DNA from: an uncultured bacterium
GTDB lineage: Bacteria; Cyanobacteriota; Vampirovibrionia; Gastranaerophilales; Gastranaerophilaceae
Reading direction: 5' to 3'
Assembly: GCA_949286705.1 (NCBI GenBank)
Contig: CASEDF010000001.1
Location: 186,001-250,000 of the forward strand
DNA length: 64,000 nt
Under the pieces are notes generated by a model. The model saw nothing but the letters and a program-made list of their open reading frames with translations. It was not told the origin of the DNA and made no database searches. Shown one piece after another: positions 1-64,000 of the stretch. The translations under genes were made by a program, and so were the position numbers. The stretch's first letter is position 1, and every line of letters starts with the position of its first letter.

Positions 1-135
1 CCTTATTATCTTAAAAATAATAAATACTTTGAATCCGAAAGCTATCAAAATTTTTTGTTGAATTCGCAATATAACAGAAAATTGTTGGAAAATAAGATAA
101 AAAACAAATCTCACGAGGAATTAAAATATGAGTAA
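1..135 (+). CDS. C-terminal end of an unknown protein, cut by the window edge
   Basis: The first frame is open from base 1 to a TAA at 133-135 and gives 44 residues rich in Asn, Lys and Glu, ending in KSHEELKYE. No start lies in the window, so this is read as the tail of a gene that begins upstream. Its stop overlaps the next ATG at 128 in an ATGAGTAA arrangement, typical of translationally coupled operon genes. The coding call rests on the open frame and this overlap only, and no family is recognised. Confidence 0.45.
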   Translation, partial: PYYLKNNKYFESESYQNFLLNSQYNRKLLENKIKNKSHEELKYE

Positions 136-688
136 ATTCATCTTGGTTATGCTTTGTTTTTTAATCTGTATGCCTGCATGTGCTGCCATTCTTACGGATG
201 AACTTGTTGAGTCGACATTATACGATACAAATAAGCCGGAGGCGCATACATCTTATAATTATCAAAGCACGGAAAGGCTTCCTGTGAGGTTGAGAATTGT
301 TGAAAAAATTTCGTCTGAAAAAGATGTATATGAAGGACAGGAAGTTTCTTTCAAGGTGCAGACAAGTGTTTATTACAAAGGAAAACTTGTAATAGAAAAA
401 GGTACAATTGTGCCTGCAAGAGTTGAAACTCTTGTCAAAAGCGGCATGAATGGTATACCTGCAGGTATTATTGTCGGGAATTTTAGTTTTGAAAATATTT
501 CAAAGGGGCAAATTACTGATAGTTATGAAATTACAGGTCAGGACAGAAGTCTGTGGGTTTTTCCGTTGAAATGGGCTTTAACTTTTCTTCCGCCGACCGG
601 ATCTTTAACTAATTTTATAAAAGGCGGACATGCTAAATTAAAAGAAGATAAAACAATAGAAATTTATTATTACCCGAATTGGATATAA
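128..688 (+). CDS. Secreted protein of unknown function
   Basis: The protein has 186 residues. A signal peptide is clear: MSKF, then a hydrophobic stretch to about residue 18 ending CMPACAA, so the mature form is periplasmic or surface exposed; a Cys near the cleavage site leaves a lipoprotein possible. The middle (about 65-120) reads like a beta-rich domain with the pattern G-x-E-V-S-F, then K-G-x-L-V-I-x-K-G-T-I-V-P-A. The secreted protein at 14702-15415 has the same order of elements, so the two may be distant paralogues. A GAGGAA sequence lies before the ATG. The start overlaps the preceding gene and the next gene follows at once, suggesting an operon. Function is unknown. Confidence 0.75.
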   Translation: MSKFILVMLCFLICMPACAAILTDELVESTLYDTNKPEAHTSYNYQSTERLPVRLRIVEKISSEKDVYEGQEVSFKVQTSVYYKGKLVIEKGTIVPARVETLVKSGMNGIPAGIIVGNFSFENISKGQITDSYEITGQDRSLWVFPLKWALTFLPPTGSLTNFIKGGHAKLKEDKTIEIYYYPNWI

Positions 689-690
689 TT

Positions 691-1032
691 ATGGATGATA
701 TATTTGAACGACTTGTGAAGTCTGAATTCCGCAGCAGATTTAAGCTTAAAGATAGGGATAAATTGTATATCAAAGAAAAAGGTCTTGATACAATAAGGCG
801 CCATGCTGAAGAGTTTATTGCAAAAAGAATTGCACCTGCCAATATCCTAAATGACGGAAAGCAAACTCCAATGAAGGGTCATCCTGTTTTTATAGCACAG
901 CATGCAACAGCTTCCTGTTGCAGAAAATGTATTAATAAATGGCATAAAATTTCCTGCGGCAGAGAACTTTCCGCAAAAGAACAGGAGTATCTTGTGAATA
1001 TTATTATGCAATGGATTGAACAACAAATGTAA
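691..1032 (+). CDS. DUF4186 family protein
   Basis: The protein has 113 residues from the ATG at 691. An ATG four codons earlier at 679 would overlap the previous gene, but the family usually starts at MDDIFERL. Recognisable DUF4186 blocks are FRSRFKL, KGLDTIRRHAEEFI, RIAPANILNDGKQTPMKGHP, VFIAQHATASCCRKC and CINKWHKI. The His and Cys residues in HATASCCRKC and the following C suggest a metal site, but this is inference. No biochemical role is known to me for the family. It follows the secreted protein directly and is probably co-transcribed with it. Confidence 0.85.
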   Translation: MDDIFERLVKSEFRSRFKLKDRDKLYIKEKGLDTIRRHAEEFIAKRIAPANILNDGKQTPMKGHPVFIAQHATASCCRKCINKWHKISCGRELSAKEQEYLVNIIMQWIEQQM

Positions 1033-1100
1033 CAGAATTTCTACAGATTTTACAAAACCACTTTTTTTATAATAGAATTATATTAAGGGATACAAGATAT

Positions 1101-1751
1101 ATGAAAAAAATAATTTCTGCAAAAGAAGCTGCAAATATGATAAAAGACGGTTCTTCAATTATGGTCGGCGGATTTTTGAGCTGCGGCACACCCGACAAGA
1201 TTATCGATGAGCTTGTAAAATTGAATGTATCAGATTTGACAATGATTTGTAATGACACATCAACACCCGGAAATGACAGAGGCAAACTCATAGAAAACAG
1301 ACAGGTCAAAAAGGTTATAGCTTCTCATATCGGTACAAATCCCGAAACCGGACGCCAGATGCATGACGGCGAAATTGAGGTGGAACTTGTTCCTATGGGG
1401 ACATTGATTGAAAAAATAAGAGCAAAAGGTACAGGGCTTGGAGGTGTTTTGACTCCTACAGGCGTCGGAACGATTATTGAAGAAGATAAACAAACTATGA
1501 CCATTGACGGTAAAAAATATATCTTTGAAAAACCTTTGGGCGCTGATTTTGCATTAATTTACGGAACAAAAGTTGACAGATACGGTAATGTATCATTTGA
1601 AGGTACAACAAGGAATCATAATACTATAATGGCAACTGCTGCAGAAACCGTAATTGTTCAGGCAGACGAGCTTGTAGATTGTCTGGATCCCAATGAAGTT
1701 GTAATACCGGGGCTTTTTATAGATTATGTTGTTGCAGGTGAGGAGAATTAA
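1101..1751 (+). CDS. atoD: Acetate/butyrate-type CoA-transferase, alpha subunit
   Basis: This is the 216-residue alpha subunit of a family I CoA-transferase (AtoD/ScoA/CtfA type), which moves CoA between acyl-CoA and short-chain acids such as acetate, butyrate or acetoacetate. The N-terminal signature MVGGFLSCGTPDKIID matches the glycine-rich CoA-binding stretch, and GTGLGGVLTPTGVGT is the second family block. Length is normal. The beta subunit begins on the next base, so both are made from one mRNA and form a heteromeric enzyme. The exact acid substrate cannot be told from sequence. No thiolase or beta-oxidation genes lie beside it. Confidence 0.93.
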   Translation: MKKIISAKEAANMIKDGSSIMVGGFLSCGTPDKIIDELVKLNVSDLTMICNDTSTPGNDRGKLIENRQVKKVIASHIGTNPETGRQMHDGEIEVELVPMGTLIEKIRAKGTGLGGVLTPTGVGTIIEEDKQTMTIDGKKYIFEKPLGADFALIYGTKVDRYGNVSFEGTTRNHNTIMATAAETVIVQADELVDCLDPNEVVIPGLFIDYVVAGEEN

Positions 1752-2432
1752 ATGGCAGTAGCGTTACAGGAATTATCAAAAGAAAAAATCCGCGAAATTA
1801 TTGCAAAAAGAGCCGCAAAAGAATTTCAAAACGGTGACGTGGTTACTCTCGGTATAGGTTTGCCTACTGCTGTTGCCGATTATGTGCCGGAAGGAATTAA
1901 CGTAACTTTTCAATCCGAAAACGGACTTTTGGGAGTAGGGAAAAGCCAGAAAGGCGATTTTATTGATAAAAAAATTATAAACGCAGGCGGCGGATATGTG
2001 GAAGCCAAAAAGGGCGCAAGTTTTTATGATTCACAGATGGCATTTACCATGATGCGGGGCGGACATATTGATGCGACTGTTCTCGGGGCTTTGCAGGTTG
2101 ATGAGGAAGGAAGTCTTGCAAGCTGGCTTATCCCCGGCAAATTTGTTCCTGGTATGGGAGGCTCCATGGATCTTGTTGTCGGTGCAAAAAAGGTTATTGT
2201 GGCCATGGAACACACATCAAAAGGTCAGATAAAAATAGTCAAAAAATGTAATTTGCCTCTGACAGCATATCGGGAAGTCAATTTGATAATAACAGAGCGC
2301 TGCGTATTTCATGTTACACCGCAAGGACTTGTTATGACGGATATTAATCCGATGTTTTCCGTTGAGGATATTAAAGAGTCCGTCACGGCGGATTTTACCG
2401 TAAGTGATAACTTGCAGTATATGGAAATATAA
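1752..2432 (+). CDS. atoA: Acetate/butyrate-type CoA-transferase, beta subunit
   Basis: This 226-residue beta subunit carries the catalytic glutamate in the motif SENGLLG (residue about 57), which forms the glutamyl-CoA thioester intermediate in family I CoA-transferases. Other family marks are TLGIGLPTAVADYVP near the N-terminus and GGHIDATVLGALQVD in the middle. It abuts atoD with no gap and has GAGG just before its ATG, inside the end of atoD. The two together are complete and look functional. They are probably used for acetate or butyrate exchange in a fermentative cell. Confidence 0.93.
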   Translation: MAVALQELSKEKIREIIAKRAAKEFQNGDVVTLGIGLPTAVADYVPEGINVTFQSENGLLGVGKSQKGDFIDKKIINAGGGYVEAKKGASFYDSQMAFTMMRGGHIDATVLGALQVDEEGSLASWLIPGKFVPGMGGSMDLVVGAKKVIVAMEHTSKGQIKIVKKCNLPLTAYREVNLIITERCVFHVTPQGLVMTDINPMFSVEDIKESVTADFTVSDNLQYMEI

Positions 2433-2498
2433 ATTTATATTAATTTTAATTGTTAAGAGATTTTATTCCTGCTAGAATTGTTTCAACGGGGTAAACTT

Positions 2499-5387
2499 AT
2501 GTTCTATGCGGATTTACATATACATTCAAAATATTCTAGAGCCACTAGCAAAGACTGCGACCTTGAACACTTGGCTCTCTGGGCACAGAAAAAAGGTTTG
2601 AGTGTAATTTCAACGGGTGATTTTACGCATCCTGCGTGGTTTAAAGAGATTAACGAAAAATTAATTCCTGACGGATGCGGCGCTTACAGGTTAAAGCCCG
2701 AAATTGAAAAACAAATTTTTAAAAATTCGGAACCGGTCAGATTTATTTTGTCTGTTGAAATTTCCACAATTTATAAAAAAGGTGATAAAACCCGCAAAGT
2801 TCACCATGTTGTATTCACACCGGATATTGAAACTGCGCAGAATTTCAGACAGAAACTTGATGCCATAGGCAATATTAATTCAGACGGGCGTCCGATTTTC
2901 GGATTGGATTCAAGAAGTCTGCTTGAAACTGTTTTGGAATCAGGCGAAAATTCTTATATAATTCCGGCACATATTTGGACCCCGTGGTTTTCAGTTTTAG
3001 GGTCAAAATCGGGTTTTGATTCTATTGAAGAATGTTATGAAGATTTATCCGATCATATTTTTGCCGTTGAAACAGGACTTTCTTCCGATCCTGAAATGAA
3101 TTGGAAAGTGTCAAAACTGGATAAATTCCGTCTTGTTTCAAATTCCGATGCGCATTCGCCCTCAAAACTCGCTCGTGAAGCAACTGTTTTTGATACAAAC
3201 CCTGATTATTTCAGCATTATGAAAGCTTTAAAAACAGGTGATGGCTATGTCGGAACAGTTGAATTTTTCCCGGAAGAAGGCAAATACCACGAGGACGGAC
3301 ACAGAAAATGTAATATCTGTCTTACACCCGATGAAACAAAAAAAGTCAACGGGATTTGTCCGGTTTGCGGAAAGCCTTTGACCATCGGGGTTTTAAACAG
3401 GGTAAATGAACTTGCTGACAGAGCCTTTGACAGTGATTTTATCCCTGAAACAGGCGGAAAAGTTTATAGTCTTGTTCCTTTGCCGGAAATTGTTTCCGAG
3501 ATTATGCAGGTCGGACCGTCAAGCAAATCAGTTGTTAATGAATACGAAAGATTAATTCATAAATTCGGGTCGGAGCTTTCAATTTTGAGAAATGTTCCCG
3601 TTGATGAGCTTTCAAAAGATTTTCCCATGCTCGGTGAGGCAATTTCAAGGCTTCGTGCGGGAAAAGTTATAAAACATGCAGGCTATGACGGTGAATACGG
3701 TGTTATCAGACTTTTTGACGACAGTGAAATCGTGAAAAAAAATTGTATAAATCTCAAACTTGATATTGATATTCCGCAAACAGTTGTAAAAGAGCCTGAA
3801 AAAACCATAATTCAAGAAAAAATTTCAGTTCAAAACACGGTTGAAGAGAAAATTTCTCATCAAAATTCTTCGGGTTTGGATGAATATCAAAAAGCCGCTG
3901 TCGAAAGTAATTCTCATCAATTGTTAATAACAGCAGGCCCGGGTTCCGGCAAAACAACCGTACTCACCCGTCGTATCGCATATTTAATTAATCTGAATAA
4001 AGTTTATGCTGAGAATTGCCTTGCCATAACATTTACACGGCGTGCAGCTCAGGAAATGCGCGGCAGGTTGAAAATTCTTCTGGCGGAAAAATCTTCCTCC
4101 GTTAATATTCATACATTTCATTCTTTGTGTTTGTCAATTTTAAAAGAAAATTATGAAAAAGCCGGATTGGACAAGAATTTTGGAGTTATAAGCGAGCAGG
4201 AAAAGGCTTTGTATGATGTAGTTCCTGAAAATTTGATTGAATTTGATGATTTAATAACTTTTACTGTAAAACTGTTTGAGAATTATCCTGAAATCAGAGA
4301 ATTTTATCAGGAAAAATTCAAAATGGTTTTTGTTGATGAATATCAGGATATTGACGAAAACCAGTATAAATTAATTAAATTACTTGTGCCTGAAAACGGG
4401 AATATTTGTGTTATAGGCGATTCCAATCAGGCGATTTACGGGTTTAGGGGCGGCAGTGCAAAATTCTTTGATAATTTTAAAAATGACTACAAAGATGTTG
4501 AAATTGTTTATCTTAAAAATAATTACCGTTCAAATGAGGGGATTGTAAACGCTTCAAATCAGATTATCAGCTCTTATGATATTATTTCGCGCTATGACAG
4601 ACCGCAGGAAAAAATTACAATCCATACGGCGCCTACAGACAGGGCAGAGGCGGAATTTATCGTAAGCAGTATTGAAAATTTAATCGGCGGTCACAGTTTC
4701 TTTTCAATAGATTCATCAAGGTCATCAGGTGATAAGGATGATTTGTCGTTTTCTGATTTTGCGATTTTATACAGAACTTCATCACAGCTAAAGCCGATAT
4801 TGGAAGCCCTTGAAAGATCCGGCATGCCGTTTGTGAAGCTTTCGGATGATATGCTTTGTGATAAAAAATCCGTCAGAGATTTGTTAAAAGGGTTAAAAGA
4901 TGATATTCCCGTTGCTGAGCAATTGGAAGGCGCATCAGGTGAAATTGAAGATTATATTTTGAATTATTTGAAAAATATTGCCTTGAATTGTAGTTCTAAA
5001 GCGGAATTTATACATGAGGTATCGTTGTTAAGAGAATCCGACACCCTTGACAGCCGTGCGGACAGAATTTCTTTAATGACGCTGCATGCTTCAAAGGGGT
5101 TGGAATTCAGATGTGTGTTTATTGCAGGGCTTGAAAACGGGATTATTCCGTTATATAAAGCGCAGACACAAGATGAACTTGAAGAAGAAAGACGTTTGCT
5201 TTATGTCGGTATGACAAGGGCAAAAGACAGATTGTTTTTGTGCCGTGCTCTAAAAAGACTGCAATACGGGACATTCAAAAACCTTCCTGTATCTCCGTTT
5301 TTGGCAAAAATCGAGGAAGATTTGCTTAATTTTTCAAAATTTGAACAAAAAGAAAAAGATAATTCCAAACAGTTGAGTTTGTTCTAA
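2499..5387 (+). CDS. EndoQ-like PHP nuclease fused to a UvrD/Rep-family helicase
   Basis: The ATG at 2499 follows a GGGG ribosome site and gives 962 residues; an in-frame TTG at 2478 is less likely. Residues 1 to about 400 are a PHP-fold domain of the TIGR00375/endonuclease Q type: DLHIHSKYSRA, STGDFTHP, IIPAHIWTPWF and SNSDAHSP supply the metal ligands, followed by a zinc knuckle CNIC...CPVC. Known EndoQ cleaves DNA 5' to deaminated bases. From about residue 460 a superfamily 1A helicase follows: Walker A AGPGSGKTT, VDEYQDID, GDSNQAIYGFRGG, LKNNYRS, TLHASKGLEF and VGMTRAKDRL. It ends in QLSLF, resembling a clamp-binding tail. A repair enzyme that nicks damaged DNA and unwinds it is inferred. 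Confidence 0.88.
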   Translation: MFYADLHIHSKYSRATSKDCDLEHLALWAQKKGLSVISTGDFTHPAWFKEINEKLIPDGCGAYRLKPEIEKQIFKNSEPVRFILSVEISTIYKKGDKTRKVHHVVFTPDIETAQNFRQKLDAIGNINSDGRPIFGLDSRSLLETVLESGENSYIIPAHIWTPWFSVLGSKSGFDSIEECYEDLSDHIFAVETGLSSDPEMNWKVSKLDKFRLVSNSDAHSPSKLAREATVFDTNPDYFSIMKALKTGDGYVGTVEFFPEEGKYHEDGHRKCNICLTPDETKKVNGICPVCGKPLTIGVLNRVNELADRAFDSDFIPETGGKVYSLVPLPEIVSEIMQVGPSSKSVVNEYERLIHKFGSELSILRNVPVDELSKDFPMLGEAISRLRAGKVIKHAGYDGEYGVIRLFDDSEIVKKNCINLKLDIDIPQTVVKEPEKTIIQEKISVQNTVEEKISHQNSSGLDEYQKAAVESNSHQLLITAGPGSGKTTVLTRRIAYLINLNKVYAENCLAITFTRRAAQEMRGRLKILLAEKSSSVNIHTFHSLCLSILKENYEKAGLDKNFGVISEQEKALYDVVPENLIEFDDLITFTVKLFENYPEIREFYQEKFKMVFVDEYQDIDENQYKLIKLLVPENGNICVIGDSNQAIYGFRGGSAKFFDNFKNDYKDVEIVYLKNNYRSNEGIVNASNQIISSYDIISRYDRPQEKITIHTAPTDRAEAEFIVSSIENLIGGHSFFSIDSSRSSGDKDDLSFSDFAILYRTSSQLKPILEALERSGMPFVKLSDDMLCDKKSVRDLLKGLKDDIPVAEQLEGASGEIEDYILNYLKNIALNCSSKAEFIHEVSLLRESDTLDSRADRISLMTLHASKGLEFRCVFIAGLENGIIPLYKAQTQDELEEERRLLYVGMTRAKDRLFLCRALKRLQYGTFKNLPVSPFLAKIEEDLLNFSKFEQKEKDNSKQLSLF

Positions 5388-5396
5388 AATATATAA

Positions 5397-5993
5397 CTAT
5401 TTTTCATTTCCGAAATACCATTGGCGTCTCGGTACGGAATAATCTAGGGGTGTTATTATCTTATTATATTTTCGTGCAATTTCTTTTAATATCATTCGGT
5501 AAGCTCCTGCAATAGTTGCGGTGTTTATATAGGGATGACCATAATGGTGTTTAACTTCTTTAATAATTATTGGAGCAAATTCTTTTAAAAGATTATTTAT
5601 CTCATCTGTGTTATTTATTCCAAGATTTCCTAATTCAGAAAAGAAACTTTTATGATAAATAAATTCATATTCTTTTAGACCTAATAAGTCCCAAAAAGTG
5701 TCATAAAAAGGAACGCTATAAGCTCTTAACCAATCCCACATAATTTCAGGATCCGTTACATTTGGATTGTCTATATGACAACGTTTACAGAGCAAAATTA
5801 AATTTGAAGGTTCGTCTTTTCCGCCAGATGATGCGGGGATTATGTGACATTTTTCTAATTTTGTTCTGCAGCCGCAGCGCCAGCATCTTTCATGTGCTTC
5901 AGATGCATCTACACTTAATCCGCATTCATCCACTCTGGAAAACCAATAATTAACAATATCTTCGATTGTAGTTCTGATAGAACTTCTCTGCAA
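5397..5993 (-). CDS. HNH endonuclease domain protein
   Basis: The protein has 198 residues and begins at a TTG preceded by AAAGGGG. An HNH nuclease core lies at about 33-80: CWRCGCRTKLEKCHIIP, then SGGKDEPSNLILLCKRCH, with two Cys pairs for the structural zinc and the HII catalytic His. The rest (90-198) is a mixed helical region of unknown role. No methyltransferase or other restriction partner is adjacent, so a stand-alone or homing-type nuclease is possible. It lies convergent to the helicase gene with a gap of only nine bases. Confidence 0.75.
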   Translation of the reverse strand: MQRSSIRTTIEDIVNYWFSRVDECGLSVDASEAHERCWRCGCRTKLEKCHIIPASSGGKDEPSNLILLCKRCHIDNPNVTDPEIMWDWLRAYSVPFYDTFWDLLGLKEYEFIYHKSFFSELGNLGINNTDEINNLLKEFAPIIIKEVKHHYGHPYINTATIAGAYRMILKEIARKYNKIITPLDYSVPRRQWYFGNEK

Positions 5994-6130
5994 ATATTTA
6001 CCCCTTTTATAAATGATATTTTTATTATAATAAATGGAAAGTTTTATAATTTATATACGTTATTTTAAATGTTTACATTTGTTATATAAAGTTTTAACAA
6101 TCATATAGCTATTTGTATAAAGGATTTTCC

Positions 6131-6174
6131 AAATAAAAAGGATGATAACTTTAAGTTATCATCCTTTTTATTTG
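6131..6174. terminator. Bidirectional terminator beside tRNA-Ala
   Basis: A long inverted repeat with arms AAATAAAAAGGATGATAACT and its complement meets around 6152. On the minus strand it directly follows tRNA-Ala and ends in a T-rich stretch, so it should end the tRNA transcript. Its symmetry would let it work in both directions. Confidence 0.75.
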
Positions 6175-6245
6175 GAGGTTAGGAGATTCGAACTCCTGAC
6201 CCCCTGCGTGCAAAGCAGGTGCTCTACCAGCTGAGCTAAACCCCC
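6173..6245 (-). tRNA. tRNA-Ala (anticodon TGC)
   Basis: The reverse strand folds as a complete 73-nt cloverleaf. The acceptor stem is GGGGGTT paired with AACCTCC plus discriminator A. The D arm is GCTC/GAGC, the anticodon arm CCTGC-TTTGCAC-GCAGG with anticodon TGC, and the T arm AGGAG-TTCGAAT-CTCCT. No CCA is encoded. It is isolated, with no rRNA genes nearby. Confidence 0.96.
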
Positions 6246-6402
6246 GATTATATTGTTAATTTTTTAACAATCAATCTTTTGGTGAAAGCAAAAAATTGTA
6301 CTTTTTGGGTTCTGTGGGTAATGTATACAACTTTTTGCTTGTGATATTTATTTGTCACATTTTTTATTTTACATGAAGAATTTTTTTTGTAAAGTAGTTT
6401 CT

Positions 6403-6759
6403 TTATAAATTTTCTTCAAATTTTTTTAAAAAATTTTCAAGTTTTGGCTTATTATTTAAGTACCACCAGCCTATTAATGCTTCAAAAGCCGTTGCCTGAC
6501 GGTATTCGGATTGATTTGAACGTCTTGCAGCGGGTACAGGCAAATTCCTTGCGCGTCTTGCAATATCAAATTCTTCTCCGGTTAATTCATTTTCTATTGT
6601 ATTCAACAATTCCGCCTGATAGGATGCCTTTACTTTTGCTGTTGTTAATTTATGCAGCATTTCGGCTTTTGGTGTTTGGTATATTGTGTGTTCCCTAATA
6701 AATAATTCCCAAACCGCGTCGCCCAAATATGCGTAATGTCTTAAGTTTATTTCTGCCAT
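6403..6759 (-). CDS. mrnC: Mini-ribonuclease III
   Basis: This 118-residue protein is an RNase III catalytic domain without a dsRNA-binding domain, as in MrnC, which matures 23S rRNA ends. AYLGDAVWELFIREH is the metal-binding signature, and TAFEALIGWWYL is the second acidic motif. Length is close to the family norm. There is no Shine-Dalgarno. A TAAAAT hexamer ends exactly six bases before the ATG, pointing to a leaderless mRNA. The gene stands alone. Confidence 0.92.
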   Translation of the reverse strand: MAEINLRHYAYLGDAVWELFIREHTIYQTPKAEMLHKLTTAKVKASYQAELLNTIENELTGEEFDIARRARNLPVPAARRSNQSEYRQATAFEALIGWWYLNNKPKLENFLKKFEENL

Positions 6760-6831
6760 ATTTTTATTTTACTATAAAAATCAGTTGTATTATTTGTTTT
6801 GTTATGGGATAATAATTTTACAGGAGAATTT

Positions 6832-7473
6832 ATGAAAAAGGCGGTCTTGTCACTTATAGCTTTCATTTTATTAACATCGACTTATGCATTTGGTGAATGT
6901 ACCTGCAAGCCTGTTTGTAAATGTTCCCCCGAATGCAGCTGTGATTGTAAAACTAAATTGCAAAATGCGGAATATTCTAATTATAAGCCGCGTTCTATTT
7001 TTGCGGATGATTTGAAATTTAACCGGAATTTTGCCGATCAGGTTAAAAAGGAACGTGCGGCTGTTTCTAATGCGCTTGGTTTAACCGAAGAACAGGCAAA
7101 ATGCAGAGTTGAAATGACACGAAAAAATACAGTGATTTTGGAAGAAAAATTTCGTATACTTTATGATGAAAATTATAAATTAAAAATGCTTAAAGCCGAA
7201 AACGCCGCAAAAGATGCTATTAAGGCTCAAGAAGATAAAGTAAATTGTATTAAAAGAGAAATTAAGAGTATTGTAGAAGAAGAAAATAAAGAGTTTAATA
7301 AAATTCTTGACCGTCAGCAGCGTGCTAAATTAAGAATGATTCAAAAGCTTCAACGCAAAGCAATGAAGGAAAGCGCTAAGCAAAAAAATTATTACAAATC
7401 TAATCCTAAAATGCGACCGTTTGCAATGCCCGAAAAACAAAATTGCGATTGTGTTACAGGTGAATTGGAATAG
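6832..7473 (+). CDS. Secreted cysteine-rich, Spy/CpxP-like protein
   Basis: The ATG at 6832 follows CAGGAGAATTT and gives 213 residues. A signal peptide covers residues 1 to about 21 (ending STYAFG). Next comes a Cys cluster, CTCKPVCKCSPECSCDC, with eight Cys in 17 residues, likely metal binding or disulfide linked. From about residue 60 the protein is predicted to be helical and highly charged, with LGLTEEQ and later ILDRQQRAKLRMIQKL, which resemble the LTxxQ repeats of Spy/CpxP periplasmic chaperones. The Spy link is suggestive, not certain. The N-terminal Cys cluster is not part of the Spy family. A strong terminator follows. Confidence 0.7.
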   Translation: MKKAVLSLIAFILLTSTYAFGECTCKPVCKCSPECSCDCKTKLQNAEYSNYKPRSIFADDLKFNRNFADQVKKERAAVSNALGLTEEQAKCRVEMTRKNTVILEEKFRILYDENYKLKMLKAENAAKDAIKAQEDKVNCIKREIKSIVEEENKEFNKILDRQQRAKLRMIQKLQRKAMKESAKQKNYYKSNPKMRPFAMPEKQNCDCVTGELE

Positions 7474-7489
7474 AATACTTAATTACATA

Positions 7490-7514
7490 AAAAAGCGGCA
7501 TTGCCGCTTTTTAT
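7490..7514 (+). terminator. Intrinsic terminator
   Basis: The stem AAAGCGGCA/TTGCCGCTTT is followed by a T-run, 17 bases after the stop of the Spy-like gene. The A-rich 5' side also lets it serve the opposing gene at 7522-7794. Confidence 0.85.
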
Positions 7515-7521
7515 TTTTCCC

Positions 7522-7794
7522 CTATTTCCATAATTTTTTTATTTTATCAATTATTTCTTTTATCCATTTAGTCAAGTCAAAATCTTCATCTTCCGGAAGT
7601 TCAAGTTTTCCGCTCATTGTGAAGGTATCGATTTCAGGCTTTGAAGCGAAAATGTTGATTTCTTCATGTTTTTCTTCGTGTTCTTTCCGCCCTTGACTCA
7701 TATAGCCAAGGTTCCCTGCGCCGCCGTCGTTTTGCATATTCGCTGCGGCTTTGATTACCGGTTTTGAACTCAAAACGTTTACATCGAAACTCAT
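7522..7794 (-). CDS. Small hypothetical protein
   Basis: The frame encodes 90 residues with no recognised domain. The N-terminal half has MSFDVNVLSSKPVIKAAAN, and a similar SKP-containing stretch, INIFASKPEIDTFTM, comes later, hinting at an imperfect internal repeat. The C-terminus (about 70-90) is amphipathic: LTKWIKEIIDKIKKLW. A GGGGAC sequence lies a few bases before the ATG. Base composition is like neighbouring genes. It is a plausible real gene but unconfirmed, and a competing opposite-strand frame covers part of it. Confidence 0.55.
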   Translation of the reverse strand: MSFDVNVLSSKPVIKAAANMQNDGGAGNLGYMSQGRKEHEEKHEEINIFASKPEIDTFTMSGKLELPEDEDFDLTKWIKEIIDKIKKLWK

Positions 7795-7894
7795 TCTTCC
7801 GTCCCCTTGGTTTTTCCCTTATATATATAAAGTATTTTTCATGAAGAAATGTTACAATTTTGGCCGGATTGTAACAAAAAATTTACAATACGTT

Positions 7895-8482
7895 TCAAGC
7901 TTCAAATTTAAAAACAACCTGGGTTTTGAACCCGATTTCAAACAAATCTTTTTTACGGATGGCATAAGTTATGTCAGGCCGGTAATCAATATTGTTCGGG
8001 GTTAAGTAAAATTCCGTTATATTATTTTCGCTGTCATAATTGACGCGTACTTTTTTGATTAAATTTACGTGAGCTCTGTCAAGTCCGTCAGCTATTTTCA
8101 AAATTCCGGCAAGGCGTTTGACTGTTTTTCGGTCTTTTTTATCAAGGGTACAGTATATTTCGTGTTCTTTTTTGTCAGGAAGTCCGCCTCTGTGATATCT
8201 GCAGATGCATGAAATTATATGTTTTTCTTTTTCGGAATAATTTTCAAGTCCGTAATCAAGAACCATTTTTTGGCTGTGTTTGTGGTGGCTTTTGGAATCT
8301 ATATAATAACCTATATCATGTAAAAGAGCAGCTTCTTCCAGATATTTGCGTTGTTTATTTGAAAGTTCTTTTAATGTGTCATTCACACCGTCAAAAATCA
8401 TCATAGACAATCTTCTTACCTCTTGCGGGTGAGAGGAGTTGTTTGAGAACTTTTCCAGCATTTGTTCCGTTGTAAGTTTCAT
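7895..8482 (-). CDS. HD-domain phosphohydrolase (Ppx/GppA C-terminal type)
   Basis: This 195-residue protein starts at the ATG at 8482; an in-frame upstream start at 8500 is less likely. The HD core is LLHDIGYYID, then HHKHSQKMV, CRYHRGGLP and ILKIADGLDRAH. This set of His/Asp ligands matches the C-terminal helical domain of exopolyphosphatase/GppA proteins, here as a single-domain protein without the ASKHA ATPase half. The substrate is unknown; polyphosphate or (p)ppGpp-type nucleotides are guesses. It is divergent from the diguanylate cyclase, sharing a 62-bp intergenic region. Confidence 0.82.
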   Translation of the reverse strand: MKLTTEQMLEKFSNNSSHPQEVRRLSMMIFDGVNDTLKELSNKQRKYLEEAALLHDIGYYIDSKSHHKHSQKMVLDYGLENYSEKEKHIISCICRYHRGGLPDKKEHEIYCTLDKKDRKTVKRLAGILKIADGLDRAHVNLIKKVRVNYDSENNITEFYLTPNNIDYRPDITYAIRKKDLFEIGFKTQVVFKFEA

Positions 8483-8544
8483 ATATTTTAAGTTTAGCAA
8501 AAAAATATCTGTGCCGCAATTTTTATGGTATAATTTTCCTTGAT

Positions 8545-9207
8545 ATGGAAGAAAGACGCGAAAAACCTTTGGGAGAGAATTTTGATTTTCCGCCGTCGGT
8601 ATTGGATGAAATTCAAAAAAATATTGAAGAAATAATTTTGAATTTTGATATACCTGATGCGAATAAGTTTGACGTTATTAAGAAAATTAATTTTATGTAT
8701 TCTCAAACCCGTTATATGTCTGTTACGGATCCTTTGACAGGGTTATACAATCGTCGTCACTTTGAGGAATGTCTGGAGCGTGAATTTTTGCGTGCAAAAA
8801 GGTACAAGAGTGATTTGAGTTTTGCAATTATTGATATTGACTTTTTTAAAAATGTTAATGACACATACGGTCACAGTGCGGGTGATTATGTGTTGAAAGA
8901 GGTAGCGTATTATATTTTACAGACATTTAGGAAAACCGATATGGTATTCAGATACGGCGGGGAAGAATTCGCGGTAATAATTACGGAAACTCCGCTTGAA
9001 AAAGCCGTTATTCCGCTTGAAAGACTCAGAAAGACAATTGAAGATTATGTTTTCAGATACAACGGGAATCAAATTGATGTGACAATAAGTATCGGAGTTT
9101 GTGAAGCTGACGATAATACCGATACTGTCCATAAGTTATTTGAAAACGCTGATAAAGCGCTTTATAAAGCCAAAGAAAACGGGCGCAATCAAATTATGCA
9201 TCTTTAA
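8545..9207 (+). CDS. GGDEF diguanylate cyclase
   Basis: The 220-residue protein has an N-terminal helical stretch (1-60) and a GGDEF domain (about 61-218). DPLTGLYNRRHF is the standard domain entry, RYGGEEFAV the active site (a GGEEF variant, usually active), and RKTD five residues before it is the inhibitory I-site for c-di-GMP. It should make c-di-GMP from two GTP. There is no transmembrane or sensor domain. A TATAAT box lies ten bases before the ATG with no ribosome site, so the leader is at most a few bases. Confidence 0.93.
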   Translation: MEERREKPLGENFDFPPSVLDEIQKNIEEIILNFDIPDANKFDVIKKINFMYSQTRYMSVTDPLTGLYNRRHFEECLEREFLRAKRYKSDLSFAIIDIDFFKNVNDTYGHSAGDYVLKEVAYYILQTFRKTDMVFRYGGEEFAVIITETPLEKAVIPLERLRKTIEDYVFRYNGNQIDVTISIGVCEADDNTDTVHKLFENADKALYKAKENGRNQIMHL

Positions 9208-10396
9208 ACATATTTTGGAATTTTACGCATGCGGCAAGAGCATGTTGAACTGTATCCATTTTTACTATAGAGGCTGTTTTCGGCACTCCAACTTCTTTCC
9301 AGTCGGCAGAGTTTGGGAATCCGCCTTTCAACGGTCCTTTTTGAATTTGTGCCAATCTTAAAAATTTTATGCCTGTGTCAATGGATTTCATAATCCGTAT
9401 TTTTAAAATATCATCGTCAACACAATTGTATGTGGCAATCAAGCCTTCCACAATACATGCGATGTTCAGGGGTTTAATATTATCTATCAAAGCGCCATAG
9501 TAGCGTTCTTCTTTGTTTACAATTTGTTTCGGGATTACCTGTTCGACCATTTTTATCAAATGAAGTGTCAAAAGATTTTTTTCTTCATCTGTCAGGTTAT
9601 TATCCGGAGTATTGAAAAGTTTTTCCGTTGCAAGCATTGCAGTGTAATCGAATTGAACTTCTTTGCGGCGATTGCGTAAGTTTGCAAGAAATATTAATCC
9701 TTTTTTTGCGCCCTCAAGCCATTTTTTCTTAGGATTAAATTCGTATAAATATAAAAGCCCCAAAGGCGCATCGCCTGTGTAATTCAAGTTGAAGCTGTCA
9801 CCGATACCGCCGTTTTCAATGTCATAAAAATTGTAAAATTGACCTGTTTTCAATTGCATAAAGAGCAAAAATTGTCCCATGCCTTCAAAGATTTCATCCG
9901 GAATAATTTTTTCCGGTCTTAAATCCGAAAAAGCTACAAGTGCCATTGCGGTTGCGGAAAGTTTTGCTTTTTCGCATTTCAAATTTTCTTCATCCGGTTT
10001 GGAAATTACGGCATAACGACCGAAAGCGAGTGGCTTCACATATTCATCAACAAAATATTTTGCGGATTCTCTGCGTCTTTCAGCCAGACCTTTTATGTTT
10101 AATTCTTTTTCGCAAAGGTATAATGAATAAAGCATTCTGGCATGGTTTGTTGTGTTGTAAACATTTTTGTTTACATTGTATTTATCTCTGATATTTCGTA
10201 TATAAATAAACCTGCCGTTATCCATCATATTTTCATTTACGTATGACAGGGCATAAATTATGGAATTATGGATTTTCGTAAGATTTCTTTGTGAAGCCGT
10301 AAATTTGTTGGCATCACGTGATATTATCCATGCAAAGATTGCTCCGCCTATTACAACCGCGCCAAGATATATATATTGTAAAGAAATTCCTTCCAT
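9194..10396 (-). CDS. Membrane-anchored protein with an alpha-toroid-like domain, unknown
   Basis: This 400-residue protein starts with one membrane helix (about 8-25, YIYLGAVVIGGAIFAWII). The rest is predicted helical, with repeats of the type found in alpha/alpha-barrels: LSATAMALVAFSDL, YTGDAPLGLLYLYEF, DYTAMLATEKLF and MDTVQHALAACVKF. Such a fold is used by six-hairpin glycosidases and terpene cyclases, but no catalytic signature is recognised, so no function is assigned. Its 3' end overlaps the 3' end of the diguanylate cyclase by 14 bases. Confidence 0.8.
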   Translation of the reverse strand: MEGISLQYIYLGAVVIGGAIFAWIISRDANKFTASQRNLTKIHNSIIYALSYVNENMMDNGRFIYIRNIRDKYNVNKNVYNTTNHARMLYSLYLCEKELNIKGLAERRRESAKYFVDEYVKPLAFGRYAVISKPDEENLKCEKAKLSATAMALVAFSDLRPEKIIPDEIFEGMGQFLLFMQLKTGQFYNFYDIENGGIGDSFNLNYTGDAPLGLLYLYEFNPKKKWLEGAKKGLIFLANLRNRRKEVQFDYTAMLATEKLFNTPDNNLTDEEKNLLTLHLIKMVEQVIPKQIVNKEERYYGALIDNIKPLNIACIVEGLIATYNCVDDDILKIRIMKSIDTGIKFLRLAQIQKGPLKGGFPNSADWKEVGVPKTASIVKMDTVQHALAACVKFQNMFKDA

Positions 10397-10435
10397 ACCG
10401 CAATTGTAGCAGACGGTTATATAAAAATCAATTTT

Positions 10436-10618
10436 TTAAGCTCTCGACAATTTTATGCAAGCCTGTTGCATGTTATGATTTGACAAAAACATTTTGCCAT
10501 CTGTAAGGGTTATACTTTTCCGTGCGTCATAACCTTCAAGTGTTTGATCGTCTTTTAAGTAAACAGCTGCAAGATTTATGACAACTGCAATATTCTTGAA
10601 TGTAAAAAAGTTGTGCAA
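10436..10618 (-). CDS. Possible small protein, unconfirmed
   Basis: The frame has 60 codons from a TTG start, with a composition that looks protein-like (VINLAAVYLKDDQTLEGYD). It lies just upstream of the 9194-10396 gene on the same strand and just after a terminator. No clear ribosome site is present. It could be a small gene co-transcribed with the downstream gene, or a chance frame. Confidence 0.3.
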   Translation of the reverse strand: MHNFFTFKNIAVVINLAAVYLKDDQTLEGYDARKSITLTDGKMFLSNHNMQQACIKLSRA

Positions 10619-10646
10619 TAAAAAAGAGCCCGAAGGGCTCTTTTAA
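10619..10646 (-). terminator. Intrinsic terminator
   Basis: The stem AAGAGCCC-TTC-GGGCTCTT is followed by TTTTATT on the minus strand. It begins at the stop codon of the LEA-like gene. Confidence 0.85.
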
Positions 10647-10870
10647 GCTGTTTTTTTGTGTTTTGCTTTTTCTTCTGTGACCTTTTGTTGGACTTTTTCC
10701 TTAATTTCACCGGCCTTTTCTTTTATATCTTCTTTGGCAAGATGTGCTTTTACTTTAGCTTCATCAACACCGCGTTTTAGGTCTTCTTTAACTTCATGGG
10801 CTTTTTCCTTGACTTTGTTCGCGGTATCATCCATTTTTTCTTTTATGGTTTTTTTATTGTCTTCATGCAT
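10643..10870 (-). CDS. Small LEA/CsbD-like stress protein
   Basis: The protein has 75 residues and is nearly all charged and helical, with an 11-residue-like periodicity: KEKMDDTANKVKEKAHEV, KEDLKRGVDEAKVKAHLA and KEDIKEKAGEIKEKV. This is the pattern of late-embryogenesis-abundant and YtxH/CsbD-type stress proteins, which are often disordered until dehydrated or membrane bound. A GGAG ribosome site is six bases before the ATG. Its own terminator overlaps the stop codon, making it a single-gene unit. A protective role is inferred. Confidence 0.75.
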   Translation of the reverse strand: MHEDNKKTIKEKMDDTANKVKEKAHEVKEDLKRGVDEAKVKAHLAKEDIKEKAGEIKEKVQQKVTEEKAKHKKTA

Positions 10871-10966
10871 AATAATCTCCTTTCTAAGTCATTATAAGCT
10901 TTTTTCTGTGTTAATTGATTATCGGAAAGTATAATCTTTATGTTATACTAATTGAGGAGAATTTAT

Positions 10967-12001
10967 ATGAAAGCTTTAATTTGCCATAAAAATGGTTCAA
11001 TCGAATTAGTTGAAAAAGAAATTCCTAAAATACAAAATGACAGGGATGTAATTGTAAAAGTCACTTTGTCATCAATTTGTACAAGTGATTTGCACATAAT
11101 GCGGGGTGTGGTGCCGAGAGCCGTGCCGGAAACAGTTTTGGGACATGAATTTGTGGGAGAAGTTGTTGAGGTCGGCCCGGCTGTCAAAAATTTAAAAAAA
11201 GGTGACAGAGTTGCCGCGAATTGTGAAACTTTTTGCGGGGAATGTTTTTTCTGCCGGCATGGATTTATAAATAACTGTGAAAAAGGCGGCTGGGAACTCG
11301 GGTGCAGAATTGACGGTTGTCAGGCTGAATTTGTCAGAGTTCCGTTTGCGGATACCGGTTTGACAAAAATTCCTGAAAATGTAAGTTACGAAAGCGCACT
11401 TTTTGTCGGTGATATTTTATCAAGCGGTTATTTTGGCGCTGAGATGTGTGAGGTTAAAAAAGGTGATATAATTGCGGTAATCGGCGCAGGACCTGTCGGG
11501 CTTTGTGCTATGATGTGCGCGAAATATCTGGGTGCCGGAAAAATTATTGCGATTGATATTGACGCTTCAAGACTTGAGATTGCTAAAAATCAAAAACTGG
11601 CGGATTTTGTATTTAATCCTTTGGATTGTGATATAGAAAAAGAAGTTAAAAACTTGACCGAAAACCGTGGAGCTGACGGGGTTATTGAATGTGCCGGAGC
11701 AAAAGACACATTTGAGATGAGCTGGAAAATCGCGCGCCCTAACGCAATTGTTGGTGTTGTTGCAATGTATGAGGAAAATCAAATTTTGCCTTTGCCTCAA
11801 ATGTACGGTAAAAATTTGACTTTTAAAACGGGCGGGGTAGATGCTGTCCATTGTGCTAAACTTTTGGAAATGATATCAAATGGTTTGATTTCTACTGATT
11901 TTCTTATTACTCATAAAGTTTCTCTCGAAAATATCAAATCAGGATATGAAATATTTGAAAATAAACAAAATTATTGTCTTAAAGTGGCAGTTGTATCATA
12001 A
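10967..12001 (+). CDS. Zinc-dependent alcohol dehydrogenase (MDR family)
   Basis: The ATG at 10967 follows GAGGAG and gives 344 residues. Catalytic zinc ligands are in CTSDLHI and GHEFVGEVVE. The structural zinc is bound by the four Cys in CETFCGECFFCRHGFINNC. A Rossmann fold begins at IAVIGAGPVGLCAM, with DIDASR at the end of beta-2 suggesting NAD rather than NADP. It resembles sorbitol, threonine or secondary alcohol dehydrogenases, and the substrate is not clear. The following transporter gene starts 12 bases after the stop, so the two may be one operon. Confidence 0.88.
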   Translation: MKALICHKNGSIELVEKEIPKIQNDRDVIVKVTLSSICTSDLHIMRGVVPRAVPETVLGHEFVGEVVEVGPAVKNLKKGDRVAANCETFCGECFFCRHGFINNCEKGGWELGCRIDGCQAEFVRVPFADTGLTKIPENVSYESALFVGDILSSGYFGAEMCEVKKGDIIAVIGAGPVGLCAMMCAKYLGAGKIIAIDIDASRLEIAKNQKLADFVFNPLDCDIEKEVKNLTENRGADGVIECAGAKDTFEMSWKIARPNAIVGVVAMYEENQILPLPQMYGKNLTFKTGGVDAVHCAKLLEMISNGLISTDFLITHKVSLENIKSGYEIFENKQNYCLKVAVVS

Positions 12002-12012
12002 GGAGATTTTGT

Positions 12013-12870
12013 TTGTTTGGAACGGTAACGGCACTTATTTTAAGAATTTTTTCTAATCCGTTTTCAAATGTTTTACAAAAACATTTGACCATAAATGGTT
12101 GCAAGCCTTTGAGTGTGAACTTTTTTACATATTTAGGTTTAAGCATTTTTTGTTTATTATTTTTTAATAATAATGAGATTACAGAAATTACCGCAGAGGC
12201 ATATAAATATGCTATACTGGGCGGAGTATTCGGTGCAGCGGGCAACGGTTTTTTGGTTTCTGCTCTTGAAAAGGGTGACTTATCGATTTTGGGTCCGATA
12301 AATTCCTATAAATCAATTGTCGCTTTGCTTTTTGGGATAATATTTTTGGGTGAAATCCCGACTTTTGCGGGAGCTGCCGGTATAGTTTTAATAATTTACG
12401 GCAGTTATTTTATTTTTAGTACGCAAAAGGAAGGCTTTACTTTTCATCTGTTAAAAAGGCGCGATATTCAATATAGGATTTTAGCGCTCATTTTTACGGC
12501 GATTGAGGCGGTTTTTATTAAAAGTGTTATTGTTAATTCAAATATTTTAACGGCATTTGTTTTTTGGTGCTGGTTTGGAGCTTTATTTTCGTTTATTCCG
12601 GTTATTATCAGGCATCAGCCTATAGTACCGTCTTGTAAAGATTTAAAAGAACTTTTTTTGCTTTTGTTTACAACGGGTATAATGCAATGGAGTACCAATT
12701 ATGTTTTTAGTACAATGAATGTCAGTTATGCTCTTGCATTATTTCAATTATCAATTATTTTAAGTGTTGTTTTCGGGTGGAAAATTTTTAATGAAAAAGA
12801 TTTAAAAATTAAGCTTTTAGGCTCCTTTATCATGGTTATTGGTTCTGCAATTATAATTTTATTCAATTGA
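12013..12870 (+). CDS. EamA/DMT-family transporter
   Basis: This 285-residue integral membrane protein has about ten hydrophobic segments in two homologous halves, each with the EamA pattern. In the first half GPINSYKSIVALLFGIIFLGEIP is typical, and the second half ends with LGSFIMVIGSAIIILF. The start is a TTG eight bases after AAGGAG. The family exports or imports small metabolites; the substrate is unknown. Its position right after the alcohol dehydrogenase suggests a shared substrate, but this is a guess. Confidence 0.85.
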   Translation: MFGTVTALILRIFSNPFSNVLQKHLTINGCKPLSVNFFTYLGLSIFCLLFFNNNEITEITAEAYKYAILGGVFGAAGNGFLVSALEKGDLSILGPINSYKSIVALLFGIIFLGEIPTFAGAAGIVLIIYGSYFIFSTQKEGFTFHLLKRRDIQYRILALIFTAIEAVFIKSVIVNSNILTAFVFWCWFGALFSFIPVIIRHQPIVPSCKDLKELFLLLFTTGIMQWSTNYVFSTMNVSYALALFQLSIILSVVFGWKIFNEKDLKIKLLGSFIMVIGSAIIILFN

Positions 12871-12971
12871 TAGTTACGTAATATTTCGTAATAAAATTTT
12901 TATTTTAGTAAATTTTTCCAATAAAAAATTTTTAAACAAAATATGGGGATAATTTTTTAGGAGGAAATATT

Positions 12972-13673
12972 ATGGTTGAAAAAATTTCGGCAGAAAATGC
13001 TTACATTAGTTATATGATGGATAAATTACCCGACAATACAAAAAAGGGTAAAGAATATACTATTCAGCGCGGCGATAGTTTATGGAATCTCGCAAAAAAA
13101 GAGTTAAATAAATCAAAACCAGCAACTAATGCTGAAATTAGTAAATATATGCTTTTAATTGCTAAATTAAACGGCATGGAAACCATTGAGGAAATGAATA
13201 ATATTAAAGCTGAGGAAGTTATTTATCTGCCGGATACTGATGAAATATCCGCAAGAACCTTGATAAATTCTAAAGACGCGCCAAAAACTGCGGCGGAACA
13301 AAGTTTCCAAGAGGTTATGAATATTGTACTTAATGATAAATCAATTATTGTTAAAGAGGTATTTCCTCCTCTTAAAAATAAAATGTATCATGTTTTTACA
13401 ACAAAAGCAGACAGCTCCAGAGATTTTTCAACTGCATCGCCTGTGATGTCGTTTAGTATCAAACGGGACGGAAAAGTTGATAATATAGCTTTTGATGATG
13501 TTAATGCAGATAGAAACAGGTATGGTTATGATTATAATTTGACCAGAGACGGAAAAATAGCAACGCATGATTATAAAAATGAACCAAGAGGTTCAATAAG
13601 CAGTGAAGATTTTCAAAAATTGGAAGGAAAATTAAAAGATTTGGCAGCCCATTGTATGACTTATTCCTTCTAG
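12972..13673 (+). CDS. LysM-domain protein without signal peptide
   Basis: The protein has 233 residues. A LysM domain at about 28-92 starts YTIQRGDSLWNLAKKEL and ends EEVIYLPDTDE; such domains bind peptidoglycan N-acetylglucosamine. No signal peptide or membrane helix is visible, which is unusual for a cell-wall binder and resembles proteins that leave by a non-Sec route. The C-terminal 140 residues match no known family to my eye. AGGAGG precedes the ATG. Its last 42 bases overlap the convergent permease gene. Confidence 0.8.
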   Translation: MVEKISAENAYISYMMDKLPDNTKKGKEYTIQRGDSLWNLAKKELNKSKPATNAEISKYMLLIAKLNGMETIEEMNNIKAEEVIYLPDTDEISARTLINSKDAPKTAAEQSFQEVMNIVLNDKSIIVKEVFPPLKNKMYHVFTTKADSSRDFSTASPVMSFSIKRDGKVDNIAFDDVNADRNRYGYDYNLTRDGKIATHDYKNEPRGSISSEDFQKLEGKLKDLAAHCMTYSF

Positions 13674-14594
13674 TATAATTCCGCTCAGGATACTTATTAA
13701 AAGTAAAAGCAAGATGATATAAACAGAATCTTTCAGGCTTGAATTTCTTCTTAAAAGAACTAAAAGTCCGAGTCCGGCGTTGGAACATAATCCTGCAATC
13801 GCAGCACCAAAGGTTATTGAGCCTTTGATAAGCATCATTGTTAGGGCAATTGATACTGCACAATTCGGTATCAATCCTATAACAGATGTTATAACAGGCT
13901 GCAAAAATTTATGTGCCAAATCCGGATTATTTAAAAAGTTTACTATAATCGCGTCTTTGATGAAGAAGTTCAAAATAAGCGTTATAATTAAAATAAACGC
14001 AAATACATTAAGTGTATGCATAACAGGATGAAGCCACAGATTAATTTTATTATCCGTTAAAATATCGTGTTTACAGCAGCCCTCTTCCGGAATTTCAATT
14101 TCAGCATTTTTATCAATAACTGATTTGAAAAATAAATCTGTCAGGTATCCTGCAATTATTGCAATAACAAGTTTTACGCCTATGACGGGTAAAACCAGAT
14201 GAATTTTTTCCGGATATGATAACAAAACCGGTAAAGCTTCATCGGATGTTGCAAGATAAATTGCGATTAATGTTCCGCGGGTTATGAGTTTATTTGTATA
14301 AAGCGAGCTTGCTATTATTGAAAATCCGCATTGCGGAATTATTGCAGCTAAACTTCCTATTAAAGGTCCGGTTTTTCCGGAATTTTTCATAAAATTATTA
14401 ATTTTATCCGCATAATAGTATTCAAAAAGTTCTATAAACACAAAAACTATAAACAAAAACGGCAGTGTATGAATGCTGTCAATCAAGGCATCACATACCC
14501 AGTCAGGAAATCCCGTACTTTCAATAAGTCTGTCAATTCCGCCGAATAAAAAATCGTTGAGCCCGAGAATTTTGTGTAAAAAATTTGTTATCAT
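13632..14594 (-). CDS. ArsP_2-type putative heavy-metal/manganese permease
   Basis: This 320-residue membrane protein has about ten hydrophobic helices and two related halves with the motif GxxAAIIPQCGFSI (about 90-103) and GLIPNCAVSIALTM (about 240-253). Both contain a Pro-x-Cys in a helix, as expected for the PF11449 family of putative 10-TM heavy-metal exporters. A short loop with EEGCCKHD may bind metal. The substrate is not shown by sequence. The -10-like TAAAAT lies eight bases before the ATG and there is no ribosome site. Confidence 0.8.
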   Translation of the reverse strand: MITNFLHKILGLNDFLFGGIDRLIESTGFPDWVCDALIDSIHTLPFLFIVFVFIELFEYYYADKINNFMKNSGKTGPLIGSLAAIIPQCGFSIIASSLYTNKLITRGTLIAIYLATSDEALPVLLSYPEKIHLVLPVIGVKLVIAIIAGYLTDLFFKSVIDKNAEIEIPEEGCCKHDILTDNKINLWLHPVMHTLNVFAFILIITLILNFFIKDAIIVNFLNNPDLAHKFLQPVITSVIGLIPNCAVSIALTMMLIKGSITFGAAIAGLCSNAGLGLLVLLRRNSSLKDSVYIILLLLLISILSGIILEGISHTMGCQIF

Positions 14595-14701
14595 ACGTAA
14601 TCATTTTAGTACGAAATGCATGTGTTTTCAAATTTTTTAAAAATAATAATATAAACACATCGGCAATAGAATTTTGGAACCGGCTGATTAATCCTGTAAA
14701 T

Positions 14702-15415
14702 ATGAAAAAAATAATTGCAATGCTATTAATTTTATCTTTAGCTTCTCCGGTTTTTTCCGAGGAGATTATAGGTTATGAACACATGTTTTGCGAAAAAGGT
14801 GCTTTGACGGATAATGTCGCCATTACGGATTTACATAACATAATTTGTAAAGGCAATGCTTTTAAAGTTGCATTTAATTGCGACTTTAAATCAGAATGTT
14901 CAAAAGCGGGCGACAGAGTGAATTTTGATGTTCCCGGTGCAATATATACAAGAGAAGGAACCCTTTTAATTCCGGCGTGTTCAAAAGTTGTCGGGACGAT
15001 TATAAGAATAGAAAAACAGAGAGTTCCGAATAAAAATGCACGGGTTTATATAAATTTTGAATGTTTAATTTTGCCTGATGGCACGGCAGTTCAGATGTCC
15101 GCAAAACCTTTAACAAAAGACGGTGCATTAAAAGAAGACGGCTGGCATACGGCAGGGAAATTGCTTGCATATACTTTAGGGCTTGGTATTGTCGGTGCAG
15201 GTGCAGGTACGGGTTTTGCATTTATTCCAAATCCCGCAAAGCTCGGAGTGGGTTATGCAATCGGTATTCCGGTCGGCACAACCGTTGGTTTGATAACGGG
15301 TTTGATTACACCCGGTTTGAAATATCACGCAAAAGCGGGCGAAAATATAGTTTTGATTCTTTGCGAGGACTTATGTCTTTCAAAACAACCCGATTGCAGC
15401 TGTAATCAACAATAA
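14702..15415 (+). CDS. Secreted protein with C-terminal glycine-zipper segment
   Basis: From the ATG at 14702 the protein has 237 residues. A signal peptide (1-19, ending SPVFS) is clear. The central part (about 60-130) is beta-rich with GDRVNFDVPGAIYTREGTLL and IPACSKVVGTI, like the secreted protein at 128-688. The C-terminal third is glycine rich (GLGIVGAGAGTGFAF, VGYAIGIPVGTTVGLITGL), a glycine-zipper pattern seen in outer-membrane-associated proteins. It ends with several Cys (CEDLCLSKQPDCSC). The ribosome site is weak. Function is unknown. Confidence 0.75.
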   Translation: MKKIIAMLLILSLASPVFSEEIIGYEHMFCEKGALTDNVAITDLHNIICKGNAFKVAFNCDFKSECSKAGDRVNFDVPGAIYTREGTLLIPACSKVVGTIIRIEKQRVPNKNARVYINFECLILPDGTAVQMSAKPLTKDGALKEDGWHTAGKLLAYTLGLGIVGAGAGTGFAFIPNPAKLGVGYAIGIPVGTTVGLITGLITPGLKYHAKAGENIVLILCEDLCLSKQPDCSCNQQ

Positions 15416-15442
15416 AAAAGGCTCAATTTAGAGCCCTTTTTA
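15411..15442. terminator. Bidirectional intrinsic terminator
   Basis: The stem AAAGGCTC...GAGCCCTTTTT lies between the convergent secreted-protein and cupin genes. T-runs on both strands suggest that it ends both transcripts. Confidence 0.85.
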
Positions 15443-15748
15443 TTAGATTTTAATTAAAAAGAATTTGCTGTCTTTATTTGCTACGACTTTGTGTTCTTTG
15501 TCTTTTTTGAACATAAGAATTTGACCTTTGTCGACTTCAAATTTCTCCGCATCAAAGTGAAGTTCAATTTCTCCCTCCAGAACATACACTGCAGCGTCGC
15601 AAATTGATGTATGTGTGTCAATAATTTCGCCTTTTTTAAGCGCAATAACAGCAAGAGTGCTGTCATTGTCTGCCATTAATACATTTTTTTCGAAATTGCC
15701 GTTGTCAAATCCGACAAGATCTTTTGCTTTGAGAACATTAAAAAACAT
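15443..15748 (-). CDS. Cupin-domain protein
   Basis: This 101-residue single cupin has motif 1 around DTHTSICDAAVYVLEGEIEL and motif 2 around VDKGQILMFKKDKEHKV. Only some of the usual metal ligands are kept (H in THTS, E in LEGE, H in EHKV), so metal binding is uncertain. AGGAGG precedes the start. It overlaps the 3' end of the upstream esterase gene by 11 bases, so the two form an operon. A regulatory or sugar-binding role is possible, but nothing specific can be said. Confidence 0.82.
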   Translation of the reverse strand: MFFNVLKAKDLVGFDNGNFEKNVLMADNDSTLAVIALKKGEIIDTHTSICDAAVYVLEGEIELHFDAEKFEVDKGQILMFKKDKEHKVVANKDSKFFLIKI

Positions 15749-16700
15749 TGTTACCTCCTTTAAATACTTGTTTTATTGTTTTAGAAGCGAGCAAAAATGC
15801 TGCTTTTACAGGTTCCGTATGAGCAATTGCATTAAGAACCATAAAATCGTGTATTGTACCGTTAATCCTTATATTTGCCGTTTTTACTCCTGACAGGTCA
15901 AGTTTTGCGGCATAAGCTTCACCTTCATCTCTCAGAACATCGTTTTCTGCCGTAATAATTAATGCGGGCGGAAGATTTTTCAATTCATCTCCGGTTGCAT
16001 TAATCGGTGATATAAAAGGATGTTTGCGTTTTTCTCTGTCCGGTTCGTAAGCTTGCCAGAACCATTCCATTGCTTTTCCGGTAAGCCATGGACCGTCGGA
16101 AAAATTTTTATAAGATTCAGTGTTCATTTCGGAATTTGTGACAGGGTAGAATAACAGCTGAAAGAGGATTTTGGGTCCTTTTTCTATTGACGACCTGAGT
16201 GCCGTGACTGTTGCCATATTCCCTCCGACGCTGTCTCCTGCAATGACGATTTTTTCAGGGTCGATTTTGAAATCTTTCGGTTTATCACAAATGTATTCAA
16301 GGGTTTCGTAAATTTCATTGAGGGCTTTCGGGTATTTTGCCTCGGGTGAGCGTGAATATTCCGGAAAAATTACTGCGGAATTTGTATGAACGGCAAATTG
16401 TCTTAAAAATCTGTCCCAGGAATTTTTACTCCCCAAAATCCAGCCCCCGCCGTGGATGTACAAAATCGCAGGAAGTTTTTTATTAGTTTTTTCAGGCTTA
16501 AAAATCCTGATTGGTATTTCGTAATTTTGGGTTTTAATTAAGGTGTCTTCAACGTAAGCGTCAATTGGATTGTAACTTTGCTGTTGTAGATTTTCCAAAA
16601 ATTGTCTTGCGTCATCGGGCGTCATTTCATAAAGGGGTTTTCCGCCTCGGGACGTCAGATTATCAATGAATTTTTGGGTGGCTTCTGTGAGGTTTTGCAC
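15738..16700 (-). CDS. Alpha/beta-hydrolase, HSL-type esterase
   Basis: The protein has 320 residues. The oxyanion-hole motif HGGGWILGS and the nucleophile elbow GDSVGGNMA are those of the hormone-sensitive-lipase (family IV) esterases. The acid is in AENDVLRDEGEAYA and the catalytic His in IHDFMVLN. Length is normal and there is no signal peptide, so it is cytoplasmic. It should hydrolyse short acyl esters; the natural substrate is unknown. AGGAGG precedes the start. Confidence 0.9.
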   Translation of the reverse strand: MQNLTEATQKFIDNLTSRGGKPLYEMTPDDARQFLENLQQQSYNPIDAYVEDTLIKTQNYEIPIRIFKPEKTNKKLPAILYIHGGGWILGSKNSWDRFLRQFAVHTNSAVIFPEYSRSPEAKYPKALNEIYETLEYICDKPKDFKIDPEKIVIAGDSVGGNMATVTALRSSIEKGPKILFQLLFYPVTNSEMNTESYKNFSDGPWLTGKAMEWFWQAYEPDREKRKHPFISPINATGDELKNLPPALIITAENDVLRDEGEAYAAKLDLSGVKTANIRINGTIHDFMVLNAIAHTEPVKAAFLLASKTIKQVFKGGNNVF

Positions 16701-16843
16701 TATATTGCCTCCTTTTTTATAAAGGATAATTGAGTTTTGAGGTTTTTACATTCCCTGAAAGGTGAATTATGTGGCATGCGGAAAAAATTCTCTTGCGTCA
16801 AAAATATTTTATGCTAAGATAAAAATACAGCAGAAGAAATTAA

Positions 16844-16917
<74 letters not shown>

Positions 16918-16920
16918 TTT

Positions 16921-16946
16921 TAAAGGAAGCATAGGCTTCCTTTTTT
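16921..16946 (+). terminator. Terminator of tRNA-Arg
   Basis: The stem GGAAGC-ATAG-GCTTCC is followed by six T. It begins eight bases after the tRNA 3' end. Confidence 0.88.
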
Positions 16947-17361
16947 AGTGCTTATCCCTGAGCGATTCGACCGCAGTTGTCTTCAACAACCTCCATACAA
17001 AACCTGACATTTAGTCAGCTTTTGTACGGAGTCCTTGTTCGAATCGCATCCAAGGTAAATAAAATGGACGGGTTTATCTCGTCCTTTTTATTTACATTGA
17101 ATAGCGATGAGAGCGTCCTTTGCGTTTGAGCGGATTTCCGTACGGACGACACGAGCGAAACCGAGTTAGTCCGGATAGCGAGGATATTGAGCCTGCTAAG
17201 CCGTCAGGCTTAAAGGCGAAACTATTCGAGCGTGGAGGAAATCCAAGACAGCGGGAGCGAGCTGAGGGCGGAGGAGCTTTCTTTGGAAGAAGCGCAGCTT
17301 CTGAAAAGAAAGTCCGCAGACCCGTTAAACGCGAGCGACCAAGACAGTCGCATCCAGGGTA
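16947..17361. repeat. Structured element with two copies of the tRNA-Arg 3' end
   Basis: No gene is supported here. The 14-base tRNA end TCGCATCCAGGGTA (16904-16917) recurs exactly at 17348-17361 and with one change at 17044-17057, where the match extends leftward through GTTCGAA. The first interval holds a hairpin at 16992-17032 with arms CTCCATACAAAA and TTTTGTACGGAG, and a second terminator at 17057-17090. The second interval (about 17105-17345) is much richer in GC than its surroundings and full of inverted repeats, for example GGATTTCC against GGAAATCC and GAAGAAGC against GCTTCT. This looks like remains of an element that used the tRNA end, or a dispersed structured repeat. Confidence 0.55.
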
Positions 17362-17369
17362 ACTGAAAC

Positions 17370-17579
17370 CTAAAAGAAATATTTCATATCTACATTGAAG
17401 AATTCTGCAAATTTGTATAAAGTTTTTATATTAATAGGATATTTTCCGTTTTCAAGATTTGATAAGTGGTCACGAGAAATTTTAATTTCATAGGCGAGTT
17501 CGTCTTGAGTCAGATCTTTTTCAAGTCTTAAAGCGCGTATGCGTCTGCCTATTTCATTTTGTATTTTCTTTAAACCCAT
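17370..17579 (-). CDS. Small XRE-family DNA-binding protein
   Basis: The 69 residues are almost wholly one Cro/C1-type helix-turn-helix: IRALRLEKDLTQDELAYEIK, then ISRDHLSNLENGKYPIN. It ends FNVDMKYFF, a common close of such short regulators. It lies beside the repeated tRNA-Arg ends and may have come with them. The target is unknown. Confidence 0.85.
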   Translation of the reverse strand: MGLKKIQNEIGRRIRALRLEKDLTQDELAYEIKISRDHLSNLENGKYPINIKTLYKFAEFFNVDMKYFF

Positions 17580-17702
17580 TTATGAATTTTAAAATATTAT
17601 TATATATTTTTCAGTCGAATATATTCTACAAAATATGGTTTAAATAGTTACACTATATGGGCTTGAAAAATTTTAAAAAATAATTTATAATAAAAAGAAT
17701 AT

Positions 17703-18221
17703 ATGAATAATAGAATTCGAAAAAAATATGAAAGTTTATTTAAAAAAGACGAACAAATGAAGCTCATAAAGAGCCAAATAGAGCTAATCAAAATGCTTGC
17801 GCGCGGTTATACTTTGCAGGAAACCGCTGATAAAATGAATCTGAAATACTGCAATCTGCAAAAGCGGACACAGCTTTTGTATAAAAAATTTGGTGTAAAC
17901 AGCCGCAAAGAGCTTATCGAAAAGGCTTTGGAACAGAAGATTATCAAGACATCCGATATCTCAAATAAATACCGCCGCCGTTTTCTAAAATATCAAGATG
18001 CAGACGCGCAGCCGCAGCTTATTGAACCGCTTACGGATTTGGAAAAGGAATACATAAGGCTTATTATAGCCGGCGAAAGTAAACAAATGATTGTTAAAAA
18101 ACTGCACGTTTTAAATATTCATTTTTGTAATCATATACAAAATTGTATTTGTTATAAACTGAATGCAAAAAATATTTTGCAGGCTGCAATTTTTGCATAC
18201 AAACTTCAAGTTTTAGACTAA
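17703..18221 (+). CDS. Protein of two LuxR-type helix-turn-helix domains
   Basis: The protein has 172 residues. Residues 22-80 are a LuxR/GerE-like HTH (IELIKMLARGYTLQETADKM, LYKKFGVNSRKELIEKAL), and residues 111-170 are a second, more diverged copy (LTDLEKEYIRLIIAGESKQM, KLNAKNILQAAIFAYKL). There is no receiver or ligand domain. A promoter TTGAAA-17-TATAAT (17663-17691) ends 11 bases before the ATG and no ribosome site exists, so the leader is about five bases. A transcription factor that binds DNA through both domains is inferred. Confidence 0.65.
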   Translation: MNNRIRKKYESLFKKDEQMKLIKSQIELIKMLARGYTLQETADKMNLKYCNLQKRTQLLYKKFGVNSRKELIEKALEQKIIKTSDISNKYRRRFLKYQDADAQPQLIEPLTDLEKEYIRLIIAGESKQMIVKKLHVLNIHFCNHIQNCICYKLNAKNILQAAIFAYKLQVLD

Positions 18222-18425
18222 AATTAAAAATGAAAATATTACTAGATTTTACAGGCATTCCAAACGAATGACCGCTATATTGTACAAACAATTTGGGGAA
18301 TTATTATTAAGTAATATAATTCTAAAATTGTGTCTTTTTTTGCTTGAGTACAAATCAAATTTGTAATTTTAAAAAACAAAAAGAATTTTATAGAAAGAAT
18401 GCAAAAAGTAATATATTCTTTTATT

Positions 18426-18746
18426 ATGGATGAGTTTTTGAAAAAGTTTGGAGAAAGAGTCCGGACATATAGGAAGTTAAATGATTTGAGCCAAGAGCGT
18501 CTGGCTGAGTTGGCTGATGTGTCAACCAACACCATAAATTCGATAGAGAATGGCAAAACTTTTTTGACATATCCGACTTTGAAAAATATTTGTTCATCAC
18601 TTAATATAACCGCGCCGCAATTGTTTGCTTTTGATGTAAAGCCACAAGAACCGGATAAACTATTAAGCCAACTTTTAATTTATGTAAAAAAACTTACCCC
18701 TGCACAGCAAAAACAGGTCATTGAAATCATAAAAACATTTATGTAA
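18426..18746 (+). CDS. XRE-family regulator
   Basis: From the ATG at 18426 there are 106 residues; an upstream in-frame ATG at 18399 would give 115. The HTH spans about 9-64: VRTYRKLNDLSQERLAELAD, VSTNTINSIENGKTFLTYPT. The tail (70-106) is LLIYVKKLTPAQQKQVIEII, probably for dimerisation. A TATATT box lies eight bases before the ATG with no ribosome site. Confidence 0.85.
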   Translation: MDEFLKKFGERVRTYRKLNDLSQERLAELADVSTNTINSIENGKTFLTYPTLKNICSSLNITAPQLFAFDVKPQEPDKLLSQLLIYVKKLTPAQQKQVIEIIKTFM

Positions 18747-18858
18747 TTTTAGTCCTGCAATAATCAACGACATATTATAGTTTTTGATTATATTCTTGCT
18801 ATCACAATATTTTTATGCTAAGTTTTCTGGTAGTTAAACAATATTAGAGGGAAAATTT

Positions 18859-21468
18859 ATGCTAACCGGAAATCAAATCAGACAGTTATATTTAGATTAT
18901 TTTAAAGATAAACACCAGCACACAATAGTTGAAAGTTCAAGTCTTGTGCCGGATAATCCTACTGTTTTGTTGACAACGGCGGGCATGCTGCAATTTTTGC
19001 CGATATTTTTAGGAATTGTAAAATCACCTTATGATCCTCCGCGGGCAGTATCTTGCCAAAAATGTGCAAGAGCAGGCGGAAAAGATTCAGATATTGAAAA
19101 TGTCGGTCGTACCCCAAGACATCACACCTTTTTTGAAATGCTCGGGAATTTTTCGTTCGGCGATTACTATAAAAAAGAAATTATCCCCTGGGCTTGGGAA
19201 TTTGTAACCGAGGTTCTGAAGCTTGATAAAGACAGACTCTGGATTACTATTTTTGAAACCGATGACGAAGCTTATGATATTTGGCGCAGCGTTGGGGTTC
19301 CGGCTGACAGAATTAAGCGTAAAGGTAAAAAAGATAATTTTTGGGGACCTCCGGGTGCATCAGGCTCCTGCGGTCCGTGTTCCGAAATTCATTATGATTT
19401 AGGCGAACAATATAAATGTAATGACCCGAGAGGCTGCGGCATTGATACATGTGAATGCGACAGATGGGTTGAGATTTGGAACCTTGTGTTTACCGAATTA
19501 TATCAGGATGAAGAAGGCAATCAGTCGCCTCTGGACAGTAAAAATGTTGATACCGGCATGGGACTGGAACGTATAACAATGGTTTGTCAGGGTGTTGCGT
19601 CAACTTTTGAAACTGATCTTTTGAAGCCGATTATGGATGAAGTTTCAAAAATGTCGGGCGTTCCTTATAAAAAATCAGAAAAAACGGATATTTCTCTGCG
19701 TATTATAACAGACCATGCAAGATGCGTAACTTTTTTGATTTCAGACGGTGTAATTCCGGGAAATGAAGGCAGAAATTATGTTTTGAGAATGATTTTGCGC
19801 CGCGCTTTGCGCCACGGCAAAATGCTCGGGCTTGATTTGCCGTTCTTGTATAAACTCGTCGATGTTGTTGTTGAACACTACGGCGAAGCTTATCCCGAAT
19901 TGGTTAAAAATAAGGCAAAAGTTATTGATATAATTAAAAAAGAAGAAGAACGTTTTGCAAAAACACTGGATAGAGGCTACAAACTTCTTGATGAATTTAT
20001 TTCAGCCAAAAAAGATATTGACGGTGAAAATGCTTTCAAATTATATGACACTTTTGGTTTTCCGTTTGAATTGACAAAGGAAATTGCGGAAGAAAACGGT
20101 TTGAAGGTTGATGAAGAAGGCTTTAAAGTCGCAATGCAGGAACAAAAAGACCGTGCTAAAGCCGCAACTCAGAAAATCAGCGTAACCGGCGATATTAAAT
20201 ACGCAAAAATCGAAGAAAAAGTCGGTTCAACAGAATTTGTCGGCTATGACGAAAATGAATGCGACGCAAAAATTCTCGACACTGTTGAAGGTGAAGGATA
20301 TGTCGATATAATTCTTGATAAAACACCTTTTTATGCCGAATGCGGCGGTCAGGTAGGCGACAGCGGTATTATAGAAAATGAAAATATGAAAGCCGAAGTT
20401 TTGACAACCTTTAAGGTTAATCAGCTTTTTGTACACCGTTCAAAATTAATAAACGGTGAAATTACAATAGGCGAAAAAGTTCATGCAAAAATTGATGTTC
20501 CGCGTCGTGAAGAAATCAGACTTCACCATACATCAGCGCACTTGCTTCAGGCTGCGTTGATTAAGGTTTTGGGTGATGAGGTTCATCAGGCAGGTTCTCA
20601 GGTTGAAGAAAATCGTATGAGATTTGACTTTACATTTTCCCGTGCAATGACGCCTGAGGAATTGTTTAAGGTTGAAGAAATTTTAAACAACTGGGTTGCA
20701 AAAGGTTTGAAAGTTTCAACCGAGGTTATGGATATTGAAAAAGCTAAATTAACCGGTGCAACAGCGTTGTTCGGTGAAAAATACGATGACGAGGTAAGGG
20801 TTGTTTCAATCGGCAATGAAACATGTATTTCAAAAGAATTCTGCGCCGGAACACATGCAAGAAATACTCGCGACTTGCGTCTGGTAAAAATTGTTTCGGA
20901 AGGTGCAATTTCTGCCGGCACAAGACGTATTGAGCTTGTTGTTGCACGTTCCGCATTTGAATTTATGAATGCAAAAGTCAAAGAAATGGACAAATTGTCT
21001 TTGATGTTTAAAACGCATTATGATGAAATTCTTGATCGTGTTGAAAAACTTCTTGATGAGAATAAAGAACTACAAAAAGAGCTTACCAGAGCTAAAGAAG
21101 AAAATGCAAGAAATAAATTTTCATCATTTATTTCGCGGGCTCAGGATATTGCAGGTGGGAAATTGTTTATATCAAAAATTGAAGATTTTGATTCCGATGC
21201 AATCAAGGCAGGAATTGATGTTCTTGCAAACAAGCTCGGCGAAAGTATTATAGTCCTTGCAAATTCGAAAATGGTTATTGCAAAAGTTTCTGACGGTTTT
21301 GTCAAAAACGGTGTAAATGCAGGCAAAATTGTCGGTGAAATTGCAAGAGCTACCGGTGCAAACGGCGGCGGACGTCCGAATTTTGCTCAAGGCGGTGTAA
21401 AAGATGCCTCTAAACTCGATGAAATTTTAGCTAAATTTGATGAAGAACTTAAAGTGGTCAAGATTTAG
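18859..21468 (+). CDS. alaS: Alanyl-tRNA synthetase
   Basis: This 869-residue enzyme charges tRNA-Ala. The class II catalytic core is at the N-terminus (HHTFFEMLGNFSFGDYYKKE as motif 2 and GMGLERITMV as motif 3). The editing domain has HHTSAHLLQAALIKVLG and the zinc-binding CAGTHARNT. The C-Ala domain ends GANGGGRPNFAQGG. All parts are present and length is normal. GAGGG precedes the ATG. No T-box is visible in the 112-bp upstream region. Confidence 0.98.
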   Translation: MLTGNQIRQLYLDYFKDKHQHTIVESSSLVPDNPTVLLTTAGMLQFLPIFLGIVKSPYDPPRAVSCQKCARAGGKDSDIENVGRTPRHHTFFEMLGNFSFGDYYKKEIIPWAWEFVTEVLKLDKDRLWITIFETDDEAYDIWRSVGVPADRIKRKGKKDNFWGPPGASGSCGPCSEIHYDLGEQYKCNDPRGCGIDTCECDRWVEIWNLVFTELYQDEEGNQSPLDSKNVDTGMGLERITMVCQGVASTFETDLLKPIMDEVSKMSGVPYKKSEKTDISLRIITDHARCVTFLISDGVIPGNEGRNYVLRMILRRALRHGKMLGLDLPFLYKLVDVVVEHYGEAYPELVKNKAKVIDIIKKEEERFAKTLDRGYKLLDEFISAKKDIDGENAFKLYDTFGFPFELTKEIAEENGLKVDEEGFKVAMQEQKDRAKAATQKISVTGDIKYAKIEEKVGSTEFVGYDENECDAKILDTVEGEGYVDIILDKTPFYAECGGQVGDSGIIENENMKAEVLTTFKVNQLFVHRSKLINGEITIGEKVHAKIDVPRREEIRLHHTSAHLLQAALIKVLGDEVHQAGSQVEENRMRFDFTFSRAMTPEELFKVEEILNNWVAKGLKVSTEVMDIEKAKLTGATALFGEKYDDEVRVVSIGNETCISKEFCAGTHARNTRDLRLVKIVSEGAISAGTRRIELVVARSAFEFMNAKVKEMDKLSLMFKTHYDEILDRVEKLLDENKELQKELTRAKEENARNKFSSFISRAQDIAGGKLFISKIEDFDSDAIKAGIDVLANKLGESIIVLANSKMVIAKVSDGFVKNGVNAGKIVGEIARATGANGGGRPNFAQGGVKDASKLDEILAKFDEELKVVKI

Positions 21469-21526
21469 ATGATAATTGCTTCGTGTTTGCTCGTAATGCC
21501 TGTATTAAAATTGTAAAGGAATAAAA

Positions 21527-21964
21527 ATGACTGTATTAAAAATAGAGAGGTTACCGCATAATAAGAGTGTTCCGAAGTATCAAACGGAAGGTGCTGCGGG
21601 AATGGATTTGTGTGCGGCAATAGAAGAACCTGTTACGTTAAAACCGCTTGAAAGAGCGCTTATTCCGACAGGTTTAAAAATCGAACTGGAACATGGTTAC
21701 GAAGCGCAAGTCAGACCGCGTTCGGGACTTTCAATAAAACACGGGATAACTCTTATTAATTGTGTCGGAACAATTGATGAAGATTACAGAGGCGAAGTTT
21801 GTGTGCCGGTTGTGAATTTGTCCAATGAAATTTATACAATTCAGCCGGAAGAAAGAATAGCGCAGATGATTATAGCACGTGTTGAACAGGCAAAAATTGA
21901 TGTTGTGACGGAATTAACCGAAACAACAAGAGGCGCCGGAGGATTCGGTTCTACAGGAAAATAA
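21527..21964 (+). CDS. dut: dUTP diphosphatase
   Basis: This 145-residue trimeric dUTPase hydrolyses dUTP to dUMP and pyrophosphate, keeping uracil out of DNA. All five motifs are present: [43 protein letters not shown] and the C-terminal arm [17 protein letters not shown] lies before the start. It follows alaS by 58 bases and is probably co-transcribed with it. Confidence 0.97.
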
Positions 21965-21993
21965 AAAGAGAACTTTTACGGTTCTCTTTTTTT
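21962..21993. terminator. Bidirectional terminator after dut
   Basis: The stem AAAGAGAACTTT-TACG-GTTCTCTTTTTTT ends the alaS-dut unit. Its other strand overlaps the stop of the 59-residue gene on the minus strand and can end that transcript too. Confidence 0.85.
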
Positions 21994-22155
21994 GAATATT
22001 GAAATTTCATGTGTTATATCTAAAAGACTTGATTTTACTGCATTGTCAAATATATGAGGCGGGAGTTTTTCGTTTTTTTCATTATGCTGTAACTCCCAGT
22101 AATTATCCGGAAGTTTCGGTAAACCATTCGGTATATTGTCTTTAAAATCAACCAT
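21976..22155 (-). CDS. Small hypothetical protein of 59 residues
   Basis: This minus-strand frame has an ATG at 22155 preceded by GGAG with an eight-base spacer. It encodes MVDFKDNIPNGLPKLPDNY and ends ISIFKKREP. Composition is protein-like (W, H, P and balanced charges), codon use is like its neighbours, and the stop codon sits inside the shared terminator stem. It lies 77 bases downstream of the GH57 gene on the same strand and may be its operon partner. No family is recognised. Confidence 0.6.
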   Translation of the reverse strand: MVDFKDNIPNGLPKLPDNYWELQHNEKNEKLPPHIFDNAVKSSLLDITHEISIFKKREP

Positions 22156-22232
22156 TTCTTAACTCCGTTTGTTTATTTAACGTAAAAAAATATGAAAAAC
22201 TTTGAGAAAATCCATGAAAAGTTTACAACTTT

Positions 22233-24467
22233 TTACAATCTCGGAACCGTTAAAAGCATTTCATAAGGGATGCAAGATTCTTTTATGCCGAGATTGGCGC
22301 TTATAAACATAAATTCCAGAGTTTCGTTATTTTCGATTTCTAACAGATCAAACGGAATACTTATATCAATAGTGTTTGCAAAAACATAATTAATATCTTT
22401 ATCATTTTCTAATGCCCAGATGTTGCCGGGAATAGATTTTATCATTCTGACAAGCTTGAGTTCATCATTGTTTATTGATAATTGTAATTCGTTATGGAAT
22501 TTTTCTTTTAAAAGCGGTAGAACATTTTCTGTTTTATTAATAAGTCTAACCGGTGAAAGGGAATGTTTTTTGTGTGAATTTCGCATATAAATATACATCT
22601 GGTAAGTTCGTAGTTTTAAATCAGGATCTTCAAATATATATTTATTTAGATAAAACCTTAAGTAGAAATTGTTTTTGTCATAACCGTAACAAATCCTGTC
22701 AAAGAATTTGGAATCTTTTAATACAGGTCCGTCAGGTATATCTATGCATCCTGCATTCAACCAGGAATCATCATCTATATTGCCGTCAATTGCCGGTGTG
22801 AATTCTCCTTTCGGGTATCTCGAAGGTTTGGTAAATGCTGATGTTAAAGGTTCATCTAAATATCCCGGAACATTCAGTCCCAGATATAAATAAATGTTTT
22901 TTAAATGTTCTCTGAAGATATAGTCAAATATATTGTCACGGCCTGAATCATTGGGTTCGCCATACCACCAGAACCAATCACTGCCCTCGCATATAAATAG
23001 TTCTTTTTTTGCGTCTTTTATATGCGGGTTTAAAGGATGTTTTTTAACGTATTTTGAAAAATCGTCACGGACACGTTTTAAATAATTCCATGCAAGATTT
23101 TTCAAAGGCTCGTCTATCCATAATTTGAAATTTCTGTTTATCCATGAGCCGGAACTTATTTTGGCAAGCGGTTTGTGACCTGTTTCTTTATCCAAATATT
23201 CACTGATTAAGACAGTTTCTAATGTTTCGTCGTCTTCTATCAAAGTATAAAGTGTTTTTAAGAAAGATAAGCCGTCTTCCAGATAATTTTCCCAGCAGTT
23301 TTCTCCATCCATTGCAATTGTTAACAAATGATTATTGTCTGGTGACGACAATAATTTGCTTTGAATAACTTTAATTCTGTCATAGAGGTCGTTTGCAGCT
23401 GCTATCGGATTATGGTTCGGGTATTCAAAACTTATAAGATTTGGAATGGTGCTGTCTCTGAAAATTATTTTTAGATTTTTGTTTTTTATTTTATAGTCAT
23501 AAGATTTCATAAGATGATACGGATCTTCAAGATGACCTTTAAAATCTCTTATAAATTCAAAATTGATTGAATCGGATAATATACCTTCATCTGAAATTGT
23601 CCAGTCAACACCAAGAGTGGTCAGCATATAAAGTGTTTTGGGGCTTACGCAATGTTCCGATGGCCAGATGCCTCTAGGACGTTTACCAAAAATTTCTTCA
23701 ATTCTGTCCAGTGCCATTTTGGTTTGCATTTTCCCGTCAAGATAGGTTTTTAAGACTTGAGGGGCATTTTCCGTTGTTTTTTTAATACTTTTATTATCAA
23801 GCAGAATTGGCAAAATAGGATGATAATACGGACTCGTTGTAATTTCAATTCTGTCTTTGTCAAGATATTTTTTATATGCCGGAATTATCTGTTTCATTAT
23901 ATCTCTTTGGATTTCTATTATATTAATCCTATCTTCAAGAGTATAATTTTTCCCTTTTTTATCTAATTTTTTCAGTTCAGGATATTTGGTTTTGTAGATA
24001 GGGTCAATCCATGCAAGATTAAATAAAGCCATTAAGTCAGAATATTCCTGATCCGAAAATATATCAATACCTGCATCAGGATTGGTTTGTATTTTATGGT
24101 AGAGTTTGTTATATTCATCATAAGGCAGAATCATTGATTGATAATTTGCATCAAAAAAGTTGTTTATAATAAACAATTTTGCATCGTCCGAAAGCATTTC
24201 AATCGGGGTTATTGTCAATTTTGAGTGAATATCATGCATCTCATTTTCGGCATAATCAATTATGCAATCTAGAAGTACCGGAACAAGATTAAAATTTAAT
24301 TTAAGTCTTTTAAATTTATTCAGGATTTCTACCATGTCCAGATAGTCTTTAACTGCATGCAGTCTTACCCATGGCATTAGGTAATCCCCGTCAGGAGTGA
24401 GTTGATAAACAGGCTGGTGCATATGCCAGTAGAATGCAATAGACAACTTTTTGGTTTTGCTCATCAT
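22233..24467 (-). CDS. Glycoside hydrolase family 57 enzyme
   Basis: The protein has 744 residues. The family 57 catalytic domain starts with AFYWHMHQPVYQ (region 1). RGIWPSEHCVSPKTLYML is the region that carries the catalytic Glu, and AMDGENCWENY is the region with the acid/base Asp. About residues 570-740 form a separate beta-rich domain resembling those that bind carbohydrate in amylopullulanases. No signal peptide is seen, so it is probably cytoplasmic, acting on glycogen or starch-like alpha-glucan. The specificity (amylase, glucanotransferase or branching) cannot be set by eye. The second codon is also ATG. Confidence 0.88.
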   Translation of the reverse strand: MMSKTKKLSIAFYWHMHQPVYQLTPDGDYLMPWVRLHAVKDYLDMVEILNKFKRLKLNFNLVPVLLDCIIDYAENEMHDIHSKLTITPIEMLSDDAKLFIINNFFDANYQSMILPYDEYNKLYHKIQTNPDAGIDIFSDQEYSDLMALFNLAWIDPIYKTKYPELKKLDKKGKNYTLEDRINIIEIQRDIMKQIIPAYKKYLDKDRIEITTSPYYHPILPILLDNKSIKKTTENAPQVLKTYLDGKMQTKMALDRIEEIFGKRPRGIWPSEHCVSPKTLYMLTTLGVDWTISDEGILSDSINFEFIRDFKGHLEDPYHLMKSYDYKIKNKNLKIIFRDSTIPNLISFEYPNHNPIAAANDLYDRIKVIQSKLLSSPDNNHLLTIAMDGENCWENYLEDGLSFLKTLYTLIEDDETLETVLISEYLDKETGHKPLAKISSGSWINRNFKLWIDEPLKNLAWNYLKRVRDDFSKYVKKHPLNPHIKDAKKELFICEGSDWFWWYGEPNDSGRDNIFDYIFREHLKNIYLYLGLNVPGYLDEPLTSAFTKPSRYPKGEFTPAIDGNIDDDSWLNAGCIDIPDGPVLKDSKFFDRICYGYDKNNFYLRFYLNKYIFEDPDLKLRTYQMYIYMRNSHKKHSLSPVRLINKTENVLPLLKEKFHNELQLSINNDELKLVRMIKSIPGNIWALENDKDINYVFANTIDISIPFDLLEIENNETLEFMFISANLGIKESCIPYEMLLTVPRL

Positions 24468-24814
24468 AAAATCTTTTTCCTACTAAAGCTATTATATCAT
24501 TATTTTATTAAAAAATACAGTGAATTTATATTTTCGGTTGTTCAGCGGATTTTGGGGTTTACAATTTGCAATTTTTGAAATTTTTATATGTACCGGAAGA
24601 AAATGCTTGTGATGAGCAGGGTTTTTATTACGAAGCGTGAATTATTTATGACGGTTGGCAAAGATGATCATCCGTGGTTTTAATATTTTGATTTTTGCAA
24701 CGATATTTTAACATTTTGTCAAAAAAATACAGCACAAAAAATGTTTCTGCTATGATAGTAACAGGTTGGTTTTTATTAGCCGAAATATGAGTTAAACCCC
24801 GAAAGGAAACATTT
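24468..24814. other. Intergenic region, divergent promoters
   Basis: These 347 bases separate the divergent GH57 and symporter genes. No gene is supported. A TATGAT hexamer at about 24753 could be the -10 box of the symporter gene, whose ribosome site is AAAGGAAA before 24815. The rest is AT rich and shows no convincing RNA fold or repeat. Confidence 0.4.
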
Positions 24815-26356
24815 ATGAAGAAATTTTTATTTGTACTTTTTACACTTTTATTTAACATTCAGTCTGCTCATGCAGTGAATGTTGATGCAATGATGGATAA
24901 ATACGTTGCACCGGTTTGCGACAGAATTGCGGATGTTGTATTCTTTCCGATTTCAATAGGTTCATCACAGGTTCCGTTGATTATATTCTGGATTTTGTTT
25001 GCCGGATTCTTTTTCACATTGTATTTTAAAGGTGTATCTTTATGGGGTTTAAAACATGCTGTTGAAACGGTTGCAAAACCTGCTGACAAAAATTCAGATT
25101 CAAACGGTGAGGTTTCATCATTTCAAGCATTGGCAACAGCATTATCCGGCACAATCGGTATAGGAAGTATTGCCGGTGTTGCAATTTCAATTTCAATAGG
25201 CGGCCCCGGTGCAGCGTTCTGGATTTTTATAGGCGCACTTCTGGGTATGTCTATCAAGTTTGTGGAAGCTACACTGGCTGTTAAATATAGAAGATTTAAC
25301 CTTGACGGAACAGTATCAGGTGGTCCGATGCACTATATTGCACATGGACTTACAAGAAAAAAATTACGCTGGTTAGGGCAGCCTTTGTCTGCTATATTTG
25401 CACTTCTTTGTATCGGCGGTGCAATCTCCGGCGGTAACATGATTCAGATTAATCAATCCGCACATCAGCTTGTACATATTACAGGCGGTGTAAACAGTTT
25501 TATGCATGGTTATACATGGGTGTTTGGTGTTGTAATAGCAGTGCTTGTCTGGATGAGTGTTGTTGGCGGTATTAAAAGTATATCAAAAATTACAACAATT
25601 CTTGTTCCTACAATGTGTTTCTTATACATAGGCGCATCACTTGTTGTAATTCTGGCAAATTATGCTGCTATTCCGCATGGACTTATGGTTATTGTAAAAG
25701 AAGCTTTTTGTCCGCAGGCTGTTGCCGGGGGTGTGTTTGGTACCATAATTATTGGTTTACGACGTTCTGTACAATGTAATGAAGCAGGTACGGGAGCTGC
25801 GGCTATTGCTTATGCAACAGTTAAAACAAATGAACCGATTTCTCAAGGTTTTGTAGCTTTGATTGAAACATTTTTAACCGGTATTTTATGTCTTTTGACA
25901 TCATTTGCGATATTATTTTCCGGAACATTTGTTATGGGCGCTCAGGGAATTTCCGGTATTGAACTTGCATCAACTGCATTTCAATCAGTAATTTCTTTCT
26001 TCCCTTATATTTTGTCACTTGTTGTTATAATGTTTGCATTATCAACATTGATTTCTTGGTCTTATTACGGACAGAAAGCCTGGAACTTCCTTGTTGGTGA
26101 AGGTAAAAAACGTAATTTAACTTTTGATATTATATATTGTATATTTATTGTAATCGGTTCAGCTATGAATGTAGGTTCCGTAATTTATATTACTGATGCA
26201 ATGATGATTGCAATGTGTGTGCCGAATATTATTGCATTGTATATTATGGCACCGGAAATCAAACGCGATTTCAATGAGTATTGCAAAAAACATAATGTTG
26301 GTAAACTTGTTAACGGTACTTTGTTTAAAAAAGCGGAAGTTACAACGGAAGCATAA
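24815..26356 (+). CDS. Sodium:alanine/glycine symporter (AGCS family)
   Basis: This 513-residue multi-pass membrane protein belongs to the AGCS family (AgcS/DagA/AlsT). The signature SGTIGIGSIAGVAISISIGG is followed by GAAFWIFIGALLGM and later QCNEAGTGAAAIAYATVKT. It should import alanine or glycine with sodium. The N-terminus has an additional signal-peptide-like segment (MKKFLFVLFTLLFNIQSAHA) before the first usual helix, an uncommon feature. It is followed after three bases by an ACT-domain gene, so both are one unit. Confidence 0.9.
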   Translation: MKKFLFVLFTLLFNIQSAHAVNVDAMMDKYVAPVCDRIADVVFFPISIGSSQVPLIIFWILFAGFFFTLYFKGVSLWGLKHAVETVAKPADKNSDSNGEVSSFQALATALSGTIGIGSIAGVAISISIGGPGAAFWIFIGALLGMSIKFVEATLAVKYRRFNLDGTVSGGPMHYIAHGLTRKKLRWLGQPLSAIFALLCIGGAISGGNMIQINQSAHQLVHITGGVNSFMHGYTWVFGVVIAVLVWMSVVGGIKSISKITTILVPTMCFLYIGASLVVILANYAAIPHGLMVIVKEAFCPQAVAGGVFGTIIIGLRRSVQCNEAGTGAAAIAYATVKTNEPISQGFVALIETFLTGILCLLTSFAILFSGTFVMGAQGISGIELASTAFQSVISFFPYILSLVVIMFALSTLISWSYYGQKAWNFLVGEGKKRNLTFDIIYCIFIVIGSAMNVGSVIYITDAMMIAMCVPNIIALYIMAPEIKRDFNEYCKKHNVGKLVNGTLFKKAEVTTEA

Positions 26357-26359
26357 GAT

Positions 26360-26638
26360 ATGTCAGATCAACAGATAATTGTTACAGTTTCAGGTATAGA
26401 TAAAGTGGGAATCGTTGCAAAAGTTGCAACGGCTCTTGCTATGCTTGAAGTTAATATTGAAGATATTAAACAAACTATCATGCAGGGACATTTTGTAATG
26501 TTCCTGCTTGGTAATATCTCTAAATCCAATTTTACCTTTAAAGAAATTAAAGAAAATTTAACTCAAATCGGTGAAGAACTCGGCATGGAAATTTGGGTAC
26601 AGAGAAAAGATATCTTTGATAAAATGCATAATGTTTAG
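26360..26638 (+). CDS. ACT-domain protein (UPF0237 type)
   Basis: This 92-residue single ACT domain has the pattern IIVTVSGIDKVGIVAKVATALAM and NIEDIKQTIMQGHFVMFL. Small ACT proteins of this type sense amino acids and regulate transport or glycine metabolism. Its position three bases after an alanine/glycine symporter fits that role, which is inference. Confidence 0.9.
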   Translation: MSDQQIIVTVSGIDKVGIVAKVATALAMLEVNIEDIKQTIMQGHFVMFLLGNISKSNFTFKEIKENLTQIGEELGMEIWVQRKDIFDKMHNV

Positions 26639-26970
26639 TTTTCTTCAATCTGCCATTTTTTGGGATCAAATTTTAAATCCTTAACTTTTATTTTTAAAGA
26701 TTTTAAATAGGGTTGAAGTTGTACAAGAAGTTGTGTTTTTTTAAGCATTAATTCCTGTGCGACAATTGCATTTTCGCACGCGATTACCATAACACCGCCG
26801 CCAAGCATTGAATAGGGTTTTGATTTTTCCGCAAACTTTTCCCCGGCCACTTTTGACCAGAATTTATATAAGTTGCTTCTGGTTACAGCCTTTTTTATAT
26901 CTTTGTTTTCAAGCATATCCGCTATTATTTCTTCTGTTGAAACAAAGTTTGTATATAACACTTTCTTCAC
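26635..26970 (-). CDS. dciA: DciA-like protein (DUF721)
   Basis: The protein has 111 residues and starts at a GTG. The DUF721 pattern is visible: W-x-x-V-A-G at FWSKVAGEKFAEKSKPY, then GVMVIACENAIVAQEL. DciA is the helicase loader that brings DnaB to the origin in bacteria lacking DnaC/DnaI. DnaB is encoded 12 kb away in this window. Its 3' end overlaps the ACT gene by four bases. Confidence 0.75.
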   Translation of the reverse strand: MKKVLYTNFVSTEEIIADMLENKDIKKAVTRSNLYKFWSKVAGEKFAEKSKPYSMLGGGVMVIACENAIVAQELMLKKTQLLVQLQPYLKSLKIKVKDLKFDPKKWQIEEN

Positions 26971-27009
26971 GATTTTGTACCCTTGAGGTTTTTATGTTAT
27001 TATTAAAGA

Positions 27010-27975
27010 ATGGAAGTAACTCAATTAAATGATATCATAAAGTCTTCTAAAAACATATTAATTACATCACACATAAATCCCGACGGTGATACCTTAGGTT
27101 CTATGTGCGGTATGTATTCTTTAATTAAACTTAATTTCAGAAAAAAATGTGACATGCTTGTAGTTTCTAAAGTTCCTGAGAAGTATGAGTTTATTCCTAA
27201 TATAAAATTTGCAAAACATATTGATGAGATTGATAAATCCAGAGAATATGATTTAGTTATAAATGTTGATGTGGCGGCTATTGACAGAATTTGTGACGGT
27301 AAAATTTTATTTGATAAAGCAAAAGCTACAGTTAATATTGATCATCATAAGACAAATATCGGTTATGCGGATTTGAATTTTGTAGAAGGTGATGCAAGTT
27401 CAGCTTCTGAAGTTCTTTATTCATTAGTAAAACAGTTAGGCTGGAAGGTGAATCTGGATGCGGCTATTTGTTTGTATGTAGGAATATTAACCGATACAGG
27501 ATCATTCAGGTTCAATAATACTACTGCAAGATGTATGGAATATGCTGCTGAAATGTTAAGACTTGGAGTTGTGCCTAATGATATGTTTAAACATTGTTAT
27601 GAAACATATACAAAAGGCATGGCGCTTTGTCAGGCATATTGTGTTGATAAGGCGGTTTTTCTTGATGATGACAAAATTGTTTATACAACTGTTTATAAAA
27701 AAGATATGGAAAAATTCAATACAGATGAGGAATTTGCGGAAGGTTTAGTCGAAAGACTTCGTGCAATAACCTCAACCAGTGTATCTTTTGTTGCTAAAGA
27801 AATGAAAAACGGCGGCTGTAAGATTTCTATGCGAAGTAAAAAGATTGATGTCGCAGAAATCTGCGGTCTATTCGGGGGCGGCGGACATAAGTTTGCAGCC
27901 GGATGTACAATGAAATGTAACGTTGAAGAATCAATTAAAAAAATTTTGCACGAAATTAGGAAACATGAGCTGTGA
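27010..27975 (+). CDS. nrnA: NrnA-like oligoribonuclease / pAp phosphatase (DHH family)
   Basis: This 321-residue DHH/DHHA1 phosphoesterase has SHINPDGDTLGS (motif I), VINVDVAAIDRI (II), VNIDHHKTN (III, the DHH), YVGILTDTGSFRF (IV) and the DHHA1 motif GLFGGGGHKFAAGC. NrnA degrades very short RNAs, including the pGpG left from c-di-GMP, and 3'-phosphoadenosine phosphate. No ribosome site is seen; TATTAT ends six bases before the ATG. The last four bases overlap the next gene. Confidence 0.93.
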   Translation: MEVTQLNDIIKSSKNILITSHINPDGDTLGSMCGMYSLIKLNFRKKCDMLVVSKVPEKYEFIPNIKFAKHIDEIDKSREYDLVINVDVAAIDRICDGKILFDKAKATVNIDHHKTNIGYADLNFVEGDASSASEVLYSLVKQLGWKVNLDAAICLYVGILTDTGSFRFNNTTARCMEYAAEMLRLGVVPNDMFKHCYETYTKGMALCQAYCVDKAVFLDDDKIVYTTVYKKDMEKFNTDEEFAEGLVERLRAITSTSVSFVAKEMKNGGCKISMRSKKIDVAEICGLFGGGGHKFAAGCTMKCNVEESIKKILHEIRKHEL

Positions 27976-28868
27976 AAAATAATGCATTTATCAGAGCTGT
28001 AAAAAGATTAGTAATTTCAGTTATTAAAAACGATTTCTACGGTATGGCTGCAGAAATGGGTTTTATGATGGTCATAGGTATTTTCCCGTTTATGTTGTTT
28101 TTGATGGCTGTATTTGGCTGGATGGGAAATAAATCCTATATGGATCCGATTTTGCTTGCATTATCTAATATTATGCCCGAGCAGGCTATGAATTTAATTT
28201 TGACAGTTTTATCCGAAGTTATGATATTTCAGCAAGGCGATATTATGGGGATAATCGGTGTTATTGTTACGATTGTTCTTTCTACAAACGGTATGGCTGT
28301 TGTTTTAAAAGGGCTGAATCGTGCATATAAAGTTGAAGAAACAAGAAATTTTGTATATACAAGAATTTTATCATTTATTATGGTAATTGTTGACACGCTT
28401 GTATTATTTTTAAGTATAAACCTTATTGTATTTGGTAAAGTATTTATAAATTTTGCTGTCGAACATTTTCATATGTCGCATCAGATTGCGATAATGCTTT
28501 TAACCTTACGCTGGCCGGTTGCATTTTTGGCATTGTATTTAATGGCATTCTTAAGCTATTATATTCTGCCTGATTTGCGGGGAAATGAAGCATTCAAGCG
28601 AGCAAGTGCTCTGCCGGGAACTCTATTTTTCTGTACATTCTGGCTTGTAGGGTCATGGGGTTTTTCTGTTTATGTAAATAATTTAGGGACTTATAACCTT
28701 GTTTACGGAATTATCGGAGCATTTATAGTATTGATGGTATGGCTTTATTACACATCAATTCTTCTGCTTATCGGAGGGGAAATTAATTCGCAGGTATATA
28801 ACCAGCTGGAGAGAAAAGCCGGTGAAATCAGGGATGATTTTGCAAAGCTTAAAAAACCGGGGCATTAA
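27972..28868 (+). CDS. YihY/BrkB-family inner-membrane protein
   Basis: The protein has 298 residues, a GTG start and about six membrane helices. AAEMGFMMVIGIFPFMLFLM near the start and YGIIGAFIVLMVWLYYTS near the end, followed by LLIGGEINSQVY, are family signatures. Members were once called RNase BN but are now thought to be transport-like membrane proteins of unknown substrate. It overlaps nrnA by four bases and is translationally coupled to it. Confidence 0.9.
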   Translation: MKNNAFIRAVKRLVISVIKNDFYGMAAEMGFMMVIGIFPFMLFLMAVFGWMGNKSYMDPILLALSNIMPEQAMNLILTVLSEVMIFQQGDIMGIIGVIVTIVLSTNGMAVVLKGLNRAYKVEETRNFVYTRILSFIMVIVDTLVLFLSINLIVFGKVFINFAVEHFHMSHQIAIMLLTLRWPVAFLALYLMAFLSYYILPDLRGNEAFKRASALPGTLFFCTFWLVGSWGFSVYVNNLGTYNLVYGIIGAFIVLMVWLYYTSILLLIGGEINSQVYNQLERKAGEIRDDFAKLKKPGH

Positions 28869-30232
28869 AGCTGTTTTGTTATAAGAGCGAAAATGTCATT
28901 GAAGATTACAAAAATCATCAACAGGATTAAAAACATAAATCCGGCAGTTCCGATTTTGTCAATAGTTTCTTCTTCTAATGGTTTTCCGCGAAGTTTTTCG
29001 ATTATTAAAAACAACACATGTCCCCCATCGAGCGCGGGGATGGGGAGAAAGTTTACTATTGCAAGGTCAAGAGAAATTATGGCTATTAATAAAAGTCCTG
29101 AGAAAAATCCGCTGTTATCAATTATGTCGCCGCCGACCTTTGTGATGGCAATAATTCCGTGAAGGTCTTTTAAAGGAATTTTGCCGCTTACAATCTGGTA
29201 TAATCCATAAAGAAGCATGTAGGTCTGATCATACAAATATTTTCCGCTTGTAATAACAGCTGATTTAACACCTTTTGTCGGAATAAGAACTTCTTTTACA
29301 TCCAGCATTACCCCAATTTGACCTTTTTCATTAGGATAAATCGGTTTAAGATTTATTTCTTTTCCGTTGCGTAAGACTGTAATATTTAAAGGTCTTACTG
29401 TGTCGGAAAGAGCAAATGCAAGGTTATTTAATGTTACTGTACCGTCTGATATTATGTATGATTTGTCAACAATTTTGTCGCGTAATGCTTTTTGGGTGTC
29501 GTTAAGTTTAAGCTGGTGGTCTTCATATTTTTGAAAGCCTTTGAGCATATTTTTAGTCAAAGAAACGGCTTTTTCCGGTTTTTGTTGGGACAGACGGATG
29601 AGGACATCTTTTGGAATAGTTTCATCTTTTTGATATGCAGGATTGAGTTTTTTCAGGTTTTCGTAATTTTCGTCAACAAATTCTTTATCAACTTTGCCGT
29701 CGTGTTTTTGGCTTAATTGTGCGTAAGCAAGAAGTCCGTAGCTTGTGTCAATATCGGAACCGTTTACGCGGATAATTTTGTCGCCTTTTTGAAGTCCTGA
29801 CGTCCAGACGGATTGGTTTTTTTTAGCTACAATCTGGTTAATATACACATCATATTTGCCGGAGGGCATGTGTCCCCACAAAAATGCCGTCAAAAGTACA
29901 AAAACAAACGCGCAAATAACGTTTGCGGTGACACCTGCGGAAACTACAATTAACCTTTGATAAATCGGGCGGTTTAAGAATCTGTCGGGAGAATCTTTCG
30001 GCAGATCCAATTCTTTGTCATCGTCCGGAAATGCGACATAACCGCCGAGTAAAAATGCGTGTACGAGAACTTTTACATCCCCTACCTGTTTTTCCCATAA
30101 AGTAGGGCCTATTGGAAGCCCGAAACCGAATTTGGCAACCTTCATTTTAAACGCTTTTGCCGCCAAAAAATGTCCTGCCTCATGGACAAGTATCAAGACG
30201 CTCAATAAAAGTATCATTATAATAATTGACAT
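28865..30232 (-). CDS. rseP: RseP-like site-2 zinc metalloprotease
   Basis: The protein has 455 residues. The membrane zinc-protease motif is LVHEAGHFLAAKAF (HExxH) near the N-terminus, and the second site is LPIPALDGGHVLFLIIEKLRG near the C-terminus. A PDZ-like region sits between (QKGDKIIRVNGSDID). The loop from about 180 to 290 is longer than in many members. RseP-type proteases cut anti-sigma factors and signal-peptide remnants inside the membrane. No dxr or other usual neighbours are adjacent. It overlaps the convergent YihY gene by four bases. Confidence 0.93.
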   Translation of the reverse strand: MSIIIMILLLSVLILVHEAGHFLAAKAFKMKVAKFGFGLPIGPTLWEKQVGDVKVLVHAFLLGGYVAFPDDDKELDLPKDSPDRFLNRPIYQRLIVVSAGVTANVICAFVFVLLTAFLWGHMPSGKYDVYINQIVAKKNQSVWTSGLQKGDKIIRVNGSDIDTSYGLLAYAQLSQKHDGKVDKEFVDENYENLKKLNPAYQKDETIPKDVLIRLSQQKPEKAVSLTKNMLKGFQKYEDHQLKLNDTQKALRDKIVDKSYIISDGTVTLNNLAFALSDTVRPLNITVLRNGKEINLKPIYPNEKGQIGVMLDVKEVLIPTKGVKSAVITSGKYLYDQTYMLLYGLYQIVSGKIPLKDLHGIIAITKVGGDIIDNSGFFSGLLLIAIISLDLAIVNFLPIPALDGGHVLFLIIEKLRGKPLEEETIDKIGTAGFMFLILLMIFVIFNDIFALITKQL

Positions 30233-30317
30233 AAAGTTCTCCCCTGTTAGTCAAATTATAGCATAAAAATGATAAAATATGTTATTTGGGACATTAGCAT
30301 AGAATTTCATAAATAAT

Positions 30318-30565
30318 GTCATCCTGAATTTTACAAAGCGAACCAACGAGGTACGAGTTGTGTGAGCCTGTATCCGTCGGCGAAGCCGTCAGGTGTTTGA
30401 GAATATCAAGTAAAAAGATACTATGATACTAAGGCAGTAAGAAGTAACAGAAAAGTAGGTCGGCATTACTATGCCGACAGAAAAGTAAACCCGACCTACA
30501 ACATGTCATGCTGAACTAGCATCTCATTAACTTTTTGAGATCCTTCGGCTATACCTCAGGATGAC
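30318..30565. repeat. MITE-like dispersed repeat
   Basis: A 248-bp stretch is bounded by the exact inverted ends GTCATCCTGA (30318-30327) and TCAGGATGAC (30556-30565). Inside are a hairpin with arms GTAGGTCGG and CCGACCTAC (30455-30499), containing a second, GTCGGCAT/ATGCCGAC, and a further partial end GTCATGCTGA at 30505. A 29-base segment (30416-30444) recurs exactly at 50140-50168. No coding frame is present. It is a non-coding mobile or REP-type composite. Confidence 0.6.
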
Positions 30566-30585
30566 GTAAAATTAATCACCTATGC

Positions 30586-30845
30586 AAACCGTCAGTAGGG
30601 TGGTATAGACACGGGTACTGTTGTCAGCGTATGAAGCGTTCGATCCGAAGTGGCGGTTGCCTGCGGCGGAGCCACCAGATTCCTCGCCGGACCAAATGTC
30701 GAAATTTGTCCCTGTGAATCAAAGCTCTGCTGCTTTATCATAGTCTAATGTTAAAGGGCTGACATTATCATATGCACCTATGTCTGACGTGTTATAAACA
30801 TAGTTAGCGATATCTGCTAGTTGTGCCATTGTTGGCATCTTGCTT
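30586..30845 (-). pseudogene. Decayed pseudopilin-like gene, C-terminal part
   Basis: On the minus strand the sequence can be read as SKMPTMAQLADIANYVYN and on to a TGA. Then, in another frame, come FDIWSGEESGGSAAGNRHF and a tail ending YTTLLTVCI. The second part has the DIW-S-E-E...R...VC pattern of Lcl/DUF1566-like C-terminal domains that I associate with pseudopilins of this group. The start, the prepilin signal and one frame are gone. It lies between the MITE-like repeat and a small regulator. Confidence 0.5.
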
Positions 30846-30848
30846 ACT

Positions 30849-31061
30849 ATGGAAAAGAAAGATGTATATAAACAAATCGGCAAAAATATTGCACGAATAA
30901 GGAAAGAAAAGGGATTTACACAGGAAAAATTTGCCGAACTTATGGATAAATCCTGGAGCTATGTTGCAAAGCTTGAAACCGGAACGCAAAACTTTTCCAT
31001 TGGAAAATTAATCGACATTGCAGAATACCTGAATGTCGATTACAGATTATTTTTAAATTGA
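30849..31061 (+). CDS. Small XRE-family regulator
   Basis: From the ATG at 30849 the protein has 70 residues, nearly all one Cro/C1-type HTH: IARIRKEKGFTQEKFAELMD, KSWSYVAKLETGTQNFS, ending LNVDYRLFLN. An in-frame TTG three codons upstream is less likely. The gene borders decayed mobile DNA. The target is unknown. Confidence 0.85.
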   Translation: MEKKDVYKQIGKNIARIRKEKGFTQEKFAELMDKSWSYVAKLETGTQNFSIGKLIDIAEYLNVDYRLFLN

Positions 31062-31064
31062 TTT

Positions 31065-31916
31065 TTATAACAATTCTTTCAAATAATTAGGCAGTGCAAA
31101 TCGTGCCAAGTGGTAATCTTTGTTATATATTTTGCAGGTTTTTGTAATTTCACTGCAGCGTCTTTCATCAATGTATGAAAGCGGTTCAACATTTTCTGAA
31201 CAAAATGCCCATGCCCAGTATCCTCCGGGGTATGTCGGGATGTTTGATGTGTAAGTTGAGCATACAGGGAATACTTTTTTCAATAAATCATACATTTTTT
31301 TGATTTCTTGTTTGTTTACAAAAGGTGATTCCGATTGCGCAGCCATAATGCCGCCTTCTTTAAGGGAATTTTTTACGTTAGTGTAAAATTCTTCCGTAAA
31401 CAATCCTTCACCCGGTCCCATGGGATCTGTTGAATCAATCAGAACAATATCAAATTCGTTTTTCTTATCTTTAATATATTCAATTGCATCTTGAACGAGG
31501 ATTTCCACTTTCGGGTTATCAAGTCCGCATGATATTGTCGGAAGATATTTTTTGCACGCATCAATAACCATTCCGTCAATTTCGCAAAGCACAACGCGTT
31601 CGACTGTATCGTGTTTTAAAACTTCTCTGACCGTGCCGCCATCGCCGCCGCCGATTACAAGAACGGATTTCGGGCATTTGTGGTTCATCATCGGAATATG
31701 TGCAATCATTTCGTGGTAATGGTATTCGTCGCCTTCGGTCGTCATCATTAAATCGTCAAGTGTCAAAACGCGTCCGAGTGCGCTTTCTGTTTCAAAAACC
31801 TCTACTTTTTGAAATTCGGATTGCTCTGAAAATAATACTTTTCCCGCTTTTATTGCAATTCCGAATCCGGATGGTGTAATTTCATGATAATATCCGTTTT
31901 CTATTCCGTTTTTCAT
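31065..31916 (-). CDS. speE: Spermidine synthase
   Basis: This 283-residue polyamine aminopropyltransferase transfers aminopropyl from decarboxylated SAM to putrescine. VLVIGGGDGGTVREVLKH binds the cofactor, and IDSTDPMGPGEGLFTEEFY holds the catalytic Asp and gate region. EGDEYHYHEMIAHIP is another family block. The start codon touches the stop of the upstream HIT gene, so the two are an operon. No speD (SAM decarboxylase) is in the window. Confidence 0.95.
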   Translation of the reverse strand: MKNGIENGYYHEITPSGFGIAIKAGKVLFSEQSEFQKVEVFETESALGRVLTLDDLMMTTEGDEYHYHEMIAHIPMMNHKCPKSVLVIGGGDGGTVREVLKHDTVERVVLCEIDGMVIDACKKYLPTISCGLDNPKVEILVQDAIEYIKDKKNEFDIVLIDSTDPMGPGEGLFTEEFYTNVKNSLKEGGIMAAQSESPFVNKQEIKKMYDLLKKVFPVCSTYTSNIPTYPGGYWAWAFCSENVEPLSYIDERRCSEITKTCKIYNKDYHLARFALPNYLKELL

Positions 31917-32233
31917 TAATTTTTATCTCCCATAATATGTATATGCAGGTGGAAAACCTCCTGTCCTGCTTCTTTTCCTGTGTTTATAAGTGTTTTATAC
32001 GCTTTTAATCCTGCTTTTTTTGCGGCAGCTTTTACTGTCATCATAAGTTCGCCCAACAATTCTTTATCGTCAAGTTCATTTAATGATGCAACGTGAATTC
32101 TCGGTACAACAAGCATATGAACGGGTGCCTTCGGATTTATGTCATTAAACACAACCGCATGCTCATTTTCCAATACAAATTCAGTGCCGAAATCTCCGTT
32201 TATAATCTTACAAAAAATGCAATTTTCGTCCAT
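31916..32233 (-). CDS. HIT-family nucleotide-binding protein
   Basis: From the ATG at 32233, preceded by AAGAGGT, the protein has 105 residues (an upstream in-frame start at 32254 exists). The N-terminal CIFCKIINGD is typical of HinT proteins. The histidine triad is HLHIHIMG, and GQEVFHLH holds the first ligand. Such proteins hydrolyse AMP-lysine or AMP-NH2 adducts. It is the first gene of the speE operon. Confidence 0.93.
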   Translation of the reverse strand: MDENCIFCKIINGDFGTEFVLENEHAVVFNDINPKAPVHMLVVPRIHVASLNELDDKELLGELMMTVKAAAKKAGLKAYKTLINTGKEAGQEVFHLHIHIMGDKN

Positions 32234-32358
32234 AATTTTACCTCTTTTGTTCAATTTTATAACAGATATTTTAAAATTTCAAAATTTTTTAAAAAAATGT
32301 TAACCGACTTGCCAATAAATTTTTCCTAATGTAAAATATTAATACTTGGGAGGAATAA

Positions 32359-33552
32359 ATGCCGAAGTTAGCGGAACAATATGACAGAAGGCAATTTTAT
32401 GCGGACGTAAAGCCTACTTACCCCAGAATAAGTGAGGTGCGTCCTTTAAGAACGTACGGGAAACCCGCTTATACTTCAAGACCTGTTCATTTGCAGGTTA
32501 ATAAAAAGAAGGTCAGACGAAATAATATTTTGCACAAAATTATTTCTACGGTTTTCTTTACGCTGATTGCCGTTTTTGTTTTGCCTCTTGGATTTCATAG
32601 AGTAACAATGTCATTTTTGCACGGTTCTCCTTATCCTGAGATTAAAACGGATTATCATGCTCTGAGGTTTCCAACAACAGATTATCTGGCAAATGATTTG
32701 TTATTTAACCGGCGTTATTTGACGGGTGTTGAGATTAAAAAACCCCAAATGCAAAAGATTTCCGAAACTTACAGGATGGGCGATTTGGAAATAAGTCTTA
32801 AAAATTTAATGGCTCAATATCCTTCCATTCATCCGTCAATTTATGTCTGGCAGTATGAAACCGAAAAGTTTGCAGATATTAATGCGTCCGAAATTTTTTC
32901 CGCCGCAAGTATTATTAAACTTCCTGTTTTGATTGAACTTTTCAAATCTGTTGAGGCCGGGCAAGTGTCGCTTGATGATAAAATGATTCTGACGGATTAT
33001 TATAGAGCCGAAGGTTCAGGCAGTTTGCAGTTCAAGGCGGAAAATTCCAACTGGACTCTTGATGATCTCGCAAGAATTATGGTGACGGAATCTGATAATT
33101 CCGCAACCAATATGATTATGTCAAAAATCGGTTCAATGGTTGATGTTAACAGAGCCATAAGAAGCTGGGGTTTAAACAGCACATATGTACAAACATGGCT
33201 GCCCGATTTGACGGGAAATAACCATACAACCGCGCGCGATTTGGGAACAATGCTTTATAATATTGATAACAATCCGAATTTTTTGGATATATCTTCACGG
33301 GAAAAAATATTTGATTATATGGGGCATGTTCATAATAACCGTTTAATTCAGGCAGGGCTTGGACCGGGCGCATTATTTATGCACAAAACAGGCGACATAG
33401 GCAAGATGCTCGGTGATGCCGGAATTGTTTTTGCGCCGAACGGTAAAAAATATATTGTCGTAATCCTTGCTAACCGCCCGCATAATTCTGTTCTGGGTAA
33501 AGATTTTATTGTGAAAGCATCTGAAATTATCTACAATTATATGGTGAGATAA
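32359..33552 (+). CDS. Membrane-anchored class A beta-lactamase-fold protein
   Basis: The protein has 397 residues. A basic N-terminal cytoplasmic part (1-55) is followed by one membrane helix (about 60-80) and an outer catalytic domain of the PF13354 type. The three active-site motifs are ASIIKL (Ser-x-x-Lys), TESDNSATN (SDN) and HKTGDIG (KTG). It could be a beta-lactamase, a DD-peptidase or an esterase. The Glu of the omega loop (usually ExxLN) is not obvious, so true antibiotic hydrolysis is doubtful. GGAGG precedes the start. The next gene overlaps its last base. Confidence 0.82.
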   Translation: MPKLAEQYDRRQFYADVKPTYPRISEVRPLRTYGKPAYTSRPVHLQVNKKKVRRNNILHKIISTVFFTLIAVFVLPLGFHRVTMSFLHGSPYPEIKTDYHALRFPTTDYLANDLLFNRRYLTGVEIKKPQMQKISETYRMGDLEISLKNLMAQYPSIHPSIYVWQYETEKFADINASEIFSAASIIKLPVLIELFKSVEAGQVSLDDKMILTDYYRAEGSGSLQFKAENSNWTLDDLARIMVTESDNSATNMIMSKIGSMVDVNRAIRSWGLNSTYVQTWLPDLTGNNHTTARDLGTMLYNIDNNPNFLDISSREKIFDYMGHVHNNRLIQAGLGPGALFMHKTGDIGKMLGDAGIVFAPNGKKYIVVILANRPHNSVLGKDFIVKASEIIYNYMVR

Positions 33553-34502
33553 TGCTAAAAGATCTTCTGGAAGCGAAAAATTGTTTCAAACTTGTTTGCG
33601 GTGCCGGAAATGAGGACGCCAAGGAAGTTGAAAAACTCGTGGCGGTTTATGCAAAAGCAGGATGCAGATTTTTTGATTTGTCAGCGTCTGAGGAAATTCT
33701 TGATGCCGCAAGGCGCGGGCTTGAATTTGCCGGAGTTAATGATGCTTATTTGTGTGTTAGTGTCGGGATAAAAAATGATCCGCATGTCAATAAAGCCGTT
33801 GTGGATTATGAAAAATGTATTTCGTGTTATTCTTGCGATAGTGTATGTCCTCAAGGCGCCATAAAGTTTGCAAAAGTTAAAAAATATAAATGTATCGGCT
33901 GCGGCAGATGTGCAAAGATTTGCCCGAAAGGCGCGATTTCTTATGTATCTGAAGAAAAGGATTTGCGTGAAGTTTTGCCGCCATTGATTGAAAAAGGGAT
34001 TGACTGTATTGAATTCCATGCGATGGGGCTGAATGATGATGAAATCTGGCAAAAATGGACTTATATAAATGAAATTTATCCAGGAATTTTAAGCCTCTGC
34101 ACGAGCCGCGGTAAATTAAGCGATGAAAAACTTGTCGAAAGAGTTAAAAAACTTACCTCTATCAGGGAGCCTTATACGACGATTGTTCAGGCTGACGGGT
34201 TTCCGATGAGCGGAGGGAAAGACGATTTTAAGACAACGCTGCAGGCTGTTGCAACCGCTGAAATTATTCAGAATGAAAATTTGCCCGTATATCTTTTACT
34301 CTCAGGCGGTACAAATTCCAAAACCGCGGAACTTGCTAAAATGTGCGGAATTAATGCAAACGGAATTTCTGTCGGCTCTTTTGCAAGAAAAATTGTTAAA
34401 AAATACATTGATCGCGAGGATTTTTTGCGTAATGAATTTGTCTTTAATGATGCGGTTGAAGTCGCGGAAGTATTAATTAACGGCTGCAATATGCAAAGTT
34501 AA
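33552..34502 (+). CDS. ldpA: LdpA-like iron-sulfur protein
   Basis: The protein has 316 residues. The N-terminus NCFKLVCGAGNEDAKEVEKL and the block GCRFFDLSASEEILDAARRG match the pattern of cyanobacterial LdpA. A two-cluster 4Fe-4S module follows: CISCYSCDSVCPQGAI and CIGCGRCAKICPKGAI. The C-terminal half (IDCIEFHAMG, IVQADGFPMSGG, PVYLLLSGGTNSKTAEL) is the LdpA C-terminal domain. In Synechococcus, LdpA feeds redox/light state to the circadian clock; no clock gene is seen here, so a more general redox-sensing role is inferred. It overlaps the previous gene by one base. Confidence 0.78.
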   Translation: MLKDLLEAKNCFKLVCGAGNEDAKEVEKLVAVYAKAGCRFFDLSASEEILDAARRGLEFAGVNDAYLCVSVGIKNDPHVNKAVVDYEKCISCYSCDSVCPQGAIKFAKVKKYKCIGCGRCAKICPKGAISYVSEEKDLREVLPPLIEKGIDCIEFHAMGLNDDEIWQKWTYINEIYPGILSLCTSRGKLSDEKLVERVKKLTSIREPYTTIVQADGFPMSGGKDDFKTTLQAVATAEIIQNENLPVYLLLSGGTNSKTAELAKMCGINANGISVGSFARKIVKKYIDREDFLRNEFVFNDAVEVAEVLINGCNMQS

Positions 34503-34513
34503 TTTATATAGTC

Positions 34514-34897
34514 TTAATTTAATATTTTTTGATAAGGCACTGTTGTCTGGCAGAGCCTTTTGGGAATAAATTCAACTCCGTATTTTTCCGCTATTTTGTC
34601 AATTCTCGGTGATGCGGAAATTATTACAATTTTTGTGTTTTTGTATTCAGGATAAAATTGGATTTGTTTTATCAGCCATTCTCCCGCGTTTAAGGGTAAA
34701 AAATCCGGCTCCATCTGCATATCCGTGAAAATTATATCAAATGGCTTGTCTATATTTGCCGATAATATTTTGTCGCCTTCTTTTGCTGAATTCGCAGACA
34801 AAATTTCTATATTATCTTCGCCTAAAATGTATTTGATGTTAAAAATATGGTGCCGTACCCAGCTCGGGGAATCATCAACAACTAATATCTTTTTCAT
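34514..34897 (-). CDS. Single-domain response regulator
   Basis: From the ATG at 34897 the protein has 127 residues, all one receiver domain. ILVVDDSPSWVRHH holds the acidic pair, the phosphorylated Asp is in IIFTDMQMEPDFL, and IVIISASPRI gives the switch Ser; the usual Lys is in FIPKR. There is no output domain, so it acts by protein contact (CheY/Spo0F style). TATAAT ends six bases before the ATG with no ribosome site: a probable leaderless mRNA. Confidence 0.88.
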   Translation of the reverse strand: MKKILVVDDSPSWVRHHIFNIKYILGEDNIEILSANSAKEGDKILSANIDKPFDIIFTDMQMEPDFLPLNAGEWLIKQIQFYPEYKNTKIVIISASPRIDKIAEKYGVEFIPKRLCQTTVPYQKILN

Positions 34898-34912
34898 AAA
34901 ATTATTATAACA

Positions 34913-34939
34913 TAAAAGGGCGGATTTCCCGCCCTTAAA
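34913..34939 (-). terminator. Terminator of the Hsp20-like gene
   Basis: The stem AAGGGCGGGAAATCCGCCCTT is followed by TTAT on the minus strand just after the stop at 34941. The -10 box of the next gene begins only four bases further on. Confidence 0.8.
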
Positions 34940-34940
34940 A

Positions 34941-35471
34941 TTAGTCTTCAATAGGAATTGTTATAACGTAGGTATCGCCTTTGCGTTCTTTTGTCAATTT
35001 GCTTAAATCAACGTTGTCGCCGAACATATAGCTTTGTGTGAATTCAACCAGTGATTTTCTGTCACCGAAACCGTGGATACCGGCTGCTTTTACTGTTAAC
35101 AGATTGCCGTTTGTTTTTACTTCAACATTTTTTTCGCTGTCGTTTAGCGGAACCAAATCTACCAGAACTTTGTATTCATCGTCATCCTGTTCAAGTTTTA
35201 TGATGTGATTTGCACGCTCCTGAAGTCTTTCTGTCCCGTGAAAAGCTTTTTTGAACGCTTTTTCCATTTCTCTGTCGCGTCTTTCAATAGCTCTGTCCAT
35301 TCTTTTCATTTGATTTACAGGATTGAGCATGGCTTTGAAATACCAGTCCGTAACTACATAAAATGCCAAAAATGCACCTATTAAAGCCATAAGACCATAT
35401 AACAAATGTTTTAAAATCGGATGGCGTTCAAATTCACATTTTCTGTGTTCATAATTGTTGTTTTCTTCCAT
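34941..35471 (-). CDS. Membrane-tethered Hsp20/alpha-crystallin-like protein
   Basis: The 176 residues have a membrane helix at about 19-42 (HLLYGLMALIGAFLAFYVV). A basic, helical linker with alternating Arg, Asp and Glu (MKRMDRAIERRDREMEKAF) follows, then a beta-sandwich domain from about 90 onward: YKVLVDLVPLNDSEKNVEV, NGNLLTVKAAG, and YVITIPIED at the end. The latter resembles a small-heat-shock-protein core. The classic C-terminal I-x-I is replaced by ITIPI. A GGAG ribosome site is present. A membrane-bound chaperone is inferred. Confidence 0.68.
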   Translation of the reverse strand: MEENNNYEHRKCEFERHPILKHLLYGLMALIGAFLAFYVVTDWYFKAMLNPVNQMKRMDRAIERRDREMEKAFKKAFHGTERLQERANHIIKLEQDDDEYKVLVDLVPLNDSEKNVEVKTNGNLLTVKAAGIHGFGDRKSLVEFTQSYMFGDNVDLSKLTKERKGDTYVITIPIED

Positions 35472-35598
35472 AAGACTCTCCTTTCTTATTGAATTATATT
35501 ATTCAAACTCCTGTATTTTGTCCATAACCGACGTGACTTAATCCTGTTGCGGAATATTATATAATGTGGTAAAATATATGTAAAGAGGAAAATGGTTT

Positions 35599-35787
35599 AT
35601 GGCAAAAATTTTGGTAACTATGCCGGATGACTTTTTGAATAAAGTTGACGGACTTGCTTTAACAGAACAAAGATCGCGCAGCGAATTGATTAGAGAAGCT
35701 TTGAGAACTTATATGAGAAGAATTTCCGCGTCTCAGGCAAAGGCGGCATCAACTAACGCTGAAAAGCTGGAAGAGCTTATCGGTTAA
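35599..35787 (+). CDS. Ribbon-helix-helix (CopG-type) protein
   Basis: The 62-residue protein has the beta-strand AKILVTMPDDFLNKVD and helices ALTEQRSRSELIREALRTYM typical of CopG/MetJ-fold repressors or antitoxins. No toxin gene follows; the opposite-strand response regulator overlaps its last 11 bases. A GAGGAAAA sequence precedes the ATG. The target is unknown. Confidence 0.85.
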   Translation: MAKILVTMPDDFLNKVDGLALTEQRSRSELIREALRTYMRRISASQAKAASTNAEKLEELIG

Positions 35788-37060
35788 ATTCTCTTACAAA
35801 AGCGTCTACCCATTTTACAAGATGGGTTAATTCGTACGGTTTCGGCATATATAAATCCGCACCGCAGTTCAAAACTGTTTCTTTATCGTGAAATATTGAT
35901 GTCACTATTAATTTGGAATTTATAAGTCTTTCGTCAGTTTTTAATTTTTTACAAAGGTCCAATCCTTTTTGTGATTCAACATCCCCTGCATCAAGAATAA
36001 TAACCGCCGGAGTTGTTTCGTTGTGATTTTCTATAATTTCATACCCCTGAAGCTCCAGAATGGTTTTTAAAAGTGTATTCATTGCCTCATCCGGCTCAAT
36101 TATTCTGACTTTGTTATTATAAATTTTTTCCATAACCGCATCTTGAGCAGTAATTTTAGGACGTTCTATCAAATAGTTTGACTGTGTTGGTATATGCGCC
36201 ATATTTCGTGTTTGAACAAGTGCGTTAATCAATTGTGAAACATTGGTAAAATTGTTAAATTCATTTGTTACAACACCTATTGTTGTGTGAATGAATTCAC
36301 CTCTTCTGCCTGCAAATTCATCCCCTTGCATTATCATATATCCGCGGTTTACATCTTCATATGAATAAAATTTCGGTGATACCGAATCAATTGCAAAAGT
36401 CAGATAATTTGCTATTTTATCTGCTTTGTACATATCGGTGAGAATTAAAAATTCATTGTCAGATACAAGCCCCAGATAATCATCTTTATTCAGTGCTGAT
36501 TGAATAATTGCGCAGAAAGTTTGGATTAATTTATCGGAGGCAAGCTCTGTGTAAGTTTCTTTATAGCTTTCAAAATTGTCAATGGTGACAAGTAATGCCG
36601 CCCATTCTTTTTTTGATTTTATAATTCGTTTGAGCGCTCTTAAGGAATAATTTTTGTTCGGTAAAAGCTTTTTGGAATCAAGGTTTGATTCAAATTCGCG
36701 TCTTAGATGCGCCTTTATCCTCATTATAAACTCTTCGGAATTTACCGGCTCGCTTATAAAATCATCCGCACCGTTTTCTAAAACCTTTAAACGGTCGTCA
36801 ACTTCTGCAGATTTTGAAATCGCAATAATGACCGGCCGCATGTTATAAGTCAATGCCCGAATTTTTTTGCAGTAATCCGAAAGGTCACTGTCTATGCTGT
36901 CGGAAATAATTATTACATCAGGTTCGGTGTCTTGAATGGTTTTCATCGCCGATATAAGGTTTTTTGATACAAGTACAATATTTGTATCATTCTCCAGTAA
37001 CTTTTTATATTTGGTTGAAAGCTCACGCCTTTTATCTATCAACAATGTTACCGATTGCAT
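35777..37060 (-). CDS. PleD-like regulator: receiver, degenerate GGDEF, receiver
   Basis: The protein has 427 residues. Residues 1-120 are a receiver (IIISDSIDSDLSDY, then FISEPVNSEEF). Residues 135-300 are a GGDEF-like fold in which the active site reads GLVSDNEFLIL instead of GGDEF, so cyclase activity is unlikely. Residues 315-427 are a second receiver (AVIILDAGDVES, then YMPKPYELTHL). It is translated with the upstream kinase (13-bp overlap), which probably phosphorylates it. The output is unknown, possibly binding of GTP or c-di-GMP. Confidence 0.85.
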   Translation of the reverse strand: MQSVTLLIDKRRELSTKYKKLLENDTNIVLVSKNLISAMKTIQDTEPDVIIISDSIDSDLSDYCKKIRALTYNMRPVIIAISKSAEVDDRLKVLENGADDFISEPVNSEEFIMRIKAHLRREFESNLDSKKLLPNKNYSLRALKRIIKSKKEWAALLVTIDNFESYKETYTELASDKLIQTFCAIIQSALNKDDYLGLVSDNEFLILTDMYKADKIANYLTFAIDSVSPKFYSYEDVNRGYMIMQGDEFAGRRGEFIHTTIGVVTNEFNNFTNVSQLINALVQTRNMAHIPTQSNYLIERPKITAQDAVMEKIYNNKVRIIEPDEAMNTLLKTILELQGYEIIENHNETTPAVIILDAGDVESQKGLDLCKKLKTDERLINSKLIVTSIFHDKETVLNCGADLYMPKPYELTHLVKWVDAFVREFNR

Positions 37061-37761
37061 TTTACCCTCGCCTGTTCTTCAACGCTTTTGACAGGAAACA
37101 AAATTTCAAATGTGGTTTCGCCGTCACCTGAAATGACTGATATTCTGCCGTCCATTTTTTCAACAAGATTTTTGGTTATGTAAAGCCCCAGTCCGCTCCC
37201 TTGAACTTTTCTGGTCAGGGGGTTGTCTATTCTGGAAAATTTTGTGAAAATTTTGTTGTAATTCTCCGGCAAAATTCCTACCCCGCGGTCGGTTACTTTT
37301 ATTGAAACGTAATCTCCTGCAGGTTCGGTTGTTATTGTTATTGTCGTGTTTTCATTTGAATATTTTGCGGCATTTTCTATCAAATTCGTCATTATTTGCT
37401 GGAATTTGTCTTTATCTACAATTATATTCGGCGTGTTTTCATTGAAATTAAATTCAAATTTATGCGTCGGATATGCTGTTTTTATGATATCTATAACAGG
37501 CTCAATCAGCGTTTTTAAATTTGCTTCTTTAAAGATAAGAATTTCTTTTTCGGAATGCAGTTTTGTGACGGAAAGCATATTTTCCACTAACCCGATAAGC
37601 CTGTTGGATTGATCTTCAATAATCTTCAGGAATTTTTTCTTGCTTTCGTCATCCAGTTTGTCCCATGATGTCAGCATTGTCTGGGCAAACCCCCTGATAG
37701 ATGTCAGAGGTGTCCTTAATTCATGACTTACGGTTGATATAAAATCTTCATAGTTGTCCAT
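37048..37761 (-). CDS. Soluble sensor histidine kinase
   Basis: The protein has 237 residues and only the kinase core. The H-box STVSHELRTPLTSIRGFAQT carries the phosphorylated His. The N-box is NLIENAAKYS, the G1 box DRGVGI and the G2 box GSGLGLYITKNL. No input domain or membrane helix exists, so it must sense through partners. TATAAT ends six bases before the ATG and no ribosome site is seen. Its 3' end overlaps the response regulator gene. Confidence 0.92.
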   Translation of the reverse strand: MDNYEDFISTVSHELRTPLTSIRGFAQTMLTSWDKLDDESKKKFLKIIEDQSNRLIGLVENMLSVTKLHSEKEILIFKEANLKTLIEPVIDIIKTAYPTHKFEFNFNENTPNIIVDKDKFQQIMTNLIENAAKYSNENTTITITTEPAGDYVSIKVTDRGVGILPENYNKIFTKFSRIDNPLTRKVQGSGLGLYITKNLVEKMDGRISVISGDGETTFEILFPVKSVEEQARVKCNR

Positions 37762-37812
37762 ATTTTGATTATAACAAATTTTGCTGCGTTTTGCTCAAAA
37801 TTAACAATATAT

Positions 37813-38007
37813 TTATAAATCCATAATTAAATAGTCAAGTTCGTTTATTAATTCTTTGAATTTTGTTTTAATAATGTTATTCAGTTCGTTGATGTGTTCG
37901 CATTCTAATTCATTTTCAATGCAATAGTTAAGTGCTTCCAGCATTATTTGGTACAGATATCTTACATGGCACAGTTCATTAAAAATCGTTGTCAGTTTTT
38001 TATGCAT
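37813..38007 (-). CDS. Small hypothetical protein
   Basis: The 64 residues form an acidic, helical protein (LYQIMLEALNYCIENELECE, ELINELDYLIMDL) with no recognised family. It is divergent from the HTH gene at 38122, and a 42-bp perfect palindrome lies between them. That arrangement suggests a regulated pair, for example antitoxin- or phage-regulator-like, but this is inference. Confidence 0.55.
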   Translation of the reverse strand: MHKKLTTIFNELCHVRYLYQIMLEALNYCIENELECEHINELNNIIKTKFKELINELDYLIMDL

Positions 38008-38034
38008 TTATCTGCCTTCATAAAAGTTTACTAT

Positions 38035-38076
38035 ATTAACTCATATATGTAATAATTATTACATATATGAGTTAAT
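38035..38076. promoter_or_regulatory. 42-bp perfect palindrome, probable operator
   Basis: Two 21-base arms with no spacer meet at 38055/38056. The left arm begins ATTAACTCATATATG and the right arm is its exact complement. It lies 27 bases upstream of the minus-strand gene and 45 bases upstream of the HTH gene, and the HTH gene's own -10 box is at 38110-38115. There is no T-run or GC stem, so a DNA-binding site is likelier than a terminator. Confidence 0.65.
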
Positions 38077-38121
38077 TATAAAATATTTAACTTTATTTGT
38101 CAATATTTATATAATTAAATA

Positions 38122-38328
38122 ATGGAAACAAAAAATTATTTAAAATCAATATTAAAATTGCATAATATAAGCATGAAAAAGTTGGCTGAAATGCTGACTG
38201 CCGCAACCGGTAAAAAATATACTCAGGGTGGCATAACATCACGTATAAATCGTGATTCAGTATCATTTAAAGAAGCAGCAATTATTGCCGATCTTTTAGG
38301 TTATAACCTTGAATTTGTTAAAAAATAG
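38122..38328 (+). CDS. Small HTH regulator
   Basis: The 68 residues have a helix-turn-helix of the Cro/C1 type: LKLHNISMKKLAEMLTAATG, then GGITSRINRDSVSFKEAAII, ending LGYNLEFVKK. The sequence TATAAT-N6-ATG and the absence of a ribosome site predict a leaderless transcript, with TTAACT 17 bases further up as a -35. It is the likely reader of the adjacent palindrome. Confidence 0.72.
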   Translation: METKNYLKSILKLHNISMKKLAEMLTAATGKKYTQGGITSRINRDSVSFKEAAIIADLLGYNLEFVKK

Positions 38329-38370
38329 CTTTAGTATGTTACGATAGTTTTTCTTTTACCGGCATGGAAA

Positions 38371-38398
38371 TTGACAAACTCTAAAAATGAGTTATAAT
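38371..38398 (+). promoter_or_regulatory. Promoter of the antisense RNA
   Basis: A perfect -35 TTGACA (38371-38376), a 16-base spacer and a perfect -10 TATAAT (38393-38398) drive transcription from about 38405 toward the toxin-like gene on the other strand. Confidence 0.8.
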
Positions 38399-38404
38399 AT
38401 AAAT

Positions 38405-38512
38405 ATAGGGAAACGGCTCCAGAAACCGCAATTCCTGAAACCGTTCTTCACTCCCTATAACCAAATTAAAATAATTTTAAAAAGTGCTCTCAGTGCAATG
38501 GCAGCACTTTTT
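38405..38512 (+). ncRNA. Candidate antisense antitoxin RNA (type I system)
   Basis: A consensus promoter starts this RNA at about 38405. An intrinsic terminator ends it at 38479-38512 (perfect 10-bp stem AAAAAGTGCT/AGCACTTTTT). Its 5' part folds with outer arms TATAGGG/CCCTATA (38404-38459) and inner AACGG/CCGTT. No ribosome site or open frame of note is present. It is fully complementary to most of the small hydrophobic reading frame on the minus strand (38455-38529) and its 3' flank, the layout of type I antitoxin RNAs. Confidence 0.62.
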
Positions 38513-38529
38513 ATTATGTTTTTGGTCAT
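38455..38529 (-). CDS. Candidate 24-residue type I toxin peptide
   Basis: ATG at 38529, TAG at 38455-38457. The peptide begins MTKNIIKSAAIALRALF, continues with KIILIWL, and is basic and amphipathic, like TisB- or Ldr-type membrane toxins, though not recognisably homologous. Its ribosome site GGGAGGTGAT is a near perfect match to the 16S tail with ideal spacing, unusually strong for this window. The leader carries ACCTCC (38576-38581), which can pair with GGAGGT and hide that site. The frame is too short for usual gene finders. Confidence 0.62.
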   Translation of the reverse strand: MTKNIIKSAAIALRALFKIILIWL

Positions 38530-38603
38530 ATTATCACCTCCCTTCAGCCTATTTCTTCACAAATGAGTGTGCTGCGGAGGTTTGGAGTTTACCCTCAGAG
38601 TTT

Positions 38604-38632
38604 ATTTTATATTATTTCTTTAAATATGTCAA
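38604..38632 (-). promoter_or_regulatory. Promoter of the toxin-like gene
   Basis: On the minus strand TTGACA (38632-38627), 17 bases and TAAAAT (38609-38604) form a strong promoter. Start would be about 38597, giving a leader of about 68 bases before the ATG at 38529. Confidence 0.72.
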
Positions 38633-38656
38633 CAAGATCAGGAAATATTATGAAAA

Positions 38657-40030
38657 TTAAAACACGTCAGTTTTAATAGGGTTTTTGAATTTTGTAATAT
38701 TTGCCTGGAATAAAAGATCAACTTTACCGACGGGGCCGTTTCTGTGTTTTGCAATGATGATTTCGGATTCGCCTTTGGATGCGGCTTTTGCGACTTCTGC
38801 TTCTTCGTCATTTTTCTTGTAATATTCGTCACGGTAGATAAACATTACAATATCCGCGTCTTGTTCAATTGCACCTGATTCTCTCAAGTCTGACAACATC
38901 GGACGCTTATCGGTTCTTGATTCAACCGCACGTGACAATTGCGAAAGTGCGATTACCGGTACATCAAGTTCGCGCGCAAGAGTTTTCAAGCCTCTTGATA
39001 TTGCAGAAATTTGCTGCATACGATCTTCTCTGCCTGTACCTTCCATTAATTGCAGATAGTCTATTACAACCAAGCCTAAATCTTTTTGCTCCATTTTTAA
39101 TCTGCGGCATTTCGCCCTTATATCGGTTAAGGTACAGCCGCTTGTATCGTCAATAAAGATAGGTGCATTTGCAAAATCGTTCATTGCATTTACGATTTTA
39201 TCCCAGTCTTTTTGGTTCATATTACCTGTTTTAATGCGCTGGGTGTCAACTTCTGCCTGTGAACACAACATACGCTGAACCAGCTGTTCCTTTGACATTT
39301 CAAGTGAAAATATTGCAACGGGAACTTTTTCTTTTATTGCAACGTTTTGCGCAATATTAAGCGCAAACGCTGTTTTTCCCATTGAAGGACGTGCCGCAAG
39401 AATTATAAGATCTGATTTTTGAAGTCCGCTTGTCATGTTATCAAGTTCATAAAAATCGGTTCTTAAGCCTATTAATTCATCCCTGTGCTCATAACGGTAT
39501 TCCATTTTCTGGTAGGAGTTCATTACCAGATCTTTAATGTGGCTCAAATCCGTAGTAGCTTTTTTAGATGCAATGTCAAATATTAATTTTTCGGCATTTT
39601 CCAGTGATTCATCAATAGGATTCATATCGTATCCGAAAGATACTATTTCGCCGCCTGCATTAATCAAGGCTCTTTTTACGGCTTTTTCCTGTACTATTCT
39701 CGCATAGTATTCAATGTTGGATGTTGTAATTGTTTTGTAGCTTAAATCATTAATAAATGCACGTCCGCCGACAGCTTCAAGTTTTGAGTTGTAGCTTAAT
39801 ACATCGGATACGGATACAAGGTCAATGCGTTCATTGCTATTAAAAAGCTGGAGCATGGCCTCATATACATATTTGTGTGCGGGTTTGTAAAAACTTTCGG
39901 GTTTTAAGGTTTCAACAACTTTTGTCAAAACATCAGGGTTTACAAGAATAGCACCCAAAACAGCTTCTTCCGCTTCTATATTCTGCGGCAGAAGATTACC
40001 TTCGTTTAATTTTTCTTTGACTGCTGGCAT
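38657..40030 (-). CDS. dnaB: Replicative DNA helicase DnaB
   Basis: The ATG at 40030 follows AAAGGG and gives 457 residues; an in-frame upstream start at 40066 is not needed. The N-terminal domain starts LPQNIEAEEAVLGAIL. The RecA-like motor has Walker A ARPSMGKTAFALNIA, Walker B VIDYLQLM and the block ALSQLSRAVESRTDKRP. It ends with AKHRNGPVGKVDLLF, typical of DnaB. It unwinds DNA at the fork as a hexamer. A DciA-like loader is encoded at 26635-26970. Confidence 0.97.
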   Translation of the reverse strand: MPAVKEKLNEGNLLPQNIEAEEAVLGAILVNPDVLTKVVETLKPESFYKPAHKYVYEAMLQLFNSNERIDLVSVSDVLSYNSKLEAVGGRAFINDLSYKTITTSNIEYYARIVQEKAVKRALINAGGEIVSFGYDMNPIDESLENAEKLIFDIASKKATTDLSHIKDLVMNSYQKMEYRYEHRDELIGLRTDFYELDNMTSGLQKSDLIILAARPSMGKTAFALNIAQNVAIKEKVPVAIFSLEMSKEQLVQRMLCSQAEVDTQRIKTGNMNQKDWDKIVNAMNDFANAPIFIDDTSGCTLTDIRAKCRRLKMEQKDLGLVVIDYLQLMEGTGREDRMQQISAISRGLKTLARELDVPVIALSQLSRAVESRTDKRPMLSDLRESGAIEQDADIVMFIYRDEYYKKNDEEAEVAKAASKGESEIIIAKHRNGPVGKVDLLFQANITKFKNPIKTDVF

Positions 40031-40107
40031 GCTAACCCTTTCGTATTTAACATGATATAACAACAAGATGGAAATTTGTCATGCGTATGTTAAAATATGT
40101 TTTGATT

Positions 40108-40614
40108 ATGATAGAAAAATTAACAAAACTGTTAATAGAAAAAAAATTAGTTATATCAACGGCAGAATCTTGTACGGGCGGACTTTTAAGCTCTGTTTTG
40201 ACGGATGTATCCGGCAGTTCCGCATATACAAAGCTTAATTTTGTAACTTATGCAAATGAGGCAAAACACGAGGTTCTCGGTGTAAGCATGGAAACTCTTG
40301 AAAGGTATGGAGCAGTCAGCGAAGAATGTGCAAGAGAAATGGCAGAAGGTTTGATGAAAAGAACCGGCTGTGATGTGGCGCTTTGCACAACGGGAATTGC
40401 CGGTCCGACAGGCGGAACGGTTGAAAAGCCGGTAGGACTTTGTTATATATCTTGCAAATATCAAGATAAAACTTATGTAAAAAAAGTTCTATTAAATCCG
40501 GATATAGAAAGATGCGTGATGAAACGACAGTTTACGGAGTATGCCGTAAATCTGGCGTATGATGTATTATCCGGCAATAATATCTGCAATGATTTCAGGG
40601 TTTTTCTTCATTAA
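40108..40614 (+). CDS. pncC: Nicotinamide-nucleotide amidase (CinA C-terminal domain)
   Basis: From the ATG at 40108 the protein has 168 residues (an in-frame ATG at 40081 would add nine). The domain is marked by STAESCTGGLLSSVLTDVSG, GAVSEECAREMAEG and TTGIAGPTGGT. PncC deamidates NMN to nicotinate mononucleotide in NAD recycling. The N-terminal CinA (MoaB-like) half is absent, as in stand-alone YgaD. Its 3' end overlaps the convergent gene by 48 bases. Confidence 0.92.
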   Translation: MIEKLTKLLIEKKLVISTAESCTGGLLSSVLTDVSGSSAYTKLNFVTYANEAKHEVLGVSMETLERYGAVSEECAREMAEGLMKRTGCDVALCTTGIAGPTGGTVEKPVGLCYISCKYQDKTYVKKVLLNPDIERCVMKRQFTEYAVNLAYDVLSGNNICNDFRVFLH

Positions 40615-41475
40615 ATGATCTGCAAAAACTTCTGTATCAAGCTGAGTTATGACAATTGACATTAAGTCATTAGGAAGCTGACTTATCATGTTGATTATAT
40701 GGTCATCTTCTATTACGTTCATTGCTTTTACAATATCGGGTTTTTGTTTATGGACGTCAATCATATTTGTATAAGCTCTTGCATCAATTAATTCAAAAAG
40801 TTTAGGGTTTTCTTTTGCTAAAGAAAGAGTTAATTGTTGTTTTTGAGTCGGCTGGAGACTTGTAAGTGCATCCTTATATTCAAGCGGGTTTAAATCACCG
40901 ATTTGAGAAATCATATCATATTGATTTTGTTCTTCGACAGCTTCACCGGTAACGCTTTCGAGCATTTGAGCAATATATTCAGGCGGAATAGATTTCAAAT
41001 GCTGCAAAACTTTGTTTTTGTCCAGATCATGGAAGGTTAAAATTTTATCCAACTGTTCATCAGGTACGAGTTGGACAACTTCTTCTTCCGAGAACATTTG
41101 TAAGACTGTTTTTACCAGCTGTTCGGAAGGTATTTCTTCCAGCATAGAAAGAAGTTTGTCCTGTGTAAAATACATTAATCCCTGAACAAGATCATTATGC
41201 TCCATAAGAGGTAGAAAACCTCTTAATTGCTGTTCATTCATGTTCATAAGAATGATAAATTTGTTATTAGGATCAGCAAGTTTAAAAATTTCAATAAGCA
41301 GATTAACATTTGTCAATAGCTCATTTGCAAGTTCTATTGCAAGTTCGTTGCCTGCAGCTGCTTCTGCCTCAAGCACTTCTTCAATTGACTTACCTTGATA
41401 AAGTTCAAGTTTTTCAGAAGATAAGTTTAAACGATTTTGAAGATATAATAGGTTTGCATCAATTACAATAGACAT
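40567..41475 (-). CDS. Helical-repeat protein resembling MgtE N-terminal/FliG domains
   Basis: The 302 residues are nearly all short acidic helices in repeated pairs: MEHNDLVQGLMYFTQDKLL, EEIPSEQLVKTVLQMFSEEE and SQLPNDLMSIVITQLDTEVF, each with a L-P/D-L pattern like the armadillo-type superhelix of MgtE-N and FliG. No membrane helix, CBS domain or catalytic motif is present. It is probably a soluble scaffold protein; function is unknown. GGATTAA precedes the start. Confidence 0.65.
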   Translation of the reverse strand: MSIVIDANLLYLQNRLNLSSEKLELYQGKSIEEVLEAEAAAGNELAIELANELLTNVNLLIEIFKLADPNNKFIILMNMNEQQLRGFLPLMEHNDLVQGLMYFTQDKLLSMLEEIPSEQLVKTVLQMFSEEEVVQLVPDEQLDKILTFHDLDKNKVLQHLKSIPPEYIAQMLESVTGEAVEEQNQYDMISQIGDLNPLEYKDALTSLQPTQKQQLTLSLAKENPKLFELIDARAYTNMIDVHKQKPDIVKAMNVIEDDHIINMISQLPNDLMSIVITQLDTEVFADHLMKKNPEIIADIIAG

Positions 41476-41622
41476 AGTTAATCCTCGATATATATAATAA
41501 CGGTTTTTTAAACCGGTGAATTCAATGCAAGCGTATATTTGTAACCTTTCTTAACATTAAAATTTTAATCATATACTTGATTTTAAAAAATGTCCATGAT
41601 AAATTAGAAATTGCCGAAATAC

Positions 41623-41876
41623 GGGCTTCAGGTGTTAGCGCACTGTGCCGAACGAGACAACTAAGTGTTGTCGAGTGAGAGGTCTGATAAGGGTCACAGC
41701 CCGAGGGTTGATAAAAAAAGTTTTTACAATAGAATAGAAATATACGGGCTGCTAGCTCAGGTGGTTAGAGCACTGTGCCGAACGAGACAACTGAGTGTTG
41801 TCGAAGTGAGAGGCCTGATAAGGGTCACAGCCCGAGGGTTGATAAAAAAAGTTTTTACAATAGAATAGAAATATAC
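41623..41876 (+). repeat. Tandem broken copies of the tRNA-Ile gene
   Basis: Two units (41623-41745 and 41746-41876) precede the intact tRNA-Ile. Unit 2 begins exactly as the tRNA does (GGGCTGCTAGCTCAGGTGG and on to TTAGAGC). The anticodon stem is then replaced by an insert containing GACAAC/GTTGTC, CCTGATAAGGGT reappears, and the T arm is lost. Unit 1 is the same with small deletions in the first 30 bases and three changes later. Both end with the same A/T-rich linker TTACAATAGAATAGAAATA. They cannot fold as tRNA. They look like duplications of a tRNA copy broken by a dispersed repeat. Confidence 0.7.
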
Positions 41877-41950
<74 letters not shown>

Positions 41951-41954
41951 TATA

Positions 41955-41984
41955 AAAGAGAGGTAAGATTTTACCTCTTTTTTA
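41955..41984 (+). terminator. Terminator of tRNA-Ile
   Basis: The stem AGAGGTAA-GATT-TTACCTCT is followed by a T-run, eight bases after the tRNA end. Confidence 0.87.
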
Positions 41985-42025
41985 TTTTGCAATAGCAGAG
42001 CGAGACGCGCATTTGTTGTTAACTA

Positions 42026-43141
42026 TCATTCAAGAATTTTTTTGCAAAAATTTGTCCAGGTAAATTTAAGTGATGTTTTGTGTGCTTGATATGCCAAATT
42101 TTTATAACGTTCAAAGTCATTGTAATATAAATTTAGCATAGTAATTATGTTTTTGACAAAATCAAATAATGAATCACGTCTGAAGATAAAACCATTCTGA
42201 AAATTAATGATTTCGGCACATCCGGCGGTATCCGAAACCAGCGTGGGTTTACCGTAAGACATTGCTTCAAGCGCAACGAGTCCGAAGGCTTCTTTTTTTG
42301 ACGGCAGAATAAGGTATTCAATGTTGGAGTAAAATTCCCTCATATCATTTTGTTTAGGTAAAACTATCACGTCTTTTTTTAATTTAAAAATAAAGACTAT
42401 AGTTTGCATTAAGATATCAAGATCAAATTTTGGGGCGATTATTAGAATTTTAAATTTTTGTTTGGTTAATAATTTTGCTATTCCTGCAGCTGTCAAAAAC
42501 AGATGACCGCCTTTATTTATTGCGCTGTTTGCCACAATTCCTAAAGTTGGGAATTGTTTTTGTATAATTTCCGGTAATTGTTGATAAATTTGTTCACATC
42601 CGGGGTATGTTACTTGAATCTGCGATCGCGGAATCCCGTAATTTTGGGAATAGTCGTCTTTAATTTTGTATGAAACAGCAATAAAACTGTCTTTTCCCGT
42701 TAGGTTATCATAATTTTGTTCTATGTGTTTGATTTTTTTGTATAAAAACAGTGTTTTAATAATTTTAATTAATAAATTTTCTCGCTTCAACCTGTAAGCC
42801 AGACTATGTACCTGAATTAGTTTGTTGCGGAATATTCCGCTCGGATTTATTGTAATTATTTTGTTATAAGATTGCGTATTCAGATACTCAGTAAATTTTT
42901 CGTTATTATAATCATTAAGAATTTCATTCACATTGATTATAGTGGTATTTTTTAAATTATTGTTCTTTGCCGGTTTTATAAAAGTATAAATATCAACATG
43001 GCAGTCAAGTTGATTTGTAAGAGTTTTGTATAAATTTTGACTAACAACCGCTCCACCTCCGTTTGTCGCTCCGGGATGTTTTAGAAAAAGTTCGCCGCTG
43101 TTGTAAATTATCAATGCTATTTTTTTACGTTGTGTATTCAA
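42026..43141 (-). CDS. GT4-family glycosyltransferase
   Basis: The protein has 371 residues with a GT-B fold. The N-terminal acceptor domain has GGGAVVSQNLYKTLTNQL. The C-terminal donor domain starts LGIVANSAINKGG and holds the nucleotide-sugar signature KKEAFGLVALEAMSYGKPTL with the E-x7-E pair. It transfers a sugar from an NDP- or GDP-sugar, probably in surface polysaccharide assembly. The start appears to be TTG with a weak ribosome site. No other polysaccharide genes are adjacent, so the acceptor is unknown. Confidence 0.85.
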   Translation of the reverse strand: MNTQRKKIALIIYNSGELFLKHPGATNGGGAVVSQNLYKTLTNQLDCHVDIYTFIKPAKNNNLKNTTIINVNEILNDYNNEKFTEYLNTQSYNKIITINPSGIFRNKLIQVHSLAYRLKRENLLIKIIKTLFLYKKIKHIEQNYDNLTGKDSFIAVSYKIKDDYSQNYGIPRSQIQVTYPGCEQIYQQLPEIIQKQFPTLGIVANSAINKGGHLFLTAAGIAKLLTKQKFKILIIAPKFDLDILMQTIVFIFKLKKDVIVLPKQNDMREFYSNIEYLILPSKKEAFGLVALEAMSYGKPTLVSDTAGCAEIINFQNGFIFRRDSLFDFVKNIITMLNLYYNDFERYKNLAYQAHKTSLKFTWTNFCKKILE

Positions 43142-43233
43142 ATCTATACCATTCTACAATTTAATATACTTTATGTCTAGTATTAGAATTTTAATATATC
43201 GTTTTGAATTTGTCAATAATGTAAAATGAACGA

Positions 43234-43452
43234 ATGGATGAAACAGATTTTTTAAAATTGGGATATAAAATAAAATATGAACGGGTAAAAAAGAAAATTT
43301 CGCAGTTAGATTTATCCTTACGGACGGGATTGACAACCAGAACCATAAGCAGAATAGAGTGCGGTACTATTGACCCGAAATATTCTACGCTTGTAAAAAT
43401 CGCAAAAGCTTTAGATTTGGAAATTAAAGATTTGTTGAATTTTACTTTATGA
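43234..43452 (+). CDS. Small XRE-family regulator
   Basis: The 72 residues form a Cro/C1-type HTH: YERVKKKISQLDLSLRTGL, TTRTISRIECGTIDPKYSTL, ending LEIKDLLNFTL. TAAAAT ends six bases before the ATG, without a ribosome site. Its stop overlaps the start of the thioesterase gene by four bases (ATGA), so it may control that operon. Confidence 0.85.
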   Translation: MDETDFLKLGYKIKYERVKKKISQLDLSLRTGLTTRTISRIECGTIDPKYSTLVKIAKALDLEIKDLLNFTL

Positions 43453-44213
43453 TATTTTATAATACACCTATGGATAAGAGAGTTTTTGCTGAGAATTTAA
43501 AAATAAGATATTCGGAAATGGATTTGAATTTAGTGTTAAAACCTGCGGTATTGCTGCATTTTTTACAGGATATGGCAAGCGACAATGCTGAAAATTTGGG
43601 TTTCGGGTATTCTTTTATAATAAAGAAGAATCTGGCATGGTTTTTGCTTAAGTACAGAATGGAGTTTGAGGATTATCCGGAAAAAATTTATGACTTGAGG
43701 CTTACAACCGAACCCAGAGGGTATAATAAAATTTTTGCTTTTCGTAATTTTTCAATATATGACGGAGAAAAACTTTTAGGCAGAGCATCAAGCACGTGGT
43801 CGTTAGTTGATATTAATACCAAAAGTATTGTACCTATTGGAGATGCTCTTGAAAATAATCCCGGCATGCCGCCTTATGTAAAACGTGAGGATGATCTGGT
43901 TTTTGAAAAAATAAAACCGATTGAAAAAGTTGATGCGGAAAAGATTTTTGAGATAAGGTATGACGATATAGATGTTAATAAGCATGTTAATAATGCGAAT
44001 TATATAGTCTGGGCATTTGAGCCGTTGGATTTTAATTTCAGAAGCTCCAAAAAACTTAAAACGCTGGATATGGTTTTTAAAAAAGAGGTTACATACGGAT
44101 GCAAAGTTCTTTCGCAGGTGCAAATTTTAGAGAATACAACAACGCATGTCCTGAAAAATGCCGAAACAGGTGAAGATTTGTGTCATATATGTGCCTTCTG
44201 GAAAGATAAATAG
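43449..44213 (+). CDS. Acyl-ACP thioesterase
   Basis: The 254 residues make two hot-dog domains, as in plant FatA/FatB and bacterial PF01643 enzymes. The first has RYSEMDLNLVLKPAVLLHFL and GYSFIIKKNLAWFLLKYR. The second has IRYDDIDVNKHVNNANYIVW, with the catalytic Asn/His pair N-x-H-V-N-N. It releases free fatty acids from acyl-ACP, linking to the fab genes further right. It is coupled to the upstream regulator by an ATGA overlap. Confidence 0.9.
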   Translation: MIFYNTPMDKRVFAENLKIRYSEMDLNLVLKPAVLLHFLQDMASDNAENLGFGYSFIIKKNLAWFLLKYRMEFEDYPEKIYDLRLTTEPRGYNKIFAFRNFSIYDGEKLLGRASSTWSLVDINTKSIVPIGDALENNPGMPPYVKREDDLVFEKIKPIEKVDAEKIFEIRYDDIDVNKHVNNANYIVWAFEPLDFNFRSSKKLKTLDMVFKKEVTYGCKVLSQVQILENTTTHVLKNAETGEDLCHICAFWKDK

Positions 44214-44323
44214 CAAAAATTATTTTTTTATGTTTTGGTAATATTACTTAAAATAAACTTGTAGATAACACCTCAAAGATTTATAATAATCATGCTCGAC
44301 AAAAACAGAAAGGATTAAGAATA

Positions 44324-45337
44324 ATGGTTTTAGAAATGACATTTCCGCAGCTGGAACGCGCAATTAATCCGACCCATGACATAAAATTATTTGCGGGACG
44401 TGCCAATTCCAAACTGGCTCAGGAAATTGCTGATTACTTAGGTACAACAATCGGACCTATGGTTGTAAAAAATTTTGCTGACGGAGAAATTTATGTTCAG
44501 GTTAAAGAAAGTGTCCGCGGAGATGATGTTTTTATTATTCAGCCGTTATGCAATCCTGTTAATGAAAATTTGATGGAATTATTGATTATAATTGATGCTT
44601 TTAAACGTGCGAGCGCAAAAACAATTACGGCTGTAATTCCGTATTACGGTTATGCAAGACAGGACAGAAAAACTTCCGGTCGTGAAGCTATTACCGCAAA
44701 ACTTGTAGCGGATTTGTTGACAACTGCAGGTGCAAACAGAGTTCTGGCAATGGATTTGCATACAGGTCAAATTCAAGGGTTCTTTAATATTCTTGTGGAT
44801 CACATTTTTGCAACACCGATTCTGGTAAATTATATCAAGAGTTTGAATATCAACCCTGATGATATGGTTGCGGTAAGCCCTGATACAGGCGGTGTTCAAA
44901 GGACAAGACATTTTGCAAAACAAATCGGCTGTTCGCTTGCGATTATTGATAAACGCCGCGACAAACACAATGAAGCCATTGCATCACACGTAATCGGTGA
45001 TGTTAAAGGCAAAGTTTGCGTGATGTTTGATGATATTATAGATACTGCGGGAACGATTTGTGAGGCATCAAAACTTCTAGTGAGAGAAGGGGCAAAAGAA
45101 GTTTACGTTTGTGCGGCGCATCCGGTATTTTCAGGACCTGCAATAGAAAGACTTGCAAACGCACCGATTAAAGAATGCGTTGTGACAAATACAATTCCTC
45201 TTGATATGGAAAAAATGCCTCCGAATATTAAACAGTTATCTGTTGCATCACTCCTCGGGCAGGCAATTTCCAGAATTCATGATGATGAATCCGTAAGCTC
45301 ATTGTTCGGCTTTGAAAAAGATATTCAGGTTTCTTAA
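44324..45337 (+). CDS. prs: Ribose-phosphate pyrophosphokinase
   Basis: The 337-residue enzyme makes PRPP from ribose 5-phosphate and ATP. KLFAGRANSKLAQEIADYLG opens the family pattern. YYGYARQDRK is the ATP loop, DLHTGQIQGFF the metal site, and VMFDDIIDTAGTI the PRPP-binding loop. The start has AAAGGA upstream. The C-terminus is about 15 residues longer than the usual core. A structured RNA follows its stop. Confidence 0.97.
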   Translation: MVLEMTFPQLERAINPTHDIKLFAGRANSKLAQEIADYLGTTIGPMVVKNFADGEIYVQVKESVRGDDVFIIQPLCNPVNENLMELLIIIDAFKRASAKTITAVIPYYGYARQDRKTSGREAITAKLVADLLTTAGANRVLAMDLHTGQIQGFFNILVDHIFATPILVNYIKSLNINPDDMVAVSPDTGGVQRTRHFAKQIGCSLAIIDKRRDKHNEAIASHVIGDVKGKVCVMFDDIIDTAGTICEASKLLVREGAKEVYVCAAHPVFSGPAIERLANAPIKECVVTNTIPLDMEKMPPNIKQLSVASLLGQAISRIHDDESVSSLFGFEKDIQVS

Positions 45338-45383
45338 AATCTACACCGAACGTACGAGATTTTTATAAAGTTTAAAAGTTTAC

Positions 45384-45485
45384 AAGAACGGCTGCCGATA
45401 AAAGGAATATGATATGAAAAACTTCGGTTTTTCATACCTCCTCCCCAAGTCTGGTAGCCGTTCTTATTAAAGACGGCTTTTTTTT
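45384..45485 (+). ncRNA. Candidate structured small RNA after prs
   Basis: The closing stem AAGAACGGCT (45384-45393) pairs perfectly with AGCCGTTCTT (45456-45465). Inside is a 10-bp hairpin with a TTCG tetraloop (arms TATGAAAAAC/GTTTTTCATA) and an internal loop holding ACCTCCTCCCC, an exact anti-Shine-Dalgarno sequence. The 3' strand AGCCGT can instead pair with ACGGCT at 45473-45478 to form a terminator with eight T. It resembles a riboswitch/attenuator or a stable sRNA. No known family is recognised. Confidence 0.5.
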
Positions 45486-45494
45486 ACGGATTAT

Positions 45495-45523
45495 TTGTCA
45501 AAATATAGTAAATATGTTATAAT
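45495..45523 (+). promoter_or_regulatory. Promoter of pseudopilin gene 1
   Basis: TTGTCA (45495-45500), 17 bases and TATAAT (45518-45523) lie 24 bases upstream of the ATG at 45548. It lies downstream of the sRNA terminator, so the pilin mRNA starts independently. Confidence 0.75.
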
Positions 45524-45547
45524 AAAATTCAAATAAGGAGAGTTAAA

Positions 45548-46560
45548 ATGGAAGATATGACTATTTTGAATCTCGGGGGGGGGCGACTCTCCTAGGTAGA
45601 AATAGCAAGGGTTTTCAGGGCGCATGTCATCATGAACCTTGTAAAGTTGGCCCAAAATTTGTCATTCTGAACTTGTTTCAGAATCTCAAAAAACGTAACC
45701 CAGCCCATCGAATTTCTAAGTTCGCAAGGCTCACTAAGAAATTCAACCCTGGTGGGGTATACCCTGTGAGCTTCGCTCACAGAAAACACACTCCTTACTC
45801 TACTCACGTAAAACGTGTCGCGTTTACTTTGGCTGAAGTTCTGATCACCCTCGGCATAATTGGAATTGTTGCAGCCATGACAATACCGACACTTGTAAGC
45901 AAGATACAGGAAGCCCATTTTCATGCCAAATGGAAGGAATGTTATGCAATATTAAATAATGCATTCAAAATGGTTGCAGCCGAAAATCCGCGTATGTTAG
46001 TTACGAATCCTGAAAACTATAATCCTTCAAAAGAATTTATAGAGGTAATTTTATCTCACCTTCAAGTTGTAGATGTTTGTGGTGCAAATGGCAACTATGT
46101 TGAAAATTCCTGTGATAATTATTCGTATCATAAAGACAGTCAGATAAAATACAAATGGTCCGGTATTGCAGGTGTATCTTCTCAATATACATCATTGTCA
46201 GGAAGTGTTTTAAGTGCATATGATTTTGATAATATGGCGGTTTTGTTAAAAAATGGGGCATCAATATATTTTGGAGGCTCACATAGCGGAACAACAATAG
46301 TTGTTGATGTAAACAATTTTAATGGCGGACCGAATGTTCTTGGTAAAGATGTCTATGTGATAAGTATGTCAGACGGAATAATATTGAACCAGTACATAGA
46401 AAATTTATATTTTAAGCCGTCAGGAGATGAAGGAACAAGAACAGAAAAAGAGGGTTATGCAGGCTGTGACGAATCGATTGGGTTAACTTCGGAAACTGTC
46501 CATTACATATTTCAAGCCTCAGGTGCCGGCTGCAGTTACAAATATTTGCATGAAAAATAA
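45548..46560 (+). CDS. Pseudopilin-like protein 1, frame interrupted at a G9 tract
   Basis: The ATG at 45548 with AAGGAG upstream reads nine codons, three GGG codons and CGACTCTCC, then stops at TAG 45593. The pilin frame is shifted by one base: it is open from the G tract to 46560, and its first usable start is a TTG at 45673. The type IV prepilin signal KRVAFTLAEVLITLGIIG is at about 45826-45880 with A in place of G before F. The mature part is a minor-pilin-like protein ending SGAGCSYKYLHEK. One extra G would make a single 337-residue protein. The segment between the G tract and the signal contains repeat DNA read as VILNLFQNL. Confidence 0.6.
45575..45600 (+). repeat. G9-CGACTC motif, copy 1
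   Basis: Nine G followed by CGACTCTCCTAGGTAGA. The same motif with CGACTCCTCTA follows nine G at 50072 and 63972. All three lie a few codons after a start codon and keep GGG GGG GGG in the start frame. Confidence 0.85.
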
Positions 46561-46599
46561 TAATTTTTATGAGTTGAATTTTGACGGCATTTAAACATC

Positions 46600-46628
46600 T
46601 TGCATAAAACCCTTTTTTCTTTTATAAT
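46600..46628 (+). promoter_or_regulatory. Promoter of the DUF177-rpmF-plsX-fabH operon
   Basis: TTGCAT (46600-46605), 17 bases and TATAAT (46623-46628) lie just upstream of the first gene's ribosome site AAAGGAGAG. Confidence 0.7.
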
Positions 46629-46648
46629 TGGATAAAAAGGAGAGAAAA

Positions 46649-46897
46649 ATGGCACAACAATTTAATCCGCAGAATGTTAAAACAAGAACATCAGTTCTGG
46701 TTTTTATCAAAGGTTCAACAGCACCTTTAGTTTTGTATGTTGAAAACCCTCAGGATTTGTACAACGAGTTGACTCAATTAATGAAGTCTTCAGCGGCAAC
46801 ATTTATTGAAAAAGAAACAACAGGTCCTTTGAAAAAAGTCTGCTTTGTATCTAACCAGATTGCAGCACTTGCTATGCAAGAGGAGCAGTACGTTTAA
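46649..46897 (+). CDS. Small conserved-looking protein, unknown
   Basis: The ATG at 46649 follows AAAGGAGAG and gives 82 residues. The core SVLVFIKGSTAPLVLYVEN, then DLYNELTQLMKSSAATFIE, reads as a compact alpha/beta domain, perhaps PH- or Roadblock-like, but no family is recognised. Its stop overlaps the ATG of the DUF177 gene, so it is the first gene of the lipid operon. Confidence 0.75.
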   Translation: MAQQFNPQNVKTRTSVLVFIKGSTAPLVLYVENPQDLYNELTQLMKSSAATFIEKETTGPLKKVCFVSNQIAALAMQEEQYV

Positions 46898-47397
46898 TGC
46901 ATAAATCTTTATCAATAGAAGATCTTGAAGGCGCTAAAAACAAGACCCTTCATTGTAAAGTTGAAGAAGATATTGACGGTATTAATGCTGTAACGCCTAT
47001 TTCCGCTGACTTAACATTTTCATCACTTGGAGATTTTATAGAAGTCAAAGGAAATGTTAAGGGAATTGTTAAGCTTGAATGTGATTTGTGTCTTAAAGAA
47101 TTTGAATATAATCTTGATTTTGATATAGATGAACTTTATGCAAAACACGCACTATTGGAAGCTTCTGACGAATCCGGTCAGGAAATTGAAATCAAAGACG
47201 GACAATTTGTTACGGATTTGAACGGAGAAGATGAAATTGATATTTATGACTTATTGTATCAATCTGTAATATTAAATTTACCAAATAAGAAAGTTTGTGG
47301 TATAAATTGTAATGGAGAGGATAAATTTTTGAAAGAAGAACAAATGTCCGATCCGAGAATGGATGTCTTTAAAAACATCAAAATAGAAGAAATATAA
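46897..47397 (+). CDS. yceD: DUF177 (YceD) family protein
   Basis: The 166 residues contain the DUF177 pattern: VKGNVKGIVKLECDLCLKEF with the Cys pair, later IDIYDLLYQSVILNLPNKKVC. In most bacteria this gene precedes rpmF, as here, and has been linked to 23S rRNA levels. The N-terminus is usual, and the two C-terminal Cys (KKVCGINCNG) may bind zinc. Confidence 0.9.
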   Translation: MHKSLSIEDLEGAKNKTLHCKVEEDIDGINAVTPISADLTFSSLGDFIEVKGNVKGIVKLECDLCLKEFEYNLDFDIDELYAKHALLEASDESGQEIEIKDGQFVTDLNGEDEIDIYDLLYQSVILNLPNKKVCGINCNGEDKFLKEEQMSDPRMDVFKNIKIEEI

Positions 47398-47425
47398 GTA
47401 GTAAAAATAAAAAGGAAAAAGAAAA

Positions 47426-47797
47426 ATGGCAGTACCAAAGAAAAGAACAGGACATTCCGCACAGGGACACAGAAGAAGCAACTGGAAGGCTACAAAGCCG
47501 GAAACTACAAAATGCCCGAATTGCGGTGAAACAAAATTAGCACATACAGTATGCACAGCATGCGGTTACTACAAAGGTAAAGCAGTAAGCATCAAATCAC
47601 CTGACTATGTAGAAACCGTTGTTGAAAAGAAAAAACCTGCAAAAAAAGCAGCACCGAAAGCTAAAAAGGCAGAAAAAGCTGAAAAAGTTGAAGAAGTTGC
47701 AGAAGAAGTAAAAGCTGAAGAAACTTTGGAAGCTGAGGAAGCTAAAGCTGAAGTTGTCGATGAAGAAAAAGTAATCGAAGAAAAAGAAGCTGAATAA
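47426..47797 (+). CDS. rpmF: Ribosomal protein L32 with long acidic tail
   Basis: Residues 1 to about 58 are ordinary bL32: MAVPKKRTGHSAQGHRRSNW with the zinc ribbon CPNCGETKLAHTVCTACGYY. The next 65 residues are a low-complexity tail, first Lys/Ala rich (KKKPAKKAAPKAKKAEKAEK) and then Glu rich (VEEVAEEVKAEETLEAEEAK), ending EEKEAE. Normal L32 stops near residue 60. The tail would project from the large subunit. The gene lies in the usual DUF177-rpmF-plsX order. Confidence 0.95.
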   Translation: MAVPKKRTGHSAQGHRRSNWKATKPETTKCPNCGETKLAHTVCTACGYYKGKAVSIKSPDYVETVVEKKKPAKKAAPKAKKAEKAEKVEEVAEEVKAEETLEAEEAKAEVVDEEKVIEEKEAE

Positions 47798-47874
47798 GTT
47801 TATAGCCTTGAAACGTCATCCCCGATGAGGGGATTGACGTAAAAGGGGAAGATAGTTGGCTTAGGAGAGGGAAA

Positions 47875-48930
47875 ATGACAAGAATAGCAATAGATGCAAT
47901 GGGCGGCGATCATGCCCCGCACGAAATAGTAGCGGGAGCTGTTTGGGCTGCTCAGGATTACGGCGTAGCACTTGAATTGGTCGGGAAACAGGATAGAATT
48001 GAGCAGGAACTCGACAGAATTTCTCACGAAGGTTTTTATTCGGATTGCGGAAAGGCCGGAAAGCAGCATCGTATAAAAATAGACACTTCTAAGCTGGATA
48101 TAAAAATTACCCATGCTTCCGAGATTATTGAAATGGGCGAGGCCCCGGGACAAGCTATCAGAAAGAAGAAAAAATCTTCAATAGTTTTGGCAGTTGATGC
48201 TGTTGCAACAGGCAGTTCCGACGCGGTTGTCGCAGCCGGCTCAACAGGTGCCGCTATGGCATCAAGTTTGTTCGGTCTGGGCAGAATCCCCGGAATTGAC
48301 AGACCCGCAATTGCCGTAACTTTACCGACTATTAAAAGACCGATTGTTGTTATTGATGCCGGTGCTAACAGTAATTGCAGCCCTGAAATGCTTTATCAGT
48401 TTGCGGTTATGGGAACAACTTTTTCTAAAAACGTTTTAGGAATTGAGCATCCGCGTGTAGGTGTTTTGAATATCGGTGAAGAAGCCGGAAAAGGAAATGA
48501 GCTTGCACAACTTACTTATAAATTATTGGAAGAACATCAGGAAAGAATTAACTTTGTCGGAAATATTGAAGGTAAAGAAATTTTCCTGAGCGTTTGTGAT
48601 GTTGTTGTTTGCGATGGTTTTGTCGGAAACGTTGCGTTGAAAGTAACTGAAGGCACTTCTCAAATGTTATTCAGAATGCTTAAGCAGGAATTTAAAGCGG
48701 ATTTATTGGGTAAAGTTATCGGACTTCTTGCAAAACCGTTTATGAAGAGAATTTACACCAAAATTAACTATGAAGAATTCGGCGGCGCATTACTTTTAGG
48801 CGTCAAAGGAATTACGGTAATCTCACACGGCAGAAGTAAAGCCTATGCGATTAAAAATGCCGTAAGAGTTGCAAAAGAGGCTGTCGAAACCGGTGTTAAC
48901 GAGAAAATAGCAAAGTTTTATGAGGAATAA
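47875..48930 (+). CDS. plsX: Phosphate acyltransferase PlsX
   Basis: The 351-residue enzyme makes acyl-phosphate from acyl-ACP for phospholipid synthesis. It opens RIAIDAMGGDHAPHEIVAGA and holds AAGSTGAAMASSLFGLGRI, VIDAGANSNCSPEML and VVVCDGFVGNVALKVTEG. The start has GAGAGGG upstream. It overlaps the region before fabH, in the standard rpmF-plsX-fabH order. Confidence 0.96.
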   Translation: MTRIAIDAMGGDHAPHEIVAGAVWAAQDYGVALELVGKQDRIEQELDRISHEGFYSDCGKAGKQHRIKIDTSKLDIKITHASEIIEMGEAPGQAIRKKKKSSIVLAVDAVATGSSDAVVAAGSTGAAMASSLFGLGRIPGIDRPAIAVTLPTIKRPIVVIDAGANSNCSPEMLYQFAVMGTTFSKNVLGIEHPRVGVLNIGEEAGKGNELAQLTYKLLEEHQERINFVGNIEGKEIFLSVCDVVVCDGFVGNVALKVTEGTSQMLFRMLKQEFKADLLGKVIGLLAKPFMKRIYTKINYEEFGGALLLGVKGITVISHGRSKAYAIKNAVRVAKEAVETGVNEKIAKFYEE

Positions 48931-48934
48931 TAAT

Positions 48935-49951
48935 ATGGCAGATAAATATATCCCTGTTAAAATTGCAGGTGTTGGTTACAGTTTACCTGAAGCGGTTGTT
49001 ACAAACGATGATTTGACAAAATTATACGAAACATCCGACGAATGGATTTATACACGTACGGGGATTAAGGAAAGACGTTTGGTTTCAGGCGATGAAGATG
49101 CAATTGATCTCGGGTTTGACGCTGCAAAAAAAGCGCTTGACAAATCCGGAATTAAACCCGAAGAATTGGATTTGATTATTGCCGCATCATCTGCTCCTCC
49201 GCAGTTGTATCCTGCAATTGCATGCCATATTCAATCAAGATTGGGAATTGAAACCGATATTCCGGCATTTGATATTACTGCGGCATGCTCAGGTTTAATC
49301 TATGGCATGCAGGTTGCAAAAGGTTTTATTAATTCCGGAATTTACAAAAATATTTTGATAGTTGCAACAGATAACAACTCAAGATATTTGGACTGGTCAG
49401 ACAGAGGAACATCAATTCTGTTCGGCGACGGCGCTGGTGCCATGGTAATGACAGCATCTGATGACGGTCTGGATGATATTTTGTCAATTGATATTAAGGC
49501 AAAAGGTTCAATTGGTGAATTGATTTATAAAGATAATGTCGGCAAAAATTGTCCGCTTGTTGCTCCGTGTACTGAAAAAGACGGTTTTATTCATATGAAC
49601 GGAAAAGAAGTTTACAAGTTTGTTGTAAGAATTTTGCCGCCATATATTGAGGAAGTTATTGAAAAATCAGGTTTGAAAGCTGATGACATTGATTATTTAA
49701 TTCCGCATCAGGCAAATTTGAGAATTATTCAGGCGGTTCAGGAAAGACTTCAATATACTGACGAAAAAGTAATAACAAATATTAAATACTATGGAAATAC
49801 ATCAGCTGCATCAGTTCCTATTGCTTTGGCAGAAGGTGTTGAAAAAGGTACTGTTAAACTTGGCAGAGATAAAACAGCAATTCTATGCGGTTTTGGTGCA
49901 GGCATGACATGGGGTGCCGCAATCGTAAGACTTCGTGAAGGTATTTGTTAA
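48935..49951 (+). CDS. fabH: 3-oxoacyl-ACP synthase III
   Basis: From the ATG at 48935 (GAGGAA upstream) the protein has 338 residues. FabH starts fatty acid synthesis by condensing acetyl-CoA with malonyl-ACP. The catalytic triad is in ITAACSGLIYGM (Cys), IPHQANLRI (His) and KYYGNTSAASVPIA (Asn). A terminator follows 9 bases after the stop. Confidence 0.96.
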   Translation: MADKYIPVKIAGVGYSLPEAVVTNDDLTKLYETSDEWIYTRTGIKERRLVSGDEDAIDLGFDAAKKALDKSGIKPEELDLIIAASSAPPQLYPAIACHIQSRLGIETDIPAFDITAACSGLIYGMQVAKGFINSGIYKNILIVATDNNSRYLDWSDRGTSILFGDGAGAMVMTASDDGLDDILSIDIKAKGSIGELIYKDNVGKNCPLVAPCTEKDGFIHMNGKEVYKFVVRILPPYIEEVIEKSGLKADDIDYLIPHQANLRIIQAVQERLQYTDEKVITNIKYYGNTSAASVPIALAEGVEKGTVKLGRDKTAILCGFGAGMTWGAAIVRLREGIC

Positions 49952-49959
49952 AATTATAG

Positions 49960-49990
49960 AAAAAAGCACCCCGCAAGGGGTGCTTTTTTA
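49960..49990 (+). terminator. Terminator after fabH
   Basis: The stem AAAAAAGCACCCC-GCAA-GGGGTGCTTTTTT. The 39 bases 49960-49998 recur exactly at 59267-59305 after tpiA. Confidence 0.9.
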
Positions 49991-50019
49991 TTGCCAAAAA
50001 TTAGAATTTTTGATATAAT
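49991..50019 (+). promoter_or_regulatory. Promoter of pseudopilin gene 2
   Basis: TTGCCA (49991-49996), 17 bases and TATAAT (50014-50019), followed by AGAAGGAG before the ATG at 50045. Confidence 0.75.
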
Positions 50020-50044
50020 AAACCCAAAAAGAAGGAGAAAGCTA

Positions 50045-50997
50045 ATGAAAAATATGAAAAAAGATATTGTCGGGGGGGGGCGACTCCTCTAGGTAGCCAG
50101 GAAAAGGGTTTTGGCGGTATTGGTTGTGTAAAGTTACTAAGATACTATGATACTAAGGCAGTAAGAAGAAACATTCGTAATAGTAATGTAGCCCAACATA
50201 GTTATGTTCAGGATGACAAAAAACCTCACTTCACTCACGTTAAAAAAGCCGCCTTCACGTTAGCTGAAGTTTTGATCACCCTTGGCATCATCGGTATAGT
50301 GGCAGCCATGACAATACCGACACTTGTAAGCAAGATACAGGAAGCCCATTTTCATGCCAAATGGAAGGAATGTTATGCAATATTGAATAATGCTGTAAAA
50401 ATGGCTGCCGCAAATAATCCGTCGATGCTTGTATCACCGGAACCAAGCGGACCGTATGGAGTTGGGGGACCAAGAAGAGAATTTATAGATTCTGTTTTGT
50501 CTAATTTAAGTGTTTTGGAAACTTGTGGGAATGCTCTACATAATGGAGTTTATGACACTAGTAGTTGTGAAAATTGTCCATGGGCGGATGTTAATATTGA
50601 CTCAAATGGTATTTACAAGACTTTGGCAGGTAACAGGTTATCAGGTTATGATTTTGGCTTAAAAGCAGCATTCTTAAAAAATGGAGCAACAGTTTATTTC
50701 GGCGGTGTATTTAGCGGCTTGATTATTGCAGTGGATGTAAACAGTGCCTCAACAGCTCCAAATGTTTTAGGTAAGGATTTTTATGCAATCAGTTTATCAA
50801 TAAGCTCCAATTCCAATTTGAAGATAGAAGAACTTGACTTTAAACCTATGGGTGCTGAAGGAACAAGAACGGAAAAAGCGGGTTATGCAGGCTGTGATGA
50901 AAGTATCGGAGCTAATCCGGATGCAAACGGTACTATTAATGCGTTATTTGAAGCTCCCGGTGCAGGATGCAGTTATAAATATTTGTATGAAAAATAG
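50045..50997 (+). CDS. Pseudopilin-like protein 2, frame interrupted at a G9 tract
   Basis: The ATG at 50045 (MKNMKKDIV) enters nine G as three GGG codons, then CGACTCCTC and a TAG at 50090. The pilin frame is one base off. It is open from the G tract to 50997, with no ATG or GTG before the signal and only a TTG at 50272 inside it. The prepilin signal is KKAAFTLAEVLITLGIIG. The mature domain resembles gene 1 at both ends (NAVKMAAANNPSMLV; EGTRTEKAGYAGCDES; GAGCSYKYLYEK) but differs in the middle. One added G gives a continuous 317-residue protein. Confidence 0.6.
50072..50096 (+). repeat. G9-CGACTC motif, copy 2
   Basis: Nine G, then CGACTCCTCTAGGTAG. As in copy 1, the tract begins 27 bases after the first base of the start codon. 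AAGGGTTTT follows 8 bases further on; copy 1 also has it. Confidence 0.85.
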
Positions 50998-51000
50998 AGT

Positions 51001-51402
51001 TTATTTTTTCAAATAATCGTCAAAAGTTTTTATATTAACCTTATATCCGCAGCCGTCGTGGAGTTTGCCGGGGTAGAATATTCTTTTCGCAGGGTAATTC
51101 CGGCACATGCGCGGGCGGTGTTTGTAGTCGGAGCATAAGCCGTCCGGTGTTACAAGTTTACAGGCAAATATAAGGTTGCCTTCATCATCTTTTCCTTTTA
51201 TATAAAATCTTTTGTACTGCGGAAATAAAAATTGCATTATCTTGAATTCTTTTTCGGTATATGTATCAACGCTGTACATATAGTTGCAGCATTTACCGCA
51301 TTTTTTGCATTCGCCCGTAATTTCATAGCTTACGCGCTCCGGCACAAAGTTCGATAAAAATTCGTTTATTATAATCTGTATAAAATCTATTATTTTTTTC
51401 AT
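51001..51402 (-). CDS. YkgJ-family cysteine cluster protein
   Basis: The 133-residue protein has the CxxCxxCC cluster (CKKCGKCCNYM at about 34-44), a later CKLVTPDGLCSDYKHRPRMC, and a final Cys near GCGYK. This set is the UPF0153/YkgJ zinc/iron-chelating pattern, probably holding a metal cluster. Its role is unknown. It is divergent from the PBP1A gene and its stop is four bases from the end of pseudopilin gene 2. Confidence 0.88.
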   Translation of the reverse strand: MKKIIDFIQIIINEFLSNFVPERVSYEITGECKKCGKCCNYMYSVDTYTEKEFKIMQFLFPQYKRFYIKGKDDEGNLIFACKLVTPDGLCSDYKHRPRMCRNYPAKRIFYPGKLHDGCGYKVNIKTFDDYLKK

Positions 51403-51454
51403 ATATTGTCACTATATATTAGCATGTTATAATATAATAGCAAAAGAGGGAAAA

Positions 51455-53629
51455 ATGGCAAAAAAATCTAAAAAACGTGTATCCGATAAGGAAATTGCAA
51501 GGCGAAATATTAAAAAGAAGAAGATGGACAGTGATTTTGTCTCAAATTTAAAAATGTTGTGTATAGTCGGTGCGGCATTTGTCCTTGCTGGTTTTGCAGC
51601 TTTGCAGTTATATTTGTCATCCCAGCCTCCGATTAAAAATTTGGAACAGTTTAAGCCGAATATTGTTACCAAATTTTATTCTGAAGACGGCGAAGTTATA
51701 AAAACATTCACGGCATATACATTTTCAAAAATCGAATTAAAAGATGTTCCCGAAGAATTGAAAGAGGCCATAATTGCCACAGAGGATAAAAATTTCTACA
51801 GGCATGGCGGGTATGATATTTTCGGGCTTGCAAGATCAACGGTTCAGAATATTCTTGCGGGTCGTGTTGTTCAGGGCGCAAGTACAATTACCCAGCAGCT
51901 TGCAAGAATTTTGTTTTTGTCTAATGAAAAAACTTTTACAAGAAAGATAAAAGAGCTTGTAATTGCCGCCCGTATTGAAAAAACAATTTCCAAAGACCAG
52001 ATTTTGGAAATGTATTTGAATAATGTTTACTTAGGCTCGGGTGCATACGGCGTTGAAGGTGCCGCAAAGATTTATTTTAACAAACACATAAAAGATTGCA
52101 CCCTGCCGGAATTGGCATTAATTGCAGGTTTGCCGCAGGCTCCGTCTGTTTATTCGCCGTATAACAATCTTGATTTGGCAATCAAAAGACGCAATCAGGT
52201 TTTAACCAGAATGTATAAAATGCGTTATATTACAAAAGACGAGTACGAAAAGGCAAAAGAGGCAAAAGTTGTCTTAAACGACATGCCGCAATTTTATACA
52301 ACAAATAAGGCGCCGTATTTTTGTGATTACGTGATGAATGAATTGCAAAAACTCGGATTTGATGAAACAGAAATTATCCATGGCGGTTATAAAATTATTA
52401 CAACAATTGATTCAAAAGCCCAGAATGCGGCGAATGAAGCTGTTGTAAGAGATTTGAAAAACTGGGGCTTATCAGGTGACGCAAAACAAGCGGCTGTATT
52501 TTCGTTCAACCCGACAAACGGAAAAATATTAGTTTATGTTGGCGGAAAAGATTATACAAAGAGCCAGTATGATAGGGTTACTCAGGCCGTAAGACCTCCG
52601 GGGTCAGCATTTAAGCCTTTTGTATACGCAGCTGCATTGGAAAAAGGTATAAGCCCGAATGATTTTATTGATGACATGCCTATAACAATCGGCGGCTGGT
52701 CACCGAGAAATTATGGAAATAAATACCGAGGCAGAATTCCTGTTTATAGCGCCTTGATGGTTTCGTCAAACGTTTGCGCCGCAAGAGTAATTCAGGAAGT
52801 CGGTGTGCGTTCTGTTATTCAAATTGCAAGAGTTCTGGGAATTGAAACACCTTTGGAATACGATTATACAATTGCACTCGGGTCAAACGGCGTTAAATTA
52901 TTTGAATTTACCAGAGCATACGGCGCGTTTGCAAACGGCGGATATGTTGTTCAGCCTTATGGTATAGAAAGAGTCGAAACCTCACGCGGCAAGGTCGTTT
53001 ATGAAGCTTCAAAAACAAAAATTACGCATCAATTGAGCTTGAGGACTGCTGCAGAGATGACTGCAATGCTTAGAACTGTAATTACAAACGGTACGGGCGC
53101 TGCTGCAAACATCGGAAAACCAGCTGCAGGTAAAACAGGAACAACAGACGATAATAAGGACGCTTATTTTGTAGGCTATACTCCGAATATTGTAACAGGT
53201 GTCTGGGTCGGAAGTGACGACAATACTGTTATGAGTAAATCTATTCAAGGCGGTACTGTTCCTGCAATTATTTGGAAAGATGTAATGAAGGTTGCGACGG
53301 AACCTTACGGTAAACTGGATTTTAATTATCCTGAAGTCGTGCTTGAACCGTTTAAATTAAATACGGCAAATATAAAAATTATAAAACAAGGTGAAGAACA
53401 AGAAGAACAGCAAGCGGATGAGAATGCTGCCGAGGACTCCGTAAATGGTGAAAAGAAACTATTAAATCCGAAAGATGTTATAAATAGTGTAAAATCAAGT
53501 ATCGGAGTGCAGCCGTCCCAGAATCTTCCGGCACCCACACCGCAATCGGTAAAACCTGTTCAGCAGCCCGTTCAGAGTTCTGCGCCGTCACCTATACCTA
53601 TGGCAGTTCCGGAGAGTTTACGCCAATGA
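51455..53629 (+). CDS. mrcA: Class A penicillin-binding protein 1A
   Basis: The protein has 724 residues: a short cytoplasmic Lys-rich start, one membrane helix (about 33-53) and a GT51 glycosyltransferase with ATEDKNFYRHGGYDIFGLAR and GASTITQQLARILF. The transpeptidase has PPGSAFKPFVYAAAL (Ser-x-x-Lys), VSSNVCAAR (SxN) and GKTGTTDDNKDAYFVG (KTG). The final 70 residues are Gln/Glu/Pro rich and probably disordered. It builds and crosslinks peptidoglycan. Its last four bases overlap the next ATG. Confidence 0.96.
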   Translation: MAKKSKKRVSDKEIARRNIKKKKMDSDFVSNLKMLCIVGAAFVLAGFAALQLYLSSQPPIKNLEQFKPNIVTKFYSEDGEVIKTFTAYTFSKIELKDVPEELKEAIIATEDKNFYRHGGYDIFGLARSTVQNILAGRVVQGASTITQQLARILFLSNEKTFTRKIKELVIAARIEKTISKDQILEMYLNNVYLGSGAYGVEGAAKIYFNKHIKDCTLPELALIAGLPQAPSVYSPYNNLDLAIKRRNQVLTRMYKMRYITKDEYEKAKEAKVVLNDMPQFYTTNKAPYFCDYVMNELQKLGFDETEIIHGGYKIITTIDSKAQNAANEAVVRDLKNWGLSGDAKQAAVFSFNPTNGKILVYVGGKDYTKSQYDRVTQAVRPPGSAFKPFVYAAALEKGISPNDFIDDMPITIGGWSPRNYGNKYRGRIPVYSALMVSSNVCAARVIQEVGVRSVIQIARVLGIETPLEYDYTIALGSNGVKLFEFTRAYGAFANGGYVVQPYGIERVETSRGKVVYEASKTKITHQLSLRTAAEMTAMLRTVITNGTGAAANIGKPAAGKTGTTDDNKDAYFVGYTPNIVTGVWVGSDDNTVMSKSIQGGTVPAIIWKDVMKVATEPYGKLDFNYPEVVLEPFKLNTANIKIIKQGEEQEEQQADENAAEDSVNGEKKLLNPKDVINSVKSSIGVQPSQNLPAPTPQSVKPVQQPVQSSAPSPIPMAVPESLRQ

Positions 53630-54249
53630 CAAAGCATGTTGGTGTTGATGAATCAGGAAAAGGAGATTTTTTCGGACCCCTTTGCATAGCGGGTGTACTC
53701 GTTGATGAAAAGTCCGAAAAGCTTTTTGCTGATTTGGGCATAAAAGACAGCAAAAAGATTTCCGACAAAAAAATTCTTGAGTTTGAAAAAACAATCCGTG
53801 CAAATGCCGTGCATTCGGTGGTAGCGATTTCAAACGGGCGGTATAATGAGCTTTATGCAAATATAAAGAATTTGAACAGACTTCTTGCCTGGGGGCATGC
53901 AAGGGTTATTGAAAACATTTGTGAAAATAACGCATGTGATTACGTATTGTCGGACAAATTCGGAAATGAAAGCCTTATAAAATCAGCTTTGATGAAATAC
54001 GGCAGAAACATTGAATTGAGGCAGATGGTCAGAGCGGAAAGCGATATAGCGGTTGCGGCGGCATCTGTTCTTGCCCGCGCAACTTATGTCCGCAAAATGG
54101 CTGAGATGGAAAAGACATACGGCATAATTTTTCCTAAAGGTTGTGCATCTCAGGTTAAGGATGCTGCAAGGGAATTTATTTCCAAATACGGAAAAGACAG
54201 GCTAAAAGAAGTATGCAAAACCCATTTCAAGACTTTTAACGAAGTGTGA
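53626..54249 (+). CDS. rnhC: Ribonuclease HIII, catalytic domain only
   Basis: The 207-residue protein begins with VGVDESGKGDFFGPL, the motif of RNase HIII (HII has DEAGRG). The other acidic residues are in IKDSKKISDKK, VLSDKFGN and ESDIAVAAASVLAR. The TBP-like N-terminal domain of about 80-90 residues found in most RNase HIII enzymes is missing. It removes RNA from RNA/DNA hybrids. It is coupled to the PBP1A gene by an ATGA overlap. Confidence 0.88.
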   Translation: MTKHVGVDESGKGDFFGPLCIAGVLVDEKSEKLFADLGIKDSKKISDKKILEFEKTIRANAVHSVVAISNGRYNELYANIKNLNRLLAWGHARVIENICENNACDYVLSDKFGNESLIKSALMKYGRNIELRQMVRAESDIAVAAASVLARATYVRKMAEMEKTYGIIFPKGCASQVKDAAREFISKYGKDRLKEVCKTHFKTFNEV

Positions 54250-54419
54250 GTATCGTTCGCGGTCAACCCCTATTGGTGAGGTGTAGGAGGACAATAATAA
54301 GATCCTGAATGCGGGATGACAAAAATGTGAGCGAAGCTCAAAGAAAAAACTTATTCCCTTATTAACTTTTTCAGCCCAACGGGAAAATGGCGGGATTCTA
54401 ACCTACAGTCTACTTAGTA

Positions 54420-55526
54420 TTATCCGTCAATATGGCTTGTAACACCGATTGATTTATTGTTATCGATTTCTATTGTATGGCGGATTACGGTGTGTGCCAT
54501 CAAGAGCATAAACGGATTGATTTCGGTCGTCTGTGACATGTTAATTTTGGCTTTTGCAATTTCTTCTTCGGCTTTTTCCTCTTTTTCGGAAAAAGTTATG
54601 ACGGAATTCATTGAGTAATGCTTTTCATCGCCTTGAATTCTGATTAAAAGTTCATCTTTAGGGAATTCTTTTGAGCATTCAATTGACACGTGAACCGAAT
54701 TTGATGTTTCCAGAACAAGGGTTGCAACAACAGTGCCGTAATTTACGGTGGAAATAGTGATTGTTAGTATGCTGTCGCTTTCTTCGGTGTCTTCTGATGT
54801 TTCAATATCAAGATCAAATCCGACGCCTTCTTCAAGCGGAAGCCACGGCAGGTACAAAAGCAGCAAGACTTTTAAGGTCTGTGCCGGATCATTTTGTGCG
54901 GCGGCTGCCATACTGTTGTTTATAAGCCTTGCCATTTCTTTAATCTGGCTTAAATCAGTAATCCCTTGTTTTGATGCCGCAGTCATCGCGGTAATCAATT
55001 TTGTGACGGCTTCTTTTCCGTTTGCCTGAATCATCCGGGCTATTTGGGACAAGTCTATCATTCCGTTTGGTGAAAGTGTCAGATTTTTTATGGAGGATTG
55101 CAGCTGGGTAGCCAATTGAGTTTGAATAATAGTTTGAATTTGTCCCGGTGTCGTAAGCCCTTGAAGCTGGGCAAGAATTTGAGCCTGCATTTGGGAAAGA
55201 GCATTTTTTTGCGCAGCAATTTGCTGTGAAAACATTTGATTAAACTGCAATTGAGTCATCCCTTTTTGCAGCATATAGATAAATTCATTCAAATTTTTTG
55301 GAAGCTGCATGACCTCTTTTGCGTAAACTGCCATATCCATACTTTGCAATGTGTTCATTTGAAGATTTGCGGCAGTTGATGAGGTTGTCTGTGCCGTGAC
55401 ATTTTGACTGACATTTTGCGCAAAACTTTCTGCAGCAGCCTGTGAATTTACAGGCGTTTGACGGTTTACAAACATTTGTGTGTTTGTAAATTTCATCAGC
55501 ATCCGTCCTAAATCAAAGTTATTCAT
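54420..55526 (-). CDS. FliK-like C-terminal domain protein
   Basis: The 368 residues start with a Gln/Ala/Thr-rich low-complexity part (SQNVTAQTTSSTAANLQM; AQILAQLQGLTTPGQIQT), which resembles hook-length-control proteins. The region 225-310 resembles the Flg_hook domain: LLLYLPWLPLEEGVGFDLDI, LTITISTVNYGTVVATLVL, SVHVSIECSKEF. No other flagellar genes are in the window, so the assignment is tentative; it could be an unrelated secreted substrate. Confidence 0.55.
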   Translation of the reverse strand: MNNFDLGRMLMKFTNTQMFVNRQTPVNSQAAAESFAQNVSQNVTAQTTSSTAANLQMNTLQSMDMAVYAKEVMQLPKNLNEFIYMLQKGMTQLQFNQMFSQQIAAQKNALSQMQAQILAQLQGLTTPGQIQTIIQTQLATQLQSSIKNLTLSPNGMIDLSQIARMIQANGKEAVTKLITAMTAASKQGITDLSQIKEMARLINNSMAAAAQNDPAQTLKVLLLLYLPWLPLEEGVGFDLDIETSEDTEESDSILTITISTVNYGTVVATLVLETSNSVHVSIECSKEFPKDELLIRIQGDEKHYSMNSVITFSEKEEKAEEEIAKAKINMSQTTEINPFMLLMAHTVIRHTIEIDNNKSIGVTSHIDG

Positions 55527-55558
55527 ACACCTATTTTAAATGATTTTTTACAAAAAGT

Positions 55559-56542
55559 CTATCTTTTGACAGGCAGATAAGACTGCGGATAGCTGTAATC
55601 TTCTTTAAATCCGAGGTGTCTGTACATTTTGAGTGCCTGGAAATTATTTGTTTCAGTGCAGGTGTTAATTTCTGTTATATGTCTTTCGGCATTTTCTACC
55701 CAGCTTATTATTTTATCCATTGAATATTTAAGCATCATTTTTGACAAACCTCTGCCCTGATGTTCTTTTTTAATACCCACAATCGGGATATTTACAATTT
55801 GTCCGCCTGTCAGGTTCATAAAGCAAAATCCTACAGGATTGTTGTCACACATCAAAATGCTGGAGGCTTCCGGCAAAAATTCGGCGTAAACATTTTTTGT
55901 AATTTTATTCAAAATATCATAAGTGCCGTCAAGTGTCTGAAATCTCGGGTCAAAAAGCGCATCCGCACTGGTTTCAAAAGCCTCTTGAACTATATGTATT
56001 GCCTCATCAAAATATTTTTCATCCCACGGAATTACGCTGTAGCAGCTCGGTAAATTTCTTAGTTGTGTCATTTTTAAAATTTCGCGGGAATTTGTTCCGC
56101 TCATTAAAAATCGTAAAACAGCTATACCTACAAATTTAAATCCGAAACGGGCAATTTCTCCGATTAAAGTTTTTTGCGCCCCGAGCATTGGATAACATAC
56201 AACTTTATCTTTACGTTCTTTTTTGGTTTGGTTTAAAAATTCTTCAATCAAATATTTGCTTCTGACTAAAAAATTTTCCATATTAAGTGCGTGAATTATA
56301 TTAAGCTCGACAGCTTCCGAAATCATTGTAGTGTAAACCAAAAATGCCGTAGGAATACTGTCTTCCAATAATATAATGCATTTTATAAGGTCTTTTTTTA
56401 CGGAATCTATAAAATCATCAAAAGACAAGGGTTCCAATTCAAAGTTATAATCTGTAGTTGCTCGTGTTCTGAAATCTTCGTAAACCGGTTCCAACCCTTT
56501 GTAATCTTCTTCTGATAACAGTTTTGCTCTATATTCCGTCAT
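55559..56542 (-). CDS. GNAT-family N-acetyltransferase
   Basis: The 327 residues seem to hold two GNAT-like folds. The C-terminal one is better kept: VNIPIVGIKKEHQGRGLSKM has the acetyl-CoA loop (Q-G-R-G-L), followed by TCTETNNFQALKMYRHLGF, the usual final strand-helix. The N-terminal half is diverged. The substrate is unknown. It lies 9 bases downstream of ribBA on the same strand, so it may belong to the riboflavin operon. Confidence 0.82.
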   Translation of the reverse strand: MTEYRAKLLSEEDYKGLEPVYEDFRTRATTDYNFELEPLSFDDFIDSVKKDLIKCIILLEDSIPTAFLVYTTMISEAVELNIIHALNMENFLVRSKYLIEEFLNQTKKERKDKVVCYPMLGAQKTLIGEIARFGFKFVGIAVLRFLMSGTNSREILKMTQLRNLPSCYSVIPWDEKYFDEAIHIVQEAFETSADALFDPRFQTLDGTYDILNKITKNVYAEFLPEASSILMCDNNPVGFCFMNLTGGQIVNIPIVGIKKEHQGRGLSKMMLKYSMDKIISWVENAERHITEINTCTETNNFQALKMYRHLGFKEDYSYPQSYLPVKR

Positions 56543-56551
56543 AACCTGTCC

Positions 56552-57760
56552 TTAAAGCATATGATGCATTTTATCTTTTTTGGTTTCCATATATCTTTTA
56601 TTATACTTGTTAATTTCCGGTGTCAATTTTATTATTTCATTGACATTAAGTCCATAGCCCTTGAGAGCTATAATTTTTTTTGGATTATTCGTAATCAAAT
56701 TAAATGTTGTAAACCCTAAATCCAGAATAATCTGTGCTCCGTCACCGTAATTTCGCAAATCAGATTTAAACCCGAGTGAATGATTTGCTTCAACGGTATC
56801 CTGACCGCATTCCTGAAGTTTATAGGCTTTGATTTTATTCACAAGCCCGATACCTCTTCCTTCATGACCTCGCATATAGATTACGGCGCCTTTGCCGTAG
56901 TCGTTAATATAGCTCATTGCACCATGAAGCTGCGAATTACAGTCACATTTAAGGCTGTGGAAAATGTCGCCGGTTAAGCATTCGCTGTGAACTCTTATTG
57001 CAGGGATTTTGTCGCTGCCGTCATCTTTAACAAGTGCTGCATATTCCATACCGGTGAGACTATTCTTGTATCCGTAAATCATAAATTCACCGTATTGTGT
57101 CGGCAAAAATGCTTCCGCCTCGCGGGTTACTATTCTTTCGGTTTTAAGTCTATATGCAATAAGTTCCGCAACAGAAATAAATTTTATACCGTGTTTATCG
57201 GCGAATTTTCTCAAATCATCGCGGCGCATCATATGACCGTCAGAATTCATAATTTCGCACATAGGACCTGCCGGAATATGTCCGCATAATTTTGCAAGAT
57301 CCACAACCGCCTCTGTGTGTCCGGTTCTTTGTAAAACTCCGCAAGGTTTTGCAACACACGGGAAAAGATGCCCGGGGCGTCTTAAATCAGACGGCACTGC
57401 ATCCGGTGCTATGGCAACTTCTATTGTCTTTGCCCTGTCAAATGCTGAAATCCCCGTTGTAACTCCGTATTTTTCAGAAGCATCAATGCTTACCGTAAAA
57501 GCTGTTTTCATACCTTCTGTATTTTGCTCAACCATTTGCGGCAAATCTAATTTTTCAGCAATTTCAGGTGAAATTGCAAGACAAATAAGCCCCTTTGCCT
57601 CGTTTGCCATAAAATTTATAATCTCGGGCGTTACCATTTGTCCCGAACAAATCAGATCACCTTCATTTTCGCGATCTTCATCATCCGCAACAATTAGCAT
57701 TTTGCCCGCTTTGAAATCTTTTATTGCATCTTCTATGCTGTCAAATCTGAATTCGTCCAT
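56552..57760 (-). CDS. ribBA: Bifunctional DHBP synthase / GTP cyclohydrolase II
   Basis: The 402-residue fusion carries both entry reactions of riboflavin synthesis. Residues 1-200 are RibB: DDEDRENEGDLI, SAFDRAKTIEVAIA, GHLFPC. Residues 210-390 are RibA: the zinc site HSECLTGDIFHSLKCDCNSQ, then MRGHEGRGIGLVNK and the product-side NHSLGF. Lengths are normal. It starts one base after the ribE stop. Confidence 0.96.
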   Translation of the reverse strand: MDEFRFDSIEDAIKDFKAGKMLIVADDEDRENEGDLICSGQMVTPEIINFMANEAKGLICLAISPEIAEKLDLPQMVEQNTEGMKTAFTVSIDASEKYGVTTGISAFDRAKTIEVAIAPDAVPSDLRRPGHLFPCVAKPCGVLQRTGHTEAVVDLAKLCGHIPAGPMCEIMNSDGHMMRRDDLRKFADKHGIKFISVAELIAYRLKTERIVTREAEAFLPTQYGEFMIYGYKNSLTGMEYAALVKDDGSDKIPAIRVHSECLTGDIFHSLKCDCNSQLHGAMSYINDYGKGAVIYMRGHEGRGIGLVNKIKAYKLQECGQDTVEANHSLGFKSDLRNYGDGAQIILDLGFTTFNLITNNPKKIIALKGYGLNVNEIIKLTPEINKYNKRYMETKKDKMHHML

Positions 57761-57761
57761 A

Positions 57762-58355
57762 TTACATAAATCCGTTTTCTATTAAGAAATTTTCATCAAT
57801 TTTATTATGCTCCGTTGATAAAAATTTTTCAACATACCGTCCTAAAATGTCTGTTTCAATATTTACAAGATCGCCGGAGTGTAAATTTTTTAAATTTGTA
57901 TTTTCAAGTGTATGCGGGATTATTGCGACCGAAAAAATATTCCCGTCGAGTTTTGAAACCGTCAGGCTGACGCCGTTTACGGTGATAGAACCTTTATAGA
58001 CAATGTATTTGCTGTCCGGAACTTCAAACGTCATATTGCCCAGATATTTTGCTGTCATGTCAACATGCCCCTGAACAATATGTCCGCCCATACGTGTTGA
58101 AGGTGTCAGGGCGCGTTCAAGATTAACCGAGTCGCCTGATTTGAGAGTTTTGAAATTAGTTATTTTAAAGGTTTCATCACTTACATCAGCCGAAAAAGTA
58201 TTTGAAGTCAGTCCCGCAACCGTCTGGCAGCAGCCGTTAATTGCAATGCTGTCGCCGATTTTTGTACCTTCAAGAACCTTTCTGCATTCTACGGTAATTA
58301 CAGATCCCGTTATACTTTTTAATATCCCTGTTTCTTCTACTATACCTGTGAACAT
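57762..58355 (-). CDS. ribE: Riboflavin synthase alpha chain
   Basis: The 197 residues hold two lumazine-binding barrels. The first opens MFTGIVEETGILKSI and holds CCQTVAGLTSNTF. The second opens GGHIVQGHVDMTAKYLG and holds VNGVSLTVSKLDG. It converts two dimethyl-ribityllumazines to riboflavin. It is the first gene of ribE-ribBA. RibD and RibH are not in the window. No FMN riboswitch fits in the 104-base upstream gap. Confidence 0.95.
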   Translation of the reverse strand: MFTGIVEETGILKSITGSVITVECRKVLEGTKIGDSIAINGCCQTVAGLTSNTFSADVSDETFKITNFKTLKSGDSVNLERALTPSTRMGGHIVQGHVDMTAKYLGNMTFEVPDSKYIVYKGSITVNGVSLTVSKLDGNIFSVAIIPHTLENTNLKNLHSGDLVNIETDILGRYVEKFLSTEHNKIDENFLIENGFM

Positions 58356-58459
58356 ATTTTTATTGTAACATAAATTTCCGCTAATCCGATAAAATTGAAT
58401 ATTTTTTATGTTTAAAGTAGAATTTTGATGTAAATGTTACAAAAAAAGGAGAGAATATT

Positions 58460-59254
58460 ATGTCAAGAAAACCAATTATTGCAGGAAACTGGAAAATGAA
58501 TCTGCTTCAATCCGAAGCCAAAGAACTTTTTGAAGGCATTAAATCTTTTGTAAAAGATTATACAGCACCTCAATTGCCGACAATTGTAATTGCGCCGACA
58601 TTTACATCTTTGTGCGCTGTAAGTTCAGTAGGCTGTGACTGCGGTTGCGGCGGAAATAAAATTTCCGTTGCCGCTCAAAACTGCCACTGGGAAAATTCAG
58701 GCGCTTATACCGGTGAAATTTCTGTTGCAATGGCTAAAGATGCAGGCTGTGATTATATTATTATCGGTCACTCAGAAAGAAGACAATATTTTTCTGAAAC
58801 TGATGAAATGATTAATAAAAAAGCAAAAGCAATTCTTGCAGGCGGTTTGATTCCTATTATCTGCTGCGGCGAAACTCTTGAACAACGTGAAGCAGGTATT
58901 ACCGATGAACATATCGCAACTCAAATCAGAGCTGCTTTATCAGGAATTTCATCAGAAGATGTTGCAAAATCAGTTATCGCATATGAACCTATCTGGGCTA
59001 TCGGTACAGGCAAAACCTGCGATTCAACAGAAGCTAACAGAGTTATTAAAATGATTAGAAATGTTGTAAAAGATGTAGCAGGTTCATCTGCAGCCGATTC
59101 AATCAGAATTCTCTATGGCGGTTCAGTTAAACCTTCAACTATCGAAGAACAAATGTCACAATCCGATATCGACGGTGCTTTGGTAGGCGGCGCTTCATTG
59201 AAAGCTGACAGCTTTAATGAAATTATCGCAAATACTATGAAAGTTGCTGTATAG
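58460..59254 (+). CDS. tpiA: Triose-phosphate isomerase
   Basis: The 264-residue TIM barrel starts PIIAGNWKMN (catalytic Asn and Lys), has IIGHSERRQYF (His electrophile), YEPIWAIGTGKTC (catalytic Glu and phosphate loop) and LYGGSVKP. A Cys-rich insert GCDCGCGGNK at about 54-63 is unusual for the family. AAGGAG precedes the start. Confidence 0.96.
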   Translation: MSRKPIIAGNWKMNLLQSEAKELFEGIKSFVKDYTAPQLPTIVIAPTFTSLCAVSSVGCDCGCGGNKISVAAQNCHWENSGAYTGEISVAMAKDAGCDYIIIGHSERRQYFSETDEMINKKAKAILAGGLIPIICCGETLEQREAGITDEHIATQIRAALSGISSEDVAKSVIAYEPIWAIGTGKTCDSTEANRVIKMIRNVVKDVAGSSAADSIRILYGGSVKPSTIEEQMSQSDIDGALVGGASLKADSFNEIIANTMKVAV

Positions 59255-59266
59255 CTCTTGATTTTT

Positions 59267-59297
59267 AAAAAAGCACCCCGCAAGGGGTGCTTTTTTA
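59267..59297 (+). terminator. Terminator after tpiA
   Basis: The stem AAAAAAGCACCCC-GCAA-GGGGTGCTTTTTT, identical to the one after fabH. Confidence 0.9.
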
Positions 59298-59298
59298 T

Positions 59299-59380
59299 TG
59301 CCAAATGGTAAGAATGTTATGCAATATTAAATAACCCATCAGGTGCAGGGTGCAGCTATAAATATTTGCATGAAAAGTAA
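59299..59380 (+). pseudogene. Relic of a pseudopilin gene
   Basis: The first part (59299 to about 59333) matches the pseudopilin genes at about 45922-45957 and 50353-50388 with few changes. The second (59340-59380) matches their last bases, coding SGAGCSYKYLHEK and stop. The middle is missing and a TAA interrupts the frame at once. The relic joins the terminator directly at a shared TGCCAAA. Confidence 0.8.
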
Positions 59381-59385
59381 TTTGT

Positions 59386-59417
59386 TTGCTGTTTGGACAG
59401 GTTTATCCAAACAGCAA
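59386..59417 (+). terminator. Hairpin after the pseudopilin relic
   Basis: Perfect 12-bp arms TTGCTGTTTGGA/TCCAAACAGCAA with an 8-base loop, then T-rich sequence. It may have been the terminator of the lost pilin gene. Confidence 0.55.
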
Positions 59418-59548
59418 TTCTTGTTCTCTTCCTAAGCAGGTGCGGCATCCAGATTATTGCGAACAAAGAACCTCGCTTATTCTTATTATTTTCTTGTAGT
59501 ATTTTATTTGTAAACCGGTTTATCCGACAATAAATTTTAACATTGAGG

Positions 59549-59576
59549 TTTACATTTGGCGTGTTTGCTGTATAAT
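59549..59576 (+). promoter_or_regulatory. Promoter of fabD
   Basis: TTTACA (59549-59554), 16 bases and TATAAT (59571-59576), about 30 bases before the fabD start. Confidence 0.7.
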
Positions 59577-59606
59577 TATTGTAACGGAAGTGAGAGGGAT
59601 ATGAAT

Positions 59607-60554
59607 ATGGCGAAAAAGATAGCGTTTTTATTTCCTGGACAGGGGTCTCAATCTGTCGGTATGGGAAAAGATTTATATGAAAATTATGAAAGTGCAAAGA
59701 CTGTTTTTGATACTGCTGACAATGTTTTAAACAAAAGCATTTCAACAATTTGTTTTGAAGGACCGGAAGAAGATTTGAAACAAACAGTTAACACTCAGCC
59801 CGCAATTGTTACAATGTCAATTGCCGCAATGAAAGCTTTGACATCTCAAATTGATATCAAGCCGGATTACGTTGCAGGTCACAGTCTGGGTGAATATTGC
59901 GCTATGTATACGGCTGGTGTTATGTCTTTGGAAAATACTTTAAAATCTATCCAAAAAAGAGCTGACCTTATGGGTGCAACAAAAGGCGGAAGCATGGCTG
60001 CTGTTTTGAATGCATCTGAAGAACAGTTGAAAGCCGGTTTGGCTGAAGGTTCAAAAGTCGGCTATGTTGATGTCGCAAACTATAATTCACCTGCGCAGGT
60101 GGTTATTACGGGTGACGAAAATGCTGTTAAAGCCGCAGGCGATTATATGCTTGCAAACGGCGTAAGAAGGGTTGTTCCTCTTGCGGTTTCCGGCGCTTTC
60201 CATTCTAAATTTATGGAAAATGCAGGGCATGAATTTGCATCATTTATTTCAAATGTTGAATTAAATGACGCTTCAATTCCTGTAATTACAAACGTTGATG
60301 CTGAACCTACCGTAAACAGCTCTGATTTTAGTGAAAAAATGCCTAAACAGATTTATTCATCAGTACACTGGACACAAACTATTGAAAAAATGGTGTCTGA
60401 TGGTGTTGAAATTTTTATAGAAATCGGACCGGGCAAGGTTCTTGCAGGTTTGAACAAAAAAATCGCACCTGATGCGGTTGTATATAATGTTTATGACAAA
60501 GCATCTCTGGATGCAACGGTTTCTGCCCTTAGTGAAATGATGGCAGGTGTATAG
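59607..60554 (+). CDS. fabD: Malonyl-CoA:ACP transacylase
   Basis: The ATG at 59607 lies eight bases after GAGAGGG; an ATG two codons earlier (59601) is too close to it. The protein has 315 residues. FLFPGQGSQSVGMG opens the family. The nucleophile is in VAGHSLGEYCAM and the His in SGAFHSKFM. FabD loads malonate onto ACP. It is the first gene of fabD-fabG-(TA)-acpP-fabF. Confidence 0.96.
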   Translation: MAKKIAFLFPGQGSQSVGMGKDLYENYESAKTVFDTADNVLNKSISTICFEGPEEDLKQTVNTQPAIVTMSIAAMKALTSQIDIKPDYVAGHSLGEYCAMYTAGVMSLENTLKSIQKRADLMGATKGGSMAAVLNASEEQLKAGLAEGSKVGYVDVANYNSPAQVVITGDENAVKAAGDYMLANGVRRVVPLAVSGAFHSKFMENAGHEFASFISNVELNDASIPVITNVDAEPTVNSSDFSEKMPKQIYSSVHWTQTIEKMVSDGVEIFIEIGPGKVLAGLNKKIAPDAVVYNVYDKASLDATVSALSEMMAGV

Positions 60555-60589
60555 GATTGGGGTTTCCCCCGTAAATAAGGAGAAAAACA

Positions 60590-61321
60590 ATGACAGAAAG
60601 AAAAATTGCTTTAGTAACAGGCGGATCCCGCGGTATTGGTTTGGCTTGTGCTATTGAACTTGCAAAAGCAGGCTGCGACATTATTATCAACGATATCTGT
60701 GATGCCGAAAAAGCTCAGCCGGCTTTGGATGAGATTAAAGCTTGCGGTGTTAACGCATATTTCTACAGCTTTGATGTTTCAAATGATCAGGCAGTTCAGG
60801 AAAATGTAGACAAAATGATTGCGGAACACGGCAAGATTGATATCTTGTTGAACAACGCAGGTATTACAAAAGACGGTTTGTTCATAAGAATGGATATGGA
60901 ACAGTGGGAAAGAGTTATCAAGATTAACCTTACAAGTGCATATTGTGTAACCCATGCCGTAATCAAACATATGATGAAAGCTCGTCAGGGTTCTATTATT
61001 AATATGTCAAGTATTGTAGGCCGCCACGGTAACGCAGGTCAGGCAAACTATTCAGCTTCTAAAGCAGGCTTAATCGGTTTGACTCAAACTCTTGCAAAAG
61101 AATTCGGCTCAAGAAACATCAGAGTTAACGCTGTATGCCCAGGATTTATCCAAACAGCAATGACTCACGATTTGGCAAATATTGATGAGTATCTGAAAGC
61201 TATTCCGATGAAAAGACTCGGTACTCCGGAAGATATTGCGAAAGTTGTTAAATTCCTTGCACTCGATACTGATTATGTTACAGGTCAGGCAATCGAAGTT
61301 GCAGGCGGTTTGATGTTATAA
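60590..61321 (+). CDS. fabG: 3-oxoacyl-ACP reductase
   Basis: The 243-residue short-chain dehydrogenase has TGGSRGIGLACAIELA (NADP loop), NNAGITKDG, and the catalytic Ser/Tyr/Lys in IINMSSIVGRHG and QANYSASKAGLIG. It reduces beta-ketoacyl-ACP in chain elongation. AAGGAG precedes the start and a terminator ends the unit. Confidence 0.96.
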   Translation: MTERKIALVTGGSRGIGLACAIELAKAGCDIIINDICDAEKAQPALDEIKACGVNAYFYSFDVSNDQAVQENVDKMIAEHGKIDILLNNAGITKDGLFIRMDMEQWERVIKINLTSAYCVTHAVIKHMMKARQGSIINMSSIVGRHGNAGQANYSASKAGLIGLTQTLAKEFGSRNIRVNAVCPGFIQTAMTHDLANIDEYLKAIPMKRLGTPEDIAKVVKFLALDTDYVTGQAIEVAGGLML

Positions 61322-61342
61322 TAGATTTTTATAAATATTATT

Positions 61343-61366
61343 AAGGCGGGCAAAGCCCGCCTTTTT
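61343..61366 (+). terminator. Terminator after fabG
   Basis: The stem GGCGGGC-AAA-GCCCGCC is followed by five T. Confidence 0.9.
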
Positions 61367-61389
61367 CGTTAAAAATTTTTTAATATGAC

Positions 61390-61422
61390 TTGAATTATTG
61401 TAGCGCATATGCTACAATAATT
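61390..61422 (+). promoter_or_regulatory. Promoter with overlapping operator of the HigBA-like module
   Basis: TTGAAT (61390-61395), 17 bases and TACAAT (61413-61418) form the promoter. A palindrome with 12-base arms AATTATTGTAGC/GCTACAATAATT (61393-61422) covers the spacer and the -10 box. The predicted start of transcription coincides with the ATG at 61425. Confidence 0.75.
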
Positions 61423-61424
61423 GT

Positions 61425-61739
61425 ATGAAAGAAATCATATACTATCAATGTTCTAATAAAAGAATTTTATTTATCGAGTGGTATGAATCTCTTGATAAAA
61501 GTATGAGATTAATTATTGATAAAAGAATATCAAAAATTGAAAGAGGCTTGTATGGTGATCATAAAAGATTGTCGCAAGAATTATATGAATTTAGATTTTC
61601 CAACGGTTTAAGAATATATTATATGGAAAAAGGTGAAACAATAGTTCTATTATTAACAGGTGGTAATAAATCAAGACAAGATAAAGATATTGAATTGGCA
61701 AAAAGATATGTCAATGAATATAATGAAAGGATAAAATGA
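61425..61739 (+). CDS. RelE/HigB-type toxin
   Basis: The 104 residues match the phage-Gp49/HigB-like RelE superfamily: WYESLDKSMRLIIDKRISKI, ERGLYGDHKRLSQELYEFRF, GLRIYYMEKGETIVLLLTGG, KSRQDKDIELAKRY. Such toxins cleave mRNA on the ribosome. The start lacks a ribosome site and is probably leaderless. The last four bases overlap the antitoxin gene. The module is AT-rich and sits between fabG and acpP, so it was probably inserted there. Confidence 0.85.
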   Translation: MKEIIYYQCSNKRILFIEWYESLDKSMRLIIDKRISKIERGLYGDHKRLSQELYEFRFSNGLRIYYMEKGETIVLLLTGGNKSRQDKDIELAKRYVNEYNERIK

Positions 61740-62077
61740 TGCTGAATAAGAAAGAAAAAATATTATTAAATAGTTTTCCAAAACATCAAGATTGTCTTAA
61801 GCAAAGATTAAAGGAAGATCCGGAATATGCTCAAATGTGGTTAAATAGTATATTGGATGATTATTCTGAAACAAAAGATGTTAATGAATTGGTATATAAT
61901 TTAAAGCCGTTAATTGAAGCAACATATACTATATGTGAATTTGCAAAAATAATAGGTATACATCGCATAACTTTATATAAAATTTTTGCACGGAAAATGA
62001 TACCAAGCATTGAAGTTTTGCATAAAATTTTTAGCGGTTTGGGATATGAATTAAAATTGTCTATAGATAAAGCTTAG
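61736..62077 (+). CDS. HigA-like antitoxin
   Basis: The 113 residues end in a helix-turn-helix: ATYTICEFAKIIGIHRITLY, KIFARKMIPSIEVLHKIFSG, LGYELKLSIDKA. This matches the HigA-type antitoxin of the addiction-module family, with the toxin-binding part probably in the N-terminal 60 residues. It should repress its own promoter by the palindrome at 61393-61422. ATG at 61739 is an alternative start. Confidence 0.82.
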   Translation: MMLNKKEKILLNSFPKHQDCLKQRLKEDPEYAQMWLNSILDDYSETKDVNELVYNLKPLIEATYTICEFAKIIGIHRITLYKIFARKMIPSIEVLHKIFSGLGYELKLSIDKA

Positions 62078-62232
62078 AAAGAGTAAACAGAGAAAACGCG
62101 CTGTCTATTTGCAATCTTTTGGATTGAGTAAAATCTTGAATGGTGTGCTTTTGTTCAGGAGCTTTGATGTAGAAAGTATTTTTATTAACAAATATAGAAT
62201 AATACTTAGAATGTAACAATTTTTTAAATCAG

Positions 62233-62260
62233 TTGCAAATTTATCTTTAAATAGTATAAT
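62233..62260 (+). promoter_or_regulatory. Promoter of acpP
   Basis: TTGCAA (62233-62238), 16 bases and TATAAT (62255-62260), about 37 bases of leader before the acpP start. Confidence 0.7.
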
Positions 62261-62303
62261 GATTATGACATATAGTGATACACTAATTTATGAGGAAGAA
62301 GAA

Positions 62304-62534
62304 ATGAGTACATTTGAAAAAGTTAAAAAAGTTGTAGTAGATCAGTTAAGCGTAGATGAAGCATTGGTTACTCCGCAAGCAAGCTTCACAGCTGATTTGG
62401 GTGCTGATTCATTAGATACAGTTGAATTGGTTATGGCATTTGAAGAAGAATTCGGCTGCGAAATCCCTGATGAAGAAGCTGAAAAAATCCAAACAGTTCA
62501 AGACGCTGTAAACTATATTGACTCACATTCATAA
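62304..62534 (+). CDS. acpP: Acyl carrier protein
   Basis: The ATG at 62304 follows GAGGAAGAAGAA and gives 76 residues, the usual size; upstream in-frame starts at 62259 and 62265 are not needed. [20 protein letters not shown] holds the Ser that takes phosphopantetheine. The protein is acidic and complete. It carries the growing acyl chain for FabD, FabG, FabF and the thioesterase at 43449. Confidence 0.97.
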
Positions 62535-62566
62535 TCTGAATAATATATTTATTCGTTGAAAAAGTT

Positions 62567-62599
62567 TGCGAGAGTGAGAAATATTCTCTCATTCTCGCA
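62567..62599 (+). other. Hairpin between acpP and fabF
   Basis: Thirteen-base arms TGCGAGAGTGAGA and TCTCATTCTCGCA (one G-T pair) with a seven-base loop and no T-run. It may stabilise the acpP mRNA end or partly stop transcription so that acpP exceeds fabF. Confidence 0.55.
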
Positions 62600-62622
62600 T
62601 ATTTATTGTAAAGGAATAGGAG

Positions 62623-63873
62623 ATGACAAAAAGAAGAGTAGTAATCACAGGGCTGGGAGCAGTTTCGCCGTTTGGTGTCGGCGTTGATAAGTTATGGAAC
62701 AGTCTTGTTGAAGGAAAAAGCGGAATAAGTACTTCCGAATCCATTGATATATCAAAACACGTTGTAAAAATTTCCGGTGAAGTCAAAGACTTTGACCCTG
62801 AACAGTATTTGGATCCCAAAGAATCCAAAAGAATGGACAGATTTATTCAATTTGCAATGGTAGCGGCTGATGAGGCTATTGCTGATGCAAAATTGGAAGA
62901 AGTACATGACGTAGATCCTTATAGAATAGGTGTTATGGTAAGTTCTGCCGCCGGCGGTTTCAGAACTTTTGAAGAAAACCACAAACGTATTTTGGAAAAA
63001 GGACCGAACAAATGTTCACCGTTTACTATTCCGATGATGATTGTAAACATGCCCTCAGGCAGAATTTCCATAAAATACGGTTACAAAGGTGTAAATAAAG
63101 TTGTGGTTTCAGCATGTGCAACAGGTACCCACACAATCGGCGACGCGTTCAGAACCATCCAATACGGCGACGCTGATATAGTAATTGCAGGCGGTACGGA
63201 AGCAACGATTTGTGATGTCGGTATCGGTGCATTTGCAAGCGCAAGAACCCTTTCACACAGAAACGACGAGCCTGAAAAAGCTTCACGTCCGTTTGACAAA
63301 GACAGAGACGGATTTGTAATGTCAGAAGGTGCAGGCGTTTTAGTTCTGGAAGAATATGAGCATGCCAAAAAACGCGGTGCAAAAATTTACGCTGAAATCG
63401 TTGGTTACGGTCAGACAGCTGACGCTTATGACGTTGTTGCCCCGTGCCCTGACGGTAAAGGTGCAACTAAATCAATGGAATTTGCATTGCAGGATGCAGG
63501 TTTAAAAACCGGCGATATCCAGTATATTAACGCACACGGTACAAGCACGGGGCTTGGCGATGTCGCGGAATCCAATGCTATCGCAAAATTGTTCGGCGAC
63601 AAGCAGCAAAATCCCAACCTTCGCGTAAGTTCAACCAAATCAATGCACGGGCATGTTTTGGGTGCAACGGGTGCTATTGAGGCTATTGCCTGCATAAAAA
63701 CAATTAATGAAAACATTGTTCCGCCGACAATTAACCTTGATAATCAGGATGAAAACGTCGGTGATTTGAATTATGTTCCTCATAAAGCCCAAAAAGCTGA
63801 GGTGCATGCCGCCCTTTCAAATTCATTCGGATTTGGCGGGCAAAACGCTTCTTTGATATTTAAAGAAGTTTAG
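62623..63873 (+). CDS. fabF: 3-oxoacyl-ACP synthase II
   Basis: The 416-residue condensing enzyme has the catalytic Cys in VVSACATGTHTIG, His residues in NAHGTSTGLGD and STKSMHGHVLGATG, and the family opening VVITGLGAVSPFG. It elongates acyl-ACP. AATAGGAG precedes the start. Confidence 0.97.
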   Translation: MTKRRVVITGLGAVSPFGVGVDKLWNSLVEGKSGISTSESIDISKHVVKISGEVKDFDPEQYLDPKESKRMDRFIQFAMVAADEAIADAKLEEVHDVDPYRIGVMVSSAAGGFRTFEENHKRILEKGPNKCSPFTIPMMIVNMPSGRISIKYGYKGVNKVVVSACATGTHTIGDAFRTIQYGDADIVIAGGTEATICDVGIGAFASARTLSHRNDEPEKASRPFDKDRDGFVMSEGAGVLVLEEYEHAKKRGAKIYAEIVGYGQTADAYDVVAPCPDGKGATKSMEFALQDAGLKTGDIQYINAHGTSTGLGDVAESNAIAKLFGDKQQNPNLRVSSTKSMHGHVLGATGAIEAIACIKTINENIVPPTINLDNQDENVGDLNYVPHKAQKAEVHAALSNSFGFGGQNASLIFKEV

Positions 63874-63879
63874 AATTTT

Positions 63880-63906
63880 AAAAAGCCCTCATTATGAGGG
63901 CTTTTT
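63880..63906 (+). terminator. Terminator after fabF
   Basis: The stem AAAAGCCCTC-ATTAT-GAGGGCTTTTT ends the fab operon. Confidence 0.9.
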
Positions 63907-63950
63907 AGTTTTGATTGTACACATATAATTTATGAAAAGGAGGTACAGTT

Positions 63951-64000
63951 TTGTATTTATTTGGGAAATTCGGGGGGGGGCGACTCCTCTAAGTACTGAT
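63951..64000 (+). CDS. Start of a third G9-tract gene, cut by the window edge
   Basis: GGAGG at 63939-63943 is seven bases before a TTG at 63951. It reads MYLFGKF, three GGG codons from a run of nine G (63972-63980), CGACTCCTC and a TAA at 63990. As in copies 1 and 2, one extra G would avoid this stop. Whether a pilin signal follows lies outside the window. Confidence 0.5.

Follow-up and report, generated by a model that had tools for sequence, protein, structure and literature searches.

We propose that the tract-bearing pseudopilin genes of this gut bacterium of the Gastranaerophilales form a large repertoire that is switched by slipped-strand phase variation, is OFF by default and carries its switching tract in the coding region of the prepilin leader; we put the probability of this reading at about three in four. 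It is inferred, without read, RNA or protein data, that the slippage occurs in DNA and is frequent, and that ON states are rare within a population; the biological purpose of the arrangement is likewise an inference. The window, i.e., the whole stretch of 64 kb that was analyzed, contains three such genes. An earlier note on this DNA had covered one of them; the system comprises about 50 genes per genome and is spread over the family.

Gene 1 is encoded on the forward strand, as are the other two tract genes of the window. It is preceded by a sigma-70-like promoter (TTGTCA-17-TATAAT, 45495..45523) that matches 11 of 12 consensus bases and has a TG ahead of the -10 element; 0.8 promoter-like sites are expected in the region from shuffled sequence. 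The Shine-Dalgarno sequence AAGGAGAG is located at 45535..45542 (AAGGAG at 45535-45540), and the ATG with a nine-codon leader head, MEDMTILNL (45548..45574), runs directly into a tract of nine G (45575..45583). The tract is followed by the conserved flank CGACTCTCCTAGGTAGA (45584..45600), read in the ATG frame as CGA CTC TCC TAG, with the stop as the fourth codon past the tract (45593-45595). The pilin frame is one base off. It reads GGATLLGRNSKGFQ...VKRVA and then FTLAEVLITLG, has no stop between the tract and the TAA at 46558-46560, and comprises a leader of 79 codons 3' of the tract (45586..45822) and a mature pseudopilin of 245 amino acids plus stop (45823..46560), which was assigned by profile matches and a structural model. 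At G9 the gene is OFF, and the two frames would join at G10 or G7.

These data confirm the arrangement described in the earlier note, namely a promoter, ribosome site and ATG running into G9 and an immediate stop, with the pilin frame one base away and open to the end. The leader is indeed free of stops, but its length had been given as about 90 codons, and only 79 separate the tract from FTLAEV. The claim that a run of nine G is rare holds as well: about 0.02-0.05 runs of at least nine G are expected in the window, and three are present, all of them copies of this element. That G9 is OFF and that a gain of one or a loss of two bases would turn the gene ON is supported by related copies, which are in frame with G10 and G7 and out of frame with G9 and G11. 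A start downstream of the tract cannot be excluded for gene 1 alone, because GTG at 45766 and TTG at 45673 are both in the pilin frame. The leader of gene 1 also contains a 27-bp sequence, GTCATTCTGAACTTGTTTCAGAATCTC (45661-45687), and similar TCATGCTGAACTCGTTTCAGCATC pieces are found in the leaders of other pilin genes. Dispersed repeats seem to have entered pilin leaders here, leaving the frame unclosed.

The runs of at least nine G in the window start at 45575, 50072 and 63972, and each is part of the same pilin switch element. In gene 2, the start ATG (50045) with the nine-codon leader head MKNMKKDIV (50045..50071) is followed by a G9 tract in the OFF state (50072..50080), and the mature pseudopilin of 247 amino acids plus stop is encoded at 50254..50997. 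The pilin frame of this gene was searched between tract and motif for ATG, GTG and TTG, and none of them was found. The third gene (locus L017) has a TTG start, a G9 tract (63972..63980) and a 122-codon leader and extends beyond the end of the window. In addition, a stretch of about 90 bp (59292-59380) joins positions 96-137 of a pilin body directly to the last 40 bp or so of the gene and is the relic of a deleted pilin gene. A scan of the window with Rfam returned tRNAs only.

The same genome (1.85 Mb, 41 contigs) contains about 50 tract-switched pilin-like genes, with G9 and sometimes C9 as the tract, and 69 exact pilin motifs. Altogether, about 60 distinct G/C runs of at least nine are found in the genome, compared with about 1.3 expected runs of at least nine G. 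Most of these runs share one layout: Shine-Dalgarno sequence, start codon, tract, CGACTC(TC/CT)C..., leader and FTLAEVL. The commonest spacing from start to tract is 27 nt (65 genes). The element is also present in sister species, Candidatus Gastranaerophilales MAGs. Within the genus, a second set of genes carries G10 followed by CAGTAGCTTAACCTCC, and a third set carries a C9 tract; the tract consists of G in most families and of C in another, with an equal frame offset. A search of 289 genomes of the class for the short-leader tract pattern gave matches in 48 genomes, all of which belong to nine genera of a single family; genomes of other families gave no match. Among viral contigs, three matched. 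A restriction of the element to 10 of 16 genomes was dropped, since the CGACTC pattern on which it was based undercounts: species without CGACTC carry the switch with other flanks.

Some tracts lie in other surroundings. Loci L011 and L012 have G10 in a different context that is common to both (G10 TACCATACTTTAAGC); a pilin motif follows in the same orientation about 270-290 bp beyond. At L063 (position 1088, + strand) a G13 tract adjoins C12 (GGGGGGGGGGGGGCGGGGTGGGGGGGCCCCCCCCCCCC) and is not part of the pilin set. Contig ends are often located a few hundred bases from a tract gene (C1, C5, C14 and C21 of genome G000 and several contigs of G009 and G012), as expected if shared leaders break the assembly.

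Reading frames were analyzed for 126 loci with an assignable start from ten related assemblies. A stop between the tract and the nearest motif was present in seven of them, and the remaining 119 genes were kept. Since openness was itself the filter, the telling figures are the 119 of 126 and the stop counts in the other frames. The pilin frames of the 119 genes add up to 9,795 open leader codons, with a median of 88 and a maximum of 191 per gene, whereas the other two frames contain 830 and 975 stops, with 603 expected from base composition. In the control, pilins of the same genome that lack a tract, leaders are only about 4-25 codons long and the frame closes soon upstream. Judged by sequence alone, what preserves the open leader frame as far as the tract appears to be that ribosomes pass through the tract at least on occasion. 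In the tract genes, an uninterrupted homopolymer of at least 7-8 bases lies within the frame or shortly behind its start, and in the 119 open genes the gain or loss of one base connects or separates frames that are otherwise intact. With G9 and C9, nearly all genes are one base short; G10 and G7 are in frame, and G11 is out. The exceptions to this offset (L127, L151, L216 and L233) have a one-base difference in the start region. Variants with ACGACTC behind the tract would be ON at G9; the three cases found, L100 with G8 and L013 and L169 with G10, are all OFF, although they are few.

Tract length is held at nine in 96 of the 114 slippery tracts of the genus, with a full range of 7-11. Only 14 of the 114 are ON, which is below one third (P 2e-7 if loci are independent, which paralogues are not). 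To account for so low a fraction, one must assume selection for OFF, a modal length of nine or some other route of expression; we read it as OFF by default, either through selection or because the OFF length is the preferred tract length. Only one interrupted tract was encountered (L115, G6AGG). It is OFF, with the leader in one frame and the body in another, which would fit the decay of a gene no longer able to switch, but this is a single case.

Tract length differs between related genomes. Of 22 syntenic pairs between species, defined by the same 375 bp upstream at more than 88% identity, 17 have equal tracts and five do not; among the latter are L260 (G9, OFF) with L148 (G10, ON) and L067 (G9) with L251 (G10). 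More diverged pairs show G7, G10 and G11 against G9. From the indel rate of the flanks, about 0.08 changes per tract would be expected, so that five in 22 is a modest excess, and by this count the tracts are less hypermutable within the genus than expected. Other genera of the family have tracts of 8-13 bases with other downstream flanks and with both +1 and -1 offsets. The common length is G10 in G117 and G11-G13 in G135, G145 and G174, and most loci are again out of frame: only seven of 65 loci of this set, which shares a few loci with the first one, are in frame. Two outcomes would have refuted the switch proposed in the earlier note. The first, a fixed length other than nine at which the frames join, was not encountered in three sister assemblies, whose contig names point to the short-read assemblers MEGAHIT and SPAdes. 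An invariant length of nine combined with a downstream start is contradicted by the range of 7-11, by the five differing pairs and by 25 genes in which ATG, GTG and TTG are all absent between tract and pilin motif.

According to the mechanism that we propose, each pilin-like gene has an uninterrupted G (or C) tract within the coding sequence of its prepilin leader, and slipped-strand mispairing during replication would add or remove one base of this tract. At the commonest length of a lineage, the ATG frame would end soon past the tract and no pilin would be produced; one step off, the frames would join and the long leader would be translated, to be cleaved off, as we infer, by the prepilin peptidase between A/G and FTLAE. 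Since most of the roughly 50 genes are OFF, any one cell would display only a few of the pilins, in a changing selection, and phase variation would act as bet-hedging of surface filaments. Slipped-strand phase variation explains both offsets, the in-frame copies, the G and C versions and the preservation of frames in OFF genes. In N. meningitidis, homopolymers of at least eight are predominantly variable within single colonies (PMC5084427). As a counterpoint, the hold at nine in this genus is tighter than the G8-G12 spread of C. jejuni (PMC4965091); the equal tracts in 17 of the 22 syntenic pairs, the modest excess of length changes and the low ON fraction also speak against the reading. A hypermutable repair defect is not supported, MutS and MutL both being present in the genome.

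The near-fixed length of nine in the genus could also be taken to point to stuttering of RNA polymerase at the tract, by which a fixed G9 yields a minor in-frame mRNA and a constant low level of pilin. Tracts of at least nine span an RNA:DNA hybrid, and stutter would serve both offsets seen in other genera. Slippage at the RNA level leaves unexplained, however, the in-frame G10 and G7 copies, the length differences at syntenic loci and the scatter of 8-13 in other genera, and transcriptional slippage is cited as affecting A/T repeats more readily than G/C repeats (PMC5084427). We regard it as unlikely, but without RNA data it is not excluded. The exact -1 shift that nearly all G9 genes of the genus need would likewise be supplied by programmed ribosomal frameshifting on GGG GGG GGG C, which would join the ATG and pilin frames at a fixed efficiency. 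The ACGACTC variants with G10 (L013, L169) and the lineages with a modal G12 require the opposite shift, though, and the C9 genes have the same design. Runs of C are not a usual -1 frameshift site. A hairpin between the tract and CUCUCC, predicted with a z of -3.1 in gene 1 and only -0.7 in gene 2, would favor this route, but it consumes the slippery tract itself instead of being placed 3' of it. One fixed frameshift cannot serve lengths of 8-13 with both +1 and -1 offsets, and the single constant offset at a fixed slippery site by which programmed -1 frameshifting is recognized is absent, given also the in-frame G10 and G7 copies, which leaves this explanation improbable.

A translation start downstream of the tract, with the tract as an inert remnant in the leader, would be compatible with the in-frame GTG at 45766 of gene 1, which is located behind GGGG, and with the 70 of 119 leaders that contain at least one ATG. 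It fails for the 25 genes without any start codon in this region; moreover, such a start does not require the frame to be open right up to the tract, yet 119 genes are open that far and the tract-less pilins are not, and we give this explanation very little weight. Homopolymers are error-prone in sequencing and the raw reads were not seen, so it is conceivable that the real length is ten and the genes are plainly ON. Tracts of G10, G11, G12 and G13 do assemble in the same and in sister genomes, however, the contig names of sister assemblies point to MEGAHIT and SPAdes, and G9 is agreed on by independent assemblies and by C9 on the other strand. Such an artefact is the explanation that we find hardest to credit.

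A hairpin across the tract that sequesters the ribosome binding site was considered and rejected: the minimum-energy folds do not form the pairing of Shine-Dalgarno and anti-Shine-Dalgarno sequences, which remains a lead only. In gene 1, AGGAGAG of the Shine-Dalgarno sequence is complementary to CTCTCCT 3' of the tract, as scored by complementarity. The pairings GGAGGTTAA/TTAACCTCC and AAGGAGCT/AGCTCCTT gave a permutation P of 0.005 across 34 representative families, few of which carry the signal. At L009 (470-560), L051, L354, L363 and L337, sequence behind the tract is complementary to the ribosome site, with an extension specific to each family, and might form a hairpin that spans start codon and tract.

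The tract can also mark a border between similar and differing DNA. Loci L140 and L173 have different start regions and near-identical DNA from the tract on, where the homology begins, whereas L014 and L161 have identical upstream DNA and differ in leader and body. Altogether, 27 pairs are near-identical from the tract on, and seven are of the reverse kind. Judging from such pairs, start regions stay with their locus while pilin bodies travel, and the two often meet at the tract. Within the 64 kb, the co-directional pilin genes 1 and 2 bracket a housekeeping block (46628-49951, from the ORF at 46628 to fabH) between prs and a YkgJ-like gene. This block is missing here in sister genomes, which have the order prs-pilin-YkgJ or prs-YkgJ, so that the rearrangement seems to be mediated by pilin copies. 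More tentatively, the roughly 50 pilin genes might form a dispersed archive that is OFF at a lineage-specific length, one slip away from ON, and whose cassettes are shuffled between chromosomal sites at the tract, so that the pili would undergo phase variation and antigenic variation together. The tract would then be both expression switch and recombination border in a gut Cyanobacteriota lineage; we consider this possible but would not bet on it.

The N-terminus of the encoded proteins shows the type IV pilin motif (G/A)FxxxE and a long hydrophobic helix (FTLAEVLITLGIIGIVAAMTIPTL). It matches the GspG profile (3.1e-05) and profiles of solved pilins, and scores 15.6 and 15.8 bits against TIGR02532, for which the cut-off of 16.3 is a model threshold and not a biological defining feature. 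In both window genes residue -1 is Ala, not Gly. An AlphaFold model of pseudopilin 1 predicts a helix at 3-54 (mean pLDDT 82). A fold search against the PDB gave nothing below E 2, which leaves the head domain without a solved relative, and therefore no function is given to it. The genome encodes a prepilin peptidase (PF01478, 34.7 bits) and T2SSE-type ATPases (PF00437, four matches, best 430 bits). On the basis of these profile and model data, the genes are type IV pilin-like (pseudopilin) genes; whether they encode pilus subunits or secretion pseudopilins is undecided.

If the proposed switching is real, an uncultured animal-gut lineage spends about 50 genes of a 1.85-Mb genome on switchable pilins, and pipelines that rely on assembled frames miscall most such genes, with a lost start, a wrong leader or a pseudogene call. 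The OFF bias raises the general question of how many pilins are shown by a single cell. Phase variation is known chiefly from host-adapted Pseudomonadota and Campylobacterota; no report of it in Gastranaerophilales was found among the open-access papers searched.

Several known systems resemble the one described here. PilC of Neisseria is a phase-variable pilus-associated protein with a poly-G tract in its signal-peptide region. As in PilC, translation of a pilus gene would be switched by a poly-G tract that lies where the secretion leader is encoded; PilC, however, is a tip adhesin present in few copies, whereas about 50 pilin-like subunits with class III (prepilin) leaders are encoded per genome here. 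The proteins share with type IV pilins and pseudopilins the GFxxxE class III signal (TIGR02532, GspG TIGR01710), the FTLAEVLITLG helix, Glu5 and a long alpha-1, and differ from them in leaders of up to 191 codons past the tract and in a head without a recognizable solved relative. The repeat of the Opa genes is a pentamer in the signal peptide, in contrast to the homopolymer in the prepilin leader here. Opa of Neisseria gonorrhoeae has about 11 phase-variable paralogues (PMC3745409). In both systems dispersed paralogous surface proteins each have their own repeat switch and expression is combinatorial, but Opa is another protein family with fewer copies. Campylobacter jejuni NCTC11168 has 29 poly-G/poly-C tracts of at least seven (PMC4965091). 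Its loci are similar in that an AT-rich gut bacterium carries tens of G/C tracts of 8-12 within frames, with ON/OFF switching by one base and surface functions. The C. jejuni genes mostly encode surface-modifying enzymes, whereas here one paralogous pilin family is concerned, with the tract equally placed in every gene, a strong OFF bias and MutS and MutL present. The poly-G contingency locus as such is known; judged by open-access papers only, the scale, the lineage, the position in the leader and the OFF bias look new.
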